A stretch of 64,000 bases of DNA, from NCBI GenBank assembly GCA_963921825.1, contig OY997588.1:12724001-12788000 (forward strand), in the 5' to 3' direction. This document shows, in pieces, positions 1 to 64,000 of this stretch. The stretch comes from Erodium maritimum (lineage: Eukaryota > Streptophyta > Magnoliopsida > Geraniales > Geraniaceae). The notes below the pieces were generated by a model that worked only from the letters and a program-made list of their open reading frames with translations, had not been told where the DNA came from and made no database searches. Position 1 is the stretch's first letter. Each line of letters opens with the position of its first letter. The position numbers were made by a program, and so were the translations under genes.

Positions 1-189
1 CCACCATGTCTATATTACTAAATATAATACTAGTTTAATCAACAACCATATGTATGTTTGACCATTTATGTTCAAGACCAATATACCCAAATGCTACACC
101 TAAACAGCGGGGTTCTAAAATTTGAAAGCAATTTATGCCAATAAAATAGGGCTATTTGTGTATGGATACTCAAAGGAATTGCCCACAAA

Positions 190-620
190 CAGATGGGTAC
201 CTTGTTTCTTTCTCACAGATGAATACCCTTGTAAATAGCTAATTGCAGATAATTGCCGACATATATTGACCACAAACAGATGACTACCCATTGTGACAAT
301 TCAAACACATGACTATCTGTATGCATTGCACACAGCACGCTCGTCATTTTAGCTCAAAATTAACGGAAATGGATGGAAATTTCACTCTTTCATCACATGA
401 GTTGCACATGACCTATTAATATTTTTGTGAGTTTCAAAGTATTGATGGGTTATGTGTCAATCATGTGATGAGAGTGAAATTTTCATCCATTTCTGTTAGT
501 TTTGTAATAAGGTGACTCTTGGGTAATACATTCAGATAGGTGTGTTCGAATTGCCACAATGGGTGTACTCATCTGCAATTAACCCTTTATGAGGGTATCT
601 GTGAGAAAGTATATCCATCA
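190..620. mobile_element. Foldback (long inverted-repeat) element in PIE1 intron 12
   Basis: The arm near 190-425 is the diverged reverse complement of the arm near 440-620. Examples are TTTCTCACAGAT near 220 against ATCTGTGAGAAA near 597, and AAATGGATGGAAATTTCACT near 367 against its complement near 475. There is no coding capacity. The exact ends and target duplication were not found, so the superfamily is open. A GT microsatellite (621-640) sits at the right edge. Confidence 0.6.
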
Positions 621-899
621 GTGTATGTGTGTGTGTGTGTTTTAATATCAAAATACGTACATGTAATTTGGATCAAGAACTACATCACAATTTCATGGCA
701 TCAACTCAAATTGTATCAACTGTGTGTGCAATCAGATGACTGTATTGATATTTGCAAGTTGCCACAAATATGTGTAAGACAGAATTTCCTAAATCGAATC
801 TTCCAAGAGATGACTGAATCCTCCCAAACATCAAAGCACAACAAGCAAAACCCCCATTGTATACACGTCAGAATATTGAAAGTAAGATTTAAGCAATAC

Positions 900-3800
900 C
901 TGCTCATCACTGAAGTCGTACTGCAAATGTTCTTCAGATAAATTTTTACACCTCTTTGACAAATCTTTAGATTCACATGACTTGATTTTTGGGAGACAAA
1001 TTCCTACATTTGAAAGATCACCATTGCTTTCTTCCTGTAGTTGGACCAATAATATTATGTTGAGCCATGAGCTTGCCCTTCTATTCAATAAATAGAACAA
1101 TAAACACATACAACTTACACAATGTGGATCGCTAACAACAGGTGAGCTGACTTTGCCAATGTTACTGACAGCAGAAAGATCATTCCTGTCCTCTACATAA
1201 TATTTGACACCCACCATATGAGGCTCTCTACATAATTCAAAACAAACTTTGGTCATCAATCTCGTACCAGTATCATGATGTTCCCCTCCCTGGATAGGTT
1301 CAGCTCCATCTTCAAGCTGTATTGGACTACTACCTCTGCTCACTGAGATCAGTTTGTGTTTATCAAAATTATTGAAAGAACTGACAGGGATGGAGTAAAA
1401 CATCATCATCAATTTCTCTTTACCATTTTTATCGTCTTCCTCTCCATGGAATAGTTTGGCACCATCTTCACCCTTCTTTGGACTACTTTCTCTGCTCCCT
1501 GAGAAAATAAAAACTATTGATCAAGAACAAGGAAAAAACAAAGAAAGGAGAAAACATATCAAGTTGCAGATGCTCAAGCCCTATTAATTAGAGACAAACT
1601 TGTGTTTCACACTCATGAATAATCAGTTTCTCACCATTATAATTATCTTCTTCTCCCTGAAATGGTACAATTTCAACATCAACCTTTTCTGGGCTACTTT
1701 CTACAGTGACTGAGAAAAACTCATGGTGATAACAATTAGTGAAACAAGACAGGAAAGAAAGCCGAACCTAGACGAATCCTATTTCTACTAATGATGTTGA
1801 TCATCAACTAAATTGTAACATATCCATTGAATTGTGAAATGTTAAACACAATAATATACCTCTTTCCGAAGTATAACGCTTGAGTAGCTCTTCAAGTGGA
1901 ACATCTATTTCATTATGCAAAGCAGCCAATTCCTCTTGTCTTTCTTCTTCAGTTATAAGAGCCTCATCTTCCTCTAGAGTATGTTCATCATCTTCCTATA
2001 ACCACGACATCAAAACATAAATAAGAAATAAAGAAATAAACCTACGTGAAGACCAACAAAATCTCTGGAAAGAACGAAGCGTGTGAACACTGATTATTCA
2101 CATGGCAGTAGGTAAACTGTGCATCTTTTTTTCTAAAATAAAGCACAAAGGATGCCTCCTGAAGTATGTTCAATGGAAGAGATTCAGACTTGGAACTCTC
2201 CAGGTAAATAATCAAATTAGTATAGAGGCATTACATAAGCAGAAATGTTATCGGTGTCAGCAACACCTACTCTCGTATAGTAGGATGGGTTCATTAAAGA
2301 ATTGGAAAGTAATGTAAGTCATTCTGCTGTAATGGCATTACAAATTTATTAGTCTAAATGATCGATTTCAATCACTCAGAAGTGTTAATTCTTTCAAAAG
2401 AATTACAAATTAACCAATTATATTAGTCACATAGTAGTAAATAGATGGCCAAGTGAGCCTCCCCTCCCAACACCGTATTTTAATGGAATTAAAGTTTTTC
2501 CGCCATTTTGATGAGACACGACAGAAAAATAAGTAATGACTACCATCATCTTATCTCTGAGGAGTTATGTTCATACGCTGCCTAGAAAAGCCCACAAATT
2601 TATACCCCTCTAGCATGCCACGTAACATACAATAAAACCATGTAATTTACATTGGTTTTGAGGGTGCAAGAAGTGGAATTCAAGGATACAGTTTTCTCCT
2701 CGCTTATATGATATTACCATCAAATGGAAATAAACGATATTAAAACAGACACGTACGCAAAACAAAAAGGCACACCTCTTCATCCCCAGATTGTATGTCA
2801 TAGTCTTCATCGTTATCAGCAACATTTGATTGAAGTTCTGTTGTATATTAATTGAATGAGAAGATATTTTATGTGTAAGGTATCAATGTAATGATGGAAA
2901 CATTAACATTTTTGCTTACCGGCCTTTAAATGTGTAGGTTCACTGATATCATCCGCTTTATTTGGAAAAGTCAGCTGATCATGAGCAGGATGTTGTTGCA
3001 TGGGTTCACTTGTGTCAACAAGATTTTCCGCCAACATTGTTGAGTACCTAAAATTAAGCAAAACAATGAAATATGAGTCTACTCTGGCCAAAAGTATTAA
3101 AGTAGTTCTGATATAATATTTTCTAATTTCTTTGAAAACAAGACTTGAGTCAATAGAAAGTTGTACCTCTCTGTTTGCCCTAAAAGAAACTCTAGTTGTT
3201 TATCAAGTGCCTTTTTCTTTTTCTCGTCAAGCTCCATCTGATGCTTGTAAAGCACCTACGTTTCAATGTGGATGAAATTATTCAGTTCAGATTGTTTAAC
3301 AAGAAACACGTAAGTTGAAGAAAAAATCAAGTTGTTTTAGATCAACTTGCCAATTTTTCTATCTTTGTCCAGAATTTCTTCACATCCTTCGAGATGCCAA
3401 GAGCAATTTTTCTCAACTTTTGCTCTTCTTCCTGCTCAAAATTGCAATCCTAAGTTCAAATTACTGGAGATAACCATACACATACAAAAATCTTTTTCCC
3501 ATATTTTTGAAGGGGGTTGTTGTACGCATCCACACATATCCTTTAAAAATACTTTTCAGTTAACAAAGTAATGCAGAACCTTTAATTTTTTTTCTCCTCT
3601 TGTAGCCTGATCCAACATACCCTTGCTTGCTCTTATAGCAACTTTCTTCGCCTGAGCTAATTTCCATTTCCTTTCAGACTCAAAATCCTGCTAACATATA
3701 GTTTGTTTAGCAAATAAAGTGACAAAAAATGCACATATTTGATTATCTCATTATTCACTTCTGAAGTACAGTATACTGCCTAAAAAATGTACTGTGACAT

Positions 3801-4708
3801 GAGCAATGAAGTAAAAATCTTACAATCTACAACATCCAACTTCCAGAAAATAAACTATTTAATTACCTTTGACAACCAAACCATTTCTTCTAAAACATGA
3901 TCCCAGTGAGTTTTAGGACGTGGAGGTTCTCTAGGAGCTTCAAGTGCCTACAGCAATACAGGTACCACTATAGAGTCAGTATTCAGCTAATGTATGAAAC
4001 AAAATCGAAATTCTTATATATAAAAACAATCCCACTCTGTTCATCCACATGAATGCAAAAAAAAGACTAACAGAAAACATTTGACGGACTCGGGAATGGT
4101 TAAGAGGGAGAACCACAAGTTTTAAATCATAAAAGGAGCTTGTTCCCCGGTTGCTCATACAAATCACAAAAAGGATGAGCAGAATCCGCCCTTTTGCACA
4201 ACCTTCCTGGACAACAGATTTTTGTTCCCCCCATTGAATTGTTTCAGAATGCATATTCTATACAAGTAAAATGGCACAGAAATCGACCACATATCATTTC
4301 CCTCCTTGTCTACCAAATAATAAATTGGTATACTATTTTTCATCACGAAACGCCCCTTCTACCATCTATCTACCAATCACAGAGAGCCTAATAAAGGCCC
4401 ATCCACTACTTTTGTATCTTATATTAACACAGTTGATTCTAGGAAGAGTTGAAATTTAGTTTAAAAAAAGAAACACAAACCATTATATAACCAAGGTATT
4501 CATGTAAATTTAGAAGAAAAATAAGGTTTAATACAAATTAATTTGAAATAGTATCAAGAAATACAAATATAGAGTTTCATGAAGGCAATGACCGATCTGC
4601 TGTTTAGCAATGCATGAAGGAAATAAACCAAATAATAGATTTTACAACCTTCTGGCGCCTAGCTCTTGTGTCGTGATCAAGCTTGGACCTTGGACCTTTG
4701 GATGCCAT
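900..4708 (-). CDS. PIE1: PIE1, SWR1-complex ATPase (5' part; 12 coding exons, continues past left edge)
   Basis: PIE1 is the SWI2/SNF2-type catalytic subunit of the SWR1 complex, which deposits histone H2A.Z in nuclear chromatin. Exons on the minus strand: 4649-4708, 3867-3947, 3580-3687, 3351-3431, 3167-3255, 2920-3047, 2776-2837, 1860-1995, 1635-1709, 1424-1498, 1119-1342 and 900-1034. Together they give 1254 nt in one open frame (418 residues). The N-terminus MASKGPRSKLDHDTRARRQK and the following HSA-type segment (KTHWDHVLEEMVWLSK, then a Lys-rich helix) match PIE1 as I remember it. Residues after about 180 form the long acidic linker. The Snf2/helicase domains would lie left of the window. 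The start codon is the family Met in the first coding exon; upstream DNA looks like a 5'UTR intron. Intron 4 uses a GC donor (GCAAGT at 3345-3350), forced by phase. Exons 9-11 look like a triplicated cassette. Family assignment is firm; individual splice sites are manual calls. Confidence 0.93.
1119..1709 (-). repeat. Tandemly triplicated 75-nt exon cassette inside PIE1
   Basis: Exon 9 (1635-1709) and exon 10 (1424-1498) are each exactly 75 nt and phase 1-1. The first 75 nt of exon 11 (1268-1342) form a third copy ending at a GTACGA that lines up with the donors of the other two. Each copy encodes a pattern of E/G-S-S-P, then an acidic stretch, then G-E-E/H-D/H. The copies share flanking signals (ctcag acceptor, GTRAGA/GTAAAG donor) but have diverged by many substitutions. 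Confidence 0.75.
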
Positions 4709-6480
4709 GATTTTGTTTTGAATTATGACATGGCAATGCCTGAGGAATATTTAGAACATAAATCAACAAATCATTAATCTTATTAATGAATAGCATTAAG
4801 AAAATGATATACTCACAAGCAACATGGAAGAAAATACAACCTGTAAAGTTTAAAGCAACTAAATTTGTCTAGGCCATAGAGAAAAGTGACCCTAGACAGA
4901 CCATGTATGCGAAAATTCTCATAGGCATCAAAAGACAAAATAGTATATATTGAAAGCAGAATAGTCTTCACATACCATGTGTGAGTTATAGTACAAGGGT
5001 CTGCTTCTAGGTCCTAATAGTCACATCATGGTTCATTCTGCTTTAGGTACATATAGAATAAAGTGTATAACAGAAATATGGCTGGGTTAACTCCTACATG
5101 TTTTCAGAATTTGTTCCAGTGAAGGGTTCGTGTAGACTAGCATAGATTATGAATGAAAAAGGGTTGGCACTCCAATTGTGGGGGAAGTAATCCTTCTTTA
5201 AAATGTGCAAGTGCAAGTTATTGATGTAGTTACAGAAAGGATGAGTATTATGGATTCATTAGCTCAGGGCAAAGAGAGCGAAAAAAGCAGCGTGAATAAA
5301 CAGGACATTTTCAGCCAACATTGGCCTAAAAGCATCACTGCTTCTGGTATCCCATATAACAAGATTTTCAAGACTTGCAAAGGAGCATACTGATTATTCC
5401 GATATCAATCTCTTGTTGAAGTTACAACTAAGAGACTGTCATGGTTGAATTGACAACACCAAGTTTCAGTCAGATATGGTGGTTCTTTCACAGTACACTT
5501 CATTAGTCATTTAAAACTATTTATTCCAAATAAAAAACACCATTTACCCTACATGAATTCAGAGTATTTTGCTTTCCATTTGCTATCTTTTGATCAGTAA
5601 AACATCACAGCAAGCATTACACCATGGGATGAAAGACTATCATTTAGCAAAAACCATGTATAACAAACTTGCATCCTCCACAAATAGCCATAATATCACA
5701 TAACGCATTGTAAGCACACCACATTGACCATTTATGTGGTTACTCGCCCAATGCCATCAAAATCCAGATGCATCATCCTGATCAGTTACATAGATGTTAC
5801 TTCCGCACCCAAATCCACAAAATATGCTTTCCAATGTGCAAAAACATGTTGCCACTTCCACAAGCATGCAGACAGAGCACCCTAAGACAGAATCTAAGAG
5901 AAGCATCTAGTAGAAAATTTTCATTACAGATTGCATGTGCATTAATAGTGGAAGTAAGAAGTTGCTATCTACAGCATGAGCTTGGCAAGGAGGAAAACCA
6001 GGAGCCCGAATGTTAAATTTCATTGTTTAACAGAAGAAACAAGCCTCCCTTGAACTAAACCTAGCTGACAGGAGAATGGAGATCACTGTTTCCTCATACA
6101 GACTCCATAACCATCAGTTTTACCCATTTTCCAGCGTTTTCTCAACAACCAAACGGAGCAAGAAAATTCTAAAGTAGAGGAGAAAAAGGCTGACCTAGCA
6201 AGTGAACGGCGGCTCCCACTCACGCACTCCTTCGTTGATCATTCCAAGAAATAACCGGAGCACGTAAACTACCAAAATTCTGCGGAGAAAATCACGAGAG
6301 AGATTCACAGAAAATGAAGGAGATCGAACTTTTAACCTATAACCATAATCAGATAGAGAGGCCGGAGCTGGAGAACGCAGAGAGGAGCTGCGCCGGTGGG
6401 TTCTCCGACGGGTGAGTTAGGGTTTTCAGTCGGGTTTTAGGTAGCAGTGAAGAGAGGTCCGACGACCACGCTCCAGATCC
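4709..6480 (-). other. PIE1 5' leader: probable 5'UTR exon and large leader intron
   Basis: No coding ORF reads through this stretch. On the minus strand, about 6273-6480 has the look of a plant leader exon (ACCCTAA-type and CT-rich sequence) and ends at a plausible GTAGTT donor at 6267-6272. A CTCAG acceptor lies some 30-40 nt upstream of the PIE1 ATG. A leader intron of about 1.5 kb is therefore inferred. The transcription start is placed only roughly, near 6480. Confidence 0.5.
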
Positions 6481-6489
6481 GAAATTAAC

Positions 6490-7134
6490 CAATAAGATGA
6501 GTAAAAGCCCTTTGCTCGACCCTTGTTTGGGTGTTTTGTATTTTGGTAACTCGATCTCAGCGAATGAGATATACCAGTATTTGCTCTATGTGGACCCGGA
6601 AAATATGAATCAGCGGTTTATATTTTTGATCCAACGGCTGGAGTTAAGAGCGAGGACCATGTAGACGTACACGCAGGGACTTGACTCTTTAAGACCCGTT
6701 TGGTTTTCACGGCAATCCAGTTCCAAACCGTGAGGTTGTCATTTCGAGGAAAATGATTCCCACGTAGTGTGAGATTAAAATAGACTTAAGTCATTGGGCC
6801 TGAAGAAGGATGAGTCTGGGCCGATAGATTGAACAAGTGGGCCCGTCCCATGTCTCAAAAATTGGGTTCGGACAGAAGAGTTGTCATTCGCATATCTGGC
6901 TCTCTCTCCTCTCTATCTTGAAGATACTGCGAGTCCAGTATAGGTGGTGGCAGTGTTCTGTGTAAACTCAACATGTAAAATGTAGTCGGTCAGGTGTAGT
7001 TTTTTTTATCCAACACTTTGGGTGCACAGTTTGTATCTTATAAACAATAGGTTCGATCATTTTACACGTATAAAAGTCCACAGTCGTGTATATGATTTCA
7101 GTCCGGACGCATATTATCTGAACTACCATTTAAT
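6490..7134. other. Intergenic spacer between PIE1 leader and LINE-A
   Basis: This is probably the PIE1 promoter side. No ORF or repeat structure was supported. The stretch contains GC-moderate, non-repetitive sequence and no recognised TATA box for either neighbour. Confidence 0.4.
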
Positions 7135-7188
7135 AATTAAAGGACATGTACTTGGAAGCGACGATCATAGAAGAAACCCGTTAACGTA

Positions 7189-8385
7189 TTGCTGGAGAGG
7201 CTAGTTGATCTGGGTCCAAAGGTTGGGCCGGTGCATGTGGACCAGGGCTTGTTGGGGGATGCGAGAAGGGTCTGGGTTAAGGGGCCGAGACATCTGGACG
7301 GGTCGTGGGATGGGTCGGAGTTGGGCCTCTCTCCTCGAACCAGTCTTGGGGTGGGTCCGGGTGCCAAGCCACGGGCCAGAACGGGCTCGAGGGGTGGTCC
7401 ATTGGGTTTCCAACATCGGGGCGGGTCCTCCTTTAGGGGACGGCCCAATATCAATGCAAATATGGTCCAAGAGATCTCAAGCGAGAGGTGTGAAGATCAA
7501 GAAGGTCATTGCCCTCCTCCGGGGGTAGGAGGACGGGGACCGAATTTTGCGTATGCTCGGGCGGCAAAGGTGCTCACCACCTGTACGTTCTACTGGAGGA
7601 CTATGGCTACTCTGATGGAAGATTTGTGGGGTATGCAGAATGTGGAGGCGCGGCCGTTGGAGAATGGGGTCGTGACCTTCTTTTTCAGGACGGCAAAGGA
7701 ACGGGCCCGAGTTCTAGCTGGTGAACCATGGGCATTCTGGACTCATTAGTCATTTTTATTGACCTTCGGGCCCATATGCGCCCGGGGGATATGGCATTCA
7801 CTCATTTCTCATTATGGGCAAGGGTGTCGAATCTCCCGGTCGGGGCATGGAACAGGGGAGTGGCTTTCCGTCTGAGCAATGCGTTGGGAGTATGTCAGGC
7901 TACAGATACGGACGCATATAGGATATGTTGGGGCGACTTCATGCGGATTCGAGTTCGGGTCAACATTCGAGTTCCTCTTTAGAGGCAGTTGTGGTTTCGT
8001 CTCACGGAGTCCCATGTACGCACATTATTGCACATTTCTTACGAACATCTACCAGACCATTGCTTTGGGTGTAGTTGTGAGGGTCACCTTTTCCCAGCAT
8101 GTCTGGTGAGTGGTGGAACCAGGGGCCCCTCCTTGGGATCTCCATTGGATCCTTGTAAGGCCTAAATGAAGGTCAAACATGGGAAACCGATTCGAGTGAC
8201 GAATTGGGCGTATTTGAGTGGAGCATCGGGAATACCATCTCGACTTTTTGCACCAGTGGCCCTAGGAAATTAGAGGAGGCCGACTAGGAGAGGAGACTAA
8301 GGGGAGTTCGTATCCCAATGCTTGAGCAATCACGGGTGGTTCGACCCTTTTTGGCCCGACATGGGGACGTGAAGGGCCAGCGGTC
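7189..8385 (+). pseudogene. LINE-A ORF1 (DUF4283 / CCHC-like), broken
   Basis: An ORF1-type protein of plant LINEs, expected to bind LINE RNA. The first segment (7189-7749) contains a DUF4283-like stretch around PLENGVVTFFFRTAKERARV and GEPWAFW. A frameshift near 7740 moves the frame to 7728-7982, with SLVIFIDLRAHMRPGD and FSLWARVSNLPVGAWNRG. A stop at about 7980 precedes RQLWFRL...LPDHCFGCSCEGH, a degenerate zinc-knuckle region. Upstream residues are Gly/Arg/Pro-rich. LINE-B carries a clearly related protein. Non-functional as it stands. Confidence 0.75.
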
Positions 8386-8392
8386 AGTAGAG

Positions 8393-8731
8393 TGTTGGGG
8401 TATAACAACATGGAACAATATTCATGCAAGAAGAAACCAAGGGAAAATAAGCAATCACACAAGAACACAAGAATTTACGTGGTTCGGCAAGTTGCCTACG
8501 TCCACGGTCTCACTACTCTCTTCTTATTGCTCTCACAATGAATGAATATTTTGGGTTTACAAGTACATGGTATCTATAGGAGAAGACAATGGGTAAAATA
8601 AGGTATGAATTAGGTTTCCTAATCATAATAGGAAATATCCTCTAATTGCCTACTCAAGTCTCTTACCTAAATCTATTAGGAAGACTAGACATTTCCTAAA
8701 TAAAATAGGAAGTCTCCACACAACCCTAACA
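8393..8731 (-). repeat. Copia LTR (3' LTR relative to element)
   Basis: 339 bp, starting TGTTGGGGTATAACAACATG and ending CCCTAACA on the plus strand. It matches the other LTR with seven substitutions and no indels by eye. Confidence 0.95.
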
Positions 8732-8744
8732 ATCTCCCACTTGG
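8732..8744 (-). promoter_or_regulatory. Polypurine tract of the copia element
   Basis: Minus-strand CCAAGTGGGAGAT immediately adjoins the 3' LTR, the expected place for plus-strand DNA priming. Confidence 0.8.
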
Positions 8745-8848
8745 AGACTGTCCATGAATGTCTTCACTTCACTCCTACTCATGTAAGTCCAATAACACCC
8801 CAATGCACCATCAATAAGCTTCTGAGGTAGTGAGACATCTTCCTTCAA

Positions 8849-11800
8849 CTAACCATGAAGGCCAGCTGAAGTTATGCATAACTTCAGCTTCTCCGTTGTA
8901 ACAACCTTGGTCAACATATCTGCAGGATTCTTTGACCCAAGGATTTTCTTCAAGGAAAAAGTACCATCATTCATTAATCCTCTAATGAAATGATATCTCA
9001 ACTGGATATGCTTCGTCCTAGCATGAAACACAGGATTCTTGGCGAGATGAATGACGCTCTGACTATCGCTATACAAAGGACTGTCTGTCTGTTTCTTCCC
9101 TAACTCCTCCAAGAAATTCTTCAACCATATCATTTCCTTTCCAGCTTCTGAAATAGCCATGTACTCAGCTTTAGTGGTTGAAAGAGCAACACTCTTCTGC
9201 AGTCGAGACATCCAACTAACTGATGTGCCACCCAAGGTAAAGACGTACCCTGTAGTACTCTTCCTTGTGTCCAAACATCCACCTAAGTCTGCATCAGAAA
9301 ACCCTTCTAAGATTACATCTTTCTTCTTGAAATGTAGTGCAACCTTTGAAGTGCCTTTCAAGTAGCGAAACAACCACTTGACTGCTTCTCAATGCTCTCT
9401 CCCAAGATTAGACATGAATCTACTAACAACTCCCACTGCATGTGCAATGTCTGGCCTTGTGCAAACCATTGCGTACATCAAACTGCCCACTGCTGATGCG
9501 TACGGGACTTTAGCCATTTCTTCCTTGTCTTTATCCGTCTTAGGTGACTGTTCTCGAGTGAGTTTGAAGTGACCTCCCAACGGCGTACTTCTTGTCTTAT
9601 CATCTTGGAGACTGAACTTGTTCAAGATCTTCTCAATATACTTCTCTTGAGATAGCTTTAAACTTCCATCAGATCGATCCCTACTGATGCTCATTCCGAG
9701 TATTTGCTTCGCTGCGCCTAAGTCCTTCATCTCAAACTCTTCAGACATCTGTCTCTTCAACTTGTTGATTTCTACCATGTTGGATCCTGCAATCAACATG
9801 TCATCAACGTATAACAATAATATGATGTAGGATGCATTGAAATGCTTGACATAGCAACAATGATCCATGACACATCTTGAGTATCCACTCCTCATCATAA
9901 AATCGTCAAACTTCAAGTACCACTGTCTTGGTGCTTGTTTCAGACCATACAAACTTTTCTGCAATTTGCAAACTAGGTCTTCACTCCCAGCTCTCTGGAA
10001 ACCCTCTGGTTGTACCATATAAATATCTTCGTCAAGATCACCATGTAAGAACGTGGTCTTCACATCTAGTTGCTCTAGATGAAGATCCTCTGCAGCCACG
10101 ATACTTAACACAAGCCTGATAGTAGTCATCTTGACTACTGGAGAGAATATCTCGTTGTAGTCAATCCCCTTCTTCTGTTGAAAGCCTTTGACTACTAACC
10201 TTGCCTTGTGCCTCTTGCTACCATCATGTTCTTCCTTGACCCTGAACACCCATTTATTTTGTAGAGCCTTTTTCCCAGCCGGTAACTTAGTCAATGACCA
10301 AGTTTCATTCTTTTCAAGAGATTTCATCTCTTCATCCATGGCTGACTCCCACTTAATCGAATCATCCATTTGAACTGCCTCTGTATAACACTGAGGCTCT
10401 CCATTCTCAGTTAACAACAGATAATGTAGTGATGGAGAGAATCGTTCTGGAGGTCTTGAAACTCTGCTCGATCTCCTCACTTCAGCTATTGGGTTAGCCG
10501 GTACTCTCTCCTCATTATTTTCTTGTAGTTGACTTTCACTGCCGCCTATAACATCTTCTATTGTAATATCTTCCAACATTGCTTCTTCCTTGCCTTCGGG
10601 TTCTTTAGTGATATCTTGCTCCACACTCAAGCGATCCTTGTACATAGTGTTTTCACATAATGTGACATCTCTGCTTCTGATGACTTTCATCTTTGACTCA
10701 TCCCAGAATCTATACCCCATGTCATTAGATCCATAGCCAATGAATGCACACTTCTTTGCTTTTGGATCAAGCTTGTCTCTGTCGGAATCCTTTACTCTCA
10801 CATAAGAAACACAACCAAAAACTCGCAAATGTTGAAGATTTACCTCTTTTCCACGCCATTCTTCTTCAGGAATCTTGAATCCCAAAGGAACTGAGGGTTC
10901 ACGATTGATGAGGTATGCTGCTGTGCTCACTGCGTCTGCCCAAAACCTTTTAGGCAATCCTGCTTGAATCCTCATACTCTTCGCCCTCTCGTTCAGCGTT
11001 CTGTTCATCCTCTCAGCAACACCATTATGTTGGGGCGTCTCAGGCTCAGTCTTTAGCATCCTTATACCATGCTCAACACAATAATCAATAAACTCATCAC
11101 TACTATACTCACCACCATTGTCAGACTTTAAACACTTCACTTTTAAGTCAATTTCATTCTCAACAGCAGCTTTCCACTTCTTAAAGGTATTAAAAACTTC
11201 ATCCTTGTGTTTTAGAAAGTAAACCCATACCTTTCTTGTGGAGTCATCAATGAAGGTGACATAGTAGCGAGATCCTCCAATGGATGGAACTTTTGTAGGT
11301 CCATACACGTCTGAATGCACCATTTCCAGCTTGTTTGCCTTAGGAGGTTTCCCTGACTTTGCAAAGCTAACTCGTTTCTGCTTTCCGAACACACATGGTT
11401 CGCAAAAACTAACCTTCACATTCTTCAGTTCTGGAATCTTCCCCTTTGAAGCTAACATCTTCATTCCTTTCTCACTCATATGCCCAAGTCGTTGGTGCCA
11501 TAGAGTTGAAGGATCAGGCCCATCAATAACTGCATTAACCTCTTCCACTGGCATCTCCGCCATGTACAAAGTTCCTCTCTTCCATCCTCGAGCAATAATC
11601 AAATTCCCTTTTGATACCTTCCATTGGCCGTTCTTAAAGGTTATACCGTATCCCAAACTGTCCGGATGACTTACAGAGATCAACATTCTCCTTATGGTAG
11701 GGATATACCTTACATCTTTTAACGTCCAAATTGTACCCATGGGAGTTTTGAGATTCACATCTCCTATGCCCGCAATTTCTTCCGTCTCATCATTGGCTAG

Positions 11801-12727
11801 ATGAACTATACCTTTTATAGGTCTAAAATTCACTAGCATGTTTTTATAATGGGTAGTATGGAAAGAATCACCTGAATCCATGATCCATGACTCAACCGGG
11901 CTTTCTACACAACAGATCAAAGCATCATCTTCAAATTCTTCTGTCGCATTCACCGAGTTGTTCTCCTTTCTTTCCTTCTTTGGGTTCGGGCATTGACTCT
12001 TGAAGTGGCCAGTTTGTTGACAATTATAGCAAGTCACGCCTGCTTTGCTCTTAGATTGTCCTTTCCTTCTGGACTTCGATCTGCCTCGCCCTTTGTTCTT
12101 ACCCCTTTCATAATTCCTACCTCTTCCGTCCACGTTCAACACGGAGCCTGACGATTCTCCAGAATTCCTTCTACGAATATCTTCCCCAAGAATCAAGTCT
12201 CTTATCCCCTCGAACGACAGTTTAGTAGATCCAGACGAACTACTAACTGCTGTGACGGTTCCTGACCAAATATCAGGTAACGAAGAAAGCAACAATAGGG
12301 CTTGTACCTCATCATCGAATTTAATATCCACTGACACTAATCTGTATAGTATCGTATTAAATTCGTTCACATGATCGGTAACATTAACATCTTCCCTCAT
12401 CTTCGTATTAACTAATAGACGAATCAAATATACCTTGTTTGATGCAGACGGCTTTTCGTACATATTTGATACCGCCTTTATTAGTCCGTAGGTAGTTGTC
12501 TCCTTCATTACGTTGTAGGCAACGTTCCTTGTCAGTGTCAACCTCACCGCACCAAGTGCTTGTCGATCTAGCAACTGCCAATCGGCCGAACTTAGCTTCT
12601 CTGGTTTGGTCTCTGACAACGGTTCATGTAGCTTCTTCTGGTACAGATAATCCTCAATCTGCATCTTCCAGAATCCAAAATCTTTTCCATCGAACTTGTC
12701 GATTCGAACTTTCCCATCTTCTGCCAT
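8849..12727 (-). pseudogene. Copia gag-pol polyprotein with one nonsense codon
   Basis: One frame from the Met at 12727 (an upstream in-frame Met lies in the LTR) to 8849, broken only by a TGA at 9389-9391. Order of domains: gag (FDGKDFGFWKMQIEDYL, UBN2-like); CCHC knuckle CYNCQQTGHFKSQC; aspartic protease WIMDSGDSFHTTH; GAG-pre-integrase LWHQRLGHMSEKGMKML; integrase with HSDVYGP, KSDNGGEY and PQHNGVAERMNRT; reverse transcriptase with NKWVFRVK, DVKTTFLHGDL and LLYVDDMLIAG; RNase H with SDADLGGC and ALSTTKAEYMA. The stop falls between reverse transcriptase and RNase H, at a position where the family usually has Trp (REH-W-x-AVKW). The protease has DSGD where the family usually has DSGA. Without readthrough RNase H would be lost. 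Confidence 0.92.
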
Positions 12728-12750
12728 TGCTCCCACTTGCCACGAACCGG

Positions 12751-12762
12751 GCTCTGATACCA
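12751..12762 (-). promoter_or_regulatory. Primer-binding site for initiator Met tRNA
   Basis: TGGTATCAGAGC on the minus strand, two bases downstream of the 5' LTR. This is the standard plant iMet primer site for reverse transcription. Confidence 0.9.
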
Positions 12763-12764
12763 GT

Positions 12765-13103
12765 TGTTGGGGTATAACAACGTGGAACAATATTCAAGAA
12801 AGAAGAAACCAAGGGAAAAAAAGCAATCACACAAGAACACAAGAATTTACGTGGTTCGGCAAGTTGCCTACGTCCACGGTCTCACTACTCTCTTCTTATT
12901 GCTCTCACAATGAATGAATATTTTGGGTTTACAAGTACATGGTATTTATAGGAGAAGACAATGGGTAAAATAAGGTAGGAATTAGGTTTCCTAATCATAA
13001 TAGGAAATATCCTCTAATTGCCTACTCAAGTCTCTTACCTAAATCTATTAGGAAGACTAGACCTTTCCTAAATAAAATAGGAAGTCTCCACACAACCCTA
13101 ACA
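12765..13103 (-). repeat. Copia LTR (5' LTR relative to element)
   Basis: 339 bp, same ends and length as the LTR at 8393. It contains the element's promoter in the minus orientation; a precise TATA box was not assigned. Confidence 0.95.
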
Positions 13104-13201
13104 TAGAGGATTCCCACAGCAATCTCGGTGGGGAGGAAACGTCTGGTGAGGGATGCAGAGGAGGAGGATTCGGAGGGGTCTACTTGATCAGATGGAGCAT
13201 C

Positions 13202-14888
13202 TGTTGGGTCTCGAGGTAGGGTTGGAGATGAACCAACTCGCAGCGGAAAATCAATGAAAACCAAGAGACGATTAAACCATGAAACAACTAACAAAGAATG
13301 GATTCACAAGAGAAAAATTCAGCACTATTTCTTACCAAAACAAGAACACCGGTTAAGGAATGATTGGCTTGAGTCTCCAAGACGCCTACGTATCCACATG
13401 GGAATCAAAGCCACGTAGTTCTTCTCTTTGAGGACTCAAGAACACAAAAATGGAGGTGGAAACTAGCCAAACCCGAAATGGCCATGGAAGAGGGAGAGAA
13501 AATGTGTTTCCTATTCTTGTCTTGTCTTTGTTATGTTGAAAAAAGATGACTTAAACATAACAAAACCCATACTTGTCCAACTAAAAGCATGGGACAAGTA
13601 TGGTGTCAAGTAAGGTGTAAATAGGACAAAGTATGGCAAGACAAGATTGGGTTAGGTGGTGAATCACCAACACCTTAATCCTTGTCTTGCTTACTTAGTA
13701 CTAATTAATCAAGACTTGATTAATTAGTTCCATGGGCCTTGGTTGCATGGGCCTTTCATGGGCCTCTTGGAACATGGCCCGTGGCCATTTCCAACGAGGT
13801 CCCGTGATTCGCTCATCGCCTCCATGCCTTCCATACCGGAAATGTCCAACATTATCCGACGCGATCAATCCCAAGACTCCAAGCCTTGTCTCGACCCGTA
13901 AAGTCCTATTCACTTACGGGCACATGATCCAAAACCCAGTTTTGGTCATGTCCCGAGACAACTCCCTTTTGGCCATTCTCCATAAATGTGTCAATGAGTT
14001 TCATCCTCCGGTGTGACCCTTAGGTTTATGCATGTCAATAGATCAACGTAAAATCCCATTTTACTTGATCCTATTTAAGTGGCAACTAACGAGACTTTAG
14101 TATTGCCCGACATTACATAACGAATCGACCCTGTCGATTCTAACCTTTCCGTCGTCCCTGTCATTATCCTTTTATCTCCGATATCCTGATTGAGATAAGG
14201 CATAGAGCCGTCATCCTTATTATTCTCAATCACCGTTCCTTGATATGTGAGATGACTGAAGATATGATACCCAGTATCATGTGCATGGCCATGCTATTCT
14301 TCCAGTCACTCTCGATCAAGTGGCCGAGAACCGATATCTTTCCCATACCTTAGTATGAGGGATAAATCCCTTAGCCGTCTTTCGTGTCACTCATGTAGCC
14401 CGTCCCCAAGCCAATCCTGGCCGTTATGGAAGCCCTGTTACGGACAACGTTAGGCTCAGGTCAAACTCAGTTGTTGACTACATAGCGATCACAAAGACTC
14501 CTTGGTCTAAGGATACATGACAAGCTACAACACTGAATATGTTCATGACTTAATCTATGGCACATATTCAGGGCGGGTCGTCCAATATCATGTCCCACAT
14601 GATATCTATGATCAGACTCCGGAATCCCATTCCAATGACTAACAGAACGTAAGCCATAAAGAGCCATCTTTCATACTAGTCGCTTCTAGTGAAGCTTTGT
14701 TGACTAGGGACCCATCGAGTGTGATCTATCTCGATCTATGGTTCTATTCGCATGGTGGGCATAGATCAGAGCACACATCGATATATTACTCCAACACATA
14801 AGTAATATAAAGCCGCTTTAATTTTATTGCTAACGATGATATATACATTTGGACATTTAGGATTGAACTACGGGCACTAAGACTAACA
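13202..14888. mobile_element. Solo LTR (large LTR retrotransposon remnant)
   Basis: 1687 bp starting TGTTGGGTCTCGAGGTAGGG and ending GACTAACA, flanked by a perfect 5-bp duplication GCATC (13197-13201 and 14889-14893). It has no internal coding region. The flanking LINE-A sequence joins up when it is removed. Such solo LTRs arise by recombination between two LTRs. I infer a gypsy-type parent from the large LTR; orientation and lineage were not resolved. Confidence 0.85.
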
Positions 14889-15416
14889 GCATCATATGTA
14901 GCGGCGGGGGGCTCAAAGCACCCCCACCTCGCGGAATGAGTCCGAAGAGGTCTAGAGGGGGGTTAGTCAGTTGTACCGCCCCTCTGGACGTAAGGTGGCA
15001 ACGATTCCACCAAAAGCTGGTACAGTACTTTCCTACCAGCTCGGAGGTCAACAATCTCACGTTTTGGATCCCTACCACTACCAGTAAAGGGAGGACGACG
15101 CACGTTGACAACTCATGGGAGTACCTAGTCCACCAGTATCTTTATCTGGTAAGGGGTATGCTCTATCCTAGTTCTGCCCGTCTGGATTCTCTATGTCGGT
15201 GTCTTCAGACGCTACCGCAGTCTCACCTTCCAGGCGCTTTCAAGATGCAGTGACTTGAGCTTTTTATATTTTTGTTTGATTATCATCGGTAGTGGGAATC
15301 GTTTCATTTATGTTTTTTTTTTTATTTTTAGGTGTTTATTGTTTTTTGCTTTGTAAACACTCTCTTTATGAATATACATCGTTTTCCTCAGAAAAAATTA
15401 AAGGACCTGTAGTCGG

Positions 15417-17228
15417 TAGTTTATAGCTGGCAGAAAGACATTGGTGAAAAGGAAATGTCGGTGGGTACAACCAAAACGTCAGCGGATAGCCGGTGGATAA
15501 CTACGCCGATAAACTTATCGACGGCTCTATCCGCCGGTGCCAACGACTATTTTCCGTTTAACCAATAATTGACTCTTTGTTAAATACATTTTATTTGTGA
15601 AGAAATCAAAATTTATTGCTAAATTTGACCCAAAAGTAGTATAAAATCATGTGTAGCAACCAAAAAAATCACACCTTCCATTCCCAATTCTCCCAACCTC
15701 AAAAGCTTGTATTCTCTACATTTTTGTACGAAATGACGAGTAATTTCGATGCAAGAAGAGAGCTATTTTCCACCGAGCGGTTGAATGCTTTCAAGAAGAT
15801 AGTCCTGTTTAGGTTTATATGCTTTAAGTTTCATGTTTCACGTTGTATGTTTCGGCGATCAATAAAATTCGAAGTTTCAAAATTAAAGATTTATTTAATT
15901 TTAACACAGAACAATTAATTCAATTATTTTTTCATTTAATATTTGTTTTTATTATTATTTACTTGTTTTAATATAATATTTAATAAATTTAGGAAAACAA
16001 TGTTAATTATCTAGTCAACAGACGAGAATTCTTAATGAATTCTGGATTAAAAACCCATAATATGAAAATCAGCAAATTTTAATTCATGAGTTTATATAGA
16101 TTTCAATTCAATTTTTTGTGAATCTGAACTTTTAATTAAGAATCAACAGTGTACATACATACTCCCAGTTTAAACGAATATGTTTCGGTTAAGGTTTATT
16201 TGGGATGCTTATCGAATTGGTTGAATAAACAAAAATGATAGGAATCAGATGAACAATTAAAATTGAGATTAAATTAGAATGTAATTGGAATGAGTTAGTT
16301 TATTCGTATAATTAGTTTAATTTTTTTTTTTGAAACGGGAAAGAAGTATTGTATTAAGCTTTCATATCATGTTTACACGAAGGGACATAACAGTCCCGGA
16401 TACCAGATTTTTGTCCCAATCGATCGTAGCCCGTCGGGCGCACATGGTTCCATACATATAGTCTGCTTTGTTTCGCAGATCCGACCTCAAGAGTTCTTCG
16501 ATCCAACGTATGATAATAAACCAAATTCCTAAACTTATTTAGCCAAAAGATTATTCGACCTAAAACAGTGAAACCTTCTAGAGAATCAACCTTTAGTGCG
16601 GATTCCCCGAGACCTCCCTTCTGCAAAGGATTGTTCGAGGTTGAGAGTTCCGATTTTGGGTGCTTGTGAAATAGGTCCCAAACTACCGTCCCTCCTCCCG
16701 GATCCCAGATCCATCGAGGGAGCAGGCCCATGTCGGCGAGGGGTGACCCTGGGGCGGTAGGCCGCTGCAGATGGAAGACGGCGCGTGGAGCCCGTATTCC
16801 GGAGAACGGCAGGGGGGCACGGTGGCTACTGGCTCGAAGGCGGGGCCGGTCCGGCGATGCAGGAACGATAGCGCGAGACGAGGGAGAGACCGTGGAACGG
16901 ATTGAACGATGGGCGGCGACCTGCAGAGGTAGACCGGCTACAAAAAAGACAAAAACAAAAACGTAACACCCATAAATGGGTAGAATGGACCCTGGTTAGG
17001 GTAGAAGAGCGCTTTGAGTTAGGAGCTTCAAGAGTTTCCATGGGGGGGGGGGGGGAGGCTGCGCAGAGAGAGCGCAGCCCTTAGGGTTTTCTTTTTCCGC
17101 GGCTTCTACATCCACACTAATTAATACCATCGTTATACTTAGTTTAATTATTAGTTTTATAGGTAAGTTCTAATTATTAGTTAATTTTTTGTTTAAATGA
17201 AAATAATGCATGTATGGATGCATGATTA
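15417..17228. other. Intergenic DNA with a minus-strand retroelement tail
   Basis: 15417-16320 is AT-rich with no gene seen. A run of T at 16320-16331 is followed by about 400 bp (to about 16731) of more GC-rich sequence with a 125-codon minus-strand ORF. This looks like the poly(A) end of an inserted retroelement in reverse orientation, but no domain was recognised. 16732-17100 is GC-rich and has a G run near 17042-17055. Confidence 0.4.
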
Positions 17229-17890
17229 GAGCATGTATAGTGGGTCAAGCCGGATGATCAAATCGTACACCAAGTGTGCAAAATTAAGGTTTGCGATCCT
17301 TAAAATAAGTTGTGTTCTATAGTGGTACAAACCGGATGATCAAACCGTATTGTGAGTGGATGCTGAATTGATATTTTGTTGATTTAATTAAATGATTTAT
17401 TAAAACAGTAAACGTTTTATAAAATTGAAATAACTTTTTGGTAAAAATAATTAATAATAAAATAAATTAATTAATTGCATTGTATGTTTAATTTCATTCC
17501 TTGGGAGCCCAATTCGACCTGAAATGTACTAAGATTTCGTCGAAAACAGACACTGACGAGTTTTACATTTTAGATAAAAATATTGGGTCCATTTTAAATG
17601 TCGCTTAATATATGTTATAGTGTAAAATCATCTATTTATACTTTAATTTTGGACTTATCATGTTTAGTTAAATTTGCTTTTACGTATATTTTTATAAAAA
17701 AATTGGGATGACCATGTGTCGCAACTCGGATGACTGACTCACGAACCGGATCGAACCACCCGCAAACTAGAATCACGGTTTGCGGTTCACATAAATGGTG
17801 TCCCACGACGGGTCGAACCGCGACCCGCGAACCGTATTGATACAGTTCGGCCCGCCTAGTCATGCACGGTGCGTAGCACTTTGCATGCTC
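17229..17890. mobile_element. Candidate PIF/Harbinger-type MITE
   Basis: Terminal repeats GAGCATG (17229-17235) and CATGCTC (17884-17890) extend imperfectly to about 14 bp and are flanked by TTA on both sides (17226-17228, 17891-17893). This matches the TWA target preference of PIF/Harbinger elements. The interior has a direct repeat around CCGGATGATCAAA (near 17254 and 17330) and no coding capacity. The short repeats make this tentative. Confidence 0.45.
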
Positions 17891-17893
17891 TTA

Positions 17894-18682
17894 GATTATG
17901 AATTAATTTAAAGAATTGATCAGTACATTTCATAGAATATCTTTTTATTAACAGCTAGAAGTACAAGAAATTATATTTTAACCTAATCTAACTTACCACT
18001 CACACTTACTCTCAAATAAGTGTACACATCGAAATTCGAACTTGTTATCTCAAATTGTCGATCAAAGTGACCCTGGATTTAACTTCGCGTCCAAGTGACT
18101 CTTCCACTTGACTGGCATTCTCGGTTTGTCGGCCAAGCTCTATAGTTGACCGACAACACCGAAAAACATTGGTTAAATAAACACTTGGCCAACACCTAAT
18201 CGACTATCGGTAGGCGACAACTTCGTGGTCAAACACTTGACCGACGAATTAGGTCTCATCATCAACGACGGTATAAGTCTAATTATTATACAGAATCGGT
18301 TTGGACTACTCAAGATAATTCCAAAAGGGTTACACCGAATTACAAAGCCATTAATAAAGGCCAAAACAGATTTAACCTGATCCAAGGAATATCTCAACAT
18401 ATACAAATAATATATCATCCATGATATTGCTCTTGAAACTAAACAACCTTCCAGTGGCAGTGATTCAGCAGCAACAACCAAGATCATTCACAAATTAACC
18501 CAGAATAGTTGAACAAAAAGGTGTTACAAATCAAACAACTTACCCCAACATTAAGCATCTCATTTCTCCTTCCCTACACTTTCTGGAAGTGAGAAACCAG
18601 AGATGGTACATAGCTTATAGTGAAGAATGCAATATGTTGCCCAAAATCAACCAAGTCTGGCCTAGTAAATGACCGGTATATG
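17894..18682. other. Intergenic, downstream of the GDSL lipase gene
   Basis: The part next to 18683 is probably the lipase 3'UTR on the minus strand. The rest is AT-rich and contains no gene that I can support. Confidence 0.4.
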
Positions 18683-20730
18683 CTATGGTGAGCAAGCCGC
18701 GAGGATTGAAACTGGTGGATCTGAGAATGAGCCATTGACAATGCGGTTTACAACCCACTGGTTGGCAGCTTCTGAGTAGTGGATACCATCCCAGCTTACA
18801 TGCTTCATCGGGTGCTCGCAAGGACTTGCAAATACCGTCCCATTCTGAGCTTGTTGCCCACAGATATGGAACTCATAGGAGCTCCCACAACAGACACTCA
18901 ATGGATCAACAAAACCTGTCATTGAAATACCACTTCAATCTAATGCATCAACCCAAAATATGCATCAAAACACATCTTCTTGAGATAAAATATTTGTTTT
19001 ACCTAGATTTTGGGCTTCCCTAATGAGTTCGTGTTTTATTGAATACACGTCAGTGTAAGTGAAAGATGCAAGCGGGAGCTGAGTTCTCAGCCTGAACACC
19101 ATCTCCTTGAGCTGCCGGTTGAACTCCTGAGCCACCCCATTTCTAGACTTCACGCAGCCCATCCGGTCCAAGCTCTCAGGCCTTGCTCTCAAAGGTACTG
19201 CACTAACAGGCAAGCACCCGATTGGGCCCGTGTTATGTATCCAAAAGAACCTTGCTCCTTCATTGTACAATACCTGAAAAGTATCCACATTAACATAATT
19301 ACTGGAGATTGAACACTAAGGATCTTATTACCAAACAGGTATGGTCGGTTCTTACATGGACAGCTCTGGAGAAATGCCACAGGATGTCTGGAATGGATGC
19401 CACAAGTTGCTGCAATGTTGAGTGCTGAAAGCCATAGGAGAGATCATTTTGCCCAATATCAAATGTGTACAAAGCCTTGGGGAATTCTTCAGGCAGTGGA
19501 AGATAGCTCCTGTATGGTTGGATCTTATCTGAATCAACCCATCACTGTCAGTAAATAAGAGAAATCCAAATCTGTATTCATAAAAGTCCATCTCAACTGC
19601 ACTAAAACCTTCCAAGCACAGACCCAATTCGTATCTTCATAAAAAAATTCAAACTTGAGAGCTGAGACTGTTAGAAGACATGATTACAGGATGGGTTCAG
19701 TTCAAGGATTAAACATATAAGTGAACACCCATTAACTATTTAATACATTTCAGCGAGGGAAAACTCTGTTTCCTAACCTTTACAAACGTTTCGTTATCAG
19801 ATCCTAACTCAGGCCAACGTTTGGTCTCAATTCTTAACATAATAGGTTTGGAATTTCTCAGAAACTATAAAAAACCGTCCAAACTCACGATTCCGTCAAC
19901 TCATCGAGCATTGGGTTCGGTTGCTTGAGAACGAGGATAAGTTCAACGTCGAGGAAGGCATCATGGGTAATGTACGCCAACAACGACAACGCTTGGATGA
20001 GTTGACGGAATCGTGAGTTTAGATGGCTTTTTATAGTTTCTGAGAAATTCCAAACCTATTATGTTAGGAATTGAAACCAAACATTGGCGTAGGTTAGGAT
20101 CTGATAATGAAACGTTTGTAAAGGTTAGGAAACAAAGTTATCCCTTTCAACAAATATCTATGCAATTGAAGAAGAGGTCAGTAGTGGAGAGAGCCAGAGA
20201 CTCTGACCTGTGTGACTGAGCTTATTGTAGAAATCAATGGTGCGAGACTTGAACCGCAGAAACTGGGCAATCTGGACTCCCAGATGGAAAGGACTGTACC
20301 CACCGGGACGAATTGAAGATCCACCGGTTGCAAAATTAGCACCATGTCTAAAATTTGGCTCAATAGAGTCCAGATAAGGGCTCAAGTATGGTAACTGCAA
20401 ATTCTCGGCTGTAATGAACAATAAAGGAATCAACTTTGATGTGCCCATAAAAAGAAAACCGCAGAGAGAGTGGAAGAAAGCAAAATTACCAATGAAATCT
20501 ATGAGGAGGCGACCGTCGCAGACCCTCCCGGAGGGAAATTGGAAGAAAGTTTCGCCATTGGGCAGAGGAATCTCGTACAATGCCGACGCAGAGATTGCTC
20601 CGGTGTCGGAATTGGAGTCGCCGAAGTTGTAGATCGCCGGGAACCCACATTTCAGGGAAGCTCCGGAACCTGAGAGGGCCAAGATCAGAACCCAAAAAAA
20701 GGTGAAGAGCTTGGCGGTTGAAGGATCCAT
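18683..20730 (-). CDS. GDSL esterase/lipase (GELP family), complete, five exons
   Basis: A secreted SGNH hydrolase expected to cleave acyl or acetyl esters outside the cell; the substrate is unknown. Exons: 20490-20730, 20208-20408, 19356-19528, 19003-19273 and 18683-18915, giving 1119 nt (372 residues), the usual family length. A hydrophobic signal peptide covers about residues 1-25. Block I is NFGDSNSDTG with catalytic Ser39. Block III is GQND at about 173-176. The catalytic Asp338 and His341 lie in WDGIHYSEA. All splice sites are GT-AG and keep phase. It resembles the ENOD8 / At3g26430-type subgroup as I recall it. Intron 2 is enlarged by a foldback element (19757-20144). I see no disabling change. 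Confidence 0.93.
19757..20144. mobile_element. MULE-type foldback MITE in lipase intron 2
   Basis: 388 bp with inverted arms of about 140 bp (GGGAAAACTCTGTTTCCTAA at the left; the right end is GGGATAACTTTGTTTCCTAA on the minus strand). The flanking 9-mers TTTCAGCGA and TTTCAACAA match at 7/9, consistent with an old 9-bp target duplication. No ORF. The ends resemble the elements at 22805, 27555, 55421 and 61132. Confidence 0.75.
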
Positions 20731-22479
20731 GGTTAGCTTGAGAACGGAGCAAATTCAACTGATGAACAGGGGGCTACCACTAGCTTTCTGACAAGTGATA
20801 AATTTAATACCAGTATGATATACGTATAATCTTGTCGTGAGGGATTTACTGTGTTTGTTTCTAGGGAAAAGGGGGAGGAAAATTCTACATTTTCCTGATT
20901 GGTATGGTGGAAAGTGAGGACAAGAGTGGAAAGTGAGGACAAGAGTGGAAAGCATCATTTTCCCAGTGTCCCACCTTTAACGGGAAGATTGAATTTGGAT
21001 CAAGGAAATATGATAATTTAAGCCTTCAAATTAGAAAATCACATGCTTATTAGACAAGTAAGTGTAGAATGGATACATTATGAATTTATGATCAAACATT
21101 TAAGATAATATATATTAAGTTTAAGAAATTTTAGCCGCTGTTAGGGTTTTAGCGACCAGGAACTATTCCGACCACCGCTCCTTCTCATAGAGTCTGTTGT
21201 TGTTGATTTTTGGGGGGCTATGATCGTCACGCTGCTGCGAACACAACGACCCCGTTGGAACATGTTCTCGTGCCGTCACTGAATCATTTCTCGCACTTGG
21301 CACGTGTACGTTTTTTTGCCCTGTAGATCTCGATTTTGGGTACTTGTTATTGTCTTTTGGACCGTTTTCCTACTCTTGATTGTTGCGAGAGAATTGTTAT
21401 GGTCATGTGTATGGCGTGGAATTATCGGGGTCTGGGATCCGATCACCATAAACAACAGCTACGTGATCTGGTTCGAAAATGTAAACCGGACATTTGAATT
21501 ATCTTTTAAAAAATATTTACTAAAATGATTTAAAAAATCAAAATCTTACTTCAATAATTAATGGAATAGTTAATACAATTTATTTTTTATACAAAACCTG
21601 AATATTTATTTTTGAAAAATAACTTTAAATTAATTAGTTAAATCTGATTTTATTTTAAATATTAAATTAATTTTGAAGAAATAAATGATTTTTTTCTTCT
21701 AATACTAAATAAAAAAATTTAATAAAAAATAGTTGAAACATATTTAAAATCATTAAAAAAATCCATAATATATATTCAGAAAAATAAAAGAAGTGGAAAT
21801 TATAAATAATAATTTTGAAAAATTATGAATTTGAATTATTATTTTTAAATATTTATCTAAATGGTGGTTTTAGGTTGAGCGAACAAAATGGTAGTTTAGA
21901 GTATTTTAAAAAATGAAAACACCATGTACATGTAGAGGTCCGAAACCAAAAGATAACCCTTCGTCCATTTTAATGAAATAATCTACTATTTTCCATCCAT
22001 TTTAACGGAATGTACAAGTTTTGAATCATGACCAATTCGTTGGATAACTTGTGGTATGTTTATAAATATTGAGTATGTAGAGCTCCGAAACCAATTCATA
22101 TGGACGGTTTCAAAGAAACAGCTCTCAACTTTCATCACTCCACTTCAATGACACCCAATCGTTGTCGTTTACGTAACTTTCACTTGAATACTCGAAAAGA
22201 AATAAAAAGCTTAATAGCCAAAACTAATTGAAATAAATTCAATTAGTTTTAGAATTAAGTAATAGAAAAAGAAGAAAAAGCGACGTGAGCGTCCTGGTTC
22301 ATCAGGTAAAGTGAAGATAGACACGAAAAACATCCAGGTTCGTTTGGCCCACAAGACAAGAACATCGCACCGGAGACGACAACTACATGACCAGTTGCAC
22401 AAGTCCTTGAACTCATCGTATCTAACTTTTTAAGAAGTGAACATGTCTTAAAATTCAAAATCGGGAATTATATAAGAAT
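20731..22479. other. Intergenic, AT-rich, with a LINE fragment
   Basis: 20731-20950 is the lipase 5' flank, with a short tandem repeat of GTGGAAAGTGAGGACAAGA (about 20909-20949). 21130-21500 resembles LINE ORF2 sequence. 21500-21900 is very AT-rich. No gene was seen. Confidence 0.4.
21405..21497 (+). pseudogene. LINE ORF2 endonuclease N-terminal fragment
   Basis: The frame reads a WNYRGLGSDHHKQQLRDLVR segment followed by KCKPDI and a stop. This matches the start of the AP-type endonuclease of plant LINEs (WNCRGLG...LVRK..PDI). Only about 30 codons remain, so it is a relic. Confidence 0.6.
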
Positions 22480-22804
22480 ATGGAGGAAGTGCCGGCTGTA
22501 AAATCCGAGGTTTCAGAGCCCAACACATACGGAGCGGTGGTTCTCGGCGGTCCTTTGACCGCTTACACGACGGCCATCGTCGTTTCCTCAAGGCAGCTGC
22601 GGAGTTGGCAAGGGATCGCCTTGTCGTTGGAGTTTGTGACGATCCTATGCTCACCAACAAACAGGCAAGTTTATGTTAGAGTTTCTACGTTATATTCATA
22701 CCACAATTTCACCTAAACTAGTTTTGTCTACTCTTATATTCACAGTTAGCTGATTTGATACACCCCATCAACGAAAGGAAGCAAAATGCTGAGAATTACA
22801 TCAA

Positions 22805-24349
22805 GGGAAAACTACAGATACCTACCCAAAACCATGACCATCGATGTTTACTCTGAAGTTTAAACGTAACAAATACATACCTTGAAGTTTCGAAATCTAA
22901 CTCAGACCACATTCCGTCAGTCAGCTCAGTCAGTTTACTGTTCACTTTTTCAAAAATGCCCAAAATACCCTTAACCCCGTTTATTTTTTATTTCCTTTAA
23001 ATCAAAGTTAAATTAAGGTCTAAAAAAATTATTTTACAAAAATCAGATTTTAACATTTTTTATTTTTTTAAAATCAGTTTTTATTTTCAAAAAATCAGTT
23101 TTTTTAAATCACTTTTAATAATAAATCTGATTTTATTTTATTTATTTTAATAATAAATCCGATTTTTTTCAATTTTATATTTTGAATTCTATTTTATAAT
23201 ATATATTTTTTAATTATTTAATTTTTTTCAATTAATTTCATTTTCAAATTTATTTTTAAATTCAGTTTTTACCTTATTTAAATCAGTATTTCAATTTTTC
23301 ATTTAATTATAAAAAATTCACAAATGTAATATTTCAGAAATGATTTCATTAAATAATATTAATAAATTTTATTTTTAATATATAATTTTATATTAATTTA
23401 TTTATTTTCGAAAAAAACAATATTTCTGTTCTTGTTGTTTCATCCCTTATTTCAAATTGATGGAATAAATCTGAACAAAAATCTCAAAAAACAGATCTGA
23501 TTGAACTAAAGAAAAAATCACAAACCCATAAATTCCACAGATCTGATTGATGGAAAAAAAAAACCCAAAACACAGAATTTAACCAAAAATTGCCAGCCTA
23601 TTCCTGCAAAATCTAGCCCCGAAACCAAATAAGCTTTTGCATAACCAAAACCAAAATTTGTTCGGTTTGATATTTTGAGCAGGAAGATGAGGAATCTCAA
23701 GCAAAAGGATGCCAAAAATCGAAGAAATTGAAAAAAGAAGAGAAGATCTGAACTCGTCCCCTATGGCCGGCGTGGTTACGGGAGCTCCTCACCTACGCTT
23801 CCTCCCACTACCCCCGATCTAATTCGCGAATAGATGAAGAACCTCTGCAATTTTGGAAGAAATCGGCCGAGCTCGTCGCCTCGTCTCCCATGAAACCGAC
23901 CGGCGTGGGACTAGAGCTCCTCGCCTCGTCTCCCTCTCTCCTCAGATTCAGATCTGATTTTTTTGTGTGGATAGGTTTAAGATGTAGATAGGTTTAAGAA
24001 GATGAAAGGTTTAAAAAATTAATAAAATAAAAATATATAATAAAATCTGATTATTTAAATAATTATTAATGACATAATAATTAAATAAAATAGATTAAAT
24101 AATTTAGTCATAATGGTATTTCCGTAAATAACTAATGTCATTTTCGTAAATATTTGAAAGAAAGGGTTGTAATATTGAAAGATAGTTGATGGTATTTCCG
24201 TCATTTAACAAAAAAATACTAACCCTGACTGACGGAAGGGGGTCTGAGTTACATTTTGAAACTTCAAAGTATGTATTTGTTACGTTTAAACTTCAGAGTA
24301 AACATCGATTAAATGGTCATGGTTTTGGGTATGTATCTGTAGTTTTCCC
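22805..24349. mobile_element. Pack-MULE-like element inside COAD exon 2
   Basis: 1545 bp. Left end GGGAAAACTACAGATACCTA and right end TACAGATACATACCCAAAAC-type complement form inverted arms of about 130 bp. They are flanked by a perfect 9-bp target duplication TTACATCAA (22796-22804, 24350-24358), the mark of MULE transposition. The interior has AT-rich blocks with repeated AAAATCAG motifs, then a GC-rich foreign-looking block at about 23440-23990 containing a diverged duplication (CCGGCGTGG...GAGCTCCTC). That pattern suggests captured host DNA. It has no transposase. Confidence 0.85.
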
Positions 24350-24761
24350 TTACATCAAGGTAGTCATAAAAATCGGGACGGGGTGTCTTACGATCCTCTT
24401 TAATAGAATCGGACAGTTCATATTATTCGGGAAATATTTTTTTTTTGAATTAGACAGATAAAGGCGAACATGTGTTTTAGAAATATTAATGTTGTTTATT
24501 TGATTTATTTTGTTTTTCAAGGATATAATCTTTTCTATTGTTTTCATAATACAATTAATATTTTGTTCATCAAGTAGAAATAACATATTTGAAAGTACGT
24601 AAATTTAAATATTAGAAAAGCACAAATCGTTGACTAATCTCCAATGAGTCTAATTGTTCGATTAGAGGCTAACGTTTTTTAGAACCTTGTCCGGATTCAG
24701 GATTATGGCTAAATTGGAAAAGAATTTGGATTGAAGTTGAACCCCTTGTTCCACCAAAAGG

Positions 24762-26320
24762 TTGGGCAGACAGGTGGTTTCTCAAATTTGGAGACCGAAA
24801 GGTGTTGATCCGGAAGTGATATCAGTTGAACCAGTTAAATATTCAGAGAGTTCTTCGATGCATCAGAAAATCATTGGCACCATGTCAAGTTACATGTCGC
24901 CTTGGATTGAGGCAAGTGTGTTGGGTGTGGCAAGGGAGGAGATTTCTTTGGATACTTTGCGCGAGACAGTTAATTCGGAAGAGTCAATTGATCTGCAGTT
25001 CCGGTATCTTGGAAACAGAGTTTTTCTATTCTTGCCATCGGATCAAGACACTTTGGTTGATTTATTAAATTCGAAGTGGAAGTGGTGTTCTGAGGATTTT
25101 ATTTTGTTTGATCGGGCAAAAGAGTGGTTGAGTGGAGCAGGGAGTTTTTCTTGGTGGAAGGTCTCGGGCATTCCTCTTTCGGGCTGGTGTATGTCAACTT
25201 TTCGCGACATTGGGAGCTCGTGTGGCTCGTTTATATTAGCCTTAAGAGACGAGACCTCTTCGTTGTTAGATTGCAATTTTCTTTTATTGCATTCAGCAAC
25301 GTCCGAGGTTTCGTGTAACTGAGTACCAGAGCTTGAGGGCAAGTTATTTCACGTGGTTCTGTCCAAGATGTCATCGGCTGAGCTTTCGGGTAGTGTTCCG
25401 ATTAAAGGGTACAAAAATTCTTTGCTTTCACAGGTTAACTCGGCTTCCCCGTCACCGGTTTGTAGCTTGAAGGGCAAAAACATTGTGAAATTCTCGACTC
25501 CGGTGAGAACTGTTCCTGAATCGCCATTCACGAGCCCAGACCCGTCCTTGCGTGGGCCTCAAGTCTCTCGGGCCAGGGCTTCAAATAGTGTTCTTCTCCA
25601 ACCTAGCAAACCTAATGTAGTTTTTCGATCCTACGATGCACGTCGTGTTTCAGTAGACACGGAGAATGCGAATCGAGAGAGGAAGTGGAAACTCATTAAG
25701 GCCGGTCAGAAACTTTTAACGGGTCACCCAGAAGCGGCAAATCAAATTGAAGCGCTTGATTTTGAGCTGGGTGATTCAGTTGATCCTGAATTTCAGGACG
25801 ATTCTGACGACCTGTGTTCGAGTGACGGAACAGAAGTGGGGGAGTCCCTCCTCACTTCCCTTCCTTTTTAATCATGAAACGAAAAGAGGAGAACTACCTC
25901 CCTTTATCTTACGAAGTTGTGGTTTTTCGAATGGTTGGGAATCAGCTTTCGTTCCTTCTGTTGGTGCGGCTGGAGGTGTTCTACTGGTTTGGAGCGGAAC
26001 GATATAGTCTTCCGTAGCAGGTCGTTGTCTAAGCAGAGGTTTTTGCCAGTTTAAGGACCCATGTTTTCAGTTTATTGCGGATGGCAGGAGATCTTTTACC
26101 TGACGTTTCTTTTGAGTTTTGGACGTTAGCCCCGAGATCTTGTATCAGGGGAAGGCACGGGCACAGGGGAGGTGCTTCATGGGAGTTATAAAATTTATGT
26201 TCTTTATGTTTCCTGTTTGTTTCAGTTTCGGTTTGTAGCCTTTTAAAGAGGCCTCCATTGCAGGTTTCCGTCTTGGTTGCTTGTTCTAATAATATAATCG
26301 CCTATCCAAAAAAAATAGTT
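24762..26320 (+). mobile_element. LINE-C, internally deleted, in COAD intron 2
   Basis: ORF1 starts at or before 24762 and reads a DUF4283-like domain (FRYLGNRVFLFLPSDQD, WWKVSGIPLSGWCMSTF, LRDETSSLLDC). A stop lies at 25320-25322 and the same frame continues to 25871. Immediately after, GFSNGWESAFVPSVGAAGGV is the start of a LINE ORF2 endonuclease, which then jumps to a 3' region (TTTTAAAGAGGCCTCC...) with a terminal A run at about 26308-26316. Most of ORF2 is missing. No target duplication was identified. The stretch between 24360 and 24761 is AT-rich intron. Confidence 0.7.
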
Positions 26321-26596
26321 TATGTTTATGAACATATTTAGCCTATGAAATCAGAGTTGGTAGTGCAAGTAGTGGCCATTACAAACCCTGAGACCCATAT
26401 GGGCCTTCCATTACAGATGCGGGTTTGGAGGCTATTGTAGTAAGGTTTGTTATTTATTACCTCCAAAATCACTACTTGGTTATATGAAAGAGCAAGAGTA
26501 ACAAATGTAGTTTTTGTGGCAGCAAAGAGACTATAGCAGGTGGAGTGTCGGTGAATAAGAAACGAGTTGGGATGGGGCTTAAAGAGCTCAAGGTCT

Positions 26597-26902
26597 ATTT
26601 TTTTTTTGATCAGCAAGTTTTTTGTTTTATAAAAAACCATGTTTTCAAATCGAAAACATGGCCAAGGGTACTCCCTCTCAAACAACACCGAGTATGCTAT
26701 TGGCACCTCATAACAGAAACCAACCCTATGAAAGGGTACAACAAGGGGCTCTCTCCCCAGAAATAACACCTATTAAGCAAATTAGGATTGAGACGCAACT
26801 CGTCCAAACCAGAGAACTAAAACAAATACAACCGTCCATCAAGGAACAATCAGCCGAAACGGCAACAAGACCAGGCTGCTACTAACGAAAACAACAACAG
26901 AA
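26597..26902 (-). mobile_element. LINE 3'-tail insertion in COAD intron 4
   Basis: 306 bp flanked by the 8-bp repeat CAAGGTCT (26589-26596, 26903-26910). It starts on the plus strand with a T run (26597-26607), i.e. poly(A) in minus orientation. A 10-bp perfect inverted repeat (CCATGTTTTC/GAAAACATGG, around 26638-26662) lies near that end. No protein domain was recognised. The left duplication includes the last bases of exon 4, so the insertion point is at the donor site. Confidence 0.55.
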
Positions 26903-27307
26903 CAAGGTCTGATATTGAATTTGCACCTCAATATTTATGGACTGTTAGTGCATTAACATGGCCTTCACTTTGCAGATAGAAGTTGTGGAGCTGGTTTCAG
27001 AAGAATCTAGCGGAGATAAGCTGAGTTCATCCACATTTAGGAAGCTCGAGGCCCAGACAGGGACAGGGACAGCGACAGCTTGCATGAACAAGTTTCATGT
27101 TGTCTACTAATTAATGATATACATGCTTGGATTTTCTTACAATGTTGTCTTGTCGTGTATCTATTCTCTTGATATGAAACTGAAGTCATTAACTAAAATC
27201 ATCTTTATACTAATCCTTTTTATAGAAAGGATCTCTATCCTAAAATGTACGTATTTGGGCCCGTTATGCTAACCGGGCCGGGCCGAGAGACAAGGATGAA
27301 AAATAAT

Positions 27308-27378
27308 GCGCCTGGTTGGATTCGAACCAACGACTATTTGCTTAAAAGGCAGATGCTCTACCATTGAGCTACAAGCGC
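27308..27378 (-). tRNA. tRNA-Lys(UUU) by anticodon; body resembles tRNA-Arg(UCU)
   Basis: 71 nt folding as a cloverleaf. Acceptor GCGCTTG/CAGGCGC pairs fully (one G-U). The D stem is GCTC/GAGC. The anticodon stem TCTGC/GCAAA has one C-A mismatch, with loop CTTTTAA (anticodon TTT). T stem is GTTGG/CCAAC with loop TTCGAAT. The internal A box (TAGCTCAATGGTAG) and B box (GGTTCGAATCC) are good, and a T5 run follows four bases after the end, so transcription by Pol III is plausible. The acceptor and D arm resemble plant tRNA-Arg(UCU), with transitions at the anticodon centre and in the stem, so it may be a decaying Arg tRNA. Confidence 0.75.
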
Positions 27379-27554
27379 CACGCTGATGCTTTTCTGTTTA
27401 ATTATATATATATTAGACAAAAGCCATTACAGAACAATTATTTTAACTTCACTTATTTCATGAACTTTAAACATGCTGCGATATTATTATTATTAATTTA
27501 TTAGAAATCATACATAATATATATCCAACATAATAATACTAATTGAAACTTAGA

Positions 27555-28515
27555 GGGAAAATTTCAATTTAATACCCTGGCAAACATTTATTTGCAATAT
27601 AATACCCTAGCTTATGTTTTTTACAATTTAATACCCTGACAAACATTTATTTTCACTTTCATATCCAACCGTTAACTTTCCATCCAAAATGGATGAAAAG
27701 TCCAAAATACCCCTTGAGACCAATCATATTTTCAAATCCTACCACAAAAAATCAGATTTTTTATATATTTCAAAAAAATATATTTTATTTCAAAAAATAT
27801 TTAAAAAATCATATTTTTATATAATTAAAAAAATCAGATTTATTTCAAAAAATATTTAAAAAAATCAGTTTCTATATATTAAAAAATGATTTTTATATGT
27901 TTTTATTTCAAAAAAATATTTTTTTAAAAAACAGTTTTTATATATTTAAAAAATAAATTTTTATATATTTCATAATAATATTTTTATATAATTAAAAAAG
28001 AAGATTTATTTCAAAAAAAATAATTAAAATCAGTTTTTTTTTTATATTATAAGAATCAGATTTTTATATATTTTAAAAAATTAGATTTTATTTCAAAAAA
28101 TATTTTTTAAAAATCACTTTTTATATATTTAAAAAAAATAAATTTTTATATATTTCAAAAATCATATTTTTATGTAATTCAAAAAAACAGATTTATTTTT
28201 TTAAAAAAATAAAAATCAGTTTTTTATATATTAAAAAAACAGATTTTTATATATTTCAAAAAAATATATTTTATTTCAAAAAATATTTTTTAAAAAATCG
28301 GTTTTTATATATTTAAAAAAATCAAAGATTGAAGGGTGTTTTGGGTATTTTTTGAAAAAACAAGATCATGTGCAAAGCACATGACTACTTTTCATCCATT
28401 TTGGATGGAAAGTTAACGGTTGTGTATGAAAGTAATTTAAATTGCAAAAAAAAAACAAACTAAGGTATTATATTGTAAATAAATGTTTGCTAGGGTATTA
28501 AATTGAAATTTTCCC
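27555..28515. mobile_element. MULE-type foldback element with AT-repeat interior
   Basis: 961 bp. Ends GGGAAAATTTCAATTTAATA and its complement form arms of about 150 bp, including CCATCCAAAATGGATG in both arms. Flanking 9-mers AAACTTAGA (27546-27554) and AAACTTATA (28516-28524) match at 8/9. The central 550 bp is almost pure A/T, built of irregular repeats of AAAATCAGATTTTTATATAT-like units. No ORF. The same AAAATCAG motif fills part of the element at 22805. Confidence 0.8.
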
Positions 28516-28524
28516 AAACTTATA

Positions 28525-31500
28525 TCATACAGAGTTGTACCTATTTAATTTCGAAAGGTTCTTGTAATAATGCTATGACATGCACAGAAATATATTTAAT
28601 TACAATCATAAATACAAAATCGAGAAACCTTGTCTCACTCGGTGCATGCAAAACAATTTTATTTTATTTTTTCATGGGGGTGGACCCTCTTACAACGTTG
28701 CTATAGAAACGTTGTGCAAATACAAAGGATGGCGACCAGGAATTAAACATGCAGCAGGCTACCACATGGATCAAGCGGGCAATAGGTCACATCTGTATGG
28801 CTAGTGGCTAAGGCTCTCCTCTCTCTCTCTCTGAGTTTGAGCCCTTAATGTGCCAGCCAGCTGCCAGCCCCTGTTGTGGAAGGTTCTGAGGTGAAAGACC
28901 CCTTCGTGGGCCTGTGGGATGGACAAAGGGACAGATGCCACAAAAATTTAGGGACAATATTAATGATTAATAAATCTTACTGAGATAATACAAATCGAAT
29001 AATACGACCGTCATAACTACCAATCGTTTTTAGAAAATCAAAGAACGACCAGCGAGATGAACGACTCTCGATTGAGGCGACGCAATGCTTAAATAAACAA
29101 AAATTATCAGATCGATGTTTCTTATCGACTCTCTGAAGAGATACGTCGAAAGAAAGATGCCACCAAAAACAACAACCACCTCTACCAGAGATCCGAGATT
29201 CTTGTAGAGTGGACATACAAAAACCAAACAGAAAGCAAATAAACATAAACTACACACGATCGGCCTTTGATGTTTGAGTTGAAAGTAGAGCGAGGGGGAA
29301 GGTGGATGGCGCCGACGGGTACATATCAGGTCCGCTTGGGGCGGGTTCACGGGTCTGGCCGGGAGATCGCTTATTGCAAGAGCACGATTAAGCGATTTGG
29401 ACTGCGGAGCTCTGACGGGAGATGAGAGCAGATCTGATCGTCTGGCCAGAGGAATTTGGCTTAGAGACTCACCCATAGCTTCTCGGGTCGTCGTTATCGG
29501 GATATGGGACCAAAAAAGGAAACTGGTGGTTGGTCGTCGTTGACATTGGGGGAGGAGATCAGAGGACATGATGGGGTTGGAGGACGTGAAGGTGGAAAGA
29601 TATGATAGATCTGGCCAGAGTTGGGACACTGTCATTGGAGAAAGGCTAGGAGTGGGGGAAGTTGGCCAAAGTTCGTAAGTGGATGAACCATCCGGTGAGG
29701 GCGGTGGGGATGGACATAGAGGAAAAGGGGAGGTGGGGGAGAAAGGCATCGATGGTTGGTGAAGGGGGCGGCAGAAATGGTCGGGGAAGGAGTCCAAGCG
29801 GAGGCTGAAAGTGGGGTTTGGCCGGTGAGGTGAGGGGGAGATTATGGAAGGCGGGGAGGGTGGTGCAGGTGCCAGATCTGGTCGGAAGCGAGGAAGAGGC
29901 GACAGGAGCAACATGCAGTGGCGACGGCCATCGGACGAGGGGCGTGTCGATGATGGGGACCAAGGGTGCATGACGAGGACGAGAGGGCTAGTATAGGAGA
30001 GCCCTACAACAGCTTCTATGGATGGAGCCACTATGGTTGTCGGTGACAACGACAATGCTTAAAAATGGAGGCGTTAAGGTTTCTCTCTTAGAAAAAACGT
30101 TACAGTAAGGGTTTCTATTAAATAATTATTGGGGACAGTGACTTTTATGAAGGGCAATTTACAGTATTCACGTGATAATCTTGGGCAAGCGGTTTCGGAT
30201 AGTCGAACAAGACGGTCGTTGCTTTATCTATCAACCCGGCCTATTTGGTCTCGCTTATTGCTTTGCCCACTTCTCTTTGTTTTTCCCTCTTTTGTTCGTC
30301 GGAGAAGTTGAGAGTTCGTCCATAAATTTGTTGCATTTCTCTCATGTTTGGCCACACATGCTTCGGGTTCACCAGAGATTTAGTCGTTCTCTTTTCGAAG
30401 AAGGTATGTGATTTAAACATTGTCGCGTTGGAGAAAAGAGGGACCAAGTTTTCGTTTTTTTCAAAACATTTATTCTTTGAATGCCCCGACCGGAAGTTTT
30501 CTAGGTCAGAAACCGACCGACTAGGCGCCAAACCGACAATTTGATTTGATCCGAACCGGTTTGCATCCTGAATTCACCAATGTACCACAAAATTGGGCTT
30601 TTGACGAATTTGGGCACCTAGGTGCGCTATTCTCCCCATTTTTACATCCCTAATTGATAAAGAAGTAAAAATTGTTTCTCTCACATCAAGAAGGTACATT
30701 GAAGAATATAAAAAGCATTTTCGGAGTTATTCAGGCTCGTTGGCGCATCATTACCCTCACCAAATCATGTGTGGGATAGAAGAATAATGACAAATATCTT
30801 GTAAAGTTGTGTTATTCTGCATATCTTCTTGTATATAGGGACCAAAGTCGACATATAAGGCTCGAGGAGGATGTTGGTGAGAAGAGTGTGACGAGAAATG
30901 GGGTGGCTAATAATGAAGGAGGTTGTGGTATGTGGACCAGGACGCAAAGACGAAAGACAATGAGCTATATCTTCCTATAGAGAGGCAAAAGTAGGTCGCC
31001 CCAATGAAGGGCATAAGTAGGGCCAATGATCTTCTTGCACGCGAGGTGGAATAGAGACGACCCACCAAGATCTTGTGAGATCGTAGTGGATCTGGTGAAG
31101 AAACAACGACATGTCAATGAGAGGAAGCAACAATGACGACATACGTCCGTGACCATCGAACGGGGAACACAAGAAATGAAAAGGGCCAGAGGAGAGAGCA
31201 GGGAACTTCTGACGATCTTCATGGTTGCAGAAGCCTATGGAGACCGCGACATTGAGGAAGAGACGACAAATATTCAAGAAGAAAAATAATTTGAGAGTCT
31301 TGAGATACACCCTTATAGTCATTCTCTTTCTTTTTTTAGCATATTAGAACTTTTTAATCATGCAAATAAAATATTACAGAATATGAAAATGATGAAAAGG
31401 AAAAGGGTGAGACTTAGTTTGACCCCATAGGTATCGAACACTGACCTTATAACGAAATATCAGACTATACCAGGGACAAATTGTGGGAGGCGATCTCCAA

Positions 31501-31812
31501 ACTATTGGTTGTGCAAGAGTGATGGACGATGATCATTTCCTGTCTCGACCTAAAAATGCTCGTGGTAAAAGATTGGGGGCATTTGAGGGGATAATAGACA
31601 TCCAGGAAAAATATCAGGAAATGGGGGAACCATGTTGTCAAATTTGCATTGACCTTGGCAGAGCGAGGTATGCGTCCCCACACACACCCGTTGCTCGTTC
31701 TTATACCTAATAGACCTCGTTTGGTTGTTGGGGAAAACAATGGCTCATGTTCGTAGTCCACGACAGCTCAAGACTATTATCGATTTTTCACCTACTATTG
31801 TCGACACATTGA
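28525..31812. other. Repeat-rich intergenic DNA with a long uncharacterised ORF
   Basis: 28780-28870 has an A-box-like TAGTGGCTAAGG, a CT run and a B-box-like GTTTGAGCCC, a possible SINE trace. 29030-30055 (minus) is an open frame of 341 codons rich in Ser and Pro with no domain that I recognise; composition suggests a GC-rich transposon leader more than a host gene. 30130-31800 holds only short open frames. No host gene is supported. Confidence 0.35.
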
Positions 31813-31834
31813 GGGGGGGGGGGGGGGGGGGGGG
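31813..31834 (+). repeat. Poly-G tract, 22 G
   Basis: A continuous run of 22 G between CATTGA and ACACACC. It could form a G-quadruplex, or its length may be a sequencing or assembly estimate. Confidence 0.8.
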
Positions 31835-34099
31835 ACACACCACCATCGGACACACCTATAAAACTATCCACTTCTCCCAATCTTCATGATTCAAGTCGAG
31901 GGGCCGAGAGAGCCTCGCGTAAAGATACCTAATGAGCAAAATTAGACCAATCTTGTTTTAGGAACCTTTCCTGTCATCCTGATGAAATTGGTGATCCATG
32001 GAGCGAGGTAGGAGGCGGGGGGCCACGGTGAGACCACCATAAGTGGTGGTGGGGTAGTAGATCGCCTGGTGATCTCTGCCCCCGACCGTTCCAAGAGGGA
32101 CTCCAAATCCGAGGCGCGAGAGGAGATGGAGGAGGTGGTGATGGTGTTGGAGGCGATGACGTTGGTAGTGTAAGGAACAACGACTTTTGGGGAAACATTG
32201 TTGGATATGACGACATATGGATAGACGACTTTGGGAAGGACGACATTGGGGACAACGATGTTGAAGACGACGACGGAGGCGGTGGAGACTGCGCATGAGG
32301 CGAAGGTGGCACAGGAGGTGGAAGCGGCACTGATGCACAAGGGACGACTAGAGATTCCCGAGAGAACTTCAACTCTCTCCAAATCATATCATTCCATTGC
32401 AACAGTGACAAAAGCAAGAGTGGAGGAGGATAAGAGAGAGAAAATAAGGTGATCGAATCGGAATAACAGAGAAAATAAGTTTAAGATCGACTGTCATTTT
32501 GCGAAGAGAATCTTTATAGTCATTATAATTATACCAAAATTATAATTATACCAATCTTTATAGTCTAACATAAGCTAAAGACCAACCTAATTAAAAAAAA
32601 TATCCAAAATTATTAAAACGAGTTTTTTTTATAAGCTAAAATTTATTGAACGAGCGTTCTACAAGACAGTAGAACAATGCAAGAAAAAGATTATAAAAAA
32701 GAGCATTTCCCTATACCAAAACGGCTACAAAAAGTAAAACAGATAACAAAATAAACGCAAGCAGGTTAGCAAACAAAACACGGTCTTTGCCTACTTCCTA
32801 CCCGAGTTCAAGCAAATAAAACGAGTTGTATTTAAAGTACTATCATCGAAAAAAATAGTCTAAGAGACTAAAGCTCTCTCTAGAGTTTTAGAGTTTCCCA
32901 TCCCTTATTCTTCTTCTTCTTCCATCAGCCACCACCTCCACAATTAGTCACCATGGCCTCGTCTCCCACTGCTAATACTATGCGTTTCTCTCATACCAGT
33001 GCTTGTCTATCGCTTCTCTCGCCCTGATACTTGTCGGTCGTTTCCTTAATCGGAGTTGTTGCTGCCGTTGTTGTGAAACAACAATCATTTCGTGTGACCC
33101 GGATTCTCCCTCTCAACGTGCACCGCTGTGAAGCTCTGTTCCACGTCGTGAAGCTCGTGCACCTGAGATCTTCTCCCCAACACCATGCCGATCCGGTGGC
33201 GATCGGCTCTCGGCTAACAACCCCGCCACCACCTCTATTTTTGTGCTTGGTTGGATATATGTCTGAATGACCTTGCGCCCGGATCGTCGTTGCTCTCTAC
33301 TCTCACGATGTTATCGGGGATGGAGGATATCCAGAGCCACTTTGGGTCTCGCTCTCATTAGCAGGAGGAGAAGGAAGACAAGGAAGATGTGTCGTTAGAC
33401 GTCGCATGCATCATCATCACCCCGACTTGCCAGATGTGGGAGGTAGAGGAAGATGCTTTCTCCAAAGTTAGGGCCCTAGATCTTCTGGGGGGATGACCAC
33501 GATCGACCGGCTCGTCGCTGAAGACGAAGATGAACTTGATCAACGCAAGCTGCCAAACAGCCCAAGCAGGGCCCATGAGGCTAATTGGGGCTAGGGGAAG
33601 ATGGATGGTGGCCTATCCCTCACGACCCGGGACCAATTCCGACGACCTTGTCTTAGGGGAGCTAGTATACACCAAGGAGCTCCAATTAGTTTTGCTTAGT
33701 TCATGGATTGCAATATTTTAGTTGGTTATGGTTTTGCTATTTTGTTTACAATGATTTACTTCCCTAGCACATGTTAGGACGTAGGGATAATTATATTTGT
33801 CTAGGATGGAAACTAAATTGTTTCTACGGGTTCATGAGCGTCGTGTGTCCTACAGGAAACTCGGACTATATTATGTTTCCAGGGCTTTTAGCCCCACTTG
33901 TATGGCTTGGCTTGCACTAGTAATGAGTTCCTCATCGTCCGTTAAAAAACGAGTTGTATTTTTGTGGAAATCATCATCATATTGCAAACAAATTGATCTC
34001 GTTTCTTTTCTCTTTCCTAACAAATATGAGAAACCACCATCTAATGACGGCCCACTCGACATGCTATTAATCTAATATAGTATATGTGCTTATATTAAT
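31835..34099. other. Intergenic, low-complexity GC-rich and LINE-derived DNA
   Basis: 31940-32420 reads on the minus strand as low-complexity Pro/Ser-rich or repeated V-V-x-P frames, with no supported gene. 32880-33720 resembles the leader/ORF1 style of the LINE copies in this window but gives no clear domain. A LINE tail lies at 32625-32816. Confidence 0.35.
32625..32816 (-). mobile_element. 5'-truncated LINE tail with target duplication
   Basis: 192 bp flanked by perfect 11-bp repeats TAAAACGAGTT (32614-32624, 32817-32827). On the minus strand it ends AATAAATTTTAGCTTAT followed by a short A run, a LINE-like 3' end. No coding capacity. Confidence 0.7.
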
Positions 34100-36560
34100 T
34101 GTTGTTAAGTCTCGTCCTCGCTCTCAGCTTCTCTCTATTTTGGGCGACTAGGGTTCGTAGCATTTCCCGATCTTTTTTCTCATTCATCTATGGAAGCGAC
34201 AAGGATGTTTCAAGGTCATCTCCAAGGGCCTTGACAGTGAATAGCAATCCAGACACACCGTTGTCTGGATCGATTGGTGGATCTCCTTTCTCGACGTCGG
34301 TCACCGGGCCATTCAGGGTAGACACATGGGAGTAAGAAGATATGGCTTTCTCGGTTAAGGAACGTTGCCTCCAGTGGCTGTAACGGGGTCGCATATCAGA
34401 AGGATCGGGATGTCGGGGATGGCCCAAGGCTTGGTACGAGGGGTGCAAGCACAGAGCCCTTGTCCCGGTGTCGTCATTGGTGATAGCGGTGGAAGGAGTG
34501 ACTCATCCAGTCGTGGCTCCACAACCAACGACGGTAACAGTCTCCTATACCCTCGAGCCGATGCGTTTTGCAATGAGTAGTCTATTCCAGAAAATCTGGG
34601 GCCAGCGGTGGGGATCTATCGCTGAGGATACGGACTCGGTGGGAGGATCAGAAATGGAGGGTGGTGGGGATGTGGGCCTTTTCTCGTCGGAGCGGTGGAG
34701 GATGGTGAAAATGGGTCGGTGGCGGCGTGACAAAGGTAAGGGGACGAGGGAACCATTTCAGGGAAGTGGGCCGTAGTCTTGGAACTAGGTCGTATCCCCT
34801 TGGGCCTGGGTCAGGGCTACCCATTCCAGTAAGATCAGGCTGATATTGGGCCCCTGTATGGGCCTTAGTCCAATGTGGAGTCTGAAGGCAACAAGAGTCC
34901 GTTGGGCCAGGAGCCAGAATGGTCGGGCCAATTCGAGCTACTCCCATGGGTGCAGTAGGAGGTCAGTGACCTGGGAGACAGTTTGGGGTGAGGGTGTGTG
35001 AATCCATGAAATCATTATTCCCCCAACAGATTTGTGCGAACGCGGCCTAAACTTTGCTTATGCCATGTTATCTTGGGTACTCTCCCCCTGAACATTCTAC
35101 TGGTAGTCACTAATAGACTAGATAGAGTACCTGTGGCGGATACCGAACATTTTAGCTCGAGCAATCGAGGATGGAGTTGTGGCATTATTTTTCCAGTCGG
35201 CACGGGAGAGAGCTCGGGCCCTGGTGGGTGAGCCCTGGGCCTTTAGGAGGTCATTGGTCATACTTGCAGACTTGCGTCCCCGTATGCGTCCTTGGGACAT
35301 CACCTTCTCCCATTTCTCAGTATGGGTCCGTGTCTCGAACCTCTCAGTGGGGGCATGTAACAAGGGAATTGAGTTTCGCTTAGGGAACTCCTTAGGCGTC
35401 TTTTAGGAAGTGGAAGATGTTGCAGATATGATGAGATGGGGTGATTATATGAGGATCCGGTTACGCGTGGACATCTGAGTACCGCTGCAGAATCAACTTT
35501 GGTTCAGACTCGGGGAGTCAGAGGTACGAACGTTATTGCACATTTCTTATGAGCGCTTACCAGATCACCATTTTGGTTGCATCTGCGTGGGACACCCTGT
35601 GTCATCTTGTCTTGCGGGGGCACGAGAAAGGAGATCCTCTCTCCGATCCCCTTTAGACCCGAGGCCAATAGGCTCCTAAGCCCGAAATAATAAATTGCCC
35701 CTGGGGACTAATTGGTCCCATTTAGGGGGATCCTCGGGGAGCTCGGTTCCGAACTTTAACCTTCCCGAAAACCGTAATGGGGACTGGAAAGGAAAAGGTA
35801 AGGCCAGGGTTGAGGATGATCTCCCTCCCCCACATGCCAACTTCTTACCCGTCAGAAGGGTCAACCCGACCCAAGACCCTGAAGCATATGCTAGCTTCTT
35901 TCCCGTCAAGGGAAGGAACCCGATGTTTCGAGGGGAACCCTCCTCTCGAGGACATGAGCAACAGAACCAGGGGACCAATTCTAGGTCCCTTGAATTCGTT
36001 TCCAAGAAGCCGGGCTGAGGACCATCTGAAGAAACCTATGAAGAGAGGAATAACCTCCCTTCTAGTAGGGAGGAAGCGACCGATAGAGGACTCTCAAGAC
36101 CCAGAGTCGGAAGGATATTCACGGACTACTAGAGCACAACGGATAGTGGCGGGAGGAGTTAAGAACCCTCACCTTCATCAATGAGGAGTTTGTGGTCTAC
36201 TAAGGGGTCAGCCAGCAACACCGCCCTAGTGGACGTAAGGTGGTAGTGGTTCCACCAAGTCATGGCATAGTACTCCCCTATCATCTTGAAGGCTAACATT
36301 CTCGCGTTTCTGGAGCCCTACTTTATCATTTCAGGGACGACAACGCACGTCGGTATCTCGAAAGAGTTTGTAGTCCACCATAACACTCCTCCGATAATGG
36401 GCCGACTCTGCCCTGACTCTTACTTTACATCTTCTGTGTGAGTGTCTTCGGATACTACTACAACGTTCCCCACTTAACGCATATTTAAAACATATCGACC
36501 GTTTGAGTTTTTTTTACTGTGGTCCCATGATATTAAGGCTTTTTATCTGGCTATCTGTTT
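34100..36560 (+). mobile_element. LINE-B: second copy of the ORF2-less LINE family
   Basis: Protein and DNA similarity to LINE-A runs through the DUF4283 segment (ARERARALVGEPWAFRRSLV; FSVWVRVSNLSVGACNKGIE; LPDHHFGCICVGHP), then RIVAGGVKNPHLHQ against AAGGSKHPHLAE. It continues past the ORF1 stop into a shared 3' segment (CTAGTGGACGTAAGGTGG near 36222, against CTCTGGACGTAAGGTGG near 14982). No endonuclease or reverse transcriptase lies between. The 5' boundary and target duplication were not found, so the limits are approximate. Confidence 0.65.
35179..36183 (+). pseudogene. LINE-B ORF1, broken
   Basis: The DUF4283/zinc-knuckle ORF1 protein is split by stops at about 35404 and 35478 and by later frame changes. 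The segment 35695-36018 carries a Pro/Gly-rich linker (KGKGKARVEDDLPPPHANF). It is related to LINE-A ORF1 residue by residue around VRTLLHISYERLPDH. Not functional. Confidence 0.6.
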
Positions 36561-37530
36561 TTGGATGTTATTCTTGTTTCAGTGTTGTTCATACTTCACA
36601 GTCACACGTCCAAGTAAATGTAGATTTGAATTTGACGAGAGATGATATGCGCCACGTGTATGACAGAGAGAGTGTGCAATGTGAGTGTACGATATGAGTA
36701 GCCACACAATAGATTTATCTCCAATCTATCAAAATTATGGATCACACTCCCTCTCGCCGGATTCTTGTAATTAATAAGACAGAAAGGAAAGGTTCGATCC
36801 GTTTTCAGAGAGAGAAAGAGAGAGAGGTTTTGGGTGTTTGATTTGATCGAAACTGGTCCTTGTTCTCGCAGTTGTTAGTGGTGTTGCACGTCCTCTCTTA
36901 GACCTTGCCGGCGGCGGTTTTAACGGCGACGGGTATTTTATTGTGGCCGTGCGGTGCCGATCGGAGTCCCTGCGCGACACCGTCGGAGGGAACCACTATG
37001 GTATCCGTTTTCCGTGTCTCTCCGATCTGATCTGCAAGTCTAGCGTTCATTGACTGGTTGGTTGCGCTTCTTCTAGATTTATGTTTATGGGTCTGTGATC
37101 TCCGTATTGCCCTTTCGTTTGGGCTATCAAAGTTTCTGTTTTTTCCAGATCCCTTTTTGTTATGCCGTGAAAAGTGTCAAGTGAAGCTTCCACATGGGTT
37201 AAGGTTGATTTTGGTGATTTTGGGTTCTCATTAATTGTTCAATTAATAGAACACTGAACACATGTGGCAGTTTTTATTTTGGGGTTATTTCTAGATTCCT
37301 ACATGATTATCATTACATTTTGTTACTGATTTTCTTAGATGTCCGTAGAAATGTAAAGATGCCCACTAAGGGGAAAAATAGAGGATAAAGAGGGCTTATT
37401 GAAAGTTTTGAAATTTAGTGTGTTTGGGTTATGATTTAGGTGTTGGAACTTTTCATCCAATGTTGGTTGTGTTATTTTTGTGTATTTCCAGTTTGTAACC
37501 TGAGAGGAGGGATTGATATGCACCATAAAT
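36561..37530 (+). other. Upstream region and probable leader of the tubby-like gene
   Basis: No gene frame. 36790-37020 carries a GA run (AGAGAGAGAAAGAGAGAGAG, near 36810) and GC-rich sequence typical of a plant promoter/leader. A leader intron ending near the AG before 37530 is possible, but its donor was not fixed. Confidence 0.4.
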
Positions 37531-39710
37531 ATGTCCTTCAAAAGCATAGTCCGGGAGTTGAAGGAGATGAAGGATGGGATTGGGAATATATCGAGGCGAG
37601 GTCTGGAGGTAAAAACATGGCGTGGCCGGTCAAGGTCACATATTGCTCCTGACCAGGCAACCTTGCCATTGGAACAAACTGAGCAGAGTCTGTGGGCAAA
37701 TCTACCACCTGAGTTGCTGCTGGACATTATCAGAAGGGTTGAAGACAGTGAGACCTCATGGCCTGCTCGGGCTTCTGTCATCTTTTGTGCTTCAGTATGT
37801 AGGTCATGGAGGGAGGTTACAAAGGAGATAGTGCAAACTCCTGAGCAATGTGGGCGACTTACATTTCCTCTCTCGTTGAAGCAGGTACACCTTTCTTTGT
37901 TCCTTCTAAGCTGTTGTTTTCTTAACTTGATTGCCTTCTTTAATTGTTTTCTTATCTATTGTTACTTCTTCCTCTTTTTGTAAATAGCCGGGTCCTCGTG
38001 AGTCTCCAATACAATGCTTTATTAGGAGGGATAGAGCAAATTCTACATATTACTTGTACTTCGGCCTGGTTCCCTGTAAGTCATGTTACTCTCTTATCCT
38101 TATGTGGGTTCCTATAATGTGAAGTAACATCTTACAAATACTCATCTTGAAGCACTTTATTTATCATTTCCCTCAACTCACTGCTTCAAGGTTCCAATTT
38201 ATAACTTGGGTGTCATTTTGTTTGCTTTGAAAATTGGAATTGATGAGAGTGGTTTGGAGTTTACAGGAACGCTAGTCTGTGGTTGGTTATCTTCCTTTCA
38301 TGAATTATTCATGGTTGATTGTTATTAGAACCATTCCATTTCAATTTTATCTGTTTGTGGCATGCTGTCTATGGAAGTTTATATGGGATCCATCTACATG
38401 CATGCATTATATGTATATATAAATATTTCAAATAGGGAAACATCTGACAACTTCCCAAACAAATTGATGAATTGCATGATCTCCTTACGCATTTCACCAT
38501 CAATTTTCTATATTGGTGTTTTCTCCTCTACTGCGCTTATAGACTTCTAGCTTTTCTTGATAGTGTGTGAATCATCATGTATATTCTTTCGTTTTCAGAT
38601 TTTCCCATCTAAATGCATCATCTGTTTCCTATGCCAAACCATACACATTCATTATCCCTCAATATCATATCCTCTTACTTTGTACCCATGATATAGACAG
38701 CACTGACCTTCAGAGGCCCGTGGTAAAATATGAGCCCATTGAAGGGCTAACTTAAGACGATGAGATAATAGTCTGAGGTTGCTAGGTGGTTCTCATTAGT
38801 TCTCTTCATTTACAGCTGAGGTTTCTAGTGACAAGTTATTGCTAGCTGGGCAAAAGGTCAGAAGGGCAACTACCACAGACTTCATAATATCATTGGCTGC
38901 AGATGATTTTTCACGAGCCAGCAGTATGTATGTTGGAAAACTAAGGCAAGTTTTGGTCACCATTCTTGCCATTCAAAGGGTACTTTCCCTTTCATGTTGT
39001 AATAATTTCTTAATGCACATATCTGCAGGTCTAATTTTCTAGGTACCAAGTTCACCATTTTTGACAGTCAACCCCCATGTGAAGCAGCTGCTCAACCCAA
39101 CAGTCGGTGTAATAGAAGATTCCATTCTAAGCAGGTTTCTCCCAGAGTTCCTGCATGTAACTATTCTGTAGGAACCATCTCTTATGAACTCAATGTCCTC
39201 CGCACCAGAGGGCCAAGGAGGATGCACTGTGTCTTGCACTCCATTCCCATCTCTTGTATTCAGGAAGGAGGCACTGCCCCAACACCAACATCATACCAAG
39301 GATCCTTTGATGAGCAACACTCCCCTTCACTGGGATTGAAGGGAAAAGGACTGGTTGCAGATCCTTGCTCCTCAAGCTTCCTGGAGTCTCAAAGCCAAGA
39401 GTTAGTTCATCCTAGTTCAGAAGAGCCATTAGTTCTCAAGAACAAGGCTCCCAGATGGCATGAGCAACTACAATGCTGGTGCCTAAACTTCAAAGGACGT
39501 GTTACAGTGGCTTCTGTGAAGAACTTTCAGCTTGTGGCGGCTGTGGAGCCATGTCACAATGTTTCTGCAGCAGAGCAAGAGAATGTGATCTTGCAGTTTG
39601 GAAAGATTGGAAAAGACATCTTCACGATGGATTATCGGTATCCTCTATCAGCCTTCCAAGCCTTCGCTATCTGTTTGAGTAGCTTCGACACCAAGCCTGC
39701 CTGCGAATGA
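37531..39710 (+). CDS. Tubby-like F-box protein (TLP), complete, four exons
   Basis: TLPs join an F-box, which recruits SKP1/cullin for ubiquitin ligation, to a tubby domain that binds phosphoinositides at the plasma membrane. Exons: 37531-37884, 37988-38075, 38816-38945 and 39029-39710, giving 1254 nt (417 residues), the normal size. The start [20 protein letters not shown] is the conserved plant TLP start; the in-frame codons before it have no Met. The F-box lies at about residues 48-100 ([20 protein letters not shown]...[12 protein letters not shown]). The tubby domain runs from about 118 to the end, with [64 protein letters not shown] and terminal FDTKPACE. The intron 3 donor is GCAAGT after AAG; the only nearby GT breaks phase. 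No disabling change seen. Confidence 0.96.
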
Positions 39711-42497
39711 TGTTCATGTCATTTGGACAGGTAATCGTGGGTTTTGCCAAACTGCTTCCTTGGATTATCTAATTTATCTTTTCCCACAATGGAAGCTCAC
39801 CTTTGAGTTGTTATGACAACTTGTGGGATTACTGAATTGTTTTGCTGCAACTGTTGGATTAAGAACAAAACCTTGTGAATCCGCTTTATTGTACGCTAAT
39901 TATCTCATGACTAATTGCCTACCTTATCAGAACCCACTTTATTGCAATTTTCTTTATACCTACATTTGTAGGCATTTCTATTCGCAGCATCAAATGACGT
40001 ATACTAGTAGTAGTGATGATGTACCTAACTTCACTTTTTCGTTAAAGTGATTTAGGTTATGGCTCTTAGGCACTATTATATGCTATGGTTCTGCCTTTTG
40101 AAGGATTTGATAATAGTTGTATGTGGAGCTTATAGTTTTAGGCCCTTTAAGGTTTGTTTGGCCCATGTGGAATCTTATTGTAACAAGGTTGTTGATAAGC
40201 CAGCCTTTTTGTTAGGTACTTGGAAGTTGGTCTCTTCTTTTATCTCAATCTCTCTCTTAAAAAGGACTTGTTTATTTCACTTTGGCATTTCCCAGGTCTT
40301 GTGTGGTGCGTGCACACTCGTTTCATTGGTTCTTGATGCCCTTGGACTGCGGCTCTTGGGAGCAACAATTTGGACACTTTGGGCTTCTTTCCCACCGCAA
40401 GGACTAAAGTTTTGGAGTTGAAAAATGTGAAGGTTACAAGGATGGTTTAGAGTGAGCTCTGTATTACTTAGCTATTTGTTTTACAATTCCAGGTCCATAA
40501 AATACTAAAATTAATTAGGCGGTTATAATCGTCTCGATCCTAATTTGAATTTTTAATTGCATAATTGATCTGTTATTTTTCAACTTGACTTAATCAGATC
40601 AATGGAATAAAATAATCAAGTTATCATCTGTTTCGAATTTTGTCCCCCTGATTACATGAACACAAAAATACAAAAGAATAAGAATCGGGAAGAGGAAAGA
40701 AACTGATAAAAGTCGTACATATGGAAAATATTCTGTAATTAAGAAAATTTAATTCTAACCTTTATCAAAATGGTTGCTGTAGCAATTGGTTGAATTCCGC
40801 TAATAAGATCTTAGGGTTCAAATCCCACCAGCGGTGATAACGCTATTTCTTTGCTATCTTACCGGTCCACATAAAAGCATTACTAGCCGAATCGTGATAG
40901 ACCCACTATGGATTTGTATTATTAATGATTTAGCGTTTAACGCCCGTCGATAAAGTGTACCACATGACCCACTGATGGTACAATTGGCTAGCTTTTACAC
41001 CTCACTCATGGATAGTATCCGTTAGCTAGCTTACGGTTAATACTCGTTGGCCAACTTTTTAACCACGCCCACAGATTGTATCTGTTGGTTAGGGTTTCCA
41101 CCTCACCTACGGATAATATCCGTGGGGTTAGCTTTTTCACCTCACCCACATGATGTATTCATTGGCTAAGCGACATGCCAGATTTGAAAAATATATATCA
41201 GGAAATCGTGCACCCAAACATACATTGAACTTGCATAGTTAACTTGTGATGTAATCATGTTGCCACACATACACAAGTGGTGAGAAAACTGTGAAATACT
41301 TATACTAGACACACAAACAGTCAGTTCACCACATGCAAGTTCAAATAGTTGTCCATAGTCTATATTCAGCAAATATAATAAATAAGTTTATAACAAATAT
41401 AAGTTTGAAGACATTACAACGGAGGGTGGACAACGAGACAGTAGATGACAAGGAAGCGGTTGATTAGGAGCGCATCATTGTTTCAAAGCATGTCTTCGTC
41501 ATCTCAGTCTGATTGGCTTATAAGACAACTTTTATTTGGGCGACTATTTGTGTCTCTATTTCCTTCTTCATAGCTTCCTCCCTTTGTAGGTGTTGATCCT
41601 CCATCTGAAAGATGCAAGTCCTTAACTCTTCCAGTTCCTCTAATGAACTACCAGACCTCGCGTTGGAGGAACAACCACCATACAAAATTTCTCTCACTGT
41701 TGGGAGCTTAATCATCTTCCTAAGCTCACAGCGCATACAACCCTTCGGAGGTTTACTAATGACTAGCTAGAGGAGGGGAACCTCTTGTTGTAGACTAAGT
41801 GTCTTAACTACTGAGGGGGAGGAATTCTCGCATTAGTTCAGCGCCAATCCAATCATCTTCTCCAAGGCGTCCTCCATCACCTTTCGGTCCTTTACCTGAA
41901 ATACAACTAATATCAAATCAAATGGTTTGCTCTTACTTTGGTTCATTATTTGCTCTCATTTTCTTCATTTAGTTATAACGTTACAAGCAAATGAAAACAC
42001 ATTTCATGAGAGAGCATATACAAACAACAACACTTCAATGATGGTTTGTTCATGTATAATAATGAACACAAACAACATATAATATATTCTAACAATAAAC
42101 TAATATGTTCATTTTTAATCAACGATAACAGTATGATGTTTGGAATTATTTTAATCATCAAATGGAAGTTCTACTAGAAGTAAAAGATCTAGTCTTCAAA
42201 AGAAAATAAAGGCCTAGGTACACCACTCGAATTACAAATAAGAGCATGCCAAGATTGACACCTCAAACCACATAACCCGACCCAAACAAAGGGTCTAAAC
42301 AGATCTATTACAGAGAATTTACAATCATGAAGTAAACAAGTACTACAAACTCAACAAAGGGTGAAACAAAGTTACCAAAACACGGTTTAAAAACCTATTT
42401 TTCAAAACATGAAGTACAAAGGTAAAAACAACCAAAAGAACATAGGCCTATTACCTAGATTTTCTAACCACAAAACAAGGATAATGTCTAGAATGTG
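39711..42497. other. TLP 3' flank, diverged repeats and a possible transposase relic
   Basis: 39711 to about 40440 is probably TLP 3'UTR and flank. 40440-40860 is AT-rich and empty. Diverged direct repeats lie at 40960-41168. A minus-strand 72-codon ORF at 41518-41736 (LEELEELRTCIFQMEDQHLQ, coiled-coil-like) recalls the C-terminal coil of CACTA-type transposases, but this is weak. 41880-42497 is AT-rich with nothing supported. Confidence 0.4.
40960..41168 (+). repeat. Five diverged direct repeats of about 38-57 bp
   Basis: The unit is roughly ACCCACGGATAGTATCCGTT, then a GGCTAGCTTTTT-like stretch, then ACCTC. Copies begin near 40966, 41005, 41066, 41105 and 41145 and vary in length. Each contains GGAT..TATCCG-like short dyad symmetry. 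Confidence 0.6.
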
Positions 42498-42690
42498 AAC
42501 ACAAAGATTATATATGATAATATTTAATTTATATATACAAGACATATAAACTAAAGTAAGAACACAAAGATTATATATGATAATATTTAATTTATATATA
42601 CAAGACATATAAACCAAAGTAAAAACACAGAGATTATATATGATAATATTTAATTTATATATACAAGACATATAAACTAAAGTAAGAACA
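42498..42690. repeat. 63-bp minisatellite, three copies
   Basis: Units start at 42498, 42561 and 42624, each beginning AACACA(A/G)AGATTATATAT, with only a few differences. A partial fourth start is at 42687. The block lies where the N-terminal part of the first array copy would be expected. Confidence 0.9.
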
Positions 42691-42729
42691 AATCATTTAT
42701 GTAATACAAAACATTAATGTATTATAAAG

Positions 42730-42869
42730 ACTTTCAGGGAGGGGCATTGACACCCGCGTATATAAATTTGTTCCATATATGGTATCGAGCGAATGCAAGG
42801 CTGGATGCCTTGGAAGATCTTGAAGATGCACAACGAAGCTTATTGTCACGACTAAACCGATTTGGTTAA
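42730..42869 (+). pseudogene. Array copy 0: C-terminal relic of the small-protein family
   Basis: The frame reads NARLDALEDLEDAQRSLLSR then LNRFG and a stop at 42867-42869. It matches the C-terminus of copy 3 (NARLDELDKVVDDQRRLLSQ, then LNRSS) and, more distantly, copy 1 (NAKLDVLVHVEEREQFIL). Upstream DNA matches copy 3 back to about 42730, then is lost at the minisatellite. Only the tail remains. Confidence 0.7.
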
Positions 42870-43357
42870 CTTGCACTCTACTTCATAGTGTCAGCCACAA
42901 TATTTGGATGGATCCTGTTAAGGTTAAGTAAGATCTATTTGTAATGAATGAATGTTTAGAGGTTATAGGAATGTTTAAGATGTCTAATGAATGGATGTTA
43001 TATATTTTTAACGATGAGCTGTGTATACCGATTGTCCCATTCAGAAAAGACGATCAGTAAGATCTTGTTTTCTTCCGTAAGAAAAAAAAAACTATCTATA
43101 TCGATCGGGAATTGATAAACAACCGATCGGTCTAAAAAATAGATACGGTTAGCCGATTTTTCCGTATCATTCACATTGTTGGTAACTGGACTGACCTGAC
43201 ATGAAGGATGGATGGATGGATGGATGGTCACATTGGATGTCTCTTTGGGAAGACCAAGAATATAATCCCTGTTAAAGTGAAATCCAATTAGGTCAAAACC
43301 TACTCACCTCTCTACCCCTTCCTCCTCAGTTCTTACACCTTCTTCAGCCACAACTCC

Positions 43358-43365
43358 TATATAAA
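43358..43365 (+). promoter_or_regulatory. TATA box of array copy 1
   Basis: TATATAAA, 76 nt before the start codon, followed by CTCATCTCATCTCATCTCAT. The same layout precedes copy 4 and, in weaker form, copy 2. Confidence 0.7.
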
Positions 43366-43440
43366 GAGAGACTCATCTCATCTCATCTCATATACTTTAT
43401 TTTTCCCTCCCTTCCTCCACCATTATTCCGATAACCTAGA

Positions 43441-43827
43441 ATGGACTCGAACACAGTTTTTACCCCAATTGAGAGGGAGAAGATGGCAAGCTATCAACGT
43501 GAATCCCAGGCCACACTGTTGAGGCTCCAGGCTACTAAGTTTCAGCTGCTAAGGTTGCGACATGAAGTGGCACAACTGGTGGACGAGATTAGGATAGTCC
43601 CTAGAGGAGAATTAACAACCGAGTTTACATGTGTGTCTAGCTTGTTGGAGCGTACGAATGCAAAACTTGATGTGTTAGTTCATGTAGAAGAAAGAGAACA
43701 ATTCATATTGCCAAATTTTGACCGTTTTTTAGGGTTTGTTGTAATCAAATTATTTGTATTCTGCACTCTCTTTTTAATATGGATTTCGCTCGTCGTTAGT
43801 ACTCAATTATTATGCATTTTTGGTTGA
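43441..43827 (+). CDS. Array copy 1: small helical protein of unknown function
   Basis: I do not recognise this family. The open frame has 128 codons. Residues 1-98 align with the other copies: MDSNTVFTPIEREK start, a heptad-like run (LLRLQATKFQLLRLRHEVAQ), VDEIR, RGELTTEF, then NAKLDVLVHVEEREQ. Charge and Leu spacing suggest a coiled coil. The last 30 residues (VVIKLFVFCTLFLIWISLVV...) are hydrophobic and correspond to 3' untranslated DNA in copies 2 and 4, where a stop comes first. A TATA box is at 43358 and the sequence CCGATAACCTAGA precedes the ATG, as in copy 4. It is the only copy without a break. Expression is unknown. Confidence 0.6.
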   Translation: MDSNTVFTPIEREKMASYQRESQATLLRLQATKFQLLRLRHEVAQLVDEIRIVPRGELTTEFTCVSSLLERTNAKLDVLVHVEEREQFILPNFDRFLGFVVIKLFVFCTLFLIWISLVVSTQLLCIFG

Positions 43828-44249
43828 ACATGGATTTTACTCATACGTCTCGATCGTTCTTACGTGCATGCATGTGATGAGACCCGATGCCATTCAGTTG
43901 TATGACCTTTCAGAATATCTCGATCACATGTTTTATTTGGACGATCGATTCTACAACCGAATGCATACTACTTTAGGGTTCAGAGCGCATTCATGTCACG
44001 ATCGGTTATGTTATAGGACCGATCGATTTAAAATGTTCCTTCGTTGGTCGTTTAGTTTCCCGTCCTTGTTGTAGTGGTATGTCATGTACTGGCACCTTTT
44101 GTGTAGTAGGCACACTAAACGGAGAAACTTCCTTAGAGAAGGCAAGTAATATATTCCCTGTTACCAATTCAAGTCAAATCAAATTTGAAAACCTAACTCA
44201 TATCTTAACCTCCGTCCGCCTCGGTTCCTTCATCTTCATCCACCCTCCC

Positions 44250-44256
44250 TATAAAT
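44250..44256 (+). promoter_or_regulatory. TATA box of array copy 2
   Basis: TATAAAT, 104 nt before the ATG at 44354, after a C/T-rich block like those upstream of copies 1 and 4. Confidence 0.55.
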
Positions 44257-44353
44257 GAAGACACACTCCCAATTTTATTTTACTCCCTTCATCATCTCAT
44301 CTCTGAGCAACCCCCTCCCTTCCCTTTCTCCATAAATCCGAAATTTATCCAGA

Positions 44354-44587
44354 ATGGACCCGAACATAGGTTTATCCCGAGCTGAGAGGGCGAACATAGA
44401 GTGTTCTAGACTTCTCGTTCAGGAGAGGCTCTTAAGGTGTCAATCGGTTAAGACTGAGCTATTAGCGGTCCGAGCTGGAGCAGCACAACATATGAAGAAT
44501 TTAAGGAATGCCCCTGGAGAGGTACATGTGGCACAATTTAGACGTATTGAAGCATTTCCAGAGGAATCGAAAAAAAAAACTTGGTGA
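44354..44587 (+). pseudogene. Array copy 2: shortened by a frameshift in an A run
   Basis: MDPNIGLSRAERANIE start, then LLVQERLLRCQSVKTELLAV and NAPGEVHVAQFRRIE, aligning with copy 1 along its length. The frame ends after ESKKKTW at a ten-A run (44570-44579). In the neighbouring frame, coding similarity goes on (LGEFNQEKAESLFVLSHCEY) to a stop at about 44655, so one base of A-run slippage would explain the truncation. The current product would be 77 residues. The slip could also be a sequencing error in the homopolymer. Confidence 0.6.
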
Positions 44588-45162
44588 GTTTAATCAGGAG
44601 AAAGCAGAATCACTGTTTGTATTGTCACATTGTGAATATTCTCTTTCTTGGTAGGATATGTTTTAATAACGTTAGGGTTTGCTGTAATAACGTTATTTAT
44701 GAGTTTTTTTATTAGTGTTCTGCACTTTATGTTAATTATATATGTTGCTTATCTGTTAGTATTATTCAACTATTATGCACTTTATGTTTCATATGGTTGT
44801 TCCTCTAAATTAGTATTACGGTATGCCTCGATCGTATGTGTAATATTTGATCGTCCTACCATGCATGCATGTGATGTGACCCAACAATTAAGTTCTTTTG
44901 AGCAATCATGACTTCTCGACCGGACAAGTGTCTTAGCCAATCTAGACGTATTGTATATGAGTGAGTAATGACATGCTTTATGAGGTATATGCATACCCTC
45001 CCTGTCAACCTTGATGTCATATTCTTCTTGGCAAGAGATGGAATATATTCCTTTCTCCAAAATTTAAAATCACCACCACACCGCACCACCCACCTCTACA
45101 AATAAGACTGTTCTTATCTTTAGTTCATGTATTGACATCAAAATTAGTAGACATACGAAGAG

Positions 45163-45439
45163 AATGGACCCCAACTCGACTGAGAGTATTGCACGACTTG
45201 AACGTGAAGCCCAGTTGCTAGTCGAACAGATACAACCAGTGAAGACCAGTTGTTGAGTATTCGAGCACATGCAACACAACGACTAAAGGAGCGTAGAGAC
45301 TTCCAGGAAGGGGTCTGGACATCCCAGAATAGAGGTTTTTTTCCAAATATGACATGAAGCGAATGCAAGGCTGGATGAATTGGACAAGGTTGTAGATGAT
45401 CAACGAAGACTATTGTCACAACTAAACCGATCTAGTTAA
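45163..45439 (+). pseudogene. Array copy 3: frameshifted relic
   Basis: Starts MDPNSTESIARLEREAQLLV, then a stop after VKTSC. Similarity moves to a second frame (LLSIRAHATQRLKERR) and a third (NARLDELDKVVDDQRRLLSQ then LNRSS, stop 45437-45439). At least two indels. Upstream TATA-like sequence (CTACAAATAAG near 45096) is degenerate. Confidence 0.65.
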
Positions 45440-45901
45440 CTTACATGTAGCTTCATATTGTGTAATGAATAGTGCTAGGGTTAAGTAAGGTTTATGTGTA
45501 ATAAAATGATTGTTATGAGGTTATATAAATGTTTAAGATGCCTAATAAATGAATTTTCTATATTTTTGACGATAAACTGGGTACACCGATTGACCGTTTC
45601 ATAACAGACGATCGGTGAGATCTTGTTTTTTTTAAGTATCACGAGCTGTCATTACCGATCGAACTACAAACTAGACATGTTTGTCAGGTTTTTTCTTATC
45701 TTTCTCATGGCTGGTAAATGGAATGACCTGATCTGACATGTACTGAACACCACTGATGGGTGGATGGTCACAATTTATGTCTTCTTGGGAATGCAAGGTA
45801 TATATTCCCTGTTACCAATTCTAGTTAAAGCCAATTTCAAGACCTACTAACCTCTCCACCCCTTCTTCCTCGGTTCCTACACCTTCTTCAGCCACAATTC
45901 C

Positions 45902-45909
45902 TATATAAA
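45902..45909 (+). promoter_or_regulatory. TATA box of array copy 4
   Basis: TATATAAA, 61 nt before the ATG at 45970, followed by AGAAACTCATCTCAT as in copy 1. Confidence 0.6.
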
Positions 45910-45969
45910 TAGAAACTCATCTCATTTACCCTATTTTTCCGATCGACTCCTCAAATCCGATAACCTAGA

Positions 45970-46263
45970 ATGGAGCCGGACACAGTTATGTCCCCAACTG
46001 AGAGGGAGAAGTATGAAACTTTTTGAAGAGCCGGGGAGGAGAGGTTGTTGAGGTTCGAGTCATATAAGGCTGACATGCTATCCCTCTGAGCTCAAGCGTC
46101 ACAGCGGGTGGACGAGATTAGGAAGGTCACCGGAGGAGAATTAACAACACATTTTAAACGTTCCTGCAAATTATGGGAGGGCACATATACGCAAATGGAT
46201 GCGTTGGTTCAAGAAGAAGAAGTTCAACGGCTAGCATTGGCAGTTGATGCGCGTGGGCGTTAG
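45970..46263 (+). pseudogene. Array copy 4: relic with two in-frame stops
   Basis: The frame reads MEPDTVMSPTEREKYETF, stop, RAGEERLLRFESYKADMLSL, stop, AQASQRVDEIRKV, GGELTTHF, then QMDALVQEEEVQRLALAVDA and a stop at 46261-46263. It aligns without gaps to copy 1 over most of its length, so the two stops are point changes. Its terminal stop sits where copy 1 reads through into a hydrophobic tail. Confidence 0.7.
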
Positions 46264-48388
46264 GGTCTGTTGTTATAACGTTATTTATGAGCTTTTTCTG
46301 TAGTTTTCTGCACTTTATGTTTACTATGAATGTTACTCGATTTGGTATTATTCCAGTCTTTTGCAGTTTATGTTTAATATGGATGTGCTCAGATAAATTA
46401 GTATTACTGTTGAACTCAATCGTCTTGTGTTCGTATAGATACATGAATGAACGTCTCGATCGTTTAGTGTTTGTATGGATACCTGATTCACCGTCTCGAT
46501 CGTTCCTACGTGCATGCATGTCATGTGTCCTAATGTCATTCAGGAGTATGACCTATCTGTATATGTCGATCGGTCTCTATTGTAGGATGATAGATTTTTA
46601 TTCTGCTTGAGTACTTGTTTATGGTTTCGATAGTTTTTTGACCCGGTCGATTATAGTATGGAACCAATCTATTATGTTTATACACCGATCGATATACTTT
46701 TTAAATAAATCGGTGTTTTACGTTAACGATCGGTTGTGTGTCTACTCCGATCGGGAACAGACACGCCCTGATCGGGAACAACAACTTTTTATTTTTTGGG
46801 CTTCAAAATATATTCAATATGCTACTTGATATATAGCCCTTGGAAAAAGAAAAATATTGGCGCAAGTTTGAAGCTAATCAGAGTACAAATGAAGCGGAAA
46901 AAATTAAATTAGTTAATTGGTAAAAAAATGGACACTTGTGCACATGACACCGTGCTATTACAATTATACCCTTACTTGTGTGAAAAAGACTGAAAGTGAC
47001 GTGTATTTGGGTGAAATTGGGGTGATGATGTGACATCTATGTGAATGTTGAAATATAGATGTATGTGGTTCGAATGAGTTCTCACCGTTTTTAAGATAAG
47101 AGGAGTTTTTAACCGATTTGTCTTTTTCTTCCCTATCTACAATTGTGTACATCTCTTTGCAAGACAACTTGGTCATGGCCACCACACAAGGCCCATACAT
47201 TGTGTTTCCCTTTTGAATTATTGCATTTAATATATTTATTTACTACTGTTTTCAAGATTATTTTGTGGCCTTTGCAATGTATTTCCAAATAAATACTAGT
47301 AAATTTTTTTATACTGCAAATAGCAATTAATTATGTTTGCTTGCTGCAGGTAAATTCTCTTTGGTGTTTGACATCCCAAAGGGAAGGTTTGATTTTGTTT
47401 TTTTTTTGTTTGTCTATTGGCAACTCAACTCTGTGAATTGCTTTGTAATGAAATAGAGCAAAGTAAATTGACAGTCTATTACTGGATGCAAGAACTACCT
47501 TCTAAACCCATTTTACTTTGTTCTGCAGCATGATGGATCTCATGTTTGGTTAAACTATAGATACATTGTTCAATAAAAGAAAGACAAATGAAATCGAAAA
47601 CAACTTCTGGTTGCTGTTTGTGTAGTGTTCTGCGTAGGAACGAGACATTTGCAATTTGCCAAACATCTCATAAAACAGATGCAGATACAACTTGGAGGCC
47701 AATTTGCAACTCAAAAACAAGGTCTGTTTCATTGCCCCTACAGGACCACACCAACAGTACTTTTATCTCCCCAACAATAATTCCTTACTGCCATTTTCAG
47801 TCACTATCTCTCTTTCAGGGGTTTGGACCCCTTTGTGTTTTGTGGTCCTATCTGTTACTTTCTCTTTTCCACTCCACACAGGCAACATATCTTTAGTCAC
47901 TATATTTGCAAAACCAGAAGTTGATCTTGATGTTGCCTTGCCTTGCACATTTATAACTGATAGTGTTACTAAAACGATAACTAATATACACAGTAAAAAA
48001 TAGGATGATGAATATAATGCTATATCATTCGTCCAGATCCTGATGTAAAAATCCATGAGATGATGAATATGATCCAATCCACAAACAATTGCACGTCCTG
48101 CTTGAGAAACACAAGTTCAGAAATACTTCAGTTCCCATCGAACTTATTATCAACATGGTTATAATATTGTTGGATGTAGAAGTATACCTGTTAATTACAA
48201 GTGGGAGAAGAAACCATCGATGTAGTCTACTGAAACCCGCCATTGTAAAAATTTTGTAAATCAGTCTCCCAAGGCAAAAGTGATTGAACTTGCTGCAATG
48301 TAAATAACTAGAATAAGCACAACATAGTTACAAAAGAGTAGCATATGAGTCAATTATGAGGAATGATATACATTTCCAAGTTACTTAC
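46264..48388. other. Intergenic: array 3' DNA rich in CGATCG palindromes, then the bHLH 3' region
   Basis: 46430-46780 contains many CGATCG/CCGATCGG-type motifs, like 43840-44040. 46800-47990 shows no gene; short frames there have no recognised domain. 48000-48388 probably holds the last exon or 3'UTR of the bHLH gene on the minus strand (see that entry). Confidence 0.4.
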
Positions 48389-49972
48389 AGATACAGGAGA
48401 GCTTGAAACTCTTGGTTGTGCCGTTTGTAGAGGATTCAGTGGCATAAGCATATCCATTTCACAATTTGCAGCAACTGGTTGTACTGAATTGGGCTGATTG
48501 TAGGATAGATTGGCCATTTCAGATAGTGTAGCGGAGACACAAGCAGGAAACTTCATAGGAGAGTCATTTTAAGGGAAAGTCAGTTTCAGTTGTCTAAATG
48601 TGTCACTATCAGAAGATTCAAATAGGCTGTATTTTTTTCTTACCTCCTTGGTGAAGATGTTGTCGATGCTCAATTCTATCCTGGGGTTCACATGAGCAAG
48701 TTTCATGGACAAAAACTGCAAGAAAAATTGTTGGGCTCAATTACAGAAGTGCTCAAGATTCATAAACATCAGTGACTAGTTGTAAAACTTCTTAGTTAAT
48801 TACCTCGACTTGTCTTTGTAGGGATTGAACATAATTGATGATTTCGTCAAGCATTCCGGCCTTTCCAGTTGTTTTGTGGCATCCAGGTACCAATTCTTGC
48901 AAAGATTTCATCTTCTTGTTGATCTTTTCTCTTCTGGCCTATATATGTCACAATGATACAGAACCTGAGATTAGAGCTGGCTTACGTAATCTTTACCGTG
49001 TCATATAACAGAGTAACAATCAAGTAAAAACCAAAAGTGGGAGTGAAAACTGAAACCATCCGTATCCATAGGATTGGAGTTTTTAACGGTTGAGACGCTT
49101 CCAAACTTAAATTTGGTAAGTTCCGACCGTAACGAAGTTTAGAAACATCTCAGCCATTAAAATTATGATTACTTTTCAACCTTCATTTGTTCCCTTCATA
49201 TAAGTAACATATGTGAAAATACTTAAGCTTTTCTTGGGGTAAAGACTTAATAAATTCATCATTTATCAAAAAAAAAACATATGTGAAAATAGAAGTGGAT
49301 TGTCTCTATTCCCGAAAACTTACTCTTTCTGCTAAGCTGTGACTGTCAGTGGCCTGTCCTCGGCGAGCCCTGACATGGACATAATCTTGTTTCTGATCCT
49401 GAGCATCTGGGATCTTGGAGTTCTCATTCGGAGTCTGTGCACAATGATCATCTTCATCAACAGCTCCTCTGTTCCTTCTTTTGTCTCTGCTCTCTTCTGC
49501 TATAATAGACTGAAAATAGATGATCATTAAGATGCAGTTCAGTGATTCAAACTTGAAGTAAGAAGAAAGAGGAAGAGTAACAAACCTCAGCTTTTCTCTT
49601 GTTGAAGCTGTTTCGAGCCACGGTGCATTTCATCATCTTCATCAACCCAGACTCTTCCTCGAGCTCCTCCTTCATAACGGGCACAGAAGCTCTGGAAAGT
49701 GCAGAGTGCTCCATGTCAAGAGAGCTCGTCGCCATCTCCGGAGATGAAGCTGAAGCAGAACGGAACTCATTACCATCTCCATGTACAGGAAAGGCAGTTG
49801 AACTGTGTTGGAGCAGGAGACCCTGAAACTGAGGCATTGCACTGAAATCAAAAGATTTGGGTTGGAACTGGTGCTGCTGCTGAAGCAAACTGTAGTTCAG
49901 CCTGAGCTGCTGTCGCTGGAGCACGGACATGTCAGCGCCGTTTCCGGCGAGGCAGCCGGGGAAGTTGAGCAT
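48389..49972 (-). CDS. bHLH transcription factor, BEE/HBI/CIB type (five exons placed; C-terminus unresolved)
   Basis: Exons: 49586-49972, 49324-49509, 48804-48938, 48644-48715 and 48389-48550, giving 314 residues in phase. The start is [15 protein letters not shown]; frame upstream of it is leader. Residues 171-236 hold the b[20 protein letters not shown], then [20 protein letters not shown] and [20 protein letters not shown]. The basic region keeps the His-Glu-Arg set that reads G-box/E-box [16 protein letters not shown] after helix 2 is typical of subfamily XII factors (BEE, HBI1, CIB), which act in brassinosteroid and light growth responses. A last exon should follow on the left: the phase-0 reading after the CAG near 48105 gives only DVQLFVDWIIFIIS... 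to a stop, unlike the family, so I leave it out. Function is inferred from family. Confidence 0.88.
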
Positions 49973-50357
49973 ATCTGAGGAAGTGGAAGTACAGAGTGCA
50001 GTGTGTGGAGGTATTGTGTAAGTGATTGATTGAAAAATGCAAGGTGGAGGAAATAAATAGAGGGTGTGAATGGATGAGAAGAGTGGGGAGTGGTCCCGGA
50101 GACACAAACCTTCATGTGGGAGTGAGTCTCCAATGTCCATTTCTGCTGCTGACGACGCCGTTTCAGCGGGTCCTTTTTGGCCTCTCTCTGTCTCTGCTTA
50201 CTGCCGCCACAAACTACCCTTTCAGAAGTTTTACTACTACTTCCTGCTACCAAAACTTATTAGGTCAAATATTTGAATTATTGATCTATGGGTTAAGGTT
50301 AAGTGCGGTATTTTGATCTCACAACGATTGAAAAATTCATATATGCAAGGAATTGTT
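49973..50357 (-). other. bHLH upstream leader/promoter
   Basis: No intron-exon signal is forced here. The region is leader-like near the ATG. It ends at the foldback element at 50358. Confidence 0.4.
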
Positions 50358-50633
50358 GGGTTAATTACCCTTAGTACCCCTTTTTTTTATTGGCAACTCT
50401 CTTTTAGTACCATGATGTATTGGTAACATTCTGGACAAAATTTTGGTCAAGTTTACGCCATTCTGATGATATATGACCAATTCGTAAGGGGTATTAAATG
50501 TTTTGTTATCAATACATAAAGGAATATTAAATGATCTGTAACCAATTCATAAAGGGTATTAAATGACAGTTACCAAAACGAAAGGACTGTTATTGAACGT
50601 CACAAAACGCAAGGTACAAAAGGTAATTAACCT
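50358..50633. mobile_element. Small MULE-like MITE upstream of bHLH gene
   Basis: 276 bp with ends GGGTTAATTACC and GGTAATTAACCT and flanking 9-mers GGAATTGTT (50349-50357) and GGTATTGTT (50634-50642), 8/9 identical. The inner arms pair poorly, so the element is either old or only loosely related to the others. No ORF. Confidence 0.55.
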
Positions 50634-50642
50634 GGTATTGTT

Positions 50643-52304
50643 ATATCAAATATTGAATCTTAAATCTTTTTCGACATTCACTCCATTAGTTCGGTTGATT
50701 TTTTTTAACCTTATCTATTTTCAAGACAGATGCTAAGTTAGGAATGGAGAAAAGTCATCCTCAACTCTTAATGGAATAAGGGTTGTTTGAAAATGATTGA
50801 AACCTCAAAGGAAGCCACAGTTGAACTAAACTGAAACCATCTTGCCGAAAGTTATGACTAGTTTGGAATACAACACTTAAACTAAAACAATGTGAACTGT
50901 TTCCATTTTTACAAGAAACTAGTATATGAAGTATAATACTCTCTTCTTCTTTTTATATAAATAATAACATTAAATATTATGATTGAAATCATTGATTTCA
51001 TATTGGTTATGAGACCTACAATACAACTAGTAAATTATGATACATCAATATCACTATTATTAAGATTACCATACCCTTTCGTCGACATATTATAAAATAC
51101 AAAAAAAAACACATATACTGTTACTCTTTAATTTAATAATGGGATGGGAACAAGTATTGTTTGGAAAGAAAGGAAGGGAGAGGATAAGAGGGAAGGTGGG
51201 TAGGAGACCAAGGGTTGGGGAAATGTTGGGAAGAGCTCAATTCTCCACCCACCTTCATATGCCTTTGTCTCTCCCATTGCCTTTGGCCATATTCATAATC
51301 TCTCTTCTCATCTCCCACTTACCAACTGTGTTTGTGTTTTACACCCTTTTCTCATTCCCCCAATCCATCCCCCATTGCCTAATGTCCCCCCACCCACCTC
51401 ATCTTCCACCTACCATTGATTGACACTTGTCACCCGACTTCGCTTCGGTCTTCAAAAACCATACCCAAACCATCAATTTGTTCTAAACTAATACTCAAAA
51501 CCTTTTTCCATTCACATTTAGTATCCAAATTATCAATGTTGTTCAATCTTAGTACACACTCTAAGCAATTTTGTTCAGTTATCATTGGCACATAGCCTCA
51601 CGGCCCTCACCTAATGAATATCACACAGCAAGAATATCACAGAACAAGAGCATAGCTTGAATTGAAACAATATGATGCTTCCATACAGAGTAAATGAAAC
51701 AATTGCACTCAACAAAAAGGCGCAATCGAAATAGGGTATAGTGAAAGATCACAGGGGTTGGAGGGTCGTATTCTGGCACCCAATATCTTCTTTCTGGGGG
51801 AGACAATCAATCAGTATAAAACATGTACATATATATCCAAAGTTGGGAAGCAGACTAAATACATTGACATATTCTGAATGCAGTGAAGATGCATGAGAGG
51901 AGTGAGGTACAACTACCCCACAATCTAGGGTCACTGCCCCACAAATTAGGGTGGCATTTCAAATCCTTCGTCAAGATTAAGTTACTGGCCAACTATATAA
52001 TCATCACCAGCTATCATATATATCATCAAGCAAAGAATTATACCTGCTTCCCACCAAAGTTGGCCCTAGCAGCAAAAGGAAGAGCCCACAGCATTACACT
52101 GCAAAGCTCAAAGCAGGTTAGTTATTATATAATATCTGCCAGGCACCCATATCTGCTAGATCCCACAACATAACACTTCAAATCTCAAACTTCTTCATAT
52201 ATCACTGTCCATTAATTGAATCAAACGATACATGAAAGCTGCCTGTGATCATGCAAGAAATATCAGTCAAGAATTTCAGTGCCCAAGTAAGAATGTAGAT
52301 GTAT
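50643..52304. other. Intergenic
   Basis: AT-rich. A 94-codon plus-strand ORF at 51139-51423 has a hydrophobic stretch but no recognised features. No repeat structure or host gene is supported. The right end includes a 17-bp target duplication (52288-52304). Confidence 0.35.
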
Positions 52305-52487
52305 GGTAGCGTCATGGTTGAAAAATCTGGGTATATGATCTGTTAGACCCTTTGTTCGGGTGTCTAGTTTGTTCGGATGGACTTTTAGTCCTGGTTGTAT
52401 TCGAAGTGGTCCCGTGAGGGTCACCTTGGCTCGTCTTTCATCTTCTGAAAATCGAGTCGTTCTATAAATTTTGCTCATAAAAAAAAT
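52305..52487 (+). mobile_element. 5'-truncated LINE tail
   Basis: 183 bp ending TTTTGCTCATAAAAAAAAT, flanked by diverged 17-mers TAAGAATGTAGATGTAT (52288-52304) and TAAGAACATAGATGGAT (52488-52504). A 3' end with an A run plus a long imperfect duplication fits LINE insertion. Confidence 0.6.
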
Positions 52488-53264
52488 TAAGAACATAGAT
52501 GGATACAATTCTAGACTAAATTTCGGAACCAACTCACATTAACTGTGAGTTCTTATCCAATTATTCAACTGGTAGAGAGTAGTATATTAATAATCATGGT
52601 TGACAACATAACCTACAAAAATATGAATTAGTATTTGTAGCAAACCAGTTACACACTGATCATATCTAACTACAAGATGAATATGATGTTCAAGGACAGG
52701 GGAAAGAAAATATATTACCTGAAAGATTTATGCTATTCACCACCACAATAGATTCCATTGAAGCTCGGGGCATTCCAGTAAAGACTTCACGCCTTCCTCT
52801 GGTGTATCTAAATTAGATTAGGAACTAAGAGGAGCGCCGATAGTATGCATTGGAATCAACTTTTACCTATTTGTGATCTTAGCACTGGAGGAATCTGAAC
52901 TATAAATAGTACGTTAAGATCGAGGCATTATATTGCTAAGATCTTGCAGAAGTAAATCTTTAAAAAACTACCAAAGCTAGCAATGGAAGCAGAAGAAGTT
53001 TCCCATAAGTGAATAGCTTTTGCTTGCATGCTCGGGTCTGGAATGGTGATCCCATACTTCATACACCATGTGATGTGGATATTGCATCCTTTGTGGCTGT
53101 ATTTGAAGTCAATGACAGAGGAGGCAATCTCATTTTTTGTTTCTGGACCTGTACTGTTACCTTCATCAAACCATTTTGTTGTGTCCACAGCCTCTCATAC
53201 GTTTGTGCAGAGGCAACAATAACAGGGTCAAACCCCAATCTCATAGATATTGGGCACTTAAATT

Positions 53265-53685
53265 TGTTGTGACCGTAACGGGATGGGATAAGCCCACCAC
53301 AATGGAGTAGAAGTCGGCTGAGGGTATTATCTTAATCCCTTAGAGTATTTTGAATAGTTACAATAAGATTTGGATTAGTTAAATTTTTGTAATAGGATTC
53401 GGATAAACTTTGGGTAGTACAAATACAGTAGGATTGGGGTTCTGTTTTCCTCTATGGCTATATAAACCATACGAGATGAATAAAATCATATGCAAAATTA
53501 TAATCACTTCTATTAGTTTATTCAAGATTAGTTTATTCAAGAGATCTTCGAGTTCTCTCTCACGAGCTCGAGTTTAGCTACCATTGGGAGAAAGAAAAAC
53601 AAGGGTTCGCTCGCGCGAAACCTTGGGATCAATCTCAAGTCGTATCAAGGTCCCATAACACGATCCATAAGTCGAGGTCCTATCA
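53265..53685 (+). repeat. 5' LTR of gag-only element
   Basis: 421 bp, TGTTGTGACC...CCTATCA. It contains CTATATAAACC (about 53458), a likely TATA box. Confidence 0.85.
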
Positions 53686-53708
53686 TATTAGTATCAGAGC
53701 CATTTGTT

Positions 53709-54708
53709 ATGGAACCACAGATGACATTAGAGCAGAAGTTCGAGGCATTTATGGCCACCTACAGGGCCGACCAGCAGCGCGTTGAGGCTGACCGCCGGGC
53801 TGACCAACAGCGCGCCGAGTCTGACCGCCAGCGGTCCGAGGAACGGATTCAGACAAAACTGCAAGACATGATACTGCAGCTTCGTGAGTGGTCCACCCCG
53901 ACTCGCCGCCAGCTCCGGACACCAGGCCGAGAGAGGGTGCAGGGTCTGGGGGACGGGGGCAACCTAGCCCCGCGCTTCGTCCGACTGGAATTCCCTCGTT
54001 TCGATGGGCGCACTGATCCAACAGCGTGGTTGAACCGCTGTGAAGCCTATTTTCTCCACCAACGTACGTATGCGGAGGAGAAAGTCCTGCTGGCCTCATT
54101 TCACTTGGAAGATGATGCCTAACTTTGGTACACGAAGCTGCAAAAGGATTTCCCTAACCTTAATTGGCCAGCTTTTAAAATGTATTGCAATACACGTTTT
54201 GGCTCGATTTTGGCAGGTAACTGGCTGAGAGAATTGGCGAAACTGAGGCAAGACGGTTCTGTTGATGACTATGCAGCTCGTTTTGAGCGATTGGCCGCCC
54301 AAGTTCCGGAATTGAGGACGGACCAGGAAATCTCGTTGTTCCTAAGTGAGTTACGGGGTACTTTGGCCATTGATGTTGAAATTCAACAACCCCGCGACCT
54401 GACTTCATCAATGGGTCTCGCCAGGCTATATGAAAAGAGTGCTCGAGAAGAGTCCATGGGGCAGCGGAGTCAGCTACCCTCGGCTCCCTCATCCCGCCCA
54501 TTTGTCAAGCGAATTTCCAAGGAAGAGAAGCAAGATCGTATTGCTAAAGGCCTTTGCTTCAACTGTGATGAAGCTTACGTCCCAGGTCACAAGTGTGCGA
54601 AACTTTTTTGGTTAGAGATGATCGAGGACGAGGTTGAGGACAGGGTTGCCAATGTGATGGATCCACCCTATGCGCTCCAGGACAAGCGCCATGTGCAAGG
54701 GGGAGTGA
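53709..54708 (+). pseudogene. Ty3/gypsy-type gag with one nonsense codon
   Basis: From the Met at 53709 (MEPQMTLEQKFEAFMATYRA) the frame has a coiled-coil N-terminus with repeated ADQQR(A/V)E units, then a retrotransposon gag domain (RFVRLEFPRFDGRTDPTAWL). A TAA at 54120-54122 is followed in the same frame by LWYTKLQKDFPNLNW and later a CCHC-type knuckle CFNCDEAYVPGHKC (near 54557). The frame runs on to the purine tract at the LTR. Confidence 0.85.
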
Positions 54709-55123
54709 TGTTGTGGGCTTTACGGACCGTAACGGGATGGGATAAGCCCACCACAATGGAGTAGAAGTCGACTGAGGGTATTATCTTAATCCCTTAGAGT
54801 ATTTTGAATAGTTACAATAAGATTTGGATTAGTTACATTTTTATAATAGGATTTGGATAAACTTTGGATAGTACAATTACAGTAGGACTGGGTTATGTTT
54901 TCCTCTATGACTATATAAACCATACGAGATGAATAAAATGATATGCAAAATTATAATCACTTCTATTAGTTTATTCAAGAGATCTTCGAGTTCTCTCTCA
55001 CGAGCTCGAGCTTAGCTACCATTGGGAGAAATAAGAACAAGGGTTCGCTCACGCGAAACCTTGGGATCGATCTCAAGTCGTATCAAGGTCCTCTAACACG
55101 ATCCATAACTCGGGGTCCTAACA
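54709..55123 (+). repeat. 3' LTR of gag-only element
   Basis: 415 bp, TGTTGTGGGC...CCTAACA. It shares the CTATATAAACC motif (about 54910). Confidence 0.85.
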
Positions 55124-55420
55124 AAATTCTTCAAGAGGTTTAGCTCTTTCCAACATGTCAGTTGGAAACTCAGATTGTTTATTGCCAGCCAGAGATTGCA
55201 CTTCAACGGAGTGACATCATACAAAACTTCTAGTTTTTTCAAGTGGAACTAGTTTTCCACACTGAACAAAAGCATCACCTGTTTGACTCTCATAATGCAA
55301 TTTCCCTATTTAGTCGATAGACGCAAAAGATATTTCAATATCTTTTTTAGGATCACTGTAGCCAAAAAAAGGTATGAACTTCTTAATAGATTTTTCTCTA
55401 TTAAGTCTTTGGTGACATTA

Positions 55421-55763
55421 GGGATAATTGTCCAAAACTACACTAAAGTTTCGTCCACAAACGAGTTGATGCACAAAGTTTTGTCCACGCTGTGTGGCTA
55501 CCCTGAAGTTTTGTCCACACTTTTGTGGGTGCATTGAAGTTTTGCCCACGCTTTTGTGGGTCCATTGAAGTTTTGTCCACGCTTCTATTCAATCCGGGAA
55601 GCACTGCCCAAAGACCCCAGACCATCATTCTAAACATCCCTATTACGTCAAAACTAAAAAAAGTCGTGGACAAAATTTCAGGGTAGCCACACAGCGTGGA
55701 CGAAACTTTGTGCATCAACTCGTTTGTGAACGAAACTTTAGGGTAGTTTTGGACAATTATCCC
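55421..55763. mobile_element. MULE-type foldback MITE in PUB5-like exon relic
   Basis: 343 bp. Ends GGGATAATTGTCCAAAACTA and complement, arms of about 90 bp, perfect 9-bp target duplication GTGACATTA (55412-55420, 55764-55772). The inner part holds tandem variants of GTTTTGTCCACGCTTTTGTG. No ORF. Confidence 0.88.
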
Positions 55764-56089
55764 GTGACATTATATAAAGTTCTGCAGCTGCCAACTTAAT
55801 AGCATTAATTTCACAACCTTCTTGTGAGCCAAAAATGGGAGAGACTTGCTGGGGCAATTCTCGCAAACTCCTCCCATATTCTTCTTCAGAAGCATCCATA
55901 ACCAAAGTTGCTGCTTTAAGATCATTGATTATTTGAGAAATCTGTACATAACATTTCATCATGAACTTTACAAAATAACTGACAATGAAGCAAAGGGTAC
56001 GAAAAAGGGGGGGAAAGTAGAAGATGCATAAAGAGACCAAGGCCATACCAGAGAGAATACAAGCAAGCATGCAGTATGGGGTACAAACA

Positions 56090-56432
56090 AACAAAAGTAG
56101 TGGACGAGCACTAGCCAACAAGAGGTCTAATGTTCGAATCCTAGTGTGTCATATGCTTGCAAACTGGTGTAGGGAAGGGTTAGGTGATGAGTTAGATTAG
56201 GAGGGGTGGGGATGGATTCAGGATTAAGGTTAGGGTTTACCGGTTTATTGCCAGAAAAAATAAAAGCAGTACCATACAAGAGGTCTAGTATTCAAATCAT
56301 AGTGTGCCATATGCTTGGAAGCAGGTGTTGGCGAAGGGTTAAATTAAGAGTTGGGTTAGAAGCGGTAGGGAGGTATAGGTTTAGGATTTACCCCTTTATT
56401 GCCGAATAAAAAACAAAAGCAGTACTAAACAA
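56090..56432 (+). mobile_element. Tandem (dimeric) SINE-like repeat
   Basis: Two diverged copies with a period of 158 bp (ACAAGAGGTCTA at 56118 and 56276). The first has an A-box-like CTAGCCAACAAGAGG and a B-box GTTCGAATCC; in the second the B-box is decayed (ATTCAAATCA). Each copy ends TTTATTGCC(A/G)...AAAA...AAGCAGTACYA. They sit inside the region between PUB5-like exon relics. Confidence 0.6.
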
Positions 56433-56735
56433 GTATGTCCTATAATCTGGCAGACAAGGATACTTCATTTATTGTAAACAAATCCTGTAGCTGGTGAGTA
56501 GTACTCCAAAAATGGCATGTTTTTATGAATTTGTGTTCTTACCATCCATAGTCCAAATACATGACTTTGGGGGAGAAGGGGTGGAATACAATGAGAGATG
56601 AAGATTTCAAAGGGCATGTTTAGACAAACCTTTGCAGCCAACATCATAGGAACCACAGGTAGAGCTCAGCTTAGACTTCGGTCCAATAATCTCCTTGACC
56701 CAAAACATCTTGAGAATATACATCCCTATTATTGC

Positions 56736-59700
56736 CTGAAAGTAATGTTAAAGCTTCATCAGCCACAAATTGACAGCTAAATGAAGCATAACTCTAATTA
56801 ACAAAAAAATGAACATAAGATAGAGACAGAACACTATTATTTAATCTGTTTTGTCAGAAGTGGATGCTCTGCAGAGCAGCAAAACTATGCAAGAGTGTTT
56901 AACAAGAAGCTAATCAATCAAACCAGAGTTCCTCCCCCCAAGCATTATATAAGCATTTCTCATCTCGGTTTTAGTAACCTGTTGGACAAGGATGAGGGAA
57001 TGCTATGATCAACTCATCTTTCTCCGTTGATTGGGATGATAAAGGCAACATAATACTGTTGCTTTTTCGCACCCGCCATAGAAATATGATGATTTTGACG
57101 GCAGATAGAATGACATTTTCAAAAGAAGCAAAGTTTGATAGTTGATTGAGCGAAGAATCAATAACAAGGCGTGAAGGTCATATTTAGACCAAAGTGATTG
57201 AGCCTACTTCCCTCCGTCACATGTAGACCAAAGTGAAAGGATATAAGATCATGAAACTATTTATGGGCTCTGTCTTGTGGGGTGATCATCTAGATTCGAA
57301 CTCTCTCAAGTCTATAGATCCACATCTATAAAATACATATTTGTTATGCAGGTAGTCAAAAAATCAAACAAACAATTTTGAAGGGAACAAACCAAAGACC
57401 AAAACCAGCATTAGACTTCAGATAACAGTGTACTAGTATAGTACTCTGTTCAAGACAGATATAACTACGACTTTGTAGATTCACAAGTAGAACACAAAGT
57501 TATACTAAAAAAGATGTGAACAGAACAAAGGAATAAGTTAGGAATTAGAGTTGACCATGAAGAAAAACAAGTTCACCCTATAAAGTCTAATCTTCATTTC
57601 ATTGCACCACAAACAATCAGCAAGGGTCATGCACACTGGGGACGCCACTTATAAACATATTGGGACCTACACATGGTTTTTAAATGTATAGAGTTTTTTT
57701 TACAGATTCATTGATCCTTTACAAGGAAACAAAGACTATCACATAAAAAAGCAGAAACTTATACAACATTAAATTACAGAACAAGCCTGACAAGTTCCAA
57801 CTGAACATATTTGCTCTCCTGTCAAATAACTCTGTAGCTCATTGTACAAGTTCTTCTATATATGCAATTAATTCATGGTTGACATGGTTTTAAGCAAATA
57901 AACCATATAGGGTTGTTTCTGGTGCAAAGGCAGATTCAGTTCCACTACATCAATGTCTAAAAGACTAAAACAGTGTGTGCTCAACACTGTACCTGAAAAT
58001 TTTAAAATGTCTCAAACCAGCTATTTCAAGTGATGGAAAGGTATCCCCATCCACCTCTGCCAAATCTGCAGTGGCTTTAAAAATCCAAGCAAAACAAATA
58101 GTTATTTCACACTCATCAACAAGTTGGTTCTAACTAAGAAAAGTTGAAATAAAATGACTTATTATATATTTAGTAGCTATAGTATGGTTGGGCTTGCAAG
58201 GCAAGAAGGGCCATGAAGCATAAAAATGTGTTAAAAGTTAAAACCCGATCCAACCTAAAGACTCAGTTGATGGGTGGAGGCTTGTGAGACAATTTGACTC
58301 TCTCCTCACGTGTGGACTATCACAAACTCATAACATGCCCAGACCAAGCTCTATACATGTTAAAAGTGAAAGAGCAAAAAAGCAAGTGCACAGTTACAGC
58401 CAAATTTTGCCATGGCCAATAAAGAAGACAACGGTAGTCTGGTTGCAAGAAAATATCAGTCCCTACAAAACAGTCTTGCATGCTATACGACAAACCAGTG
58501 ACTGGTCAAACCAAATTGGTTCATGTGGCTAAAATTTAAATCAGTGGCAGAGTATTGGATTTCCCACTATAACCTTCACAATAATTGCATCATATCTTAT
58601 CCAGATGATATAAACCACAAACTGTTGTCACCTCAGGTTCTCTTCTAATGGCATATAAACATATTTTACACTGAATTTATTTGAGTCCCACCTATTCCAT
58701 TGTACAGTATGCAAGTGCACATGTACTGCACACACATCAACCTGATGCTGCGGTGACCTATATTTGCTCATTATCAAGCACCATATCTGAGGAAGATCCT
58801 TTCACAAACAAGAAGATCCAATCCCTGAAAAAGTTCTTTTGAGCCTTTATTCTTTGGTTCTAAGATTCTCTTCCCAATGGGTGGTTATTGTTCTTATGCT
58901 AACAGATGCTTCACTAGTGGACATCTTTCACTGGAAGGGTCGGATTTTCTGATATGCTAGTAGTTCACAGACAAAGATTACTATTTCATGAGCTTTAAAC
59001 CCACCCACAAATCCTGATTTCCATGATATATAAGGATACAGGTAAAATATATCCCAATCACAAACCCTCAAGGCCACTCCAAAATATATGGAGTAGCAAT
59101 AAGCAGAAGTGTTCAGCCATTACCAAGATGGAAAAGGTTGGGGAATCTGTATAAATTACTTTCATTTTAGGTGGACTTATGGTGATAAGGATTCGGGCTA
59201 TCAGCAATGTGACGAACTAACAAGGACCACAACAATGGAGATTCCCTTCACCTCCACAAGTCTCCATTAGAGATAATTTCACCAAACAACCAAACTCCTT
59301 TGATTTTTCCAAACAAATAAATTGAGTAAATGTTCGACATTTTATTTCTTCACAGCGTACTTGTATGAAGTTTGATATTCATGCTAAACTAGTCAGGTTA
59401 CAAAATAATGCATTGATAATAATTTGTATGGATATTAACAAGTTAATGTTAACAAGGTCTAAACAGAAAGTATTTTCCAAGAACCAACTTCCCAGGCAGG
59501 CAAATGAGGTTCTCAGAGTATCAAGTTGTGATACATATTATTGGAAATTCCAAGCAGCTATATACTTTCAGAAAGAGTCTAGGCACATGTCTTGGTTGGA
59601 ATAATTGTGAGTGGGGAATCAACAACCACAGAGTGTGAGCGGTAAAGGGGGGAAACAGGACACAAGACAACAAGAATCACCAGCAATATCATCAAACATT

Positions 59701-61131
59701 TAGAGATGGCCATAATACATATGTATCGGTTCGAACATGGAACACATAAAATGGTACACACAAATAACAAAGCTAGCATGCTCCATACTGACTGATAGTA
59801 AAAACAAAAATGTACCAAAACCTTGCTACAAAGGGACTTGATAGGTCTTTGAAACCACTTTAACATCCAAAAGAGAAATATACCTCTAGAGTAACATGCC
59901 CGTGAAAAAATTAGGAACTCAGGTGCATGTTAAATAAAAGATAATAGGAACCAATATCAATAGAGGTAAGGACTAATATGCACATTCGTCCTGTACCACA
60001 TGGACAAAGTAACTTGACTCTAGTATTTATTTTGCTGGAAAATAATAAATACAGCTGAATTAGGAGACTGGCTTCAGAATTTATTCATGTTGCATAACAG
60101 AAGTTCCTTTATGTAGCCTGATCACTATTTTATCAGGTCAAAAACTCATATGTTGAATGCCTGATATGATCTTCATGTTACATTGCTTCTCAAATGGTAG
60201 ACATTTAATTTTCTGACTACAGGAGATGGCCACCACAAACATGCCTCATTATTAATGTTTCAACCACATGCAGCAGCAGATAAATGTTGAGAGGTGAGAA
60301 ACATTCAACATGATTCAAAGAATTTAAGACAATTGAGCCCACCATTGATAGGCTATAGTGGTTAGAATACCAAGTTGCCAAGGTTTCTACTGTAGGGGAA
60401 AAAACACATGGAGTAAGATTGCTAATTCTTTGGATTGACAAAATGTAATGTTAATGAATCAATACATAATTATTATAATAGTTTAAATAAAAGGAAGGCC
60501 ATGTTTACCGGGTTTTACTTTTTTCACCACAAGCCCAAAAGATAGGGATAGTTCTAATCATACAAGATACATGTTAATTTAACAATGGACACTTAGCGGG
60601 GAACAACAAGAACCTAAGTTCACACTAAGAGTACTAATTTCTGTAAAGACTAGCACCCGGGTCATACCCAATTTTTCATTCAGACAAATGCAGGGGCTTG
60701 TCCTTGTTAGAAGTAATAATACAATGACCAAAAAAAAACAATACTTTTTGCTTATAGTATCTGCAAGGCTGTATATTGAAACTACTTCAAGTCTTCAACC
60801 CGTCATGAACTTATGTATGATTAACTAGAGGTACAAGATACTACTGACTGTACAGCTGAACAAGGATATTTCAAACTGTTTCAGTAAGGGATTGGCAAGG
60901 AATGTTTTAATGTTTCAATATTTCAAATTGAAATGCTAAACAAAATATAGTGAATATGAGAGTTGGGAGAATATAATCTGTCACTGTTGACATAAAGAGA
61001 GGGACGAGTACATAATCAGAACAAAGTCAGATATCCACTAGAAGCACACCTTCACTGACTCTGAGTGCTCTACAATCCTACAGTTTCCACCACACAAGAC
61101 CATTTTTAAACTAGTACGGGCAAATATATTA
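56736..61131. other. Intergenic or pseudogene-intron DNA
   Basis: 4.4 kb of AT-rich sequence with no supported gene. One exon-like piece on the minus strand at 57993-58065 reads DLAEVDGDTFPSLEIAGLRH between a CAG acceptor and an AG|GTACAG donor. I could not tie it to PUB5 or another family. The rest shows only short frames. Confidence 0.4.
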
Positions 61132-61534
61132 GGGAAAACTACCAATACCTACCCAAAACCATGCCCATTTAACTGATGTTTACCCTGAAGTTACGACTTG
61201 TAACTAAAACCCCTTCTGTCAGCTAAAATGACGAAAATACCCTCAGTGATTTTTTTAAATAATTTTTTTTAAATATAAATGAAGTGATTTTTTAAATAAA
61301 AATGAAGTCATTTAATAAGTAAATATATATATATATAAATAACAAAAGTAATTTTTAAATAATTTTTTAACATAATTATTGAAGTGTAGTTGAGGGTATT
61401 TTCGTCATTTTAGCTGACGGAGGGGTTTTGAGTTACATTTTCGAAACTTAAGGGTATGCATCAGTTAACTTTAAACTTCATGGTAAACATCAGTTAAATG
61501 GGCATGGTTTTGGGTATGTATTAGTAGTTTTCCC
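61132..61534. mobile_element. MULE-type foldback MITE upstream of RADIALIS-like gene
   Basis: 403 bp, ends GGGAAAACTACCAATACCTA and complement with arms of about 130 bp, perfect 9-bp target duplication AATATATTA (61123-61131, 61535-61543). The first 30 bp match the element at 22805 almost base for base. No ORF. It ends 585 bp before the RAD-like ATG, so it lies in the likely promoter. Confidence 0.9.
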
Positions 61535-62119
61535 AATATATTATGTCTTCAGTGACTAAAATTAGCATAGTTCAGAGAAATTTGTCTTATAATGACATTG
61601 GTCAGAGAACTGCTAATAAAAATATATTATATCGTACATCTGCTTTTGGGTATTTACTGCATGCAAAACAACTAGTAACACATTCCAACTTGGTGGTGAT
61701 TTACACAAGGAATATGCTTGCTCAAAGAAATAAAGAGGTCATCCTTTTTGCACTGATTCTCTCTTAAGCTAGCTATTCCTTGTCCTTGCTCAATCTTGTG
61801 GTTCCCAAGGGAACAGGTCACTCCATATATTCTGTCCTTTTGGTAGATTTATTCGCCTAACTGGCTCAGCCCTACCGCTCTTTCTTCCTGCTTATAAGGA
61901 GCTCACTTGTAATCTCTTTCCATACCATCCCTTGACTTCAAGACATCAACCTTGACTGTAGTAGCCTTTCTTTTCTTTTTGCTGGGATTCACTCTAGTCA
62001 CTCTTCCTTTCACACTTGGTCCAGACTAAGTCCCTGACATTTTGTCCGTCGTCTCCAAAACCTCTATACTTACTCTTTGGCCTGCAATAGTTCTAGAAGT
62101 CTACTTAGATCTCTACCCA

Positions 62120-62374
62120 ATGGCATCTAACTCCCTCTCTTCACGTAGTTCTAGCTCCTCCTGGACTCGTAAGCAAAACAAACTATTTGAAAGGGCCCTG
62201 GCCAAATATGATAAAGACACTCCAGATCGCTGGCATAACATTGCCAGGGTGGTAGGTGAAAAATCTCCTGAGGAAGTGAAAAGGCACTATGAGGTCCTGA
62301 TAGAGGATGTCAGGCATATTGAATCCGGCAGAGTCCCATTCCCCAATTACAGGTCAAGTGGAAACAGTGGCTAA
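62120..62374 (+). CDS. RADIALIS-like SANT/MYB protein
   Basis: 84 residues. [20 protein letters not shown] opens a single MYB/SANT domain: W in SSWTRKQN, W in [13 protein letters not shown] and the aromatic of [11 protein letters not shown], then the family tail [17 protein letters not shown]-type proteins are small nuclear proteins that compete with DRIF/DIVARICATA-type MYB partners in petal and other developmental settings. The upstream in-frame Met at 62042 adds residues unlike the family, so I chose 62120. A TTATAAGG at about 61893 could be the TATA box. The frame ends at a TAA right after SSGNSG, normal for this group. The 3' side may contain a UTR intron. Confidence 0.92.
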
Positions 62375-64000
62375 GGCCTCAGCCAAGAAGATCAGAGGTA
62401 ATGACTAATACTATCCACCTCATGTCAGAACCAGAAAGTTGATTTACAGCTATCTTTTCTAACAGCTTGCCTTGTGTACCCTTTGTTTGTCCCATTAAGT
62501 ATTATCATAAGGAACCACTACATGTTAGGAGAAAAGTTCCCATTCCATTTCGAGTGGCATGGCAAAGAAGCTTTTGACACTGATGGCTGTGAGCTGGTGG
62601 TTTTGTTTTATAAAAAAAAATGATGGGCCATGTCAAGTAAGATGCGTTACATAAGATGTATAGTTTTGACCAGGAAAAACTCATATTGCTCATACTCTTA
62701 CCCTATCCTTCTACAATTCAACTCCTGTAAGTGGGACCAGAATTAAGAAAAATGGTACTGAGATAGTTGAGTTTCTAGTTTCTATGGTTCATCAGATAGT
62801 CTATCTGTATTTTAAGCCAGCATTTATCACCTAGCTGCTTATCACACTTCAACTATAGCAAAAGGTCAGGATCACCAACTCCAACTTCTTATCCTGTCCC
62901 TGAACCAAAGAAGCCCCAAATCTAATCAGACCTTTTTGGATAACAAGTTGACGGTCCTACAGTTCCTATTCAAAATATTGCATCTCCTTTTAGTTTAATG
63001 AAAATTCTCTTGCACTGACTCAACCCATTCTTTTGTGACCTTTTTTTTATAGTTTCCCACTTTGTCTTCACTAGAAGCCAAAGATTTTCTAACCCATGTG
63101 AAGCTCTCAGCTGCATTCTAAACTAACTAATAATTCTTCTGCTATTTTAATAACCTAACTCGGATTTGATGTATCAATCATTAAGTTTTACATTATTATT
63201 TCTATAAAAAAGTGTTGGTTGAATTAACTTCTCAACACTGGCAGGTCATGCATGTATCGAGAAGTTCCATCGGCATCCAAAACAAACATAGCAGATCCTT
63301 TCATCAGATGAGTGAAGTAGTATATGCAGAAGAAGAAAACATATGGGGGTTGTATTACGTATTATATGTATTCCTACAGCTTAAATAACAAATAAATGGT
63401 TGCTCTACACCTCCGTTATCACATGATCAAGCCCTTCTCTGTATTAACAGTTTGATATACTAATATCATGTGAGAAAGGAAGCTAATTTCAATACTTTCA
63501 CATAACTCAAACAAACATTGACCTGTAATGGATCTCTAATCCAAAGACTGCAATCGAGCAGGAAAAATAATAATAATAAAATTCAGCCTTAACCATCATA
63601 TGCAGATTGCAGAAACAAACAGATAAAGAAAACTGGAAAACCATTAAACAAAGCACATTTCACCAAGGAGAAGTACATTATCATCTGCACAACCATTCAC
63701 TCGGGACCCACCTTGCAGAATTCAAATGCTACAAAACGAATTTCAGTAATTTACTTCAATTATGAACCCAAATACAAAAGAGTAAGAACATCAATTCTCC
63801 AATCTTATCAAAATAATCAATTAAACGGCAGCAAAGTAACTATTCCAATTGAAGAAACTACTAGAAGTCCAATTCAAAATCAGATTACGAAGGAAAAATA
63901 CAAATCAGGTAGGGATTAATGGAACGAAACAACTAATCAGGGAAAAAGTGGGAGTAGTGTTCAATGGCTGACCTTATAGATGCTGGAATTTTATCGCAAG
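62375..64000. other. Region downstream of the RADIALIS-like gene
   Basis: Probably begins with the RAD-like 3'UTR (perhaps with an intron ending at the CAG near 63244). The rest is AT-rich. A 68-codon frame at 63713-63919 has no recognised features. An ATG at 63966 opens a frame that runs off the window and cannot be judged. Confidence 0.4.

What the first reader, a model, noticed from the sequence alone, without database searches (positions are those of the whole stretch)
42730..46263. Local tandem array of an unrecognised small helical-protein family
Five related genes or relics lie head to tail within 3.5 kb: copy 0 tail, copy 1 intact, copies 2-4 broken. They share a start (MDPN/MDSN...ERE), a heptad-rich middle, RGELTT-type and NARLD-type motifs, matching TATA boxes and a CTCATCTCAT leader. 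Copies 0-1 and 3-4 repeat as a block with a period of about 2.5 kb (the GAATGCAAGGCTGGATG block recurs 2570 bp apart; the ATGs 2529 bp apart). I know no named family with this pattern. Rapid birth and decay is typical of lineage-specific genes.
Basis: partly seen in the sequence, partly recalled or inferred. Interest (0 to 1): 0.75.

Follow-up and report, generated by a model that had tools for sequence, protein, structure and literature searches.

The report
Relic of a dispersed plant gene cassette
A decayed piece of a multi-gene cassette that occurs in many places of this plant genome and encodes unnamed small two-helix proteins sharing one striking promoter signal; the copy in this window looks dead, but the family has no match in the libraries searched.

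Summary
Five head-to-tail related copies lie at 42.73-46.26 kb (c0 = 3' half only, c1 open, c2-c4 broken), with the block repeat at 2570/2529 bp. "Local array, copy 1 intact" needs correction. The window piece is a fragment of a longer ordered cluster. Copies from different chromosomes group by position in the cluster, so cassettes spread as blocks: about 141 places at 73 loci on all nine large contigs. Window c1 has lost its ancestral stop; its last ~31 residues are read-through spacer. Coding parts here diverge as fast as spacers: probably a relic. The family itself looks coding: a confident hairpin model (pLDDT 88), a third of full-length copies open, one subfamily (c8) more conserved in promoter and frame than around them, and a 31-bp bipartite palindromic promoter module found in every cassette position examined, though not before every copy (four hits in the window, one per c1-c4; none in 100 shuffles). 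CGATCG clusters 100-300 bp past the stops. No Pfam or PDB relative. Four related mid-chromosome loci join the cassette to a Mutator-like transposase, suggesting mobile passenger or accessory genes; this could not be tested genome-wide because the genome server stopped answering.

The parts
42725..46787 (+). whole stretch homologous to the dispersed cassette; it is a fragment, with other cassette genes missing on both sides
   Evidence: window 36-54 kb against 20 ten-kb stretches
42729..42866 (+). c0: 3' half of a c3-type gene (NARLD motif), cut off upstream
   Evidence: homology to other loci starts at 42725-42729 while L010 has the whole gene
43102..43129 (.). two CGATCG sites in the 3' spacer of c0
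43240..43270 (+). 31-bp promoter module of c1 (24 of 31 consensus positions)
43358..43365 (+). TATA box of c1, followed by CTCATCTCAT at 43372 and 43382
43441..43827 (+). c1: 128-aa open frame; about 97 aa are the family protein, the rest is read-through spacer after loss of the ancestral stop
43851..44025 (.). four CGATCG sites about 120-290 bp past the c1 coding part
44129..44159 (+). promoter module of c2 (23 of 31)
44250..44255 (+). TATA box of c2
44354..44642 (+). c2: homology over the full length, frame open only to 44587 (77 aa; L010 counterpart 99 aa)
44829..44834 (.). CGATCG site past c2
45023..45053 (+). promoter module of c3 (27 of 31; exact GGAATATATTCC at 45040)
45161..45432 (+). 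c3: broken c3-type copy (first frame ends after VKTSC)
45609..45661 (.). two CGATCG sites past c3
45780..45810 (+). promoter module of c4 (28 of 31)
45902..45909 (+). TATA box of c4, with CTCATCTCAT at 45916 and a CGATCG at 45940
45970..46263 (+). c4: full-length copy with two in-frame TGA codons
46457..46753 (.). six CGATCG sites past c4

Best explanation
The stretch is a decayed fragment of a mobile, ordered gene cassette of this plant lineage. Shown: the cassette holds at least seven diverged paralogous genes of about 75-100 codons, most with their own promoter (a 31-bp bipartite palindromic module, often a TATA box) and many with a CGATCG-rich 3' flank. Shown as a confident model for c1: the product is a two-helix hairpin. 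Shown: cassettes were copied as blocks to places on all nine large contigs, and in one mid-chromosome lineage the cassette is joined to a Mutator-like (MULE) transposase. Inferred: the blocks spread by transposition rather than by host gene duplication; the hairpins pair with each other or with partners as small adaptors or regulators; and the shared module puts the genes under one dimeric regulator. At this locus the genes are most likely no longer maintained.
For: Position-wise clades over chromosomes in the tree of 91 copies. Same order c3-c1-c2-c3-c4 at L010, with parts of it at L009+L028, L011, L020 and L023; window 36-54 kb shares with the 20 stretches only the block, apart from one 0.3-kb repeat match at 36.1 kb to L019. 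About 141 places at 73 loci, 19 of them with 3 or more copies. Promoter palindrome within 1 mismatch upstream of 48 of 66 copies tested, 0 of 66 in one base shuffle each; near 2 bits at the palindrome and mostly 0.1-0.6 bits farther away, over 22 representatives. Hairpin model pLDDT 88.4. Decay: c2-c4 broken, c1 stop lost, coding identity 0.80-0.90 against spacer 0.78-0.90 to five relatives. MULE in L013, L016, L026, L027.
Against: No terminal inverted repeats or target-site duplications were found for the cassette (only L026 was looked at for inverted repeats). 16 of 20 fetched 10-kb stretches, and the window, show no such MULE, and the MULE gene's upstream lacks the promoter module, so the MULE may be secondary. 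Indels are rarer in coding parts (15 in 3,850 bp) than in spacers (86 in 7,431 bp) over the five comparisons, which all share the window, so some frame constraint may have lasted after the split. Some copies lack the module (L017, and four of the gene starts in L010).
Confidence: 0.5

Rival explanations
1. Accessory genes of a MULE transposon family, working like VANDAL VANC or other convergent second genes: fast-evolving DNA-binding or partner proteins that protect the element from silencing, with CGATCG or the promoter palindrome as the recognised motif.
For: MULE transposase convergent with c4-type genes at four loci on four contigs (with gene places). CGATCG 92 in 23,474 spacer bases, 0 in 10,707 coding bases, 28 in 118,927 bases outside, over ten arrays, peaking +100 to +300 past the stop. 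omega near 1 over 30 open frames. Published VANC motifs lie in noncoding repeats (PMC5735166, passages).
Against: The four MULE loci are related copies, so not independent. The other stretches held lack this MULE. No known DNA-binding domain at cut-off. CGATCG is sparse in the MULE-linked loci.
Confidence: 0.2
2. A host gene family in lineage-specific birth and decay: real cellular genes spread by segmental and tandem duplication, with transposons merely inserted nearby.
For: Own promoters with TATA boxes; c8 subfamily with a 99-aa frame open in 7 of 8 loci, omega 0.61 (2 delta lnL about 4) and 89-93% identity over promoter plus frame against 56-81% in the flanking windows with enough pairs, save the last one (89%, 15 pairs).
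Against: Block-wise spread to about 73 loci without shared flanks where checked and 41 of 73 loci in the central 30% of the contigs fit mobile DNA better.
Confidence: 0.25
3. A noncoding repeat whose frames are chance.
For: omega about 1; two thirds of full-length copies without a frame of 80 aa.
Against: Homologous frames of similar length and pattern across strongly diverged subfamilies, confident fold, c8 constraint, indel depletion in coding parts.
Confidence: 0.05

Closest known systems
VANDAL21/Hiun and its VANB/VANC genes (Arabidopsis MULEs)
   Same: Accessory genes on a transposon; fast evolution; short motifs concentrated in noncoding DNA (PMC5735166 passages; PMC10398659 abstract)
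   Different: Here many paralogous 75-100-codon genes in an ordered cassette, one shared promoter module, and most stretches without the MULE; no binding shown; no VANC sequence was compared
Abermu MULEs with ORFR (PMC9168764, abstract and sections 13, 15, 16, 23 seen)
   Same: An extra ORF of unknown function, opposite to a MULE transposase, with little similarity between distant species
   Different: ORFR is one gene per element; here several paralogs, and TIRs not found
MuDR mudrB (as cited in PMC9168764; otherwise recalled)
   Same: Second gene opposite the transposase
   Different: No comparison with MURB was made; cassette structure differs
Pack-MULEs (recalled)
   Same: Gene sequence carried by a MULE
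   Different: Genes here keep their own promoters with a conserved module

Membership tests
MULE accessory gene (VANC/VANB, ORFR, mudrB kind) | Lies in the same element as a MULE transposase | tested here: inconclusive
   4 of 20 ten-kb stretches, all of one related lineage; not in the window
MULE accessory gene (VANC/VANB, ORFR, mudrB kind) | Element bounded by TIRs and a short target duplication (9 bp in Abermu) | tested here: inconclusive
   L026 only: no convincing TIR in the stretch held; more flank could not be fetched
VANC-like anti-silencing system | Short motif concentrated in noncoding DNA of the element | tested here: met
   CGATCG 3.9 per kb in array spacers, 0 in coding, 0.24 per kb outside, ten arrays; but few in the MULE-linked loci
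VANC-like anti-silencing system | Protein binds the motif and removes methylation | not testable with these tools
   needs binding and methylation data
VANC-like anti-silencing system | Sequence relation to VANC | not tested
   no VANC sequence was compared; Pfam found no domain at cut-off
Named protein family (Pfam, PDB) | Profile match above cut-off | tested here: not met
   12 protein queries, none at cut-off; PDB profile best E 0.16; Foldseek 526 matches to E 10, none at 0.001
Functional host gene at this locus | Intact frame under purifying selection | tested here: not met
   c1 stop lost; c1 set omega 0.94; coding and spacer identity alike, though indels are rarer in coding parts

The most novel reading that the evidence does not exclude
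A new kind of plant selfish cassette: a battery of at least seven diverged hairpin-protein genes under one palindromic operator and with a CGATCG 3' signal, which spreads as a block and has recruited a MULE, the proteins acting as a sequence-specific anti-silencing or self-regulating set on their own noncoding motifs.
Probability: 0.18. Interest if true: 0.82.

Novelty: new variant of a known kind. Interest (0 to 1): 0.55.

Why it matters
If the cassette is mobile, it shows a transposon-like unit carrying a whole co-regulated battery of fast-evolving small proteins, and it offers two concrete motifs (the 31-bp palindromic module and CGATCG) with which a binding protein could be sought. If it is a host family, it is an unnamed gene family of about 140 places with a promoter signal that marks most of the copies examined. 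Either way the copies here should not be annotated as genes without care: c1 would be called as a 128-aa gene with a false hydrophobic tail.

Tried and rejected
Known domain: Pfam on 12 proteins, PDB profile, Foldseek: only weak helical or sub-threshold matches. Rfam over the window at gathering cut-offs: only a tRNA. The MULE proteins in the window: none at E 1e-4. Promoter module upstream of the MULE gene in L026 (first 900 bases): none. Inverted repeats in L026 as TIRs: only a local pair, the c4 pair and short weak matches. Literature: no paper in the held library holds GGAATATATTCC; searches for MULE plus ORFR/mudrB/VANDAL, for coiled-coil small-protein MULE terms and for orphan tandem families listed nothing like it (listings only). 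One search was a script that crashed because one search had brought nothing. A shared left breakpoint near 43,234 was seen in L009, L012, L014 and L018; L012, L014 and L018 share one flank there, L009 has another; not explained.
Full report
OBSERVATION. The window is G000:C1:12724001-12788000 of an unnamed 763-Mb genome; contigs C1-C9, 62.6 to 158.6 Mb, make up nearly all of it, and I take them as chromosomes. Within the window, five related copies lie head to tail: c0 (3' half, 42729-42863), c1 (43441), c2 (44354), c3 (45161), c4 (45970), as the nucleotide profile finds them. The block repeat c0-c1 / c3-c4 is real: 70% over 989 columns, E 4e-124, with a 2570-bp spacing of the GAATGCAAGG element. 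c2, c3 and c4 are broken. c1 is open, but in the relative L010 the protein ends at a stop that the window has lost by a net 2-nt deletion, so the last 31 or so of 128 residues are former spacer. TATA boxes precede c1, c2 and c4 but not c3; the exact CTCATCTCAT leader is in c1 and c4 only.

THE FAMILY IS GENOME-WIDE. DNA and protein searches of the genome with c1 gave 38 and 65 matches; searches with three diverged members gave 25, 29 and 69. From the four protein searches I entered 65, 25, 29 and 68 starts (the 69th, at C8:38554231, was left out by oversight; it lies 74 bases from one that was entered). Merging starts within 250 bp gives 141 places, and within 20 kb 73 loci, on all nine large contigs; 19 loci hold three or more copies, and 41 of 73 start in the central 30% of their contig. 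The tool scores only its best candidates, so members may be missing; on the other side, halves of one split copy can count twice. In the fetched loci L009-L055 plus window a profile finds 107 copies, 73 of them full-length, 24 of these with a frame of 80 aa or more (a few such frames are only partly in register).

CASSETTES, NOT LOCAL BIRTHS. In a midpoint-rooted tree of 91 copies (those of the 107 that match 170 or more model positions) the copies group by position: c1 (support 1.00), c2 (1.00), c3, c4, c6 and c7. The order c3-c1-c2-c3-c4 recurs in L010, and parts of it in L009+L028, L011, L020, L023; the hits place c6 and c7 beyond c4 in several clusters. Homology of the window to these loci stops at about 42,725 and 46,787; in 36-54 kb of the window the one other match of 80 bp or more to the 20 stretches is a 0.3-kb repeat at 36.1 kb. 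The window piece is therefore a fragment of a longer block. In L009/L028 the c2 gene is split by an insertion of about 8.5 kb in all, bordered by a 1,694-bp pair of repeats 99.9% alike, read here as a young LTR retrotransposon.

WHAT THE GENES LOOK LIKE. The c1 protein is modelled as two long helices, residues 9-52 and 60-97, mean pLDDT 88.4 from a four-row alignment of window sequences; the other four models scored 71-81. Foldseek finds 526 matches up to E 10 and none at 0.001. Other positions of the cassette are homologous (profile of eight c1/c4-type members against six diverged ones, E 4.5e-13 to 0.0045 in a six-sequence search; the c8 sequence there is a composite). No Pfam match reached cut-off in 12 proteins.

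A SHARED PROMOTER MODULE. The palindrome GGAATATATTCC within one mismatch lies upstream of 48 of 66 copies that have a start and 330 bp upstream (of 107 copies; one base shuffle of each gave 0 of 66), and exactly in 7 of 8 c8 loci. Aligned on it, 22 representatives chosen by me share TCTTCTTGGGAAGGCAAGGAATATATTCCTT, with up to 2 bits per position at the palindrome against mostly 0.1-0.6 bits farther off. Every position c1-c8 examined has at least one copy with the module, but not each copy: L017 has none, and in L010 the first c3, c2, c6 and c7 have no hit of 21 of 31. In the window the module occurs four times, once before each of c1-c4, and nowhere else (none in 100 dinucleotide shuffles).

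A 3' SIGNAL. CGATCG occurs 21 times in the window (3.6 expected), 16 of them in the array spacers. Over ten arrays, the window's among them, it is 92 in 23,474 spacer bases, 0 in 10,707 coding bases and 28 in 118,927 outside (array limits set by me, and related arrays are not independent). It peaks at +100 to +300 past the coding end (79 of 96 sites within 500 bp of 67 genes; 46 of 71 genes have one within 400 bp against 2.9% of random stretches). Aligned spacers show sites turning over, often by C/T or G/A changes. The mid-chromosome loci L012-L016, L018, L024, L026 and L027 carry 1 to 6 in 9.9 kb.

SELECTION. Codon models give omega 1.04 over 30 open frames (23 of the 27 frames plus 7 of c8), 0.94 for c1, 1.16 for c4, 1.26 for c4b, and 0.61 for c8 (kappa was reported as 1.000; only open frames entered). 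Freeing omega improves the fit by 2.0 log units for c8 and by 0.32 or less for the others. Counting gave pooled ratios of 0.90 (c1), 0.82 (c4a), 1.01 (c4b), 1.68 (c4c, one pair), 0.64 (c2, one pair) and 0.54 (c8). The c8 loci are 89-93% identical over columns 900-1600, which hold the palindrome (column 1010) and the frame (1185-1485), and 56-81% in the other 100-column windows, save the first (one pair) and the last (89%, 15 pairs). For the window against five relatives, coding identity is 0.80-0.90 and spacer identity 0.78-0.90, but indels are 15 in 3,850 coding and 86 in 7,431 spacer bases. So the family has coding history and at least one constrained subfamily, while substitutions in the window copies run at the spacer rate. 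An open c1 frame is no strong evidence of function: 25 random substitutions leave 40% of frames without a stop.

THE TRANSPOSON LINK. In L026 and L027 translated stretches match the MULE transposase domain (E 7e-22), a SWIM zinc finger and the Plant_all_beta domain, the last just below its cut-off. The same protein is found at E 1e-4 in L013, L016, L026 and L027 and nowhere else among L009-L064 or in the window, each time convergent with a c4-type gene (places). A 486-bp tandem repeat (7.8 copies in L024) adjoins these genes in several stretches, as judged from the matches. The MULE's own upstream lacks the module. These loci are copies of one lineage, so this is one event, not four. A genome-wide test of this link was asked for many times from then on and never answered.

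JUDGEMENT. Shown: dispersed ordered cassettes, shared promoter module, 3' motif, a hairpin model, decay here, and one MULE-joined lineage. Inferred: spread by transposition and a regulatory or adaptor role. Published parallels are VANC genes of VANDAL elements (passages of PMC5735166; abstract of PMC10398659) and ORFR of Abermu (abstract and four sections of PMC9168764), neither of which has been shown to apply here.

Noticed in passing
L009:5818-7511 and L028:2690-4383: A pair of 1,694-bp direct repeats 99.88% alike bordering an insertion of about 8.5 kb in all inside a c2 gene: a very young LTR-type insertion into another copy of the cassette.
   Followed up: partly
L024:668-4414, also L016, L027: 486-bp tandem repeat, 7.8 copies in L024, next to family genes in mid-chromosome loci; repeat number seems to differ between loci.
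   Followed up: partly
window 42497-42690: 63-bp AT-rich tandem repeat, 3.1 copies, just left of the truncated c0.
   Followed up: no
window 9389-12793: Uninterrupted 1134-aa frame that reads like a Copia-type polyprotein (identified from recall of motifs).
   Followed up: no
window 39006-39710 and 49547-50197: Frames that look like a Tubby-like gene and a transcription-factor gene flank the array (recalled resemblance, not tested).
   Followed up: no
window 43234 and matching points in L009, L012, L014, L018: Homology of these loci to the window starts at the same point just upstream of the promoter module; L012, L014 and L018 share one flank, L009 has another.
   Followed up: partly
L020:6957-7102, L013:1641-1910, L024:6157-6463: A shared chimera: c1-type upstream DNA, a piece of c1 3' spacer and c2 upstream DNA are fused, as if c1 had been deleted once and the product then spread.
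   Followed up: no
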